Positions 1-38,514 of a DNA stretch of 38,514 nucleotides are shown here, piece by piece (positions within the stretch are counted from its first letter, which is position 1; each line of letters begins with the position of its first letter). The translations under genes and the position numbers were made by a program. The notes below the pieces were generated by a model, which did not search any database, was not told the DNA's origin, and saw only the letters and a list, made by a program, of their open reading frames with translations. Source of the stretch: a virus; the IMG/VR virus record IMGVR_UViG_3300042564_007291, positions 1 to 38,514 of that record. One strand, given 5' to 3'.

Positions 1-127
1 ATTCTCCAAACAGGCTATCAACCCGGTTATTGTCCCCGTTCCGAATATCGGAACGCGGCGTAATGCCATAACCAACCTGATAGGCAATCAGCATGTCCAG
101 CGCCGCCGATGCCCAGGCATTATTGCG
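1..127. repeat. Terminal direct repeat marking circularity (left copy)
   Basis: Bases 1-127 are identical to 38388-38514. The repeat lies inside the portal gene, and the reading frame continues across the join when the copies are merged. An exact 127-bp overlap is what k-mer assemblers leave on circular contigs when k is 127. I therefore read it as an assembly overlap on a circular or circularly joined genome, not as a biological terminal repeat. Confidence 0.95.
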
Positions 128-337
128 CGTCAAATCTCGGGACCGGCTGCGGAGCATTTTCAAATCACCAGCCACTTCGGTCTGCGCATCCGAATAGCTG
201 GGCAACCAGTTGCGCGTGCGGCGCGTCACCCGCGCGCCATCATATCGGGCGTTAAGCGCATCAAAAGCCAAACGCGCGCGCATGCGGGAAAGCGCCCAAC
301 CTGGTGCAATCCCGGCCAAGGCGCGTTCGATCCACAT
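1..337 (-). CDS. Portal protein, N-terminal part (continues at 38387 across the circular join)
   Basis: This is the first ~112 codons of a lambda GpB-family portal, the dodecameric ring at the capsid vertex through which DNA is packaged and ejected. The ATG is at 337, just after the stop of the head-tail joining gene (343). Translation gives MWIERALAGIAPGWALSRMR and then a typical segment with RYDGARVTRRTRNW and SRDLTRNN before leading into MLIAYQVGYGI. After merging the terminal overlap the protein is about 519 residues, close to the family's usual length. The rest is annotated at 37165-38514. Confidence 0.9.
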   Translation of the reverse strand, partial: MWIERALAGIAPGWALSRMRARLAFDALNARYDGARVTRRTRNWLPSYSDAQTEVAGDLKMLRSRSRDLTRNNAWASAALDMLIAYQVGYGITPRSDIRNGDNNRVDSLFGE

Positions 338-342
338 ATCGT

Positions 343-537
343 TCAATCCCCGCTGAAGCTGGACAAGGTGGTGCGGTTGAAGGGCACCGTGGTCATTTCC
401 TGGCGCAAAACGCCAAGCGCATCCCGCATTTCGCCGATGGTGCGATACTTCACAGACCGGCCATCAGAAAAGCGCACTTCGGCCACGTTGGACGCGATTG
501 CCGCGACCAGCGCATCCACGTCAGCTTGCGTTGCCAT
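343..537 (-). CDS. Head-tail joining protein (lambda GpW-like)
   Basis: This 64-residue protein matches lambda gpW in size and position, between the terminase large subunit and the portal. The segment VRFSDGRSVKYRTIGEMRDAL is typical of the family, which binds below the portal and completes the head before tail attachment. The ATG at 537 overlaps the terminase TGA as TGATG, so translation is probably coupled; a TTG just upstream is less likely. Identification is from family pattern and gene order. Confidence 0.85.
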   Translation of the reverse strand: MATQADVDALVAAIASNVAEVRFSDGRSVKYRTIGEMRDALGVLRQEMTTVPFNRTTLSSFSGD

Positions 538-2522
538 CAAATCCAGCTTTCGCGTTTTTCGAACCAGCCGCCGCTTTTTTGGGGCGGCGGTGCGGGTTGC
601 GGTTTCGGTTCTGGCGGAGCATCAGCACCAGCCAGGGTTTTAAGGTCAGGCTGCCAAAGCGCTATCATATCCGCCTGCGCATCTTCGGGCTTTCCAACCC
701 GCTCAGCGATCAGCCTTTCCCAATGGGCATCGGTCAGGTTTGCGGTTTCATGCTTGGCCAAGGCGCGGGCATAAACAGCGATGTCCCATTGCTCATTTCG
801 CGGCCGCACCTTGCGCCATTCGCGCCTGGTGAACCCGGCGCGGTTTCCAATTTCAACGCAGGCTTCAGCGGTAATCTGCTCGAAAAACCCAAGGTCCAAG
901 GCTTGCGGGAAATGTGCCGCGCCCTTCGGCCATGCGCCGGTCGCATCGGGCCCCATTTCCGTGAGCCGTAGCGCAGCCGCCACTTCGGTTTTCAAATCCC
1001 ATGTGCCGACCGGCCAAAGAAGGACCGATCCGATTTTCTTGCCGTTATAGTCAACATCTTGCGGCTTCGGCATACCAAGCGGCGGTTCACCCCACTTCGC
1101 CCGGCCATCCAGCGCCATGATGCGCGGGTCTCGGCCGGCGGCGTGGCGGCGGGCGTAGGAATAAACCCGCTGCGGTAGATAGCCCGAATCGATGCCGTAA
1201 GAAATCGGCGCCCATTCTCGGTTCCAGGCATCGCGATATCGCTTGCCGATCACCTCATCCAAGGCCAACCACACCGGATCAAGCGCGGGGTCGCCTTCCA
1301 GAATTCCCCCATCTATCCACCAGGATGATAGGTTGCGATCCCATCCGTACACACCCCACTCCAACCGATCCCCCTGGACGTCAACTGCGCCAGTCAGGAA
1401 CAGCACACCGGGCGGAATGCGCCGCGGCGGATAGGCTTCGCGCCGGCGCCACAGTAATTCGTGGCTCGGCAAATCGTACCGAGGCTCATAAGGCAGCCCC
1501 AACACCTGCTGCGTGAACACCTTATCCAGCAGCGGATCATCCTGGCTGCGTTCGCGCTGTTCCGCGACCCAAGCCCAGCTGACAAAAGGCGAATACAGCG
1601 CATTCAACGCGAAGCTTGCGTGATGCACCAAAAGCTCAGGCCGCTCATGCACCCATTCGCCGGCGGCCAGCATGGCGGCCTTGTGGCGATGCTCGATTCC
1701 CGAACCGCATGCGGTGCAGTGATACAAAGCGGCGCTTGGTTCACCCTTCGGCCAGCGCAAATTCTCAAACACCAGCGGCTGCTTTGCGCCGCAGTCTGGG
1801 CAGGCCACCTGAAACCGGCCCTGGCTGCCATCTTCAAACCGGGCGCTGATGCGGCATTGGCCCTTGATGCCGGGCGTAGATGCCGCGGCGATCTTCTCCC
1901 GCCCTGTCCAGGCGATGGCGCGGGCTTCAGCCATGGCAACCGGGTCGCCTCGGCCATCCACATCCATCGGGAATTCTGAGACTTCATCCAGCAGGATCAC
2001 CCGCTTGGTGACCATCTGCAGGCCCTTCGATGAATTGGCCCCGGTCAGGTCAATGTTCCCGCCGGGGAAATTCTTGCGTTTGGTGGTGGAACCAGTCTCA
2101 TCCCGGCTCACCAGCGCCTTCACCTTGGCCGATACCGCGGGCGAATTCGCCAGCATCGGTTCCAGCTTATCGCGGTTGAACTTCTGCGCTTCATCAAGGC
2201 TGGGCAAAACCCAAAGAACGGTTGTCGGCGTTTCCGCGATAACCTGGCCGGCCAAATTCAGCAGGGCCATTGTCTTGCCGACCTGTGCGCTGGCCATCAG
2301 CGTCACGCGCCGGGCCGGATGTGCTAGGCTCAGCGCGTCCATCACATCGCGCAGGTAAGGTACGCGGTCAGTGCGCCAGCGGCCCGGGAAGGGGCCTTCT
2401 TCCGGCCCCAAAACGCGATTCGCATCAGCCCAGGCAGACACCAAGCGTTCGGGTGGAGAAGCCAGCCCGCGCGCCCAAGCCCGGCGAAGAATAGGCGCCG
2501 GGTCAGGCAGGGTCCGAAACAT
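537..2522 (-). CDS. Terminase large subunit (GpA family)
   Basis: 661 residues. This is the packaging motor ATPase and nuclease that cuts concatemers at cos and pumps DNA through the portal. Visible motifs are Walker A ASAQVGKT (about 77-84), Walker B VILLDE (about 175-180) and a CxxC...CxxC zinc-binding pair (C241/C244 and C269/C272) typical of the GpA group. The C-terminal half carries the nuclease domain, with DVQGDRLEWGVYGW in the expected place. It overlaps the small subunit by 20 nt and its ATG follows AAGGAAG. A GpA-type terminase implies cos packaging and cohesive ends, which fits the circular assembly. Confidence 0.96.
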   Translation of the reverse strand: MFRTLPDPAPILRRAWARGLASPPERLVSAWADANRVLGPEEGPFPGRWRTDRVPYLRDVMDALSLAHPARRVTLMASAQVGKTMALLNLAGQVIAETPTTVLWVLPSLDEAQKFNRDKLEPMLANSPAVSAKVKALVSRDETGSTTKRKNFPGGNIDLTGANSSKGLQMVTKRVILLDEVSEFPMDVDGRGDPVAMAEARAIAWTGREKIAAASTPGIKGQCRISARFEDGSQGRFQVACPDCGAKQPLVFENLRWPKGEPSAALYHCTACGSGIEHRHKAAMLAAGEWVHERPELLVHHASFALNALYSPFVSWAWVAEQRERSQDDPLLDKVFTQQVLGLPYEPRYDLPSHELLWRRREAYPPRRIPPGVLFLTGAVDVQGDRLEWGVYGWDRNLSSWWIDGGILEGDPALDPVWLALDEVIGKRYRDAWNREWAPISYGIDSGYLPQRVYSYARRHAAGRDPRIMALDGRAKWGEPPLGMPKPQDVDYNGKKIGSVLLWPVGTWDLKTEVAAALRLTEMGPDATGAWPKGAAHFPQALDLGFFEQITAEACVEIGNRAGFTRREWRKVRPRNEQWDIAVYARALAKHETANLTDAHWERLIAERVGKPEDAQADMIALWQPDLKTLAGADAPPEPKPQPAPPPQKSGGWFEKRESWI

Positions 2523-3000
2523 CTTCCTTACTCATGTGATCAGCAAGCCCATCAAGCGCGCGTCGAATGGCCTGCGTGATGGTCTTCTCAATTGCAATTT
2601 CATCCCCCAGCATGGCGCAATCCGCAGCCACTTCCTGGGGTACCTGCAGCAGCCGGTCGCGTAGCTTGCGGGTCAGGTCTTCCTGCTCGGCTTCAACGCG
2701 GGCCACTTCAACCAGCTTGCCCTTCTGGCGACCAAGTTCCAGTTCGGCGAGCTCAGCATCCGCTGCCATCTTGCGTTCGCGCTGCGCTGCCAGCCCGGTT
2801 TCAGGATCGCCACTGGCCTGCGCGGCGCGGCCCGTGGTTTGCAGCAGCGGATCAAGGCCCGATTCGCGAAGCGCTAGGTACGTATCCAGATCAACCTTGC
2901 CGTCAGCACCGCGAAGCCCGTGCGCGGCCACCTGGCGCGACACGGTTGACTTGTGAACCCCCGCATGTCTGGCGATATCGGTTACGCTTAAACGCGGCAT
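2503..3000 (-). CDS. Terminase small subunit (Nu1-like DNA-binding protein)
   Basis: 165 residues. The N-terminus is a helix-turn-helix (SVTDIARHAGVHKSTVSRQV, residues 5-24), followed by a charged, probably helical middle (about 75-125) that in this family mediates oligomerisation and contact with the large subunit. It recognises cos DNA and loads the terminase. It lies immediately upstream of, and overlaps, the large-subunit gene. The ATG at 3000 directly abuts the TAA of the preceding small reading frame. Confidence 0.85.
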   Translation of the reverse strand: MPRLSVTDIARHAGVHKSTVSRQVAAHGLRGADGKVDLDTYLALRESGLDPLLQTTGRAAQASGDPETGLAAQRERKMAADAELAELELGRQKGKLVEVARVEAEQEDLTRKLRDRLLQVPQEVAADCAMLGDEIAIEKTITQAIRRALDGLADHMSKEDVSDPA

Positions 3001-3258
3001 TTATGCCACACTCCCCGCAGGCATCCAGGGCTTTCTGTTGCGCAACAAAGAGAAAACTGTTGCACCCTTCTGCAATTTCCACACTACCAATGCCGGGCGC
3101 GCAAAGCCGCCCGCATACGGTTCGGGCCGGGAAGGACCCGCGAGGGGCATGGGCAAGCGGCGTGCCAACGTGATGCGCAAGCGCCGTGCCAATTTTGAAG
3201 AAGGATTTTCTGAGGAGTTCGAAGGCGCTTGGCGCACTTCTGAGCGATAGTTATTCAT
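3001..3258 (-). CDS. Doubtful 85-aa reading frame upstream of terminase; may instead be the cos region
   Basis: The reading frame starts with an ATGA overlap on the upstream gene (3255-3258) and ends with TAA immediately before the terminase ATG, which argues for a coupled gene. Against this, the codon third positions are much less GC-rich than in the neighbours, the product (rich in R, P and S) resembles nothing I know, and a similar-length frame exists on the other strand. The stretch contains a 12-bp palindrome and two 16-bp direct repeats in the place where lambda carries cos. I cannot decide between the two readings. Confidence 0.35.
   Translation of the reverse strand: MNNYRSEVRQAPSNSSENPSSKLARRLRITLARRLPMPLAGPSRPEPYAGGFARPALVVWKLQKGATVFSLLRNRKPWMPAGSVA
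3036..3047. repeat. Perfect 12-bp palindrome TGTTGCGCAACA
   Basis: A perfect inverted repeat, TGTTGCGCAACA, lies about 36 bp upstream of the small-terminase ATG. It could be a symmetric protein-binding or terminase cutting site. Only the symmetry is seen; the function is inference. Confidence 0.6.
3153..3192. repeat. Two 16-bp direct repeats, 24 bp apart, upstream of the terminase genes
   Basis: GCAAGCGGCGTGCCAA (3153-3168) and GCAAGCGCCGTGCCAA (3177-3192) match at 15 of 16 bases. In lambda, repeated R sites bound by Nu1 lie close upstream of the small-terminase gene, so these are candidate terminase-binding sites. They could also be a coding repeat, because the 24-bp period is eight codons. 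Confidence 0.5.
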
Positions 3259-4055
3259 TGGACTGAAAGTGGGTGAGAAGTCAAGCGGGAATTTTCATCG
3301 CCAACCCAGCCAGCCTTGAGCGCATACCAGCCAAGGCTATGCCTCAGCCGCGCCAAGGCGTTCCGATGATCAATCCCAAGCGCATCAGCCACTTGTTTCG
3401 TGCCACGCCCCCGCACCACCACCAGGCGCGTCAGTTCTTCCAGCGTTTCCACCGATGGCCTGGGCAGCCGCCGTGCCGGGTAGCGCCTCGCCCATGCTTT
3501 CCAGGGGGCGAAGCGCTCACGCTCCGCTTCTTCAATCCCCACCATCTGCCCCGTGCCATCGCCACCCGAGGCCAGCCGTTCGCTGAACTGGCTGCGCACC
3601 ATCGGCAGCCGCCCGCCATCCACGAATTCCACGATCAGCCGGATTTCCTGCCCCGCCCGATGCTCCGCCGGCGTGATCTTGCCCGCATCCCTGAGCCCCG
3701 CCAGCTTATCCGCGCGCATAACGCGCTGCCGATCCACCCGCCGCGCCAGCCCCTCCGCTGCCCGTACAGCGGATTCAGGGTCATATTCCACCGGCACCCT
3801 GAAAAGTGGCGCCGCATGGCACTGAGCCGCCACGGAGCGGGCTTGCTCGGCCATCGCACGCGCATGGGCCACTCCAATCGCGTGCCGAGCCATACCGTCG
3901 CCGGTAACCCATGACCCGCCCGGTTGGACCACGCCAACCCCCAGGGTCAGCCCCTTCACACCACCTTCACACCCACCTTCACACCTTTCTTTATTGATTT
4001 GAATAGAGGTGTGAAGGTGTGAAGGGTGTGAAGGTGAATGTACACGCGCGACCAT
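3255..4055 (-). CDS. Putative DNA-binding protein, possible replication initiator
   Basis: 266 residues, not recognised. The ATG at 4055 has a strong Shine-Dalgarno (AGGAGA, 5-nt spacer). The first ~37 residues (HPSHLHT..., CEGGCEGGVKG) are encoded by the TTCACACC/GGTGTGAA repeats, so part of a repeat array lies within this gene. A second ATG at 3893 would give a 213-residue protein without them but has no good ribosome site. The C-terminus (about 222-245, TKQVADALGIDHRNALARL) looks like a helix-turn-helix. It follows the helicase gene, and lambda O likewise carries its origin inside its own gene, so an initiator role is plausible but inferred. Confidence 0.7.
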   Translation of the reverse strand: MVARVHSPSHPSHLHTSIQINKERCEGGCEGGVKGLTLGVGVVQPGGSWVTGDGMARHAIGVAHARAMAEQARSVAAQCHAAPLFRVPVEYDPESAVRAAEGLARRVDRQRVMRADKLAGLRDAGKITPAEHRAGQEIRLIVEFVDGGRLPMVRSQFSERLASGGDGTGQMVGIEEAERERFAPWKAWARRYPARRLPRPSVETLEELTRLVVVRGRGTKQVADALGIDHRNALARLRHSLGWYALKAGWVGDENSRLTSHPLSVQ

Positions 4056-4179
4056 GATCTTCTCCTATAAGGTTTCGCCCCACGCGCACGTGGGGAAATC
4101 TGCTTCACACCCTTCACACCTTCACACCCTGAGTATTTTCAACGAACAAAGGTGTGAAGGCGGGTGTGAAAGGTGTGAG
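3955..4179. repeat. Twelve-copy TTCACACC/GGTGTGAA array in two mirror-symmetric modules (candidate origin or RNA switch)
   Basis: TTCACACC occurs at 3955, 3966, 3978, 4104, 4113 and 4121. Its complement GGTGTGAA occurs at 4008, 4016, 4025, 4151 and 4163, with a last copy at 4172 matching 7 of 8 bases. The pattern is three forward, three reverse, three forward, three reverse. Each module has a 22-bp AT-rich centre (3986-4007 and 4129-4150). The 25 bp at 4008-4032 are the exact reverse complement of 4104-4128. Copy spacing is 8-12 bp, about one helical turn. Iterons flanking AT-rich DNA beside a helicase gene suggest an origin; alternative long hairpins in the leftward transcript are equally possible. 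Confidence 0.9.
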
Positions 4180-4183
4180 CGTT

Positions 4184-4202
4184 CCCCCTTTTATACAGGG
4201 GG
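4184..4202. repeat. Small hairpin over the helicase stop codon
   Basis: CCCCC (4184-4188) and GGGGG (4198-4202) flank a 9-nt AT-rich loop that includes the TAA stop of the ATPase gene. There is no T-run after it on the minus strand, so it is not a typical intrinsic terminator. Confidence 0.4.
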
Positions 4203-6077
4203 CGCGGGGGGCCGCGCCGGTTCTTCAGCATCCAAAACCGCAAGGGGCACGCAGAATGCGCGGCCCGAATAGGCCTTGCCCATGCGCAGATTCCCGATAC
4301 TTCGCTTGGCATGCGGCATTTGTTCCATCGCGCGCCACCATGCCTCACCGGCAAATTCGGTGCCGTGGAACAGCCGCCGCAATTCCTGATGCTGGCGCGC
4401 GAACCACACCACCTTCAGCGGCACACCGCCCAGCGGCTTAGCCTCATCATCATTCCAGGGATCACGCAGCAGCTTCACCGCATCATCGGCGGATAATTCT
4501 TCAGGCTTCAGGCCGTAGCGCCGCAATTCGCCCGCCGGATCACCAGCCGCTTCACCCTCAAAGCATTCCCGCACCAAATCGCCCAAGGCGACCTTGGCGT
4601 TGCCCGCCGCGCGCTGGATGCTGGTTGAAGACAACATCACCCACACCCGCCTGCCTGCGCTGTCTTCTCGCTGCGCTACTGCCCCGCCGATGAAGCCCTG
4701 AGCCTCAGCAACCAAGGCAGCCGCTTCAGCATCCGTGGCCACGGCATCGCTTGCCAGCAGCCACCAGCCGGCCAGCAGCGCCCCCACCTGATCCGCTTCC
4801 CGCGCTGTCGCGCCCGCCGCCACCATGGCCGCGCGCATGGCCCGCAGATTGCCATCCCATCGCCCGAACCCCTCAATCACGCGCCCAAGCATCGCCGCAC
4901 CAAGCGCATGCGCCTTGGCCTGAATCGCATCAATCGCGTCCTTATTGTCGCGCCCCGCCGGCATGAGCGTAAGTTCAGTGAAGCGCCCCATATGTTCAGG
5001 CTTCAGCACCGGCGGATGGATTGCGGCGTAGCAAACCGCACCCAGCACGCTGAAGGACCGCCCTCGCCCATCAGGCGTGCCGCGCAACCCGCGCGACCCC
5101 TCACCGCCGCTCGCGGGCAACATCATGTCAAACAGTGCCGCGGCGCCTGAGCGATCCCCCTGGGCCGCTTCATCCACAATGATCGGGCCAGGCCTATCAG
5201 TGACCCGCGATTCAAGCCCTGATTTTGTGGTGTCATTGGAATAGGCATGCACCGGCAAAAGCCCCTGCAGCACGCGAATCAGGCTTGTTTTGCCAGTGCC
5301 CGTGCCGCCCAACATCACGAGGTTAGGGCGCCAACGCACGGCAGCGCCAAGGGAAGCAACCGCGCACCACCCAAGCGCCAGCATGGCTGCTGCAGGCCCA
5401 TCCCGGAACACCCAAAGATCGGCAATTTCACGCCGCAAATCATCAATTTCGGCTGGCGCGCATGCCTTGGCGGGCTGGCGCCGCACGGATGGTTCCAGCA
5501 CATAAACATGCCGCTCCGTAGCCCCTTCCACTTCCACATTCAGCACAATACCGGCACGTTCAGCCCGGCCATCCGCAAAAACCAGGCGCCCGCCCAAGTG
5601 CAGCAGCGGCTGGCCCTTTTCATCCGCCCATATGCCAGTGCGGCGCGGCGGCGAAATGATGGGATCATACGGCCCCAACAGAAAACAGGCCCGCATAATG
5701 GCCTTGCCGACCTTATCCCAATCCTTGACTTTCAACGCACCATAGTCATCCATGCTGCCAAAATGCTGCGCCAGCCAGGTTTCATCCGCGCCGAACAAAT
5801 CCAGCAGCGCTGACTTCTGCATCATTTCCCGCGCCGGCAAGCCGCGAAAATTCCCGCCCGCATCCACAAGATAGTAAAACCCCGGCGCCACCCCGATTGG
5901 CACAATGCCGCTACCCCCGAAATCCTGAGCATCAGCAGGCGCCGGCAGCCTTACCGGCCCATCATCCGCCACGCGCTTCTTCTTGGCCTTCTTCCCGCTG
6001 GCGTCTGCCTGCTGCTGCGCATCGGCCATGGCGGCATTGAAGGGATCAATCGGTTCAGCGGCTGAGCTCTGCGACAC
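4191..6077 (-). CDS. Helicase-like replication ATPase
   Basis: About 628 residues from a GTG at 6077. A frame-matched ATG at 6098 would add seven residues but has no ribosome site, whereas GGGAGGG lies 7 nt before the GTG. Walker A GGTGTGKT is at about 257-264 and a Walker B-like PIIVDE at about 298-303. The arrangement resembles the phage D5/DUF927-type superfamily 3 helicase proteins that unwind the origin. The N-terminal part has no primase motif I can recognise. The TTCACACC array directly follows it. The gene overlaps its upstream neighbour by about 23 nt. Confidence 0.8.
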   Translation of the reverse strand: MSQSSAAEPIDPFNAAMADAQQQADASGKKAKKKRVADDGPVRLPAPADAQDFGGSGIVPIGVAPGFYYLVDAGGNFRGLPAREMMQKSALLDLFGADETWLAQHFGSMDDYGALKVKDWDKVGKAIMRACFLLGPYDPIISPPRRTGIWADEKGQPLLHLGGRLVFADGRAERAGIVLNVEVEGATERHVYVLEPSVRRQPAKACAPAEIDDLRREIADLWVFRDGPAAAMLALGWCAVASLGAAVRWRPNLVMLGGTGTGKTSLIRVLQGLLPVHAYSNDTTKSGLESRVTDRPGPIIVDEAAQGDRSGAAALFDMMLPASGGEGSRGLRGTPDGRGRSFSVLGAVCYAAIHPPVLKPEHMGRFTELTLMPAGRDNKDAIDAIQAKAHALGAAMLGRVIEGFGRWDGNLRAMRAAMVAAGATAREADQVGALLAGWWLLASDAVATDAEAAALVAEAQGFIGGAVAQREDSAGRRVWVMLSSTSIQRAAGNAKVALGDLVRECFEGEAAGDPAGELRRYGLKPEELSADDAVKLLRDPWNDDEAKPLGGVPLKVVWFARQHQELRRLFHGTEFAGEAWWRAMEQMPHAKRSIGNLRMGKAYSGRAFCVPLAVLDAEEPARPPAPPV

Positions 6078-6585
6078 GCGGCACCCTCCCGTAGCCATTC
6101 GCGCGCAACAACGCGGCGGCGGCCTGATAGATGTTAAGCCCCTTCATGAAGGCCATGAGGCTTGAAAAGGTTTGCCCCCGCGCGCCGCCAGTCTCCGTCA
6201 CCCAATCACCAGATACAGTGCAGACATAAACGGCAGAGGCATCCGCGCGCGCCATCAAAAAGACCGGCCATTCCAGGATGGCCAATTGCAACTTCAAGGA
6301 AGACAAGCGGCTAAGCGGCGCCGTGAAATCCATCAGCGGCGTGGCAATGCGCGCGTGTTCGGAAATCTTGCGCGTGAAGCCCATGGCAACAAAGCCGCGC
6401 GCCATATTCGCATCCGAATGGCGCATCACCGTTTCAGCCAGGCCGAAGGCAGGCGCATCACCCGCCTTAGTGCCGCGCTTGGGCAGCGGTGCAAAAATGC
6501 CGGTATCCAGGCCATGCGGCTTGCGGTTATCCCACGCGGATGCGATTCTGGCGTGAACGTCAGGGGCGAGGGCGGCTGCGCTCAT
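6055..6585 (-). CDS. Hypothetical protein preceding the replication ATPase
   Basis: 176 residues, not recognised. The ATG at 6585 overlaps the stop of the methyltransferase as ATGA, and the gene's end overlaps the start of the ATPase gene. The composition is that of a soluble globular protein, with a hydrophobic stretch about LKLQLAILEWPVFLMARAD. No signal peptide or metal motif is seen. Its position between the methyltransferase and the helicase suggests a role in DNA metabolism or replication, which is inference only. Confidence 0.75.
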   Translation of the reverse strand: MSAAALAPDVHARIASAWDNRKPHGLDTGIFAPLPKRGTKAGDAPAFGLAETVMRHSDANMARGFVAMGFTRKISEHARIATPLMDFTAPLSRLSSLKLQLAILEWPVFLMARADASAVYVCTVSGDWVTETGGARGQTFSSLMAFMKGLNIYQAAAALLRANGYGRVPRVAELSR

Positions 6586-7517
6586 GCCGCACCCACCAAC
6601 AACGGCGCATCCGCCGTGATGCGTTCCCGCGCCAGCCGCGCATATTCCTGGTTCAATTCTATCAGCGTGGCGCTGCGCCCAAGCCGATCCGCGACAAGCC
6701 CCGTAGTGCCAGCGCCACCAAACGGGTCCAGCACCATATCGCCGGGCCTGCTACCTGCCTTGATGCAGCGTTCAGCCAATGCGGGCGGCATGGTGGCAAA
6801 ATGCGCGCCGCTATAGGGCTGCGTGGCAATAGGCCAAACGGATCGGGCGTTGCGCCGGCCATCATCTATCCGCGCACCGGACGCCTGCCGATCAAGCTGA
6901 TGCTGCGCTGTCTTGCCTTGATCAAAGCGCGAGCCCGCATCGCCGCGCTCCGCTTCCTCCGCAATCGCCGCCGCATCATAGAAATACCGCGCGCTTTTGG
7001 TCAGCAGGAAAAGATATTCATGCGCCTTGGTGCAGCGGTCAGTGACGCTTTCAGGCATGGGGTTCGGCTTATGCCAGATGATGTCCTGGCGCAGCCACCA
7101 ACCATCGGCGCGAAGGGCAAAGGCGACCATCCAAGGAATGCCGAGGAGGTCTTTGTCTTTTAGGCCATCAGGTGGCGCCTGCTTTCGGCAAGGCAACATC
7201 TCAAGCGTTTTTAAGGTGTTTCCCACCTTACCGGTGCTGGAAATCTGGCGGTCTGTTCCGCCCGCTCGCGCATAGCTGTCGCCCAGGTTCAGCCAAAGCG
7301 TCCCGTCATCGCGCAGCACCCGCCGCACTTCCCGAAACACGTCAACCAACCGCGCGACATAAGCATCAGGCGTTGCCTCAAGCCCGATCTGCCCAGCGCA
7401 GCCATAGTCGCGCAACCCATAGTAAGGCGGGCTTGTCACGCATGTCTGCGCCATGCCATCCGGCAAGCCGCGCAGCAACTCAAGGCAGTCACCAATCAGG
7501 ATGCGCGGGCCGGTCAC
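6582..7517 (-). CDS. DNA methyltransferase, beta class (N4-cytosine or N6-adenine)
   Basis: 311 residues. The catalytic motif IV is TSPPYYG (28-34) and the AdoMet-binding motif I is DPFGGAGTT (about 264-272). The order IV before I, with the target-recognition region between, defines the beta class (Pfam N6_N4_Mtase). The TSPPY form is common in N4-cytosine enzymes but does not settle the target base. The start is a GTG at 7517 overlapping the upstream stop as GTGA. No restriction endonuclease gene is adjacent, so it is an orphan, probably protecting phage DNA or altering host regulation. Confidence 0.92.
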
Positions 7518-8251
7518 CGCACCGCCCCGATCTTGTAACCGACCGGCATTTCATTCCACTCACGCCCATCAAGTTCTCGGCCATTGGATTTTGGCCGAAT
7601 GCCGCCCCATTGCTTGAAGAAAAACGGCACACTCTGCGCGATGCACTGATCCCGAATTTCGCGCACCCAATCGGGGTGCATCGGGCGCGCACCTGGGCCG
7701 CTTTCGCCGCCCACAATGACCCAATGGATGCCAAACAGGTTCAGCGCGCCAAGCGGGCCAAGAAGCGGTTCGATTGACAGAAAGCGCACTTGCGCAGGAA
7801 TCCCGCGAAGAACATCAATGCGGCGCTTTACCTTGGCGTCTTCGACCGAAACACCAAACCATACATGGTGGGGCAGCTTGCGGCCTCGCCCCATCAGGTA
7901 ATCGCGCATGCGGCTACTGCGCTTGGTCAGCACCTGGAAGTTGTGCCAATCCGCCCGCTCCATCACGTCAAACACCTGATCAATAAAGCTGGCCGGCACA
8001 TCCTTGTGGAACAAATCAGACATGGAATTGACGAAGATACGCCGAGGCTTCTTCCAGCGGAGCGGCTGTTCAAGCCGATCAGGCCGCAGGGTCAGGTCAA
8101 AGCCCGCCTCAAACGGATGACCAGGCGTGCCGCGCCAGCGCTCAGCAAAGCGCGCAGCGTAGCAGTTATCGCACCCCGCACTGATCTTCGTGCAGCCGGT
8201 CACCGGGTTCCAGGTGGCGTCAGTCCATTCAATGGCGCTTTTATCACCCAT
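7514..8251 (-). CDS. DUF5131 family protein (phage Gp37/Gp68)
   Basis: 245 residues from the ATG at 8251. The sequence [20 protein letters not shown] and the later [10 protein letters not shown] and [15 protein letters not shown] are hallmarks of the phage Gp37/Gp68 (DUF5131) family. Three cysteines, C20, C27 and C30, form CX6CX2C, reminiscent of radical-SAM iron-sulfur binding; the family's reaction is not established to my knowledge. The gene overlaps the small gene upstream by 8 nt and the methyltransferase downstream by GTGA. An in-frame ATG at 8314 lies inside the upstream gene and is less likely. Confidence 0.9.
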
Positions 8252-8384
8252 GATCGACCACGCCTTCCAACAACGCGCGCATATCCGCATGGCAGCGCGC
8301 GACTTCTTCATCATTCCGCATTTTGCGCCACACTTCCGCCAGCGTCAGAAGCGTCAGCAGCTTGGCAGCCACGTCCGCGCTCAT
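8244..8384 (-). CDS. Small hypothetical protein, 46 aa
   Basis: This short frame begins [20 protein letters not shown] and ends with [16 protein letters not shown]. It starts with an ATGA overlap on the preceding gene (8381-8384) and its stop lies 8 nt inside the start of the DUF5131 gene, so it fills a gap that is otherwise uncoded in a tightly packed operon. It is predicted to be mostly helical and soluble. Function unknown. Confidence 0.65.
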
Positions 8385-8644
8385 GCGGGGCCCTCAATCG
8401 GCGCGGCGGCAAACACGGCAGTCTGGCGCGCCGTTTCCCCCAAGATGTAGCCATAAACCATATCGAGCGTACCCTTCCCCGCTTCCGCCCATTGGTCCTG
8501 CCGCCGCCCAGCGATGGTTTTGTGCGCAAGCAGCGCAGCCAACACCTGCCTTTCCTCAGCAGGCGTCAGCCCTTGGCGGGCGAGCGCTTCGCGCAGCCGC
8601 CGCCCCGCGAGACTAACCCGCGCGAATTCCGCCCCTTCAGACAT
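8381..8644 (-). CDS. Hypothetical protein, 87 aa
   Basis: The protein starts MSEGAEFARVSLAGRRLREA at the ATG at 8644, which overlaps the GcrA stop (ATGTCTGA). The frame is open farther upstream, but that part lies inside the GcrA gene and reads as arginine-rich noise. The product is charged and helical (LTPAEERQVLAALLAHKTIAG), with no domain recognised. The next small gene starts at its stop codon by ATGA. A DNA-metabolism or regulatory role would fit the position but is not shown. Confidence 0.7.
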   Translation of the reverse strand: MSEGAEFARVSLAGRRLREALARQGLTPAEERQVLAALLAHKTIAGRRQDQWAEAGKGTLDMVYGYILGETARQTAVFAAAPIEGPA

Positions 8645-9275
8645 AAGCAGCAAACCTTCCACGCGCCGGCGGGCCTTGCCATGCGCGGTTCTTTGGCTTC
8701 TGCCGCACCTCATCTTCCACCGCCCCGCGCTTACTGAAGCAGCGCGCGTGATGCGCTGGGCAATACGGGCTATCCTGCCGCCCTTCTTCATTCCGCCGCG
8801 CCGGTGCATCGCAAAAGCGCGGTTCTTCCCCCAGCAGCCTTTCCTTGTCGCCCCACATCGGAAACTGACAGCCCCGCGCTGGAAAAAGCTGCGGCCGAGG
8901 CTTTGAAGCCCCAGCCGCAGAGTTTCCAGACAGGGAGGATGCCACATGCGCGGTAGCAGCCGCCGCGCGCGGCCCGGGCTGGGCAGATGCCTCAGCCAAG
9001 CTTTGGTGGGCGACGGGCGCCACCTGGAACCCCCCAACACCCGTCGCCCTAAGCCGTGCGTCTGTCGAGGTCACGCGCGGCTTATTCTTCACACCTTCAA
9101 GCGCCGCCGGCAGAGGCCGAGCATCCAACTTCAAGCGATGCACCTTGCCAACAACGGAACCCTTGGAAACGCCAAGCGCATCCGCGATTTCAGTGTAGCT
9201 ATCGCCGCGCGCATGCAATTCGCGCAGCCGATCAATCATCCCGGGCTCACCCCATGGGCCAGGATTGGCGCTCAT
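8637..9275 (-). CDS. GcrA-family transcriptional regulator
   Basis: 212 residues. The N-terminal helix-turn-helix (about 13-50, MIDRLRELHARGDSYTEIAD then GKVHRLKL) matches GcrA, the alphaproteobacterial regulator that binds sigma-70 and methylated promoters. The C-terminal half has the GcrA zinc-like signature: C136-QFP, F-C155-DAP, Y-C172-PAHH-ARC. The linker is long and Ala/Pro-rich. The ATG at 9275 overlaps the stop of the 50-aa gene as ATGA, which favours it over a GTG 12 nt upstream. The phage may use it to steer host transcription, possibly through DNA methylation. Confidence 0.85.
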   Translation of the reverse strand: MSANPGPWGEPGMIDRLRELHARGDSYTEIADALGVSKGSVVGKVHRLKLDARPLPAALEGVKNKPRVTSTDARLRATGVGGFQVAPVAHQSLAEASAQPGPRAAAATAHVASSLSGNSAAGASKPRPQLFPARGCQFPMWGDKERLLGEEPRFCDAPARRNEEGRQDSPYCPAHHARCFSKRGAVEDEVRQKPKNRAWQGPPARGRFAAYV

Positions 9276-9424
9276 GGCTGGCGGCACCGATCATCAACGA
9301 TTCGCTTCGCGCGTTTCGCCGCCCGATCCCCAAGCCTGCACAACCATTCACCGGGGCACCACAACACCCCAGCCAAAGCGCGCCACAGGGACGCACGAAT
9401 AAGCGCCCCATACTGACCCTTCAT
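9272..9424 (-). CDS. Small hypothetical protein, 50 aa
   Basis: This short frame starts MKGQYGALIRASLWRALAGV and ends KRIVDDRCRQP. Both ends are ATGA overlaps: its ATG at 9424 with the stop of the gene at 9421, and its TGA with the GcrA ATG at 9275. It is basic and partly hydrophobic (LWRALAGVLWCPGEWLCRL), perhaps membrane-associated. Function unknown. Confidence 0.65.
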   Translation of the reverse strand: MKGQYGALIRASLWRALAGVLWCPGEWLCRLGDRAAKRAKRIVDDRCRQP

Positions 9425-9873
9425 TTCTTCACCCCCTCCAAAATCGCCGCCGCTTCTGTGGCGACGGCGACCAAATCCAGCATTTCCTGCCGCAGCACCG
9501 CACGTTCACCATCCGTAATCGCGCCATCCGCAACCGCGCGCCCGAAGGCCGCGAAAACCTCACTGGAATTCTGCCCGACTGCGGCAATGGCGCTGATGGC
9601 GCAGCCGCCGATGGGTTCCACATGCACCAGCGCCAGGCCATGCATGCCGGCCAGCAGCTTTGTGACCACAGGCACACCCGCCGCGCGTTCCAAATCCGCC
9701 ACAACATCCAGCGCAGGAAAGCGATCTTTCGCTTCCTGATCATAGCCCGCCGCCAGATGAGTCTTGCTGAGGCGCGATGCCGCCGCAGCCGCTTCCAGCC
9801 CGCCGGCATGTTGCACCAACACCCGAAACCCGGTTTTCAGCGCGCGACGTTCTTCATCCGTGGTCAGGTGCAT
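9421..9873 (-). CDS. Putative regulatory protein, CII-like
   Basis: 150 residues. Residues about 12-45 (LKTGFRVLVQHAGGLEAAAA then RLSKTHLA) read as a helix-turn-helix, followed by ALDVVADLERAAGVPVVTKLLA. This layout resembles the phage CII/bacteriophage-regulatory family, where a lambda-type DNA-binding domain is followed by a helical oligomerisation tail. It is the first gene of the long, densely coupled leftward run. The assignment is from pattern and position, so the family name is tentative. Confidence 0.6.
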   Translation of the reverse strand: MHLTTDEERRALKTGFRVLVQHAGGLEAAAAASRLSKTHLAAGYDQEAKDRFPALDVVADLERAAGVPVVTKLLAGMHGLALVHVEPIGGCAISAIAAVGQNSSEVFAAFGRAVADGAITDGERAVLRQEMLDLVAVATEAAAILEGVKK

Positions 9874-9888
9874 CAGCGCGCCGCCTTC

Positions 9889-9903
9889 GCGGAATCATTC
9901 CGC
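9889..9903. promoter_or_regulatory. 15-bp palindrome between divergent genes
   Basis: GCGGAATCATTCCGC is a perfect inverted repeat with 7-bp arms, followed by a second small hairpin, CGCGG/CCGCG (9912-9925). It lies between the leftward regulator start (9873) and the rightward gene at 9955, so it is a candidate operator for either. No clear -35/-10 pair is visible to me. Confidence 0.45.
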
Positions 9904-9954
9904 ATGACAAACGCGGAAAGCCGCGCCATATTCGCGGCGGAAAGGAGAATTCCC

Positions 9955-10350
9955 ATGCAAAAAACCACCCTCGGCGCCGTCGCACTAATTCTGACCGCAT
10001 TACTTGGCATCGCGACCGCCATCACATCGCTGGATGCGCGCTTAACTGAAGCCGAAGGCCGCGCCTTGGCCGATTTGCGCCGCACTGCCTGCAACGCAAG
10101 GGCACTGACCTTTGATGCGCAACTGGCCTGCGCCAGAATCGAACCGGACACCGGCTGGGCCGTGCATCGGCTGCCCATCCCCGGCTTTTTCGGGCTGATC
10201 ACCTGGCTGACACTGGGTTTTGGGCTGGCCATGCTGGCAAGGCCCGATGAGGACTCAGTGGCGGATATGGGCAGCACGGAAGAACGAGAGCGCCAGCGCA
10301 AGCTTGCCTTAGCCGCACAGGCAAAACTGCGGGAGGAAGAAGCCAAATGA
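9955..10350 (+). CDS. Small two-helix membrane protein, antisense to the early operon
   Basis: 131 residues from the ATG at 9955, which has a good Shine-Dalgarno (AAAGGAGAA). There is an N-terminal hydrophobic helix (about 7-25, GAVALILTALLGIATA), a polar stretch with two cysteines, a second helix (about 77-96, FFGLITWLTLGFGLAML) and a charged cytoplasmic tail (about 98-131). No family recognised. It overlaps the next gene by ATGA, forming a two-gene unit facing against the surrounding leftward genes, as moron genes do. A superinfection-exclusion or other prophage-expressed role is possible but inferred. Confidence 0.7.
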   Translation: MQKTTLGAVALILTALLGIATAITSLDARLTEAEGRALADLRRTACNARALTFDAQLACARIEPDTGWAVHRLPIPGFFGLITWLTLGFGLAMLARPDEDSVADMGSTEERERQRKLALAAQAKLREEEAK

Positions 10351-10820
10351 GCAGCGGCGCAGCCGTCTTTTTCACCGTTCTTTTCACCGGCCTGATCCTT
10401 GTGATCGGCCTGAACCTGCGCCGCCGGGAAGACGGCGCAGCGCGCCGAACCGAAAGAATTGGGGAGGCTCCCCCAAAAAGACGCCGCCGCTTGGCGCGGA
10501 CCATTCCGCCACCAGAAAAGGCCATGGCCCGGCTGCGCATGGAATATGCTGATGCCTTTGGGGTACTGACGGAACGGCAGATTTCCATCATCCAGCTTGA
10601 CGCCACGAAAGACGCGGAGGGGCGATATCGCCCCTCCAAAATGCGGGCCTATTGCCACATGCGCCGGGGCTACCGCACCTTCATGGTGCACCGCATTCAA
10701 AAGCTGTATGTCCCCAGCCAGGAAGAACCCCTGCGCCTTCGCGGCGAAATCCACCATTACTTCGCGGACCTCTGCGCCCACGTGGCGGCATCCCCGAGCG
10801 GAATAGTGACGCCGCAATGA
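10347..10820 (+). CDS. Single-pass membrane protein with a possible WYL-like segment
   Basis: 157 residues. An N-terminal transmembrane helix (about 5-23, AAVFFTVLFTGLILVIGL) is followed by a basic linker (RRRR near 46-49) and a soluble domain. Residues about 98-120 (KMRAYCHMRRGYRTFMVHRI) resemble the central WYL-domain pattern, in which a cysteine/arginine strand precedes R-x-F-x-x-x-R-I. This is a weak, partial match. It starts by ATGA overlap with the preceding membrane protein and ends 2 nt before the stop of the convergent Cro-like gene. A membrane-anchored sensor is one reading. Confidence 0.7.
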   Translation: MSSGAAVFFTVLFTGLILVIGLNLRRREDGAARRTERIGEAPPKRRRRLARTIPPPEKAMARLRMEYADAFGVLTERQISIIQLDATKDAEGRYRPSKMRAYCHMRRGYRTFMVHRIQKLYVPSQEEPLRLRGEIHHYFADLCAHVAASPSGIVTPQ

Positions 10821-10822
10821 CA

Positions 10823-11041
10823 TCAGGCGGCGACCTTCGGCGCCTCAGATGGACGCCACATCACGGCTTCGCGGGTCACCTGGGCCAGCCCGTCAGCCTG
10901 GGCCGCATCCAAAATCGGCACCCAATACCGTGATGGCACCCCCTTCACGCGCCAGTGATAAACTGCGGTGCGGCCCGCGCCGAAGCGGCGGGCCATCTCA
11001 GCCGGGCCGCCGAAAGCGGCAATTACGGTTTCAGCATCCAT
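10823..11041 (-). CDS. Cro-like repressor
   Basis: 72 residues from the ATG at 11041; a longer frame from 11113 is possible but would cover the operators. MDAETVIAAFGGPAEMARRF followed by GAGRTAVYHWRVKGVPSRYW is a Cro/YdaS-type helix-turn-helix, in which the tryptophan after the recognition helix and the IPxRYW-like turn are typical. It diverges from the CI-like gene across shared operators, so it probably promotes lytic growth by shutting off the repressor. No strong ribosome site is seen. Confidence 0.75.
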   Translation of the reverse strand: MDAETVIAAFGGPAEMARRFGAGRTAVYHWRVKGVPSRYWVPILDAAQADGLAQVTREAVMWRPSEAPKVAA

Positions 11042-11147
11042 GACCGCGAGACTGTCAGAAATCCTCACAGACTGCAAGTCTATTTCGCGCCTGAACGACA
11101 GAAAAAATGACATTACTGTCAGAACGCATCAGGGGCATAAAGCGCGC
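11042..11147. promoter_or_regulatory. Divergent operator/promoter region of the repressor switch
   Basis: The 10-mer ACTGTCAGAA occurs twice (11051-11060 and 11115-11124). One copy forms the dyad CTGT-N11-ACAG (11052-11070); the other forms TGACA-N4-TGTCA (11108-11121). These are likely operators for the CI-like and/or Cro-like proteins. AGGGG, about 12 nt before the ATG at 11148, is the ribosome site for the repressor. No confident -35/-10 boxes can be assigned. Confidence 0.6.
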
Positions 11148-11462
11148 ATGTCCAAAACGCGCAGCGAATTGCACCACGCCGAGATTGCCAAGCGCCTTCA
11201 GGCCGTCAGACTTGAACTCGGCCTTTCAAAGCGCGCTTTGGCTGACAGACTTGGGATCAGCCGCACGCGCTACCTACATTGGGAAACCAGCGCCAAAAGC
11301 GCGAATTTCCCCGCTGAAGAATCAATGATTGAACTTTGCGAAATGTTGCCCGGCCTGACAATGGACTTCATATATCGGGGCGTGCTGGATGCGGTGCCGC
11401 ACGCGCTGGCGATCCGCCTTTCTGCCTTTATGGAAGACATAGACCCCGACACACCGGCTTAG
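11148..11462 (+). CDS. CI-like transcriptional repressor (XRE-family HTH)
   Basis: 104 residues. The XRE helix-turn-helix spans about 12-50 (AKRLQAVRLELGLSKRALAD then RLGISRTRYLHWETSAKS). A short C-terminal part follows with no S24/LexA peptidase motif, so this is a small repressor without self-cleavage. It is divergent from the Cro-like gene and is the natural candidate for the lysogeny repressor. Its 3' end overlaps a possible small gene on the other strand. Confidence 0.8.
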   Translation: MSKTRSELHHAEIAKRLQAVRLELGLSKRALADRLGISRTRYLHWETSAKSANFPAEESMIELCEMLPGLTMDFIYRGVLDAVPHALAIRLSAFMEDIDPDTPA

Positions 11463-11541
11463 GCGCTGGGACGGGCCTTTCTACCGGAACCTTCGGCGGC
11501 TTGACCACATCATAAGGTGTAGGCCAGACGAATCCGCGCAT
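11428..11541 (-). CDS. Possible 37-aa proline-rich small protein
   Basis: The frame reads MRGFVWPTPYDVVKPPKVPV then ERPVPAPKPVCRGLCLP. The ATG at 11541 is preceded by GGAGGGAGGTG with about 5 nt spacing, one of the strongest ribosome sites in the window, and this is the main support. It is antisense to the end of the repressor gene and lies in an otherwise gene-free stretch. Function unknown. Confidence 0.4.
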   Translation of the reverse strand: MRGFVWPTPYDVVKPPKVPVERPVPAPKPVCRGLCLP

Positions 11542-11708
11542 CACCGCACCTCCCTCCGAATGAGAACATATAAAGAACCTTAACAGGCACCGCCGATTAT
11601 GGAAGTGCCCGGTGCCAGATTTTTTTTCATGCAATGTCAGATTTTCTCATTGCAAAGTGAAAGAATATCTGACAGTCTCCGCCCCGTCAAACCCAGACGG
11701 AGGCCCAA
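11463..11708. promoter_or_regulatory. Regulatory stretch upstream of the rightward small-gene operon
   Basis: This stretch carries two overlapping inverted repeats: TGCAATG (11630-11636) with CATTGCA (11648-11654), and TGTCAGAT (11635-11642) with ATCTGACA (11667-11674). The second contains the same TGTCAGA word as the repressor-switch operators, suggesting that the same protein controls this operon. GGAGG (11699-11703) precedes the GTG start at 11709. An AT-rich run lies at about 11619-11627. Confidence 0.55.
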
Positions 11709-11987
11709 GTGACCACGCAAACAGCCCAAGCCAGGGCCATGAATGATGATCTCTGGCCCACAAAGCGCAACCAAGCTTTAAAAATGCCGCTGCGCCCGGA
11801 AGGCGCCAGCATAGCCCAACTGGCTGATGGGCTTGATTGTTCCGCCAATGCCGCCCGGCTGCATGTTTCCGGCCTGCGCAAGGCAGGCGTGAATGTGCAG
11901 GTGCTGGATTACGTTCACACCGCGACATTTGGAACCAAAGGCTCCTTCTTTGTGTTCCACGTACCGATGAAGGCGCGCGGCGAATGA
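11709..11987 (+). CDS. Small HTH-like hypothetical protein
   Basis: 92 residues from a GTG with a GGAGG site 5 nt upstream. Residues about 33-62 (GASIAQLADGLDCSANAARL then HVSGLRKAGV) form a likely winged helix-turn-helix. The C-terminus is beta-like (LDYVHTATFGTKGSFFVFHV). It is the first gene of the rightward small-gene series, so it may regulate its own operon. It ends with an ATGA overlap on the next gene. Family not identified. Confidence 0.7.
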   Translation: MTTQTAQARAMNDDLWPTKRNQALKMPLRPEGASIAQLADGLDCSANAARLHVSGLRKAGVNVQVLDYVHTATFGTKGSFFVFHVPMKARGE

Positions 11988-12250
11988 ACGCGATCACGCC
12001 GCAGTTCGCGCCAGCCACCACGCAAGCGCTGGACGCCCTGATCCGCAGCGCCGCGAGTCACAAGGCGATGGTCCTGCTATGGCAAGGCCGCATCGCCCGC
12101 CGCCAAACCGCCCCTTGGGGAGAAGCCTATTGCCGCGAATGCCAAGCTTTCTGGCAAGGCGAATTGGTCCGCGCGCTAACCCTGATCATTGAAGGCACAG
12201 AAACAGACATCCTGGCCCATACGCCTGCCACGCAGGAGGCGCAGCCATGA
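11984..12250 (+). CDS. Hypothetical protein, 88 aa
   Basis: The product begins MNAITPQFAPATTQALDALI and is mainly helical, with a tryptophan-rich middle (LLWQGRIARRQTAPWGEAYC, then RECQAFWQGEL). It has two cysteines four residues apart but no complete metal motif. Coupled by ATGA overlap at both ends. Function unknown. Confidence 0.7.
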   Translation: MNAITPQFAPATTQALDALIRSAASHKAMVLLWQGRIARRQTAPWGEAYCRECQAFWQGELVRALTLIIEGTETDILAHTPATQEAQP

Positions 12251-12504
12251 ACCGGCGCTTTATCCAGATTGGCCCGCAGATCCGCACGTCATGGAGATCA
12301 ACCAAGTATGGAGGCTTGGTGTCTTCACGCGAAAGCGGATTTTCCGGCGCTTGCGTGCAAAGCGACGTCAGCGACGGGGAGATAAAAGTGATCTGGGACA
12401 TGGAAACCATGTCCACCCCACTTGAACCGCACGAAGCGATTGCGTGGGGAGAGGCCCTAATCGCCGCCGCGGACGATGTCGCAGCATACAAGGTGAAGCA
12501 ATGA
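12247..12504 (+). CDS. Hypothetical protein, 85 aa
   Basis: The product begins MNRRFIQIGPQIRTSWRSTK and ends EALIAAADDVAAYKVKQ. The N-terminal half looks beta-rich and the C-terminal half helical (EPHEAIAWGEALIAAADDVA). Coupled by ATGA on both sides. No family recognised. Confidence 0.7.
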   Translation: MNRRFIQIGPQIRTSWRSTKYGGLVSSRESGFSGACVQSDVSDGEIKVIWDMETMSTPLEPHEAIAWGEALIAAADDVAAYKVKQ

Positions 12505-12794
12505 ACCAGATCACCCGCCCGCGCATGGTCCTGGTCCCGCCCATGCACCCCCTGTCCGCAATCTCCGCACGGCTTGAAGACCTTCCCCCGCCGCTCTGCG
12601 CCTGGGCAAGCCTGACGCTGCGCACCGCCACCAGCGCGGATGCCCTGCTGCTTGTCGCCGATGGCGCAGATGAAGCCGCCCGCGAAGCCGAACACATCCT
12701 GCGCGGAGACAAAGACGCAGCCGCCTATCGCCTGTTGGCCGCGCTACTGCGCGAAGCCGCCCCGATTATCGAAGCCCAAAGAAAGGAAGGCTGA
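12501..12794 (+). CDS. Hypothetical protein, 97 aa
   Basis: The ATG at 12501 overlaps the previous stop as ATGA. The product is Ala-rich and helical after a proline-containing N-terminus (MNQITRPRMVLVPPMHPLSA), with acidic and basic residues arranged as amphipathic helices. No transmembrane segment or metal motif. Function unknown. Confidence 0.7.
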   Translation: MNQITRPRMVLVPPMHPLSAISARLEDLPPPLCAWASLTLRTATSADALLLVADGADEAAREAEHILRGDKDAAAYRLLAALLREAAPIIEAQRKEG

Positions 12795-12797
12795 GGC

Positions 12798-13013
12798 ATG
12801 ACACACCACCCCAACCAAGCGCCGCATCGCGGCTGCTATGATTGGCCGGCCATCGAAGGCCAGCGCCTGCCGCGCAGAAACTTTGTCGGCGTTAAGCTGA
12901 CCGCCCTTGTGCTGGCCAGCCCGCTACTCGCCATCGGCTTCCTGTGGGTGGCCTACTACCTGGTGAAGGGCCTTGGCGTATTGGCGCTTATCTTTGCGGC
13001 GGTGCTGGCATGA
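12798..13013 (+). CDS. Small membrane protein, 71 aa
   Basis: The product starts MTHHPNQAPHRGCYDWPAIE and from about residue 30 is strongly hydrophobic, forming one long or two short transmembrane helices (VKLTALVLASPLLAIGFLWV, then YYLVKGLGVLALIFAAVLA). It lies 3 nt after the previous gene and overlaps the next. Such proteins in lysogeny regions can act in superinfection exclusion, but nothing specific is seen here. Confidence 0.7.
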   Translation: MTHHPNQAPHRGCYDWPAIEGQRLPRRNFVGVKLTALVLASPLLAIGFLWVAYYLVKGLGVLALIFAAVLA

Positions 13014-13291
13014 TCAGCACAGACCTCACCGCCGCCATCACCGTGGCGTATGACGCGCTTTCCGCCGCCGAACACGCGCCAGACCGCATGGTAGCCCTGC
13101 TACACCTGCGCCGCGCATCAATGGCCATTCAGGCTTTGGAAGCCCATGTGGCCCGCGTTGCCGCAATGGAAGCATCCCCCATACCGCCGCACTGGCGCCA
13201 GCAGCCGGTCGCGCTGGCTGACATGCCGCCAAACGTGGTGCCACTCCGCCGCGCGCGGCACATCCCAATCCACCACGGGGGCGCCGCATGA
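13010..13291 (+). CDS. Hypothetical protein, 93 aa
   Basis: The ATG at 13010 overlaps the stop of the membrane-protein gene. The N-terminal two thirds are helical (MISTDLTAAITVAYDALSAA, later LLHLRRASMAIQALEAHVAR) and the end is Pro/Arg-rich. Coupled to the next gene by ATGA. No family recognised. Confidence 0.65.
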   Translation: MISTDLTAAITVAYDALSAAEHAPDRMVALLHLRRASMAIQALEAHVARVAAMEASPIPPHWRQQPVALADMPPNVVPLRRARHIPIHHGGAA

Positions 13292-14139
13292 CTCACCCCG
13301 GCAATGGCCGCGTTGTCTTCACGCCTGAACGCTGCGCGGCACTGAAGGAAGATTGGGAAGCGGGCAGGGACGCCAGCGCCATCATGGCGCGGCTGAACAC
13401 AATGCCCTGCGCTTACCCCGTCGCCAGCGCTCAAGCGGTGATAGACAAGGCGCGCGCGCTTGGGCTCAAACGGCCCGAAGGATGGGCGCGGGCAAAGCAA
13501 CAAACCGCCAAGCCACGGACCTGGACGAATGAACGCCGGGACCTGCTGCACAACCTGATCAACCTGATCCCGGATGATGATTTGCTGGAAAGGCTGAACA
13601 CCCTGCCCGGCCCGGCAGTCCGCAACCGGCGATCCATGCGGGACAAAGCTCAGGAACTTGGCTATTTGGCCGAACGCCCGCGCAAATCAGGCCCCAATCA
13701 AGGCACCTGGACAGAATTGCGGACATCCTTCCTGCGCGAAAACTACGGGCGCATCCCGCCGGCGGAATTACTTGTGGCGCTGCAATACATGCCCGGCCCG
13801 GCCATCGGCAGCATCAAAACCGTGCGCAGCGCCGCGGTCAGGCTGAGCATCAAAAGCGCCGGGCTGGTGCGCACCCCGCCCGCGCCACGCGCGCCCCGCG
13901 CAGCCAGGCCACGCCCGCCCCTAGAAGCGAACGCACCCGAGCCCGCGCCGCGCCCCCTCACGATTGAGGAACAGGAAGCGATTATTCTGGACAAACTCGC
14001 GCGCATCGAAGCGCAAGCGATGAAGCTGTTCAGCCGCCGCGAAAGCGCCGCGACAGTCAGCGGATCACTGAAAATCCCCCTGCGCGAAGCCTTCCGCCTG
14101 CAGGCGGTGCACCGCGAAAAGCAGAAGGAAGCGGCGTGA
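13288..14139 (+). CDS. Putative DNA-binding protein with three tandem SANT/GcrA-like repeats
   Basis: 283 residues. Three units of about 50-65 residues follow the same pattern: aromatic-T-x-E-R...L, a helical stretch, L-x-x-(L/M)P-x-(P/A), then a final basic helix. They start near residues 11 (FTPERCAALKEDW), 79 (WTNERRDLLHNLI) and 141 (WTELRTSFLRENY). Each resembles a SANT/Myb or GcrA N-terminal three-helix fold. A Pro/Ala/Arg linker (about 195-225) and a helical C-terminus with another possible HTH (about 255-275) follow. Probably binds DNA; the target is unknown. Confidence 0.75.
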   Translation: MTHPGNGRVVFTPERCAALKEDWEAGRDASAIMARLNTMPCAYPVASAQAVIDKARALGLKRPEGWARAKQQTAKPRTWTNERRDLLHNLINLIPDDDLLERLNTLPGPAVRNRRSMRDKAQELGYLAERPRKSGPNQGTWTELRTSFLRENYGRIPPAELLVALQYMPGPAIGSIKTVRSAAVRLSIKSAGLVRTPPAPRAPRAARPRPPLEANAPEPAPRPLTIEEQEAIILDKLARIEAQAMKLFSRRESAATVSGSLKIPLREAFRLQAVHREKQKEAA

Positions 14140-14354
14140 TGGGTGGCACAAATCACACGTGCATGGCGTGCAAGCGCCAAGTGGACCCGCACCTAAACTG
14201 CAATGAGATTGGCTGCCCGGCAGATGAATCTTTGACCTTCGGCTTTCTCTGCGATGAATGCACCATGGATGAAGCCATCCCTATGCCGAGCATTTTTTGC
14301 CCGCGCACCGCCGATACCCTATGCAGCGACTGCGAAAAGAAGGAAGCGGCGTGA
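14139..14354 (+). CDS. Cysteine-rich small protein, probably zinc-binding
   Basis: 71 residues from the ATG at 14139 (overlapping the previous TGA as TGATG; a GTG one codon earlier is possible). Nine cysteines occur, in pairs such as CMAC, CDEC and CSDC, with another at NEIGC, which suggests one or two zinc sites. It is coupled to the next gene. Small zinc proteins in phages often bind nucleic acid or a host protein, but no family is recognised. Confidence 0.7.
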   Translation: MGGTNHTCMACKRQVDPHLNCNEIGCPADESLTFGFLCDECTMDEAIPMPSIFCPRTADTLCSDCEKKEAA

Positions 14355-15079
14355 TGACTGACCGCCCAATTCTATTTTCTGCCGAGATGGTGCGCGCGAT
14401 TCTTAAAGGCGAGAAGACACAAACGCGGCGGATCGCCAAGAACCTGCCGCCGCCCCCAGCAAACGCTATTCACCCAAACCACGAGCGATTGCATCCTGCG
14501 CCATATCTTGACGCCTATTGCAGCGAGAAAAAAACGCCACAGAACCCTCGCGGCATGAGCACGATGTGGTGCTGGTGGACGCCGGATAATCGGATGGGCC
14601 AAGAGTTTCGCTGCCGTTATGGCCAGCCCGGCGACCAGCTTTGGGTGAGGGAGACTTGGGGAGCGGTCTGGCCTGCGGACGAGCCAGTACCGCTCAGGCA
14701 ATGCGAGATTGAATATCGGGCCGACCTGCCACCCGGCTGCACGGATCGTCCGGGCGAATGGCCAGCCGACGAGGGCAATGGCCCAGAAGTGCCAAAGTGG
14801 CGCCCATCAATCCACATGCCGCGGTGGGCTTCGCGCATCACGCTCCGCATCACGGATATTCGCGTCGAGCGGTTGCAGGATGTTAGCGAGCATGATGCGA
14901 AGGCGGAAGGCGTCTCTCCATCATGGCTAGATGAGGATGACAATGACACGGTTCGGTATCGTCAACCTCCAACGTGGCGTCGGGGTTTCGCGCGCCTTTG
15001 GCATGAAATCAACGGCCCCGGCGCCTGGGAAGCAAACCCCTGGGTTTGGGCGATCAGCTTTGAAAGGGTGAAGCCATGA
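14354..15079 (+). CDS. Conserved phage protein with an ASCH-like pattern
   Basis: 241 residues. MTDRPILFSAEMVRAILKGE followed by KTQTRRI, and later YGQPGDQLWVRETW, PSIHMPRWASRI and ITDIRVERLQDVSE, are the conserved blocks of a widespread phage family often annotated as hypothetical or ASCH-related. ASCH domains bind RNA or modified nucleosides. The biochemical role in phages is not established to my knowledge. The ATG at 14354 overlaps the previous stop, and the end is coupled to the next gene. Confidence 0.8.
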   Translation: MTDRPILFSAEMVRAILKGEKTQTRRIAKNLPPPPANAIHPNHERLHPAPYLDAYCSEKKTPQNPRGMSTMWCWWTPDNRMGQEFRCRYGQPGDQLWVRETWGAVWPADEPVPLRQCEIEYRADLPPGCTDRPGEWPADEGNGPEVPKWRPSIHMPRWASRITLRITDIRVERLQDVSEHDAKAEGVSPSWLDEDDNDTVRYRQPPTWRRGFARLWHEINGPGAWEANPWVWAISFERVKP

Positions 15080-15303
15080 GCAAGATCGTGGAAATGCAAA
15101 ACCTTGGGCGCGTGGAGCAGACCGGCGCACACAAACGCGCATCTGCCGCCGTGGTGGTTTGCTTTGTCGAAGACGGGCCAAGCTTTATCGCCATCAATTT
15201 GAAATCACCACCGGGTCAATTCAACGCGGCACAAGCGCGCGAGACGGCTGCGCTGTTATGCAAAGGGGTTGACATTCTTGATGCGACCAAGGTGACGCCA
15301 TGA
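15076..15303 (+). CDS. Hypothetical protein, 75 aa
   Basis: The product starts MSKIVEMQNLGRVEQTGAHK and has a beta-rich middle (AAVVVCFVEDGPSFIAINLK) and a helical end (FNAAQARETAALLCKGVDIL). Coupled to both neighbours by ATGA overlap. No family recognised. Confidence 0.65.
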   Translation: MSKIVEMQNLGRVEQTGAHKRASAAVVVCFVEDGPSFIAINLKSPPGQFNAAQARETAALLCKGVDILDATKVTP

Positions 15304-15521
15304 ATAAGCGAGCGCTTCCCGCATGGAGCCTCCAGATCAGGGAAAACGGCGACAAGGTAACGCTTGTGAGAGACAAAGAAAGGCAACAAAACATTTTAGA
15401 ATTTCAGTGCGACGGAAACGCCACCACCATTCTGCTCAGCGACGCGGCGCTTAGCGCAGTCGTCATACTGGCGGTCAATCGCGCCGGCGTGCCTGTCATT
15501 GTGGATCAAACCAGTGACTGA
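15300..15521 (+). CDS. Hypothetical protein, 73 aa
   Basis: The product starts MNKRALPAWSLQIRENGDKV, probably beta-rich, and ends with a hydrophobic helix (SAVVILAVNRAGVPVIV). Its layout resembles the preceding 75-aa protein (a beta portion, then a C-terminal helix), but the identity is too low for me to call a duplication. Coupled on both sides. Confidence 0.65.
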   Translation: MNKRALPAWSLQIRENGDKVTLVRDKERQQNILEFQCDGNATTILLSDAALSAVVILAVNRAGVPVIVDQTSD

Positions 15522-15702
15522 CCCTATCTACACCTCAGTTACTCAGGAGGCCCTTGCCGTAGCCGATACGGAAGCGGCGCTATGGATGCGGTCTGTCACG
15601 GGACGACGGCGCGCGGTGCCTGAGCATGAGGTTCCGAACATGGTTCGCAGCATTATCGTCGCCTACCTGACACACGTTGCTCTGCATGGGGTGAAGCCAT
15701 GA
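15514..15702 (+). CDS. Hypothetical protein, 62 aa
   Basis: The start is taken as GTG at 15514, which overlaps the preceding stop by 8 nt; an upstream start at 15499 would overlap by 23 nt. The product is helical (EALAVADTEAALWMRSVTGR). It ends with an ATGA overlap. Function unknown. Confidence 0.55.
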   Translation: MTDPIYTSVTQEALAVADTEAALWMRSVTGRRRAVPEHEVPNMVRSIIVAYLTHVALHGVKP

Positions 15703-15962
15703 ATAACCCCATCACCAACGCCGCGCTGGCCAAGGCGGCCGAGGCGGTTCTCTTTAACTTGAAGGACCGCAAAGGCGTCGGCAACGAGATTGAGCAATGC
15801 GACGATGACATTCAGGCCGAGATCGGCAGAACAGTGGCAGCCAAGGCTATCCACACGTTTCTTCGCGCCCTCCATGAAAACGGTTTGACCGCAATAGCCG
15901 AGGGCAACTTGCCATGGCTTGCCGATTACGTCCTGGCCGCCGCGAAGGAGGAACGGAAATGA
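15699..15962 (+). CDS. Hypothetical protein, 87 aa
   Basis: The product starts MNNPITNAALAKAAEAVLFN and is helical throughout, with an acidic middle (EIEQCDDDIQAEIG). No hydrophobic segment is long enough to span a membrane. Coupled to both neighbours by ATGA. Function unknown. Confidence 0.65.
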   Translation: MNNPITNAALAKAAEAVLFNLKDRKGVGNEIEQCDDDIQAEIGRTVAAKAIHTFLRALHENGLTAIAEGNLPWLADYVLAAAKEERK

Positions 15963-16174
15963 CTGACAAGGATTTCTTGAAGCTGTCTGCTTTCGCCGGA
16001 CTGGCATTTCTTGGATATCGCCTGGAGCAATCCTGGAATCCGATTGATATATGGAACCGCCGCATGAAGGTGATTCGGGTGTCTGACGAAAAAAACATGG
16101 GCGCCATGAATGCGCGCGAAGCAACCGATTTCGCATACTCGGAGTTTCTGCGCCTGAAGGAAGCAGCCCCATGA
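15959..16174 (+). CDS. Hypothetical protein, 71 aa
   Basis: The ATG at 15959 overlaps the previous stop. The product starts MTDKDFLKLSAFAGLAFLGY, with a short hydrophobic stretch that might be a weak membrane helix, followed by a charged C-terminal half. It lies directly upstream of the excisionase-like gene. Function unknown. Confidence 0.6.
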   Translation: MTDKDFLKLSAFAGLAFLGYRLEQSWNPIDIWNRRMKVIRVSDEKNMGAMNAREATDFAYSEFLRLKEAAP

Positions 16175-16512
16175 CTGACCGCCTCCTTACCCGCCCCCAG
16201 GTTGCCGACCGCTTCCAAATCACCGCCCGTCACTTGGCAGATTTGGAGAAAGAGCATTCAATCCCCATCCTCAAGGCTGGCCGAGCGGTGCGGTATGACA
16301 CCGCGGCCATCCTGCAACTGGAAGCCGCGATCAGATGCCCCTCACGCTCACCCGCAGCGGCGCCACTGGCGCTTGGCAAATCACCGGGACCGTTGCCGGG
16401 CAGCGGATCAGGCAATCTGCGCGGACGTCTGACCGCAGGCTCGCAGAGGAAGCAAGGGCCGAGCTCGAAGCCAGCCTCTATCGTGGTGCCGTTTACGGCG
16501 CGCGGGCGGTAG
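16171..16512 (+). CDS. Excisionase-like HTH protein overlapping the integrase
   Basis: 113 residues. Residues 5-55 (LLTRPQVADRFQITARHLAD, later IPILKAGRAVRYDTAAIL) form a MerR/excisionase-type helix-turn-helix. Such proteins direct the integrase towards excision. The rest (about 56-113) is low-complexity Ser/Pro/Arg sequence that overlaps the first 178 nt of the integrase gene in another frame, so it may be unselected overlap or a short conserved tail. Coupled upstream by ATGA. Confidence 0.75.
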   Translation: MTDRLLTRPQVADRFQITARHLADLEKEHSIPILKAGRAVRYDTAAILQLEAAIRCPSRSPAAAPLALGKSPGPLPGSGSGNLRGRLTAGSQRKQGPSSKPASIVVPFTARGR

Positions 16513-17384
16513 TCACCTGGGACCAGGCCGTCAATTCCTATCTGGACGCAGCGCCGCGTAGCGCCGCCGAAAATGCGCGGTTGCTGCGCCTACTGGATAG
16601 CCTGACCGGCAAGCGCCTTTCAGACATCACCCAGGCCACTATTGACCGCGTGATCCAGGCACGGTGCCGCCCGGGCGCCCAGCCCGCCACGAAGCTGCGG
16701 GAAGTGATCACGCCGATCCGCGCCGTGCTGGCCCATGCCGCGCGGCGCCAGTGGTGCGATATGCCGAACTTCGAAGCGCCCAAGGGCGCCAGCGGCGTCA
16801 AGCGCACCCGATGGCTTACCCCGGCCGAGGCCGATGCCCTCACCGCCGCCGCCGCGCCGCACCTGGCACCGCTGATCCTGTTCCTGCTTGGCACCGGCGC
16901 GCGCCTGAGCGAAGCGCTAGCGCTGCAATGGGCCGATCTGGACCTGACACATGGCCGCGCGCTGCTACGCGATACCAAACAAGGCAGGGACCGCGTAGCA
17001 AGCCTGCCGCCGCGCGCCGTGGCAGCCCTGGCCAACCTGCCGCACCGGGAAGGCCATGTGTTCCGCCCGCCGGCCAAGAAGCGCGGCAAGCAGCCGCTGG
17101 CCTATGCTGACACGGGCGGGCTGTATGGCGGGCAGATCGCCAGCGCCTGGCGCGGCGCCTGCAAGCGCGCATGCATAGCTGATGCCAGCCCTCACACCCT
17201 GCGGCACACATGGGCAAGCTGGCACTACGCAATGCACCGCAATCTGATGCGGTTGAAATCGGATGGGGATTGGTCAACCGTGAGCCAAACCGAGCGCTAC
17301 ACAAAGCTAGTGCCGGGCACGATGGCGCCGGAGATTCGGAAATTCTTGGGGCTAAGCAAGCCCAGCAAACGCGCTGCGGCCTGA
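16335..17384 (+). CDS. int: Tyrosine-recombinase integrase
   Basis: 349 residues. The N-terminal arm-binding region (1-55) is followed by a core-binding SAM-like domain (about 58-140) and the catalytic domain. Catalytic residues visible are R190 (GTGARLSEAL), K215 (DTKQGRDR), H287/R290 (SPHTLRHTW), W313 in the second His/Trp position and Y322 (TERYTKL). It catalyses integration at attP, which lies just downstream (17501-17548). The ATG lies inside the excisionase-like gene. It is the last gene of the rightward unit. Confidence 0.95.
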   Translation: MPLTLTRSGATGAWQITGTVAGQRIRQSARTSDRRLAEEARAELEASLYRGAVYGARAVVTWDQAVNSYLDAAPRSAAENARLLRLLDSLTGKRLSDITQATIDRVIQARCRPGAQPATKLREVITPIRAVLAHAARRQWCDMPNFEAPKGASGVKRTRWLTPAEADALTAAAAPHLAPLILFLLGTGARLSEALALQWADLDLTHGRALLRDTKQGRDRVASLPPRAVAALANLPHREGHVFRPPAKKRGKQPLAYADTGGLYGGQIASAWRGACKRACIADASPHTLRHTWASWHYAMHRNLMRLKSDGDWSTVSQTERYTKLVPGTMAPEIRKFLGLSKPSKRAAA

Positions 17385-17500
17385 TTCGCACCGCCCGGCA
17401 CATGTCAGAAACTTGCCACTGTTCCGTTCTTGTTCATGCCTTTTAGTGCCATTCTGTTCCTGTTGGCCGCAAAAATATCAGCGCTAAGCCCTTGAAATCA
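17385..17500. repeat. Possible integrase arm-type repeats next to attP
   Basis: Two related segments, TGCCACTGTTCCGTTCTTG (from about 17414) and TGCCATTCTGTTCCTGTTG (from about 17447), lie in the gene-free stretch between the integrase stop and attP. This is where arm-type binding sites are expected. The similarity is imperfect and the function is inferred. Confidence 0.4.
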
Positions 17501-17548
17501 TGGTGCTGTTGGAGAGGATTGAACTCTCGACCTCTCCCTTACCAAGGG
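17501..17548 (-). other. attP core: 3' part of a tRNA-Thr(GGU) gene
   Basis: Read on the minus strand, the stretch gives an anticodon loop TTGGTAA (anticodon GGT), the variable loop, a perfect T-arm (GAGAG-TTCAATC-CTCTC), the acceptor 3' strand CAACAGC, a discriminator A and an encoded CCA. The 5' half of the tRNA is missing and anticodon-stem pairing breaks down at the 5' edge. This is the usual structure of an attP that rebuilds the 3' end of a host tRNA gene after integration. It lies about 115 bp from the integrase stop. Confidence 0.85.
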
Positions 17549-17570
17549 CGCGGCCTGTGCTGAATCTCAT

Positions 17571-17587
17571 AACGCAATCAATGCGTT
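17571..17587. repeat. Inverted repeat AACGCA/TGCGTT beside attP
   Basis: AACGCA (17571-17576) and TGCGTT (17582-17587) flank a 5-nt loop. It could be a recombination accessory site or a weak hairpin; there is no T-run, so it is not a clear terminator. Confidence 0.4.
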
Positions 17588-17641
17588 AAGCGCCACCACA
17601 CCATGCCTCTTGTCAATTTTGTGCCGCTGCCATTAAAGCCT

Positions 17642-17793
17642 ATGTCCCAAAACACTGCATCCTCGGATGAAGAAAAATGGGACATGACCACCATTTTCCC
17701 AGCATCAGGAAAATGGTCGCGCCGCCGACCACAAAGCCATGACAAGAGGCGGGTTCATTTTTTCTATCACGAATGAGGCGCAAAAAATGAACC
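17642..17793. repeat. Three consecutive perfect inverted repeats in the convergent intergenic region
   Basis: ATGTCCCA/TGGGACAT (17642-17649 and 17678-17685), ACCATTTTCC/GGAAAATGGT (17690-17699 and 17708-17717) and GGTTCATTTTTT/AAAAAATGAACC (17752-17763 and 17782-17793). They lie between the integrase and endolysin genes, where converging transcripts meet. They may act as bidirectional terminators or recombination accessory sites, but the AT-rich stems are not those of classical intrinsic terminators. Short reading frames here look spurious. Confidence 0.7.
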
Positions 17794-17835
17794 TGGCGCC
17801 AACACTCAACCATTCCCCCGAGACCAGCAAAATGG

Positions 17836-18528
17836 TCACGCCCCCGGCCAAGCTTCCAGCACCGCCGCCGCGCGGGCGTAGATCGCCCGCCGATCCGCCA
17901 GCCCATTCCGCCCGCCATTCACGCGCAGCGTGATGGATTCCACCATTTCCCCGGCGCCCGCGTCCGCCAAATCATTCAGCCGGTTATCCGCCCAAAACAG
18001 CCCGGCGGACATCGCCGCACCTTCGCGCGTGGCTGCCCAGGCCGCGGCGGCTTCTGGCGTATCCAGGCCATAGACCTCAGCCAACCGCGTGAAATTGCGC
18101 CGCCCCGTGGTTTGGATCAGGCCGCGCCCGCGGAAGGTCCAGCCATCCCCCGGATTCACATTGCCCAGGTCGCGCCGCCCGCCATAGACAAAATTCGCCA
18201 GCGCTTCAGGCGCTTCTACGTATCGCGCAGCCTCAGCCTCAGTTGCGAATCGGCGTGGCCACATCGCCTGAATGCGGCCGGCGGTGCGATAAAACAGGTC
18301 TTCTTCCGTGACGGTCAGGCGCATGCTTTCATGCCCCACCTGTGCCAGAAAATGCGCCACGCGGCGCGGCGTAGTGATGGCGTAGCGCTGCATTGCCGCA
18401 TCCAGCCACACCGCCCAATCGCCGCGGCCCGGGAAAATCGCGTCAAGCTGCTTGGCGGTAATGGCAGGATCAGGGACACTCATTTTTGCCTCCGGCGCTG
18501 GCGCAAAGATGCGCTTGAACCAATTCAT
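17836..18528 (-). CDS. Endolysin, glycoside hydrolase family 19
   Basis: 230 residues. The GH19 signatures AHFLAQVGHES (catalytic Glu about 67) and GDGWTFRGRGLIQTTGR are clear. The family is chitinase-like, and in phages it cuts peptidoglycan glycan strands at lysis. The N-terminus MNWFKRIFAPAP has only a short hydrophobic stretch and no obvious signal peptide, so export probably depends on a holin. The ATG at 18528 overlaps the Rz1 stop as ATGA. It is the last gene of the leftward unit. Confidence 0.92.
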   Translation of the reverse strand: MNWFKRIFAPAPEAKMSVPDPAITAKQLDAIFPGRGDWAVWLDAAMQRYAITTPRRVAHFLAQVGHESMRLTVTEEDLFYRTAGRIQAMWPRRFATEAEAARYVEAPEALANFVYGGRRDLGNVNPGDGWTFRGRGLIQTTGRRNFTRLAEVYGLDTPEAAAAWAATREGAAMSAGLFWADNRLNDLADAGAGEMVESITLRVNGGRNGLADRRAIYARAAAVLEAWPGA

Positions 18529-18758
18529 GGCGCGACCAGCCCGCGCACTAGGCGCAGCTTGGCGCGGCAATCTTCCCCGGCATCAACCGTGTCCAGCATC
18601 CAGCGCGCGACCGCGTGATCATCCATGGTCAGTTCAAGGGCGGGCTGGGGCTGGCATTGCAGCAGGCTGGCGGGCACCGCCACCCTGGGCTGCGCGCAAC
18701 CCGTCAAGAGCAGCGCGGATAGCAGGGCTATCAGCGCAGGAATTCGAAGCTGGTGCAT
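18525..18758 (-). CDS. Outer-membrane spanin lipoprotein (Rz1-like)
   Basis: 77 residues. It begins MHQLRIPALIALLSALLLTG followed by C21, a lipoprotein signal peptide with lipobox LTGC. The mature part is short and contains prolines. It overlaps the Rz-like gene out of frame by 125 nt (18634-18758), the known architecture of overlapping spanin pairs. With Rz it disrupts the outer membrane after peptidoglycan is degraded. Its stop overlaps the endolysin start. Confidence 0.82.
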   Translation of the reverse strand: MHQLRIPALIALLSALLLTGCAQPRVAVPASLLQCQPQPALELTMDDHAVARWMLDTVDAGEDCRAKLRLVRGLVAP

Positions 18759-19005
18759 TAGCAACCGCCCTTCTGATGGGTTCCATTTTCGCCCGGCGCG
18801 CGGCGCTTTCCGCCGCCGCCTGTTCAAGCGCGGCAATCGCCTGGTCGCGCGCCGCCACCTCAGCCTCTGCCGCCTCAGCCCGCGCATTGGCGGCCTGCCG
18901 CCCCATGCGTTCCAGGCTTGCCCAGCCGATCAGGGCCGCGACCACACCCGCCAGCACCGCGAATCGGCCAAGGGGCGAGCGGATGAACGCCGCGAACCAG
19001 ATCAT
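18634..19005 (-). CDS. Inner-membrane spanin (Rz-like)
   Basis: 123 residues from the ATG at 19005. An N-terminal transmembrane helix (about 13-30, GRFAVLAGVVAALIGWAS) is followed by a long Ala/Glu/Arg coiled coil (about 33-80), the usual plan of an i-spanin. Its ATG overlaps the holin stop as TGATG, and its 3' third overlaps the Rz1 gene in another frame. Confidence 0.82.
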   Translation of the reverse strand: MIWFAAFIRSPLGRFAVLAGVVAALIGWASLERMGRQAANARAEAAEAEVAARDQAIAALEQAAAESAARRAKMEPIRRAVANAPASNSCADSPAIRAALDGLRAAQGGGARQPAAMPAPARP

Positions 19006-19184
19006 CACTTCCGTTCCGGCAGAAACGCGGAAACAAGGCCAAGCAACACCCCGCACGAAAGCGCGATATGCGTCACCGCCGTGTCGCCCGTATCAAGCCC
19101 GGCCACGGAAAGGCACACCCAAATCAGGCTGCGCATGGTGCCGGGTTCGGCCAGCCGCTCCCGCAGATAGTCAATCGCCTTCAT
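19005..19184 (-). CDS. Small holin candidate, 59 aa
   Basis: The product starts MKAIDYLRERLAEPGTMRSL and has two short hydrophobic segments (about 19-31, SLIWVCLSVAGL, and about 39-54, HIALSCGVLLGLVSAF), ending in PERK. Size, charge pattern and position directly before the spanin and endolysin genes fit a small class II-like holin. The ATG at 19184 overlaps the preceding stop as ATGA and the end overlaps the Rz start. Confidence 0.75.
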   Translation of the reverse strand: MKAIDYLRERLAEPGTMRSLIWVCLSVAGLDTGDTAVTHIALSCGVLLGLVSAFLPERK

Positions 19185-19435
19185 TCATTTTCCCCTTCAT
19201 CATCTTTCACTTCCGGCCAGATCAGCCGCTCGGACATGATGTGCAGGCCGCGTTGCAGCGCAGGGCTTTCCGGTACGGAAAACACCCGGACACCATCGCG
19301 GTATTCCGCCACAATCATCAGGCTGAGCGGCTTATCAGCCAGGGCCGCCTCAAGCGCGGTGACGGCTGGCGCGGACAAATCCACAGGCGCAGCCTTGCGC
19401 TTTACGCTTGCCGTCATACCAACCCCAACTTTCAT
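19181..19435 (-). CDS. Hypothetical protein upstream of the lysis genes
   Basis: 84 residues from 19435; a second ATG at 19417 (MTASVKRK) is preceded by a G-rich stretch and may be the true start. The product is charged, with a central helix-strand pattern (TALEAALADKPLSLMIVAEY) and an acidic tail. It ends with an ATGA overlap on the holin gene. Function unknown. Confidence 0.65.
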   Translation of the reverse strand: MKVGVGMTASVKRKAAPVDLSAPAVTALEAALADKPLSLMIVAEYRDGVRVFSVPESPALQRGLHIMSERLIWPEVKDDEGENE

Positions 19436-19450
19436 GTTTTGCTTGAAGGT

Positions 19451-20020
19451 TCAGCGCCACCCGAACGCGGAAACCGGGCTGGCCCAATTCAACCCAAAGG
19501 CCAGGCCAGAGGCCTGCGTGTTGCTGACTTCCATATCAAAGCGAAAGTCATCCAGCGCGCCTTCGCTGGCGTGCCCGGCAAGGCGCGCAGCATCGGGCCG
19601 CGTGATCCGCACCAGCTTGCCACCCGCTTCCTGAATGGCCCGCGCTTCATTCAGAAACCGCATGTCATCCACAATCACGGCCACGCCTTCAGCGCGCAGC
19701 CGATTCGCGCGCATCATGGCCAGCCGCACCCAAATATCGGACGCCATGGCGCCCCGGCCCCATTCCGTGCCGAGCGTTTGCATGGTGTAGCGCGGCGTCC
19801 GCCCCGCCAGCGCTTCCATCGGCTGGGCTTTCAAATCACCCTCAAGCGCGCGATCAATCACATCCGCCGATTCGCCCGCTTCGCTCAGCAGCGCCGCCAC
19901 CATGGCCTTCAGCGGCGCGGCAAATTTCACCACCCGCCAGCCATGGCCGAACATTGCGCCGGCCAGAGTGGATTTCCCGGACCCAGGCGCGGGGCTGTAA
20001 AGCCCAATCAACGGCGCCAT
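19451..20020 (-). CDS. Deoxynucleoside monophosphate kinase
   Basis: 189 residues from the ATG at 20020, which overlaps the methyltransferase stop (TGATG). The P-loop APGSGKST (11-18) is followed by features of phage dNMP kinases: FAAPLKAM, RYTMQTLGTEWGR and VIVDDMRFLNEA. These enzymes phosphorylate dNMPs to supply precursors for phage DNA synthesis. It lies with other nucleic-acid enzymes between the tail and lysis genes. Confidence 0.88.
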   Translation of the reverse strand: MAPLIGLYSPAPGSGKSTLAGAMFGHGWRVVKFAAPLKAMVAALLSEAGESADVIDRALEGDLKAQPMEALAGRTPRYTMQTLGTEWGRGAMASDIWVRLAMMRANRLRAEGVAVIVDDMRFLNEARAIQEAGGKLVRITRPDAARLAGHASEGALDDFRFDMEVSNTQASGLAFGLNWASPVSAFGWR

Positions 20021-20753
20021 CACGCCACCGCATCCCGGAACATATCGCCTTGGCGCTGCGCTTCTTCTATGCGACGGCAAGCAACATCGAAGTAGCGGGG
20101 CTCAATCTCAATCCCGATGAAGGGATGGCGCATCTGCATTGCCGCCACGCCGGTTGAACCGCTACCCATGTAGGGATCAAGGATTACGCCGCCGGGCGGA
20201 ACTTTTGCCTGTTCAATACACCAGCGCATGAGCAACACTGGTTTTTGAGTCGGATGCACGCGCGCAATTTTTGCAGACGATCCAGGCTGCCTCGCGTTCT
20301 CTTCTGATCCAGCCGCTACACACAGACCATCCCACAAGTGCCGGAAGATGCGCATTGCACCCGCGCGGTTCAGCCAAGCGGCCTCCGCATCGCCTTGCGC
20401 CCGAACCTTGCCATTTGGCACTTTATCCCAAACCAGGAACTGACCAGGCGGCAGCCGATCCGCAAATTTATGCGCACCCCAAAGCAAAACAATGTCAGCC
20501 GCCGCAGGCCACATTGAGGGATCAAATGGCGCATCGTCGCCGAAAATCATTTCCGAGAACTGCGATTTAATCGCCCGCGATCCAGCGCTGACGCCTTGCA
20601 GAGATTGGTTTAGGCGCGGCGTCTGAGATGGCTTATACCCCTGCCCATACGGCGGGTCACTAATCACCGCCGCTGGTCGATCCAGCCCCGGCGCAATCTC
20701 CCGGCAGTCGCCCACAGATACAGCGTCGCCAGCCCGATCTTTTCCACGCGCAT
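20020..20753 (-). CDS. Second DNA methyltransferase (DPPY, probably N6-adenine), apparently frameshifted near its start
   Basis: From about GDCREIAPGL onwards the frame reads as an intact beta-class methyltransferase: SDPPYG (motif IV), VHPTQKPV and LDPYMGSGSTG (motif I). The natural ATG at 20753 overlaps the upstream stop (TGATG) and encodes MRVEKIGLATLYL, the usual family N-terminus, but in another frame. A duplicated TG at 20713-20716 separates the two. Without it the protein would read ...LYLGDCREI.... Translation in the observed sequence would need an internal GTG (20715) or an upstream TTG (20769). Confidence 0.82.
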
Positions 20754-22027
20754 CACGCCACCGCCACAAATTTTACTTGCTCACGCTGCTTCGGTTCATC
20801 GCAGAACACATTAAAGGGCAGGTTCGGCCCAAAGCGCGGATGCACGAAAAACAAGCTTTGCGTCGGCGGTGCGAAGCTGTAGCGCTGCATCCGCGAATAT
20901 TCGTCAAAGCCCTTCAAGGTTCCATTCACCACAAGCCCTGAATGCGGTTGCCAGATGCTTTGATGAAAATGCCCCAACAGCAGCACATCAAAGTCGCGCC
21001 CAAGGGAACGTTCCGCCCGACCTGTCTTGATCGCACCGCGCATAATGGGCCCCAGCGCGCCGATAAGCCCGTCTCCGCCCTTCACCCCTAACTCATGCCC
21101 ATGCATCGCTAAAAACCGCGTGCCCGCCACCTGAAAAAGTGCATCGCCGCTTGCCGGTATCTGCCAGGTAATGCGCGCATCATCGCGCAGCCGATCCGAA
21201 AGAGCCTCATAAATCGCATGGTCAAAGCAGCTTGTGGCACCGCCCTTGGCCATGGGCTTCTTTGTCAGGCGCCCATGGTTGCCCGGCACACAGACGGCAT
21301 GAACCTTGCCGAAGGCTTCAGCCAGGCGCAGCAGCGCGGCATGCAAGCGGCTGACACACCAATTTGCCGCAGTCGGCGGCGCGCACCAATCCGTGCGGAA
21401 CAATTCTTCATGCAACCAGCCGGAGACAAAATCCCCGCCCAGGATCACTACAATCCCGGGATATTCCGGCGTCTTCACATGATGAAAGGCCAAATGCAAA
21501 ACCCGATCGATCACGGATTTCACGCGCCGATCGGCGATGGCCGCGTTGAATTCATTCGCGCCATGCATCTGCGCCGAATCAACCGTCTCCCCAATGTGCC
21601 AATCGGAAAGCATCAACACCGGCACGCCCGGCGCATCCTTGCCCGCGGGCACGCGCACTGTCCACCTCGGCGGGGGCTGGGGGCTGTCATGCAATTCAGC
21701 CGACAGCGCGCGGAACTTATCCGCCTGGGCTGCCTTGGCATCGGCTTCCGCAAGCAGCCGCGCCAATTCCCGGTTTTTGCTTTCCAGGGTTTTGTAGCGC
21801 ACCCGATCTTCCAGGCTCATTTCCGGCAGGCGCTTGGCGCCACCATCCTTATGCCCTGAGCCGGGCCTCACCTGCAGCCCGGCTTCACGCGCACGCCGAA
21901 GGCGATTATGCATGGCGTTGTGCCCAATGCCCAGCGCCAGCGCAGCACGCGCCTTGTTGTGCCCGGCCTTGTCATAGGCCTTCACGGTCTTGACCAATTC
22001 GGCACGGCTCAGCGGGGTTGGCGCCAT
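20753..22027 (-). CDS. Metallophosphoesterase with N-terminal HTH
   Basis: 424 residues. The N-terminal ~55 residues resemble a helix-turn-helix (NKARAALALGIGHNAMHNRL). After a coiled-coil stretch (about 75-112), the calcineurin-like phosphoesterase motifs appear in order: SDWH (D142, H144), GGD (198-199), GNHGR (N250, H251), MHGHE and GHFH. Such metal-dependent enzymes include nucleases and phosphatases. Similar HTH-phosphoesterase proteins are common in phages, but their substrates are unknown to me. Confidence 0.85.
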   Translation of the reverse strand: MAPTPLSRAELVKTVKAYDKAGHNKARAALALGIGHNAMHNRLRRAREAGLQVRPGSGHKDGGAKRLPEMSLEDRVRYKTLESKNRELARLLAEADAKAAQADKFRALSAELHDSPQPPPRWTVRVPAGKDAPGVPVLMLSDWHIGETVDSAQMHGANEFNAAIADRRVKSVIDRVLHLAFHHVKTPEYPGIVVILGGDFVSGWLHEELFRTDWCAPPTAANWCVSRLHAALLRLAEAFGKVHAVCVPGNHGRLTKKPMAKGGATSCFDHAIYEALSDRLRDDARITWQIPASGDALFQVAGTRFLAMHGHELGVKGGDGLIGALGPIMRGAIKTGRAERSLGRDFDVLLLGHFHQSIWQPHSGLVVNGTLKGFDEYSRMQRYSFAPPTQSLFFVHPRFGPNLPFNVFCDEPKQREQVKFVAVA

Positions 22028-22329
22028 TACTTGCTCCCCCCAAATCGCTTTTCCAGCATATCAAGCGCGCGCGTGCCGAGCGCCCCGGCCAAGCCTGAGA
22101 ACCCCGCAAGGCTGAAGATGCGCCACGCGCTATCGCCGCGAAGGGTCGGGTCCACATAAAGCAGCGCGCCCGCCGCAATCAGGCCAAGCGCGGCGCCCAC
22201 CACCCCTTCGGTGACAAGCCCCCATCCTCGCTTGCCGGCATGCGCGGCAAAGGTCACGCGCGCCGCTGCGCCCGCGCCAGCCACCACCGCCGCGATCTTG
22301 GCGATCACGTCGAACGAATCTTCAGCCAT
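22027..22329 (-). CDS. Small membrane protein, second holin candidate
   Basis: 100 residues, Ala/Gly-rich, with hydrophobic segments at about 8-28 (VIAKIAAVVAGAGAAARVTF), 41-58 (GVVGAALGLIAAGALLYV) and 70-86 (IFSLAGFSGLAGALGT), and a basic end. AAGGAA precedes its ATG. It follows the last tail gene, a common place for a holin, but the main lysis cassette is 3 kb away. It could be the true holin, an antiholin or unrelated. Confidence 0.7.
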   Translation of the reverse strand: MAEDSFDVIAKIAAVVAGAGAAARVTFAAHAGKRGWGLVTEGVVGAALGLIAAGALLYVDPTLRGDSAWRIFSLAGFSGLAGALGTRALDMLEKRFGGSK

Positions 22330-22340
22330 GATGGAATTCC

Positions 22341-24260
22341 TTAAAGGCGTTCAGTGACGCGAAAAGCGCGGGATGAAAGCGGAAAGCTGTCACGCGAAAC
22401 CGCGGCGTCTTCGCCGGGCACATTCACCCCGCCCCAGATGGCGCGGCGGTTGCGTTCAGCCAGCGTGTCATTCAATTCCGCAATCCAAAGCGCGTCACCC
22501 GCCGCCCCAAGCAGACGCACCAACGCGCGGTGCTGGTTGCGGGCTTCGCTTGTGGAAAGCGAAGGCAGCGTGAAGGCCGCCATGCGCGGGTTGGCGATGG
22601 CCGGCACAGGGAATTCAGCCCCGGTGAAGGGGTTGCGGTCGCGCCTATCCAGCATCACGCGCCCTTCGCGGATGCCATAGGCCGTGCCGCGCAGCAGCCG
22701 CCAAAGCCCGCCCGCCGCTAATACGCCAATATCCGTGAAGGCCGCGGTTGGGTTGGTGATGTCAATTCGCAGATACCGCCCCAAGGCAGGCGCCGGCAGG
22801 GTCAGGATCACATTGCCCTGGTTCGCGTCTTCCGCTTCTGCCGCAATGGTGCCGGTATCGCCCGTGACTTCCGCCGCCACCAAAGTTGAACCCGTGCCGG
22901 AAAGCGCCACAAGCTGCGCGTTGGAAAGCCTGTTTCCATAAAGCCGAAGGCGCCGCAGATGCGTGACAGCCTCGCCCTGGCTTATTTGAATCTGAGAAAG
23001 TGCGGGCAGCACGCCCGACGAATCCGTCTGAATGGCGCCACCATTTACGGAATAAGCCATGTCATTAGCCGCGTAAGCGCTGGCCTGCGCAAGCACTTGG
23101 CCGGCGGATATTCCACTATCGCTGAAATCTGCAATGGCTGAACCTGAAGCGGCGAAAAAACCGTCTGCGACAAACGCACCAGAAGCGCCATAAACCCGAT
23201 GCTCCAAATACCCGATAAGCCCGCTTGGTTCATTTACACGAAATACGCTTGGAAAATTTAGGCCAGACTCACTCGTAAAAGCCGCGTGCCGCGATTCAGA
23301 AAACAGCGTGAAGCTGCCCGGCACGGGGACAGGCAGCGTCCCACCATCAGCGGCGCGGGCTACTGCCGCCACGCCAGTAATGATCGGGCTGGTTGCGAAG
23401 GTTCCCACCTCGCATTGGGCAGCATCCACCGCGATAACATCGCCGCTTGTCACGATGCGGATGCCAATGACCGGGTTAGTGATTGTCGCCACCGGAATGA
23501 CAAACCGCTGCCATGCGCCGGTAAGCGCAACAGCGGTCCAGGTTGCACCGTTGTTTTGGGTGATCTCCACCGCGCCGGTTCCGGTGATGCGCCGCACAAA
23601 AAAGGAAGTGACACGTGCGGCACTTGCCGAAGTGATGCTTTGCAGCGCGGTCGCATTGCCTGCCGTGGAGGTCAAGCGTGATGCGGTGTTGGCCACGCCA
23701 TCAATACCGGCCACATCTCGCGCAGCGGTGATGTTTGTCTTCACCCATGCGGCCTGCGTGAAATCGCGCGACCTCAAGGCGATATTGGTGCGGCCTGGTT
23801 CCAACAGCAGGCCGCGCCGTTCGCGCGTGATCGGGTCATGATCAATACGCCATTCGCCCGCCGCCGCTATCGCCAAATTGCCCGCCGCGTCGAAATACGT
23901 TGCCTCACCGGCGCCGCCGCCACCGCCACGCGCGGCAGACCAACCGGCCATGCTGGAAGGGGTAGCAGCCAAGAAATCCAACCCGACCAGCGGCGGGGCC
24001 TCCACAATCGCGGCTTCGCTCCCCACCCGCACCCGCACCGTGGCGCCAGCGGCAAGCGTGGTCGAAATTAGCGCCGCACAATCAACAGACGCATTTGCGC
24101 CCATATCGGCAATGATTGCCGCGCTGCTACCCATCAGGCGCGTGCGCCGCCTTGGCTGAGGGTCTTGAAGATTGGACAACGGCATGGTGCCCACGGTTGC
24201 CTGTGCGCTGGAAAGCGTGGCGCCGCGCATTGCGTTGTCATAAAGAAAAGCGCCTGGCAT
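22341..24260 (-). CDS. Tail tip/receptor-binding protein
   Basis: 639 residues from the ATG at 24260, which overlaps the upstream stop (TGATG). The N-terminal part (about 1-120) and the last ~150 residues look like tail-hub sequence, while the middle carries a fibre-like carbohydrate-binding region: LEPGRTNIALRSRDFTQAAW is a motif seen in many phage fibre and spike proteins. Probably exposed at the tail tip and involved in host binding. Exact homologue not identified. Confidence 0.7.
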   Translation of the reverse strand: MPGAFLYDNAMRGATLSSAQATVGTMPLSNLQDPQPRRRTRLMGSSAAIIADMGANASVDCAALISTTLAAGATVRVRVGSEAAIVEAPPLVGLDFLAATPSSMAGWSAARGGGGGAGEATYFDAAGNLAIAAAGEWRIDHDPITRERRGLLLEPGRTNIALRSRDFTQAAWVKTNITAARDVAGIDGVANTASRLTSTAGNATALQSITSASAARVTSFFVRRITGTGAVEITQNNGATWTAVALTGAWQRFVIPVATITNPVIGIRIVTSGDVIAVDAAQCEVGTFATSPIITGVAAVARAADGGTLPVPVPGSFTLFSESRHAAFTSESGLNFPSVFRVNEPSGLIGYLEHRVYGASGAFVADGFFAASGSAIADFSDSGISAGQVLAQASAYAANDMAYSVNGGAIQTDSSGVLPALSQIQISQGEAVTHLRRLRLYGNRLSNAQLVALSGTGSTLVAAEVTGDTGTIAAEAEDANQGNVILTLPAPALGRYLRIDITNPTAAFTDIGVLAAGGLWRLLRGTAYGIREGRVMLDRRDRNPFTGAEFPVPAIANPRMAAFTLPSLSTSEARNQHRALVRLLGAAGDALWIAELNDTLAERNRRAIWGGVNVPGEDAAVSRDSFPLSSRAFRVTERL

Positions 24261-25819
24261 CAGCCCGCCCCCCATAGCGTGATTTCAAGGCGCCGCGCCG
24301 AAAGGCTTTCCCGCCAGCCCACCACAACACCCGCGAAGCCATTCTCAAGCCCAAAAGCCGGGTATGTGGTGCGCCCGATGTGCCCGATTTCAACCTGGCC
24401 AAGCAGCCGGTCAGTCACCACCCGCACCATGCGCGGCCCGGCTTCAAGCAGCGTGCGCCATTTTGCGGCCCGCGCCAGCGCGTCGCTTTCGTTCCAATAA
24501 GCCGCCGGGAAACTGATTTCTCGCTGCTGCGCCACGCGCGATGTGATCAAGGCACTTTCCGCGCGTGCGAAGCTGCCTTCTTGCCCCAAGCGCTGCCGAT
24601 CTGCGGCGGATACCGCGCCCGCGATATTGGACAGCGGCGCATGGTTGCGCTGCCACCGCACCGCAATGGCGCGCGGCAAGGGGCGAAGGCTCGCCGGTAA
24701 AGGCAAAGGCTCGCATTCCAAAATGCAAGATGCAGGCAGATCAAACTGCGCCGCATCGGTCGCTAGCGGGTCCGCCAGGCGCAGCTTGCCGCTCCGCGTG
24801 CCTGAAAGCATGGCGCCGGACCCGGCCAGTATTTCTTCCACGGCGGCAAGCGTGCTGACCGCGCCCGCGCCTTGGTGGAAGCCGACAACGCCCGGCAGGT
24901 CAAGCTCCGCAAAGCCCCAAGCGTCTTCGTCAAACTCCGCAAAGGTGAAAGCGCCGCCCAAGCTTTCCAGAATTCGGCGAAGAACGGCGCCAGTGGTGTT
25001 CTGATAGACCGGCACGGCATCGCCGCGCGCATCGGCGGTGACATCCCCATCCGGCGCACCGCCAAGCTGGAAAAGGCCAAGCGTCGGGAAGTCCCGCGCC
25101 TGTCCAACAGTTGGCGTGCCTGCTGTGATGATCACCTGCGCCACGCCGCGAATGCGGACAGCATCATGCCCGGCGATCGCGCGCCAATGGCTTTGATAAG
25201 TTGGCAGGCTGCCAGCGCCTAGATCCACATTGCCGAGGAACACGGGCGCGATATTGAACACCTGCCCAAGCGTCACGGGCTTAGGCCGGCCCTTCAATTC
25301 TGCGCCGCCTTCCTGCCCGCCCGTGCCTTGATACAGGGTCGGCTGAAGCGGCGTTACCATGCGTTCAGTCAGGTCATTTAAGGCGATGCGCGACGTAAAG
25401 GCGCCGGTGCGGTCTATGCTGCGAAGCACGCCCATGAACGGCACCGCCGCGCTGGCAAGGCTGGCGCCGAAGTCACTGGCGCGGGCGTCCGCCACCGGCA
25501 GGGAAAGCACCCGCACCGCGCGGCCATCTGCCCCGCCAAACCGCGCCAGATCGGCGCTGAAGCCATCCCCATCCGCCAAGGCTATCTCAGACACGGTAAG
25601 CGCCACGCGACCGCCCACGGCCACCGCATTAACGGCAGATTGGCCTATTTCAATCTCCCCCATGATGCGCGGCTCGTAAAAGGCCAGCGCCGGGCTATCG
25701 CTGGCAGCCGAGACAAACCCGGCAGAGGCAAGGCGCAGCGTGGCGATATTCTGAGGCGAGACAAAAGCCGACGGCAGGAAGGCCGGTGCGATCATCGCCG
25801 GGGCGTCGAAAGCCATCAT
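24260..25819 (-). CDS. Tail tip/hub structural protein
   Basis: 519 residues. The sequence is beta-rich and low in cysteine, with blocks such as SPALAFYEPRIMGEIEIGQS and RPKPVTLGQVFNIAPVFLGN. It lies after the tape measure and before the receptor-binding candidate, which fits a baseplate or tail-hub protein. The start overlaps the 52-aa gene as ATGA. No lambda gene equivalent can be named from sequence alone. Confidence 0.65.
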   Translation of the reverse strand: MMAFDAPAMIAPAFLPSAFVSPQNIATLRLASAGFVSAASDSPALAFYEPRIMGEIEIGQSAVNAVAVGGRVALTVSEIALADGDGFSADLARFGGADGRAVRVLSLPVADARASDFGASLASAAVPFMGVLRSIDRTGAFTSRIALNDLTERMVTPLQPTLYQGTGGQEGGAELKGRPKPVTLGQVFNIAPVFLGNVDLGAGSLPTYQSHWRAIAGHDAVRIRGVAQVIITAGTPTVGQARDFPTLGLFQLGGAPDGDVTADARGDAVPVYQNTTGAVLRRILESLGGAFTFAEFDEDAWGFAELDLPGVVGFHQGAGAVSTLAAVEEILAGSGAMLSGTRSGKLRLADPLATDAAQFDLPASCILECEPLPLPASLRPLPRAIAVRWQRNHAPLSNIAGAVSAADRQRLGQEGSFARAESALITSRVAQQREISFPAAYWNESDALARAAKWRTLLEAGPRMVRVVTDRLLGQVEIGHIGRTTYPAFGLENGFAGVVVGWRESLSARRLEITLWGAG

Positions 25820-25974
25820 GCGTCCGGCGCCTTTGCGGTGATTTCCAGCAACAGCACCGTGGCGCCGGGCTGCGCGCCAAGCGTCAAGGCAGGGCGGAAG
25901 GCGGGCGCGGCGGTTGACATGGAAGCCGCCAAAATGGCCGGCGCGTCCATCCCCGGCGCGTCATCACCGAACAT
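25816..25974 (-). CDS. Small hypothetical protein, 52 aa
   Basis: The frame starts MFGDDAPGMDAPAILAASMS and ends VLLLEITAKAPDA. It overlaps the previous gene by 11 nt and the tail protein by ATGA (25816-25819), and no other minus-strand gene covers this stretch. Its start, MFGDDAPGMDAPA, is similar to the start of the next protein (MMAFDAPAMIAPA), hinting at relatedness. Probably a small tail component. Confidence 0.6.
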   Translation of the reverse strand: MFGDDAPGMDAPAILAASMSTAAPAFRPALTLGAQPGATVLLLEITAKAPDA

Positions 25975-26371
25975 CGCCGGTGCCTTTCAAACGAATCACC
26001 GCGCCCCAGGCCAAGCCAATGCCGGCGGCCAAAACTGCAACCAAAAATAGTCGCTCATGCCCGCCCGCCACGGCGACCACCAGGGCAGCGCCAGCCGTGA
26101 CAAAAAGCGTATCCTGAGTGCAGTCGCGCGCATTATCCCATGACCGATTCCGAAGGAAATCAGGAACCTCCTTCGCCAGAGCATAGCCCAGCGCGGTCAC
26201 TCCAAAAGCGCACCATGCCGGAATAAAAAACATCAGCGCTCCTGCGATAACCGCGCCTATCAACGCATGGGCCATTTGCGCGGCGCACCAAAGAAACCAC
26301 TGATCACGCTGCGCCGATGGAGTATTAAGTTCGGTCATGATCAGGCGAACAGTGCGGCGCCATTTGATCAC
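25964..26371 (-). CDS. Membrane protein, 135 aa
   Basis: Hydrophobic helices are visible at about 33-53 (MAHALIGAVIAGALMFFIPA), 55-66, 87-101 (TLFVTAGAALVVAVA) and 108-122 (FLVAVLAAGIGLAWG). The start is GTG at 26371, overlapping the upstream stop, or ATG at 26338 (MTELNTPSAQ). Set among the tail genes, it may be another holin-like or superinfection-related protein. Function unknown. Confidence 0.65.
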   Translation of the reverse strand: MIKWRRTVRLIMTELNTPSAQRDQWFLWCAAQMAHALIGAVIAGALMFFIPAWCAFGVTALGYALAKEVPDFLRNRSWDNARDCTQDTLFVTAGAALVVAVAGGHERLFLVAVLAAGIGLAWGAVIRLKGTGDVR

Positions 26372-26745
26372 GGCAAAGAAGCCCCCAGCGTAAAAATCCC
26401 GTCCACCTGTTCATTTGTGGCAAGGTTCGCAGCAATCATCGCACTGATAAGCGGATGATCTCGCGACACCTCACGCATTGTCGCCCAGGTCAGGCGCGCA
26501 AGATTTGCGCCTTCGGCGGGCAGTGCGCCGAAAACATCGTCAATCGCAGGCGGCACCGCACCAATCCTGCCTGCCGCTAAAGCTTCGTCCCATGTAATAA
26601 AGCCGGTCAGGGCGAGTGCGGCAAATAGCGCACGATTGGTCAGAACGATTGGGGCGGATTGAATTGACATCGCGTCAATCTCTCGTTGCGCTAAATCTGC
26701 TTCATCAAGCGGCATATCTATGCCGTTCACATTCTTCATTATCAT
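26368..26745 (-). CDS. Hypothetical protein downstream of the tail fibre
   Basis: 125 residues starting MIMKNVNGIDMPLDEADLAQ. Mostly helical and acidic (FITWDEALAAGRIGAVPPAI). Small proteins in this position often help fibre assembly or belong to the tail, but no family is certain. The ATG lies 5 nt after the fibre stop, and the end overlaps the next gene. Confidence 0.65.
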   Translation of the reverse strand: MIMKNVNGIDMPLDEADLAQREIDAMSIQSAPIVLTNRALFAALALTGFITWDEALAAGRIGAVPPAIDDVFGALPAEGANLARLTWATMREVSRDHPLISAMIAANLATNEQVDGIFTLGASLP

Positions 26746-26750
26746 GGCGC

Positions 26751-27854
26751 TTATTTCCTATATCCAAGCAGTCGAATTGATCCGCTGTTGATGTTTCCTG
26801 ATGAAAACAAAAATCGAAGGCCGGTAATGGCAGACGCGGTGAGATAAACGCCGCCGCCGACATTCGCCTGCGATGCTGCCGCGTCTGAGATTGTAATCGT
26901 GTTAATCTCAAACCGCGAGAAATTGGCCGCATCAGGATTATAGAACCTCAGCGTACCGCTGATGCCGCCGCCTGCAATGTTGCCGACGTTTGCAGTATTC
27001 GAAAGCCATATTGCGTTGCCCCCACCCAAAACTTCAGTACTTGATACGGTTCCCATCGTGCGTAAATGAGAGTTATACGCGCCTGCGCCACTCTGCCACG
27101 TTGGGCCTGCGCCAGTTCCGATTCTCAAAAAAGCTGTGACATTGTTGCTTGCTGGAAGCAGGTTGATCAATTCCAATTCATAACGGTCATAGGTGTTATC
27201 AAGACCAGTCGTGATATCCAGCGTCGCGCTGTTATTGGCGATGGCTTCGGCCAGCACATTAGGCCCACCGTAACTGGTTCTAACAGCAGACCAAGCGGAG
27301 CCGTCGCGGAAAACAAAGGCAGAGTCAGTCGGCGCCAGAATAAGAGTGTTTGCGCCGTTGATGGTTTCTGTGCCGCTCGGGTCAATCGTCAGCGTTGCCG
27401 ATCCCCTGTTAGTAACCATCCACCCGGCACCAAGCGGCGACGCTGCTACGGCTGGAAGATTAAGCGTCGCCGCGCTGGAACCGGTGAAAACTACTGCATT
27501 TCCAAGGTCCGCCAGCGCCAGCGTTGCCGTGGCAGATATTGAAATAACTTCCCGCGCCGCTGGGTCAAACACGGCAAAGACATCCTTGGTGCCAGCCGCA
27601 AGCGTTACCAAGGCATTCGCATTGGAAGACGCCAGCACCGTCGCGCGCGTCAGGCTGCCAGGCGACCCGCCATCAAAATCACCAAGGCCAAATTCATAGC
27701 CGGTCGCGAATTGGATCATGTAAAGAATGCGGCGGGCTGACGCACCGAAGGCGGCGTTGAAGCTGCGCGCATTCGTGTCCGCCGCGTCCAGCACAAGCGT
27801 TCCCGTGCCGATTGTCTTGGTGCTTTGCTTGGCGCGATAAGCCAAAATTGGCAT
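26751..27854 (-). CDS. Tail fibre protein
   Basis: 367 residues with a clear ribosome site (AAGGAAG). The N-terminal domain (about 1-105) has the pattern IQFATGYEFGLGDFDGGSPG followed by LTRATVLASSNA, common in phage fibre N-termini. Beta-rich, Ser/Thr/Asn-rich repeats follow. The C-terminal ~150 residues (AEAIANNSATLDITTGLDNT, later SGTLRFYNP) resemble a fibre tip seen in many phages. Probably binds the host surface. Confidence 0.8.
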   Translation of the reverse strand: MPILAYRAKQSTKTIGTGTLVLDAADTNARSFNAAFGASARRILYMIQFATGYEFGLGDFDGGSPGSLTRATVLASSNANALVTLAAGTKDVFAVFDPAAREVISISATATLALADLGNAVVFTGSSAATLNLPAVAASPLGAGWMVTNRGSATLTIDPSGTETINGANTLILAPTDSAFVFRDGSAWSAVRTSYGGPNVLAEAIANNSATLDITTGLDNTYDRYELELINLLPASNNVTAFLRIGTGAGPTWQSGAGAYNSHLRTMGTVSSTEVLGGGNAIWLSNTANVGNIAGGGISGTLRFYNPDAANFSRFEINTITISDAAASQANVGGGVYLTASAITGLRFLFSSGNINSGSIRLLGYRK

Positions 27855-27868
27855 GTCGAATCTTCCTT

Positions 27869-30800
27869 TTACTTGCGTGCCAAAATGGCTTCGTTTTGCG
27901 AGGTCAAACGCTTCAATTCAGTGAGAAGGCTTCGCAGCACATCGGTCTGCGCCTGCCCGGCGCCGATCACCGCCATTTCAAGCCGATCCGAGCCCGCCAC
28001 CTGGGCTTCAAGCAGCGCGCCAAGATTGGCGGGGTCGCTGCCTGGTGCGGCGGTGCCAAGCGTGCGGGAAACATCCGCCACCAATTCCGCGAAGGAACCG
28101 GACACGCCCAAAAATTCTTTGGCGATGGGCAGCGCGACCTGTGCCACGCGGGCAAATTCCGCCAATTCAGCCGGGGTTGCGCCATCCAGCAAGGGGCGCT
28201 GCGCTGCTGACAGGCTGGATAGCGCCGCGCCGTAGCGCGCTTCAAGCGGCAGGCCGCCCAGATCGCCCATGGTGAGGTTTTCAAGCAAGCCCTGCGCGAT
28301 TCCCTTCATCTGATCATTAAACTGCCGCATCACCGCCAGCCGTTCATCTGCGATGGTCTGTTCCAGCGTCACCACGCGGCGGCGGTATTCATCGCCGGTG
28401 CGCTCAAGCCCAAGCTGAAAAAGCTGGTCGCCAAAGGCGCGCAATTCCGCTTCAGCCTGTAAGTCAAATTGCGTTAGCGCAGCGCCGCGCGTATCCCCAT
28501 TCAGCGTGGCGCGCCGGGCGCCAAGGGTGCGGTCAATAATGTCAAGGTCGCGCGCGCGATCCGCTTCAAGCTTGGCAATGCGTTCCGCGCGCTGCACCTG
28601 CAAATCTGTTTCAGCCAGGCCAAGATCACGCGCCTTGCCGATAGCTTCGTCATAGGCTTTCGTCAGCGCTTCCATCGCCGCGGTGAAGGCGGATGTCTGC
28701 TGTTCCGCCTTGCCGAGGGGCTCAAACACCTGCACCACAAAATCCGCCGCTTGCAGCGCCTGTTCCAGATTGCCGCCGCGCCCGGCCAGCGTGCCGAAGG
28801 CGGTCATCTGGTTTGCGTTACTGCTGCGAAGCTGGCCGACAAGGCTGGTCAGTGACAATTCCCGCGGGGAGCCAGAAGCCGCGCCAAAGCCAACCGCCGC
28901 CTGCCCAGCGCCTGCGAAGGAAAGACCACGCACGCCGATCTGCTGGTTGATGGCGTCTAGCTGCGCCTGAACTTCCGACCGTGCCGCACCTTCATCGAAT
29001 CGCTTGCCACGCGCGCCGGTGATGACAAGCTGGCCATTCGCGTCAGTGCCCAGATACACGTCACCGCCGGAGCGGGATGCCATGCCGCTTTTGGTGGGGC
29101 CGAACATGGCACCACCGCCGCCGCCAAGGGCGCCGCCGATCAACCCGCCCGCAAGCGTGCCGACACCTGGAAAGATGGAACCAATAAGCGCGCCAGCCAA
29201 GGCGCCACCGCCGGCGCCAATGGTGCCGCCAGGCCCCACAGTGCCGCGCTGCGCCCCGATAAGGGAACTGGCCAGCATGCCCGCGCCGAACCCTGCGCCA
29301 GCGCCACCCAGAAGGCTGCCAAAAGTTGCCCCCATGCCCATAGGGCCAAGGGCTGTTGCCGGAAGAACCGGCCCCATCATGCCGGCCGGCAGCGGCGCCG
29401 TTGCCATGGCGCCCGCGCTGGTCATGAATAGCGGGGTTGAAAGCAGGCCGCCCGTGCCGGTCAAGCCCAGGGATTGCCCCAGGCCAGAAAACATGCCGCC
29501 GGATGATCCGCCGCCAAGCAGGTTGGACAGACCAAAAACTTGCCCGATGCCAACCGAAGGCATGCCGGATGCGCCCGCCACAGGCTCGGAAAGCTGCGCC
29601 GCACCGCCGAAAGCCCCCATCAGCGTCGGGCGGCTGGTGCCGAAGATGGAATTCGTGATCGGCGTCACCACGGCAAGCTTCAGCAAATCCGCCGCGATGC
29701 TGGCCGTTACGCCCCGCATGAGGCTTTGGAAGTCCAGCGCCGCCCTGCCGCCCGCCGTGAAGGCATTCACCAAGCCGGTGCCGATGCGATCCATGGCGTT
29801 TTCGCCAATCATCGCCAGCGCATCACGCGACCGGCGGGCGAATTGTTCGGCCTGGCGCGCGGCCTGTTCCTGCGCTTCACGCGCGGCGCGGGCGGCGGGG
29901 TCCAGCGCAGCGACCGCGGCATTGTATTGTTCCTGCGTGATCCGCGCGGCACCAAGCGCGGCGCTGAGCGCCAGCACCTGTTCGCCATAGCGCTGCTGTT
30001 CCGTGGCAGCCGTGCCCGCAAGCTGAATGCCCTGCTGCACTAGGCGCTGATATTCGCGTTCGGCTTCGCTGAGCTCCTGACGCGTGGGACCACGGCCACC
30101 ACCGCCACCGCCGCCTGCGGGCGGGGGCGGGGCATTTAGTAGGGAACCCGCGGCTTCATTCAATGCGCCGATCTGGCCTTGCAACCAGCGCAAGCGATCA
30201 TCAAGTTCTCGCACTGCACCTTGACGCTGCCGCAGCTCCGCTGATGTTTGCTGAACCCTTGGGTCATTGGCCGCGCGCTGCCGAATGCCCTCAATTTCCA
30301 TTTGCAGGATGCGTTCGCTTTCTTCCGGCGAGATAGAAGACGCGCCACCGATCTGCGCCGCTTCACCTTGCCTTTGCGCCCGGAACCTCGCTTCATTGAA
30401 ACCAATGCGGCGGTCAAATTCTCCTTGAATTTTGGTGATTTCACTGGAAAGCGCTTCCCGCGAAGCTTGGCCGGCGGTTGCTAATGATTCCAGAGTGCGC
30501 ACTTGAGCGCGCACAGCCCTTTCCGCGGCGGTTTCCGACAGCCGTGCAAATTCGAGCAAGACGTCATTGACTTTTTTGAGCTCGCCTGCGTTTTCGCGGT
30601 AGCGGCCCGTGAGCCAGTCAATCGTACTGCCAAAGGTTTTGCTGATCGCGTCCCAATTTTGGTAAATGGCATAGGCAGCACCAGCCACGGCCACCACGCC
30701 ACTGATTGCCCCAGCCAGGCCTGCACCAGTGCGAAGCGCAGCCGCAAGGCCAACCGTGCTGCGCGCCAAATCTTCGAACTGGCGGCCGGTATTGGCAAGA

Positions 30801-31009
30801 TCGCCATTGATCTGCGCAAGGCCGGACCGCAAGGCATCGCCCGCGGCGGATACTGCCGCCACACCACGGCCCGCCGCCTGCCCGCCCGTTTCCAGCTTGC
30901 GCATGGCGGTATCGCCCACCTGCCCAAGCTGTTCCAATAGCGCGCGCGCCTCCTGCGCGCCATCGATATTCATTTTGATGGCGAGCCTATTATCGAAGGA
31001 ACCGCTCAT
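27869..31009 (-). CDS. Tail tape measure protein
   Basis: 1046 residues, the longest gene. The N-terminal half is helical with coiled-coil stretches. A central Gly/Ala-rich hydrophobic region (about 540-640; GAGFGAGMLASSLIGAQRG, later GALAGALIGSIFPGVGTLAG) is typical of tape measures. Phage family markers such as MENAMDR-like GENAMDRIGTGLVNAFTAGG are present. It sets tail length and is ejected with the DNA. It starts with an ATGA overlap near the DUF6441 gene. Confidence 0.92.
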   Translation of the reverse strand: MSGSFDNRLAIKMNIDGAQEARALLEQLGQVGDTAMRKLETGGQAAGRGVAAVSAAGDALRSGLAQINGDLANTGRQFEDLARSTVGLAAALRTGAGLAGAISGVVAVAGAAYAIYQNWDAISKTFGSTIDWLTGRYRENAGELKKVNDVLLEFARLSETAAERAVRAQVRTLESLATAGQASREALSSEITKIQGEFDRRIGFNEARFRAQRQGEAAQIGGASSISPEESERILQMEIEGIRQRAANDPRVQQTSAELRQRQGAVRELDDRLRWLQGQIGALNEAAGSLLNAPPPPAGGGGGGGRGPTRQELSEAEREYQRLVQQGIQLAGTAATEQQRYGEQVLALSAALGAARITQEQYNAAVAALDPAARAAREAQEQAARQAEQFARRSRDALAMIGENAMDRIGTGLVNAFTAGGRAALDFQSLMRGVTASIAADLLKLAVVTPITNSIFGTSRPTLMGAFGGAAQLSEPVAGASGMPSVGIGQVFGLSNLLGGGSSGGMFSGLGQSLGLTGTGGLLSTPLFMTSAGAMATAPLPAGMMGPVLPATALGPMGMGATFGSLLGGAGAGFGAGMLASSLIGAQRGTVGPGGTIGAGGGALAGALIGSIFPGVGTLAGGLIGGALGGGGGAMFGPTKSGMASRSGGDVYLGTDANGQLVITGARGKRFDEGAARSEVQAQLDAINQQIGVRGLSFAGAGQAAVGFGAASGSPRELSLTSLVGQLRSSNANQMTAFGTLAGRGGNLEQALQAADFVVQVFEPLGKAEQQTSAFTAAMEALTKAYDEAIGKARDLGLAETDLQVQRAERIAKLEADRARDLDIIDRTLGARRATLNGDTRGAALTQFDLQAEAELRAFGDQLFQLGLERTGDEYRRRVVTLEQTIADERLAVMRQFNDQMKGIAQGLLENLTMGDLGGLPLEARYGAALSSLSAAQRPLLDGATPAELAEFARVAQVALPIAKEFLGVSGSFAELVADVSRTLGTAAPGSDPANLGALLEAQVAGSDRLEMAVIGAGQAQTDVLRSLLTELKRLTSQNEAILARK

Positions 31010-31737
31010 GACAATCTCCCCGCGATGGAGGCATTGATTTCACGTTTTACTGCCCGGCGCGCGGTTTCTGCCGCGCCGGAAATATCCAGTAGTTTCTTGC
31101 CTTGAATCTGCTTGCGGAGCGCAAAAAGCGGCAGGCCCTTTGGCTGATCCGGCGCATAAAAAACCGCCGTCAGGCCATCACCCTTACGCGCCTTCATGAT
31201 CACGATGCGGCGACCTTCGATTGGCGCGTTACGACCTTTGGGCTTGGCTTTCGCCATACGCGGGCCGCGCTTGGCGTTATGGGCGGAAACCACCACGGCG
31301 CGCAGCAGTTTTGCCGCCGCTTCAATATCAGAAACCTTGCGCCGCTGGCCGGCTGGCACCGCGCCGCCCTTCCTGCTTTTGGTGGAATAGCCAAGGCCAA
31401 GATGGATAGCGGCGGGCAGGGCAATCACCAAATATTGTGCGCGCACCGCGCGAATGCTCCGGCTTTCTTCAAAGGCACGGTGCAGAATGGTGCTTTTGGA
31501 ATAGACAACTGCCCTAGGGTCCAGATTGGTTTTCGATTTCCGCTTGGGGTATTTTTCCAGGCGCCATGCCTTTTCCAGCCCCTCACCCAAATTTGCGCGC
31601 CGCACCTGGCCGCGCAATTCCGCCTGAAGCATTTCAGCAGTACGATGCACGCCATCCCGAAGGCCAGCCGATAGAATTTCCTGACGCTGCTTGATTTCTT
31701 CCGAAACCATGCCTTGAACTTTCATTAGGATTTTCAC
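31006..31737 (-). CDS. DUF6441 family tail protein
   Basis: 243 residues. The arrangement MLQAELRGQVRRANLGEGLE, AWRLEKYPKR and later VVYSKSTILHRAFEESRSIR matches the DUF6441 family, seen mainly in alphaproteobacterial phages and prophages. The start is a GTG at 31737 overlapping the chaperone stop as GTGA. It sits between the tail chaperones and the tape measure, so it is probably a minor tail or tail-assembly protein. Confidence 0.78.
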   Translation of the reverse strand: MKILMKVQGMVSEEIKQRQEILSAGLRDGVHRTAEMLQAELRGQVRRANLGEGLEKAWRLEKYPKRKSKTNLDPRAVVYSKSTILHRAFEESRSIRAVRAQYLVIALPAAIHLGLGYSTKSRKGGAVPAGQRRKVSDIEAAAKLLRAVVVSAHNAKRGPRMAKAKPKGRNAPIEGRRIVIMKARKGDGLTAVFYAPDQPKGLPLFALRKQIQGKKLLDISGAAETARRAVKREINASIAGRLS

Positions 31738-32596
31738 TCGCTGCCCCTTCGCCGCTTCTTTGCCGCTTCCATTTCAGCTTCAATTCCGCCCAGCGAGCGG
31801 AAGGCATCGAAAACCCATGCCGCCTGGTCCGCCACGCCGCCCGCATCCGGCCAGGTGGCATAGCCACCCATGCCAGCGCGGCAGGCGAACCAAATCTGCA
31901 CAAATTCAATGAATGGCCGCGGCGTAGTGATGCGCGGGTTCTCAGCAACCTCATCATCACCGATCAGAAAAGCGCCCCCGTCAGAGGCGTATCGGCCTTC
32001 GCCAGCGCCAATGCCGCTGAGAGCTGCAAAGGCGCTTTTCAGTTTTTTTCCGCGGCCTTGGTGACTTGCATCATGTCCATGGCGGCGGCGGCGATGATGG
32101 AAAGGTCTTCTTCGCCGCATTCTTCCAGCAGCGCATCCGGCACCAGGCCGCGCACGCGGGCAAAGGTGGGCAGCAGGTCAGATTGCCAGCCGCGCAAAGC
32201 ATGACGCGCGGTCACCAATGGCATCAGCGAAAACCAGCGCACCTGGTCTTCCAGCATGGCGCAATAGGCCGGCACCCTCCGCGCCGCGCTTTCCATCACG
32301 CGCAAAGCATCTTCATCGGCCTTGGCCATGGGTTCCGCGCCATCGGCCAAGGCCGCTTCAGCGCGGGCAATCACTGCCAGCAAATCGGGCAGATTTTCCG
32401 GCGCCAATTCCTTCAAAGCGCTGGCGAGCCCTGCCAGCAATTCATCACGCATAGGCAAGCGGCAGCCTTCGCGCGCCATATCTGCGCGGTATTCCGCGCG
32501 TTCGCGGATGGTAAGCGCCGCGACGGTATAGATTGCGCGCTTGCCTTCCACTTGCCGCTTGATGTGGCGGGAGAGGATTGCTTCTTCGTTTTTCAT
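31734..32596 (-). CDS. Tail assembly chaperone GT fusion made by -1 frameshifting
   Basis: About 287 residues: the 185 codons of the upstream frame, then 102 codons in the -1 frame, entered at A AAA AAC (32048-32042) just before the upstream TGA. The extension (KSAFAALSGIGAGEG, later PFIEFVQIWFACRAGMGGYA) has no start of its own that fits. This matches lambda gpG/gpGT, where the fusion coats the tape measure and recruits the major tail protein. A stem-loop lies 5 nt downstream of the slippery site. Confidence 0.85.
32004..32048 (-). promoter_or_regulatory. Programmed -1 ribosomal frameshift signal
   Basis: The slippery heptamer is A AAA AAC in the zero frame (32048-32042; codons GAA AAA AAC TGA). 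After a 5-nt spacer (32041-32037), AGCGCC (32036-32031) can pair with GGCGCT (32009-32004) around a 21-nt loop. This heptamer is a classic efficient -1 site. Confidence 0.85.
32039..32596 (-). CDS. Tail assembly chaperone G (unshifted product)
   Basis: 185 residues from the ATG at 32596 (AAGGG upstream). MKNEEAILSRHIKRQVEGKR begins a mostly helical, acidic protein ending MMQVTKAAEKN. It lies between the major tail protein and the tape measure, as gpG does. It is made in excess over the frameshifted GT form. In-frame sequence upstream of 32596 covers the hairpin region and is not a plausible N-terminus. Confidence 0.82.
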   Translation of the reverse strand: MKNEEAILSRHIKRQVEGKRAIYTVAALTIRERAEYRADMAREGCRLPMRDELLAGLASALKELAPENLPDLLAVIARAEAALADGAEPMAKADEDALRVMESAARRVPAYCAMLEDQVRWFSLMPLVTARHALRGWQSDLLPTFARVRGLVPDALLEECGEEDLSIIAAAAMDMMQVTKAAEKN

Positions 32597-32722
32597 GGGA
32601 TGGCCCTTGTGCGAGGGGGTTGGTTGGCCGGGCCGCGCACACGGCCCGGCCAGTGTCACGCGCGTGGCGCCGCCAGGACATGGCCCTGGCACGCGCGCAA
32701 CGCCGTTCCGCTGTGCGGCGGA
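32597..32722 (-). repeat. Three hairpins between the major tail protein and chaperone genes
   Basis: A perfect stem of 11 bp (32625-32635 with 32642-32652; core GGCCGGGCCG/CGGCCCGGCC, 6-nt loop), a second GCCAGG/CCTGGC (32672-32677 and 32685-32690) and a third small TCCGC/GCGGA near the end of the tail-protein gene. None is followed by a T-run on the minus strand. They may stabilise the abundant tail-protein mRNA or attenuate transcription into the chaperone and tape-measure genes. Confidence 0.7.
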
Positions 32723-33901
32723 TTAGAAGGCGGTGATGAAGACCGGGCTATCAGCGCCGTCCGCCTGGAAACCAATGCTATCCACGCCCAAGGAACCGCG
32801 ATCCCCCGGGTTCATCGCCGTGGCGCGGATGGAAGGCAGCACAATGGCGAAGCGGTTGCCCGGCGTGCTGCCCAGGATGGCGCCCAAAATCATGTTGGTG
32901 CCGTTACGGAAGTTGTTGAAGCGGCTGACGGAAACAGTGGTGTCCATCAGCGGGTCAAGGCTGCCGGCCACGTCGCGTTCCACAGGCACGGCGGGATCAT
33001 AGCCTTCAGTGGCTTCCGGGTTTTCCGGCAGCACCGTGGCCACACCGGCCTGCACCGAAAGCGCGCGCACGCGGGCGACCGCGCCATTCAAGCGGCAGGC
33101 GCCAGCCACAAAGCGCGGCGCGGTTGGGCGGATAACGGTATTCCAGCCGGTCGGCAGGGCGGTTGCGGTGTAATCCACAAAGTTGCCGACCAGATCGAAG
33201 GACAGCATGCCGATCCCGCCCGTGGTCAAATCCAGGGACCAGGTGCCAAGGCAACCCGTGAAGCGCCAGCGCATGCCATCCGCGAAGAAATAAATGGTGC
33301 AGGTCTTGAAAACCGCCTCATCGCTGGTCGGCGCGTAGCGCTGATTGATCGGGATTTGCGCGGTTTGCGTGGAGGTAAAGGTGGTCGCAACCGTATGGAT
33401 CAAGGTGGCCACGCGGCCAGCCGTGTAATCAGAAATAGCGCTGAGCGCGGGTTGGTCGCCCGTGATACCACCAAGCGCAATCGGCATGCCGCGATATTGC
33501 TGCGCCGTGCTGCCAAAGGTGGCGCCAAGCGTGCCACCATTCGTGGTGCCAGCCGTCAGGGCAAGCGGGCTGGCGGGCACCGCCGCAGCGGTAAGGGTTT
33601 CCACCATGGTCGCGCATTGCAGCAACCGGCCCCATTCCGGCGCCGTGCCGGCCGCCCCCGAACCGCGCAAAGGCATCATCAGGCGCAAACGCGGGCGCAG
33701 ACCACCCACAATGGCGGGCGAGCGATCTAGGCTGCCAGTCAATTCCGGGTTCGGCACCGCGGACTGGTCAAACTGGATTTGGCAATCAGACGCAATCCAA
33801 TCCACATTGGCGGGCGTGCCAGCAATGGCATCAACGCCAGGTGTGGTTTCGATTTTGACCGCGACGGCAGCTTTGCGCAGCGCCACCAGATTGTTGCTCA
33901 T
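32723..33901 (-). CDS. Major tail (tube) protein
   Basis: 392 residues, beta-rich, starting MSNNLVALRKAAVAVKIETT with the ribosome site AAAGGA. The position upstream of the chaperone pair and downstream of the tail-completion gene, and the pattern (ETTPGVDAIAG, PRLRLMMPLRGSG, repeated Ig-like stretches), fit a phage tail tube protein. It polymerises around the tape measure. Confidence 0.8.
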   Translation of the reverse strand: MSNNLVALRKAAVAVKIETTPGVDAIAGTPANVDWIASDCQIQFDQSAVPNPELTGSLDRSPAIVGGLRPRLRLMMPLRGSGAAGTAPEWGRLLQCATMVETLTAAAVPASPLALTAGTTNGGTLGATFGSTAQQYRGMPIALGGITGDQPALSAISDYTAGRVATLIHTVATTFTSTQTAQIPINQRYAPTSDEAVFKTCTIYFFADGMRWRFTGCLGTWSLDLTTGGIGMLSFDLVGNFVDYTATALPTGWNTVIRPTAPRFVAGACRLNGAVARVRALSVQAGVATVLPENPEATEGYDPAVPVERDVAGSLDPLMDTTVSVSRFNNFRNGTNMILGAILGSTPGNRFAIVLPSIRATAMNPGDRGSLGVDSIGFQADGADSPVFITAF

Positions 33902-33913
33902 GGGCTATCCTTT

Positions 33914-34357
33914 CTAGGGAGCGTATGGTGATTTGGTTGGCGTCATCGCCATGGCTTCAAAGCTGGCGTTGAATTCGCCCGCGGGCTTGGCGGATTCTTC
34001 TGTCGAATACAGTTCGAACTGTGCGGTGCCGACATTGACCTGCTTAAAACCAGGCCCAAGGTCATGATCCTGCAGCGCCGCAACCACGCGCGCATGCAAA
34101 TCAGACATCGCCTGGTCGGCCGCCAAATCCGTGGCGGCGGTGATGTAGCCCGCGACAGCAAAGCCGATCCGCCATTGGGTCTCCCCAAAGGACATATCTT
34201 CATCAGCATCCATGCTGGTGCCGGTGATAACCACGGCAGGGCATTGGCGCGGGTCCAACGCAGCGCGATACGCGCGCAGCACCGTCACGCCGGCAAGCTG
34301 CGACGTCAGGCGCGCGGCAACGGCGGCCAGGATGGCTTCACGAATGGGCGTGGGCAT
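33914..34357 (-). CDS. Tail terminator/completion protein (GpU-like)
   Basis: 147 residues. MPTPIREAILAAVAARLTSQ, followed by a beta-alpha pattern, resembles lambda gpU and minor tail-completion proteins, which cap the tail after polymerisation. The position directly before the tail tube gene supports this. The ATG overlaps the stop of the connector gene (TAATG). Confidence 0.68.
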   Translation of the reverse strand: MPTPIREAILAAVAARLTSQLAGVTVLRAYRAALDPRQCPAVVITGTSMDADEDMSFGETQWRIGFAVAGYITAATDLAADQAMSDLHARVVAALQDHDLGPGFKQVNVGTAQFELYSTEESAKPAGEFNASFEAMAMTPTKSPYAP

Positions 34358-34683
34358 TAAGGTTCTGCCGCCAGCATCAAGCGCCAGACCAGTTGCAGGT
34401 CATCACGTTCCGCTGATTTGATGCGCAGATCATCCGTGCCGATGACCAGCCTATCGCCTTCGGCGGGCTGGGTGGGCACATCTGCCACCAGCATATCCGC
34501 CATGAGCGATGCCTGCAGATTGCCCATGCCGCCGGCGGGGCCATAAACAGGCTGGATGGGCGCTGAGCGAATCACGCGCAGCGCCACCCCAGGGCCGGAG
34601 CCGCCAGCGTAGTAGGTGGCTGGCTCCGATAGGTTTTGGTCCGCGTGCAGCACGGCGGCTGCGGCGGAGAAGGCATCTGGCAT
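34357..34683 (-). CDS. Head-tail attachment protein (GpFII-like)
   Basis: 108 residues starting MPDAFSAAAAVLHADQNLSE; the segment ALRVIRSAPIQPV followed later by PTQPAEGDRLVIGTDDLRIK is typical of phage head-tail attachment (connector) proteins. It sits between the capsid and tail-completion genes, as in lambda. It is coupled to the next gene by TAATG. Confidence 0.75.
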   Translation of the reverse strand: MPDAFSAAAAVLHADQNLSEPATYYAGGSGPGVALRVIRSAPIQPVYGPAGGMGNLQASLMADMLVADVPTQPAEGDRLVIGTDDLRIKSAERDDLQLVWRLMLAAEP

Positions 34684-34722
34684 GATGGCACCCAGGGCGG
34701 GTTGCCCCGCCCCGGTAAAGCC

Positions 34723-35064
34723 TTACGCGCCAGAAGCCGGGCCGCGCGCCAGAAGCGTGCGGACGGTTGTGTCAGCCGCCGCCGCCGCCGATGCGGCAAA
34801 GCCGACATGGAAGTTACTGGTGGCGGTCGTGGTCAGGCGGCGGTTGGTGTTGTCCCAGAAAAGCCGCGCGCCCTGGGTAACCACCAGGGAAGGCTCTTTC
34901 GTGATGTCAACCACGCCATCGGTCAAGCATTCAATGGTCGCGCCACTGGACCCATCGGTTGTGGCGACACCGAAGATGGCGCCAACCAAAACACCCTGGC
35001 CGGATGTCACAGTATACGGAAGCACCAGCGGGATCGAATCCCCCGGGCGTACATAGTTCTTCAT
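34723..35064 (-). CDS. DUF2190 family capsid protein (head decoration/cement)
   Basis: 113 residues. MKNYVRPGDSIPLVLPYTVT, later VGAIFGVA, VDITKEPSLVVTQGARLFWD, is the DUF2190 pattern. These proteins lie beside major capsid genes and are thought to decorate or cement the capsid. The ribosome site GGGGAAAA lies before the ATG. 57 nt separate it from the capsid-fusion gene. Confidence 0.85.
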   Translation of the reverse strand: MKNYVRPGDSIPLVLPYTVTSGQGVLVGAIFGVATTDGSSGATIECLTDGVVDITKEPSLVVTQGARLFWDNTNRRLTTTATSNFHVGFAASAAAAADTTVRTLLARGPASGA

Positions 35065-35121
35065 AATAAGTTTTCCCCAAACGGAAGGTTGCAGAAAAAG
35101 GCGGGCTTGCGCCCGCCAGCA

Positions 35122-37152
35122 TCACGCGCCGGAGCTGCGGTTCATGCCGCGCCAATCAATCGCCTTGGCGCCGAAGCAATGGGTGGCCTTGATGACCAGG
35201 CCATCCGTGTCTTCATCGCTGTAGGACGTGATTTGCGGTTCTTCCATGCCGGCCAGATAGGCGTATTCCACCGTGTCAATCTGGTCAGGCGAGCACATCA
35301 GGTAATACTGAGTGGCGCTGGAAAGGCGCGGTTCGGCAACCACCTGCATCGTATTCGCGAAGGGGTTTACCGCCGTGGTGCTGGCAGAAGAAGGAACCAC
35401 GTTAGTCGCCATGAAGGACAAGGCGGCGGTTTCAAGTTCGGCCGGCACCAGCAGGATATTGCCGATCAGGTTCAGGATGTCGCCATTCGGCGCAGTCTGC
35501 TTCCGCAGATTGGTGCGCGCGGCACCAATAGCGGGCACGCCAAGCGCACCAGTGCTGACATTGTTATGCACTGCGCTGAAGAGGGCATTTCCATCGGCCA
35601 TGTTGCCGTTGGTGTTCAGAATGCCATAGACCACATCGCTTTCCAGCCGCGCCGCGGCGGAACCAAACATGGCAGGCACGCGGGAAATGCCAGACAGATC
35701 ATCATTGATGACCGCTTCGAAAGTCACTGCCACGCGGCGGCCGTAGCGGGCGATCTGATAGGCTTCGTTCGCTTCGCCCACCGTACCCAATTCGATTTCG
35801 CCGTGTTCACGCACCTGAAGAAGCTGCGGCGCACCACCAAGCGCCACGCGCCACATGGTTTTAAAATCAGGCAGCGTGGCGCGGTTGGCCCAAGCCAAAA
35901 AGGTGCGCGGCGAAGAATTATAGGCCACGCGCAAAGACTTGGAAGCCGTATTCGCCAGAAGCAGCGGGAAATCGCTGGTGCTATGCAGGCCCACGCTCAT
36001 CATCGCGCTGCGAAGGCCAAGCGCGGCCTGGGCAATCACGGAAGGCGATTGATTGACATTGCGCGCACCCGCGCGCACCAGGCTATCACGCGCCAGATCA
36101 ATGGCGCGCCAACCGCGCATATGGCCGGCCATCTCCGCTTCTTCCGCGGTCAGGCGCTGCCCGGCCATATAGGACAAGGCGTGGCCTGCCATTTGGCTGC
36201 GGGTTTCCGCTTCATCACGGATCACGCGGGCAGGCGCATAGGCCTGCGGGCTTTTCTGCGCCACGGCTTCCAAAGCGGCTTCCAGCGCGGCTTCGCGCGT
36301 GGCACCGGCCTTGATCTGCGCCACCACAAAATCGGCGGGCAGGCCGTTGCGGCCAGCGATACCTTCAAGATCGGCAACGCTTGCGCTGCTGGGTTGAACC
36401 GCTACGGCCTGGACCGGGGCGGCGGAGGGGGCCGGGGTATTCCCGCCGGCCGGGGCAATGGATTCGGACATTCCGACTTCCTTCGCTACTGCCGGCGGAA
36501 TTGCCGGCGGGTTGAAAACGGTTTTGGCCACAGCGGCCGCTTTCGCTGCCTGCACCAGGCGGCGAAGTGCCTCCGGCGTGCGGGCGTAGCGATCTGGGGA
36601 AAGGGATGCGAAGGCGCGGATTTCCGCAGGTGCCGCCGCTTCAGTGGCAAAGCCATTGGTCACCGCGTCTTCAGCCGTGAACCAGGTTTCAGCCGCCATC
36701 AGCGCGGCCACGGCTTCTTCGGTCTGGCCGCTGCGCGCGGCATAGGTACGGCGATATGCGCCGCTGATCTTGTCCAGCACATCGGCCTGCTGGCGCATGG
36801 TTTCCGAATCGCCAAGGGCACCGCCCCAGGCTTCGTGAACCATCATGAAGGCGTTCTCCGGCATGATGATTTCATCGCCGGCCATGGCGATAAGGCTTGC
36901 GGCACTGGCCGCGATACCTTCAATGACCACGCGCTTTTGGCCTTCATGCCGGGCCAGGATGTTATGCACGGCGATACCGGCCAAAGCATCGCCACCATAG
37001 GAATTGATGCTGATGGTAAGCGGCGTTCCCTTGGGCACGCCCTTCAACGCCAGCGCGACATTCTGTGCCGTGATGTCCCAGCCCACATCACCCATCAGCG
37101 CAATCGTGATCGGCTGCGCTGCGGTGCCCGCGCGCATTTCAATATCCATCAT
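35122..37152 (-). CDS. Prohead protease/scaffold/major capsid protein fusion
   Basis: 676 residues. Residues about 1-190 are a ClpP-like prohead protease (SINSYGGDALAG; nucleophile S83 in GIAASAAS; H106 in MMVHEAWG). A Pro/Ala-rich linker and helical, scaffold-like region (about 225-330) follow. The C-terminal ~340 residues are an HK97-type major capsid protein (SDFPLLLANTASKSLRVAYN, later YLMCSPDQIDTVEYAYLAG). Lambda has separate C/Nu3 and E genes. The three would be released by self-cleavage. AAGGAA precedes the ATG. Confidence 0.9.
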   Translation of the reverse strand: MMDIEMRAGTAAQPITIALMGDVGWDITAQNVALALKGVPKGTPLTISINSYGGDALAGIAVHNILARHEGQKRVVIEGIAASAASLIAMAGDEIIMPENAFMMVHEAWGGALGDSETMRQQADVLDKISGAYRRTYAARSGQTEEAVAALMAAETWFTAEDAVTNGFATEAAAPAEIRAFASLSPDRYARTPEALRRLVQAAKAAAVAKTVFNPPAIPPAVAKEVGMSESIAPAGGNTPAPSAAPVQAVAVQPSSASVADLEGIAGRNGLPADFVVAQIKAGATREAALEAALEAVAQKSPQAYAPARVIRDEAETRSQMAGHALSYMAGQRLTAEEAEMAGHMRGWRAIDLARDSLVRAGARNVNQSPSVIAQAALGLRSAMMSVGLHSTSDFPLLLANTASKSLRVAYNSSPRTFLAWANRATLPDFKTMWRVALGGAPQLLQVREHGEIELGTVGEANEAYQIARYGRRVAVTFEAVINDDLSGISRVPAMFGSAAARLESDVVYGILNTNGNMADGNALFSAVHNNVSTGALGVPAIGAARTNLRKQTAPNGDILNLIGNILLVPAELETAALSFMATNVVPSSASTTAVNPFANTMQVVAEPRLSSATQYYLMCSPDQIDTVEYAYLAGMEEPQITSYSDEDTDGLVIKATHCFGAKAIDWRGMNRSSGA

Positions 37153-37164
37153 CTGTTCCTTTGC

Positions 37165-38514
37165 TTAGGCCAGGCCCGTGGCGGCGATTTCAATGGCGGC
37201 ATTCTGCGCCGCATCCTGCGCACCGCCGGACGCATTGGCGCGGCGCGTATCCACATCCAGGATGATGCCGCGTGAATCCAGCATCTCATTTGATTCTTTG
37301 ATCTGATCCGCCTGGCGCTCAGGATCATAGCCCTGTTCGGAAACAGCTTGCGGCCAGGTCTTCAGGCCCATGCGGATCATAGCCTTGGTCGCAAGCGCAT
37401 CTTTCAGCGGGTCAATGAATTCAAAGGGCGGAGGCGCCCAGGCAGCCGGATAGTCATGATCGGCCGGCGGCAAAACCTCAGCCGCCACGGCCGCCTGAAC
37501 CCAGGCACGCCAAACACGCTCACACAAAAGCGGGATCAGCATCAGCCATTGGTCTTGTTCAAGCCGACGCTTGAAGGCGATACGCCCGGCGCGCAGGCTG
37601 GAATAATTCGCCCCGGAAAGATCACCTGTCAGTAGGTCATAGGTCAGGCCATAAGCCGCCGCGATGGCGTGAAGCTGATGGCGCGATAGCCCATCAAAGC
37701 TGCCCGCACCGGAAGGCTGCGTGAAGCTGACTTCTTCGCCGGGGGCAAGGCGTTCCACCATGCCGGGGCTGAAGCTTTTCACCGCTTCGCCCGCGCTATT
37801 CTTGCCTTCAAGCGGGCCAGCGGCAGGCGGTGCGGCAGAAGTCACGAAGGCCGCGAGGCAGGCTTGAATCTTTGCTTGCTGCAGCGCGGCGTCTTCCAAT
37901 TCATCCAGTTCCCGCAGCCTGCCGATCACAGGCGAAGGCACTGGCACACCGCGCACCTGGCCGGGGCGATGCGCGCGGTACAGGTGGATAATGCTTTCGG
38001 CAGGCACGCGCCGGCGCTTAGCGTAAAAGGCCAGGCCCGCCAGATTATCGGGCTGACGGTCAAAAACGGTCTGGGCTATGCCTGAAAGCGCGCCGGGGTG
38101 GCGTTCGAACAAGTGATAAGCCGCTGGCCGCTGCTGGCTATCAAATTCAATTCCGCTGCGGATGATATTGCCATTGTTTAGCCGGTCACTATTGAAGGTT
38201 TCATCCAGCAAATCGGCTTCCAGCACCTGAAGCACCAGCGGCACCTTCAAACCGCGAAGCCGCGCTTCTGCCGGTGAAAGCCGCAGCATGAGGATCAGCA
38301 CTTCACCCGATTCAACCCGGGCGCGCGCCGCCTGTTCCTGGATACCCCAGAAATCCAGCATGCCATGCGCATCAGCGCGCTTGGCCCATTCTCCAAACAG
38401 GCTATCAACCCGGTTATTGTCCCCGTTCCGAATATCGGAACGCGGCGTAATGCCATAACCAACCTGATAGGCAATCAGCATGTCCAGCGCCGCCGATGCC
38501 CAGGCATTATTGCG
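37165..38514 (-). CDS. Portal protein (lambda GpB family), main part
   Basis: This is the remainder of the portal gene. From MLIAYQVGYGITPRSDIRNG (38481) there are 438 residues to the stop at 37165, with the family blocks RVDSLFGEWAKRADA, ESIIHLYRAHRPGQVRGVP, SFTQPSGAGSFDGLSRHQLH and YSSLRAGRIAFKRRLEQDQW. The true N-terminus lies across the join (start 337), giving about 519 residues. Bases 38388-38514 duplicate 1-127. Confidence 0.95.
   Translation of the reverse strand, partial: RNNAWASAALDMLIAYQVGYGITPRSDIRNGDNNRVDSLFGEWAKRADAHGMLDFWGIQEQAARARVESGEVLILMLRLSPAEARLRGLKVPLVLQVLEADLLDETFNSDRLNNGNIIRSGIEFDSQQRPAAYHLFERHPGALSGIAQTVFDRQPDNLAGLAFYAKRRRVPAESIIHLYRAHRPGQVRGVPVPSPVIGRLRELDELEDAALQQAKIQACLAAFVTSAAPPAAGPLEGKNSAGEAVKSFSPGMVERLAPGEEVSFTQPSGAGSFDGLSRHQLHAIAAAYGLTYDLLTGDLSGANYSSLRAGRIAFKRRLEQDQWLMLIPLLCERVWRAWVQAAVAAEVLPPADHDYPAAWAPPPFEFIDPLKDALATKAMIRMGLKTWPQAVSEQGYDPERQADQIKESNEMLDSRGIILDVDTRRANASGGAQDAAQNAAIEIAATGLA
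38388..38514. repeat. Terminal direct repeat marking circularity (right copy)
   Basis: Exact copy of 1-127. One copy should be removed to obtain the circular sequence. Confidence 0.95.

Follow-up and report, generated by a model that had tools for sequence, protein, structure and literature searches.

A 225-bp repeat array in a viral DNA of 38,514 nt (the window, that is, the whole stretch analyzed) is very probably a cis-acting replication element of a temperate phage, most likely its origin. Its partner in trans would be the 635-aa AAA+ helicase encoded by the adjacent upstream gene. This reading was based on four points: the array lies 3' of the helicase gene, its geometry is fixed, its repeat word changes in a concerted way, and the helicase C-terminus and the array are swapped as a cassette. 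A preliminary description of the window had proposed a replication origin with AT-rich unwinding elements, and comparison with relatives on these four points supported that proposal well. The best explanation of the host is a Roseomonas-like member of the Acetobacteraceae.

Repeat array and neighboring genes

Between 3955 and 4170, eleven exact copies of TTCACACC or its complement GGTGTGAA were found; a further copy, CTCACACC, matched at 7 of 8 positions and lay at 4172-4179. The whole window contained 13 exact copies against 0.72 expected, a number matched by no shuffle, and the only exact copies away from the array were isolated ones at 9088 and 11914. On the plus strand, the blocks were ordered three forward, three reverse, three forward, and three reverse. 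They were named T1-T4 along the gene direction, which is the minus strand (Table 1). The inner triplets T2 and T3 were tight (8-9 bp), and the outer triplets T1 and T4 were looser (9-12 bp). The first copy of the array began 12 bp past the ATPase stop. A recount confirmed the twelve-copy 3-3-3-3 array, the AT-rich spacers of exactly 22 bp in a genome of 38% AT, and the exact 25-bp inverted repeat formed by T2 and T3, all of which had been described before. The helical phasing described with them was rejected because the iteron spacings run from 8 to 12 bp. The T3-T4 spacer is most likely the unwinding element. The GC skew of the window was one-sided, without a peak, and gave no information on the position of an origin.

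Table 1. Positions of the array blocks and adjacent features in the window
Feature	Position	Strand	Remarks
266-aa ORF	3255..4055	-	ATG at 4055; good Shine-Dalgarno AGGAG at 4062-4066
T4, three GGTGTGAA	3955..3985	-	spacing 12 and 11
T3-T4 spacer, 22 bp	3986..4007	.	82% AT
T3, three TTCACACC	4008..4032	-	spacing 9 and 8; exact inverted repeat of T2
Middle region between modules, 71 bp	4033..4103	.	44% AT; short hairpin and start signals of next gene
Short perfect hairpin CCCCACG-TGCG-CGTGGGG	4078..4095	-	
T2, three GGTGTGAA	4104..4128	-	spacing 8 and 9
T1-T2 spacer, 22 bp	4129..4150	.	68% AT
T1, three iterons	4151..4179	-	reads TTCACACC, outermost CTCACACC; spacing 9 and 12
AAA+ helicase/initiator gene, 635 aa	4191..6098	-	P-loop GGTGTGKT; phrog_21086 and phrog_35358 (DNA primase) matches
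C-terminal domain proposed to read the iterons, residues about 471-635	4194..4688	-	suggested for the window by relatives

The genes around the array all lay on the minus strand, in the order methyltransferase, 176-aa protein, 635-aa ATPase, array, 266-aa ORF, 85-aa ORF, and two terminase subunits. An integrase was encoded at 16335-17384, which indicates a temperate phage. At 13288-14139, the GcrA family of cell-cycle regulators was matched weakly, below the Pfam cut-off, in this phage of likely alphaproteobacterial host.

The AlphaFold model of the ATPase had a mean pLDDT of 80, and its Foldseek matches in the PDB were vaccinia D5/mpox E5, the C-terminal region of NrS-1, ASFV PrimPol, and MCM. 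Because of this model fold and the PHROG matches, the ATPase was read as a putative replicative AAA+ helicase. Pfam gave nothing at threshold for it, and among 23 relatives only three matched DUF5906, at E 0.16. No primase domain was found in the ATPase by Pfam, and no primase was identified in the window. A comparison of the ATPase sequence with solved structures gave P-loop matches only.

One module of the array lies inside the 5' end of a gene, as had been noted: the first 32 codons of the 266-aa ORF, about 32 extra N-terminal residues in the subgroup of the window, cross T3 and T4. In relatives with another repeat word, the 266-aa-like gene begins past the array. The 266-aa protein had no homolog in a tblastn search against cultured phages, and its predicted fold was of low confidence (pLDDT 58). 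The protein had been suggested as an iteron binder, which is unlikely because it is retained beside two different repeat words whereas the ATPase differs.

The overlap with the 5' end of this ORF could also reflect an operator array, at which another DNA-binding protein would control transcription of the 266-aa/terminase operon, and initiators often autoregulate via iterons. No sigma70-like promoter was found nearby, although this is a weak test. The array remains beside the helicase where the downstream genes differ, and AT-rich spacers and a mirror layout suit origins better. An operator array is therefore considered very unlikely.

Array and ATPase in related phages and plasmids

An array occupied the equivalent position in about 20 related phages and plasmids, with repeat words including TTCACACC, CTCACACC, TGTCCCGC, TGTAACC, CGTAGCC, TGTCTCA, CTGTAAC, TAGTGAA, GGTAACA, and others. 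A close ATPase (57-99% identity) was encoded in 8 viral contigs, 7 of them with a TTCACACC array and one (L068) with a CTCACACC array. A second group of relatives (group B) was found via homologs of the 266-aa protein. Its 266-aa-like gene aligned only from about residue 33 and lay beside an ATPase homolog of 29% identity, and the block order of its array was unchanged with the word TGTCCCGC. Helicase and word thus change together beside a retained downstream gene.

More relatives, in viral contigs and in Roseomonas, Gluconobacter, and Saccharibacter genomes, came from a wider profile scan. Scanning the GTDB genomes with the single ATPase protein confirmed none, and scanning them with an alignment gave five relatives. 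In all 16 further relatives whose downstream DNA was inspected, the array lay directly past the ATPase stop. Their words were TGTAACC, CTGTGAA, GCTGGGAA, CGTAGCC, TGTTACG, TGTCTCA, TGTGAAC, CTGTAAC, CTCACAA, and TAGTGAA, among others, with 6-11 exact copies per array; the best word in shuffles reached at most 3-4. Arrays were also present in MinM1, L068, L003, and group B, and the word in MinM1, a cultured Synechococcus phage, was CTCACA. No array was seen after the gene in some more distant homologs, namely MQ-4, PY223, ZRG1, Acjo_20, and Mwe-JY13.

Two arrays of unusual composition were observed. Synechococcus phage S-H1 had an irregular array after the ATPase gene with the interleaved words CCGTTCG and CCTAACG (L118, 4860-5200). 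In an Atlantibacter plasmid (L116, 5661-6050), the left half was built of GGTAACA and the right half of GGTAATA.

The geometry was compared over 22 arrays, T2 of L134 being read from the word survey of its downstream DNA. T2 and T3 were opposite and tight (8-9 bp) in 22/22. T4 was wide and oriented like T2 in 21/22, the exception being phi1422, and the T3-T4 gap was AT-richer than the T2-T3 gap in 21/22. T1 and T2 were opposite in about 10 arrays, in the same direction in about 11, and mixed in 1. Since the lineages are related, these counts are not independent trials. The four-block layout was kept in relatives, with the block geometry, including the tight/wide pattern, conserved and the orientation of T1 varying.

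This variation bears on the proposal that the transcribed triplets form alternative, mutually exclusive hairpins, an attenuator acting as an expression switch, with the helicase gene on one side and the genes toward the terminase on the other. The strand folded far more stably than shuffles (z -11), T2 and T3 are inverted throughout, and in relatives one base pair of the middle hairpin at 4078-4095 had changed in a compensatory way from C-G to T-A, giving CCTCACG-TGCG-CGTGAGG. However, stable folding is trivial because any set of inverted repeats folds in this way, and phi1422 also folds stably despite its different orientation pattern. T1 and T2 are unpairable in about ten lineages, where they run in the same direction, as are T3 and T4 in phi1422. 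Changes in the triplet arms of group A were one-sided or disruptive, and uncompensated. Pairing requires neither the direct-repeat identity inside triplets nor the concerted change of the word, and the next gene in group B begins beyond the array. Rfam gave only sub-threshold matches; nearly all were to microRNA models from eukaryotes and are artefacts that inverted repeats produce. The attenuator is not supported as a conserved function and is highly improbable. The hairpin at 4078-4095 may be of importance of its own. Alternating CG-rich stretches were seen at its position in several other lineages.

The terminase genes lie about 1 kb downstream of the array, which would suit a packaging site whose repeats are bound by the terminase small subunit. 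However, L011 has a complete TTCACACC array and an ATPase of 83% identity with a terminase large subunit of just 44%, and the small protelomerase plasmid paNv_UK14 has the array without an annotated terminase. The word tracks the ATPase, not the terminase, so a packaging site was ruled out, with almost no probability left to it.

Arrays of TTCACACC were also found in unrelated contigs (L019, 9696-9876; L055, 7421-7600), beside PrimPol-DUF3987 primase-helicase genes. The PrimPol-DUF3987 proteins had a weak C-terminal HTH match. A pattern with 12-bp spacing recurred in about a dozen contigs.

Exchange of helicase end and array in linear plasmids

Small linear plasmids of Arsenophonus nasoniae (5-9 annotated genes; 5-7 in those of 7.9-8.3 kb) carried a telomere resolvase (Pfam ResT-TelK) and an ATPase homolog followed directly by a 4-2-2-4 array. 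On the 8.3-kb plasmid, the ATPase homolog and the array were the sole replication candidate seen. Four words occurred: GGTAACA (paPv15), GCTAACA (paPv13), GGTTGTA (paNv_CAN17), and CATTACA (paNv_UK14 and kin). In each plasmid array, its own word occurred 8-13 times and the other three were absent. The plasmids paPv13 and paPv15 share one strain, and paNv_CAN17 and CAN18 share another.

The ATPases of paPv13 and paNv_CAN17 were 98.0% identical over residues 48-450 and 68.9% identical over 461-612. In the DNA, identity fell near nt 1200 of the gene, stayed low through the array, and was 95-98% just past it. The drop spans only the 3' end of the helicase gene and the array, and thus the C-terminus and the array act as a single cassette. 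This exchange is the strongest support for the suggestion that the C-terminal domain of the helicase reads the repeat word. For the protein of the window, the same function is suggested by homology and shared architecture.

Among the phages, the ratio of C-terminal identity to identity of the rest had a median of 0.80 where words differed and 0.93 where they were alike (Mann-Whitney p 0.015, with non-independent pairs). This phage-wide association of C-terminal divergence with word change is weak. L147 and L157, two group B members with one shared word, were 67.8% identical in the ATPase C-terminus and 97.5% in the rest, so the C-terminus can diverge without a change of word.

The small Arsenophonus plasmid families with a telomere resolvase (L112, L123, L173, and L174) look like phage-derived linear replicons, and some of them encoded a terminase small subunit or an acyl-homoserine-lactone synthase. 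Phaeobacter phage-plasmids were dropped as proof of plasmid replication because pGal_G40 also carries repABC (PMC4148982).

Comparison with known replicons and proposed mechanism

The nearest relatives of the proposed iteron origin, or essential part of an origin, for a self-loading helicase are, in the best reading, P4 crr and the rep-ori of SaPI/PICI. In P4, as in the window, iterons of about 8 bp lie directly 3' of a primase-helicase or primase-helicase-like gene. The P4 crr, which directly follows alpha, is a known region required in cis for replication. Its cluster order read along alpha is -,+,-,+, and in two places an AT-rich gap lies between clusters of opposite orientation, as in the window. 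P4 alpha binds its iterons by a C-terminal winged-helix domain. The two systems differ in several respects. The crr consists of two 120-bp direct repeats, whereas the array of the window is a mirror image, and the word is GGTGAAC in P4 and GGTGTGAA in the window. P4 alpha has primase and SF3/D5 helicase domains, whereas the ATPase of the window has no recognized primase domain; hhalign gave a probability of 10 between the two proteins, in the P-loop region alone.

P4 crr is separate from the start of synthesis (the ori lies about 4.5 kb off), so the array of the window might likewise be an accessory element. The helicase would bind it for loading, looping, or titration (copy control, incompatibility), and synthesis would start elsewhere. 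Co-resident Arsenophonus plasmids differ in word, as incompatibility control would demand. However, the separate ori of P4 has further iterons of its own (type 1 repeats), whereas the window has one array and, beyond it, only the two single sites, with no second array. In SaPI/PICI, the iterons 3' of the gene serve as the origin themselves (PMC6092414, PMC7581432). An accessory role is thus considered unlikely, and the origin reading is preferred.

In SaPI/PICI, AT-rich DNA immediately 3' of rep lies between iteron sets of opposite orientation, the Rep C-terminus recognizes the iterons, and each element has its own Rep/iteron pair (PMC6092414; PMC7581432, which describes Ubeda 2007). In SaPI origins, two head-to-head hexamers were proposed to load (PMC9894130). 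The iterons of the window also lie immediately 3' of the initiator helicase gene, and the flanking arrangement occurs twice, T1/T2 and T3/T4 each enclosing an AT-rich 22-bp spacer. PICIs are satellites with two iteron sets, whereas the window is a full temperate phage with four sets in two modules and tight/wide spacing; unlike a satellite, which lacks a full phage gene set, it has genes for the two terminase subunits and an integrase along with other phage genes. PICI Reps are DUF927 or D5/Primase_Cterm proteins, whereas the ATPase of the window has no such Pfam match at threshold, although its fold is related to D5/NrS-1. To judge from sequence, the window works like the P4/SaPI/PICI replicons, yet neither its protein family nor its element type places it among them. 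Fillol-Salom 2018 stated that such an organization occurs in no other known bacterial replicon (PMC6092414). The phages and plasmids described here seem to depart from this PICI-only statement.

Other systems were less similar. In SCCmec, the D5-type helicase Cch2 binds direct repeats that directly follow its gene (PMC7581432); this system differs in having three iterons, no four-block mirror layout, and a primase partner based on an A-family polymerase. A lambda-type ori resembles the array in that its iterons share DNA with a coding sequence close to replication genes, and in its AT-rich DNA. The analogy with lambda ori drawn earlier is only a loose one: in lambda, the iterons are within the gene of the initiator O, which is no ATPase, whereas the array of the window follows the initiator gene and enters the next ORF in one subgroup only. 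RepA/TrfA/Pi iteron plasmids have direct repeats of 17-22 bp and a winged-helix Rep, whereas the window has 8-bp units in both orientations and an AAA+ ATPase.

The array, its geometry and position, the varied words, and the cassette exchange in plasmids are established by sequence. In the proposed mechanism of origin function, the C-terminal domain of the helicase would read the 8-bp word GGTGTGAA. Subunits would assemble on the triplets that flank each 22-bp AT-rich spacer in opposite orientation and would open the spacer, probably T3-T4 first. The helicase would then load itself as rings at the opened spacer, and the mirror-image halves would let two rings face in opposite directions, so that replication could proceed both ways. 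The parts of this mechanism that we infer are binding and melting, the loading of rings, and the direction.

No paper on these arrays was found in a literature search made mostly without subscription journals. The idea of such an origin is itself already known; its four-block, word-swapping form in temperate phages appears to be new. It is about as likely as not that these arrays represent a widespread class of phage origin not yet described, in which the four-block geometry is fixed, the word changes freely, and the C-terminus and array are inherited together as an exchangeable specificity cassette by which co-resident or superinfecting replicons would avoid each other. In that case, the word could be predictable from the C-terminal domain. 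If the origin reading is true, origins would be readable from sequence (ATPase stop, then four-block array) in linear phage-like plasmids, a cyanophage, and many temperate phages of the Acetobacteraceae. With at least a dozen natural pairs of protein and word built on a common scaffold, origin recognition by AAA+ helicases would be directly testable. The published claim that this origin organization is exclusive to PICIs would be weakened, and the arrays would offer an example from nature of replicons made compatible within one cell by a change of word.
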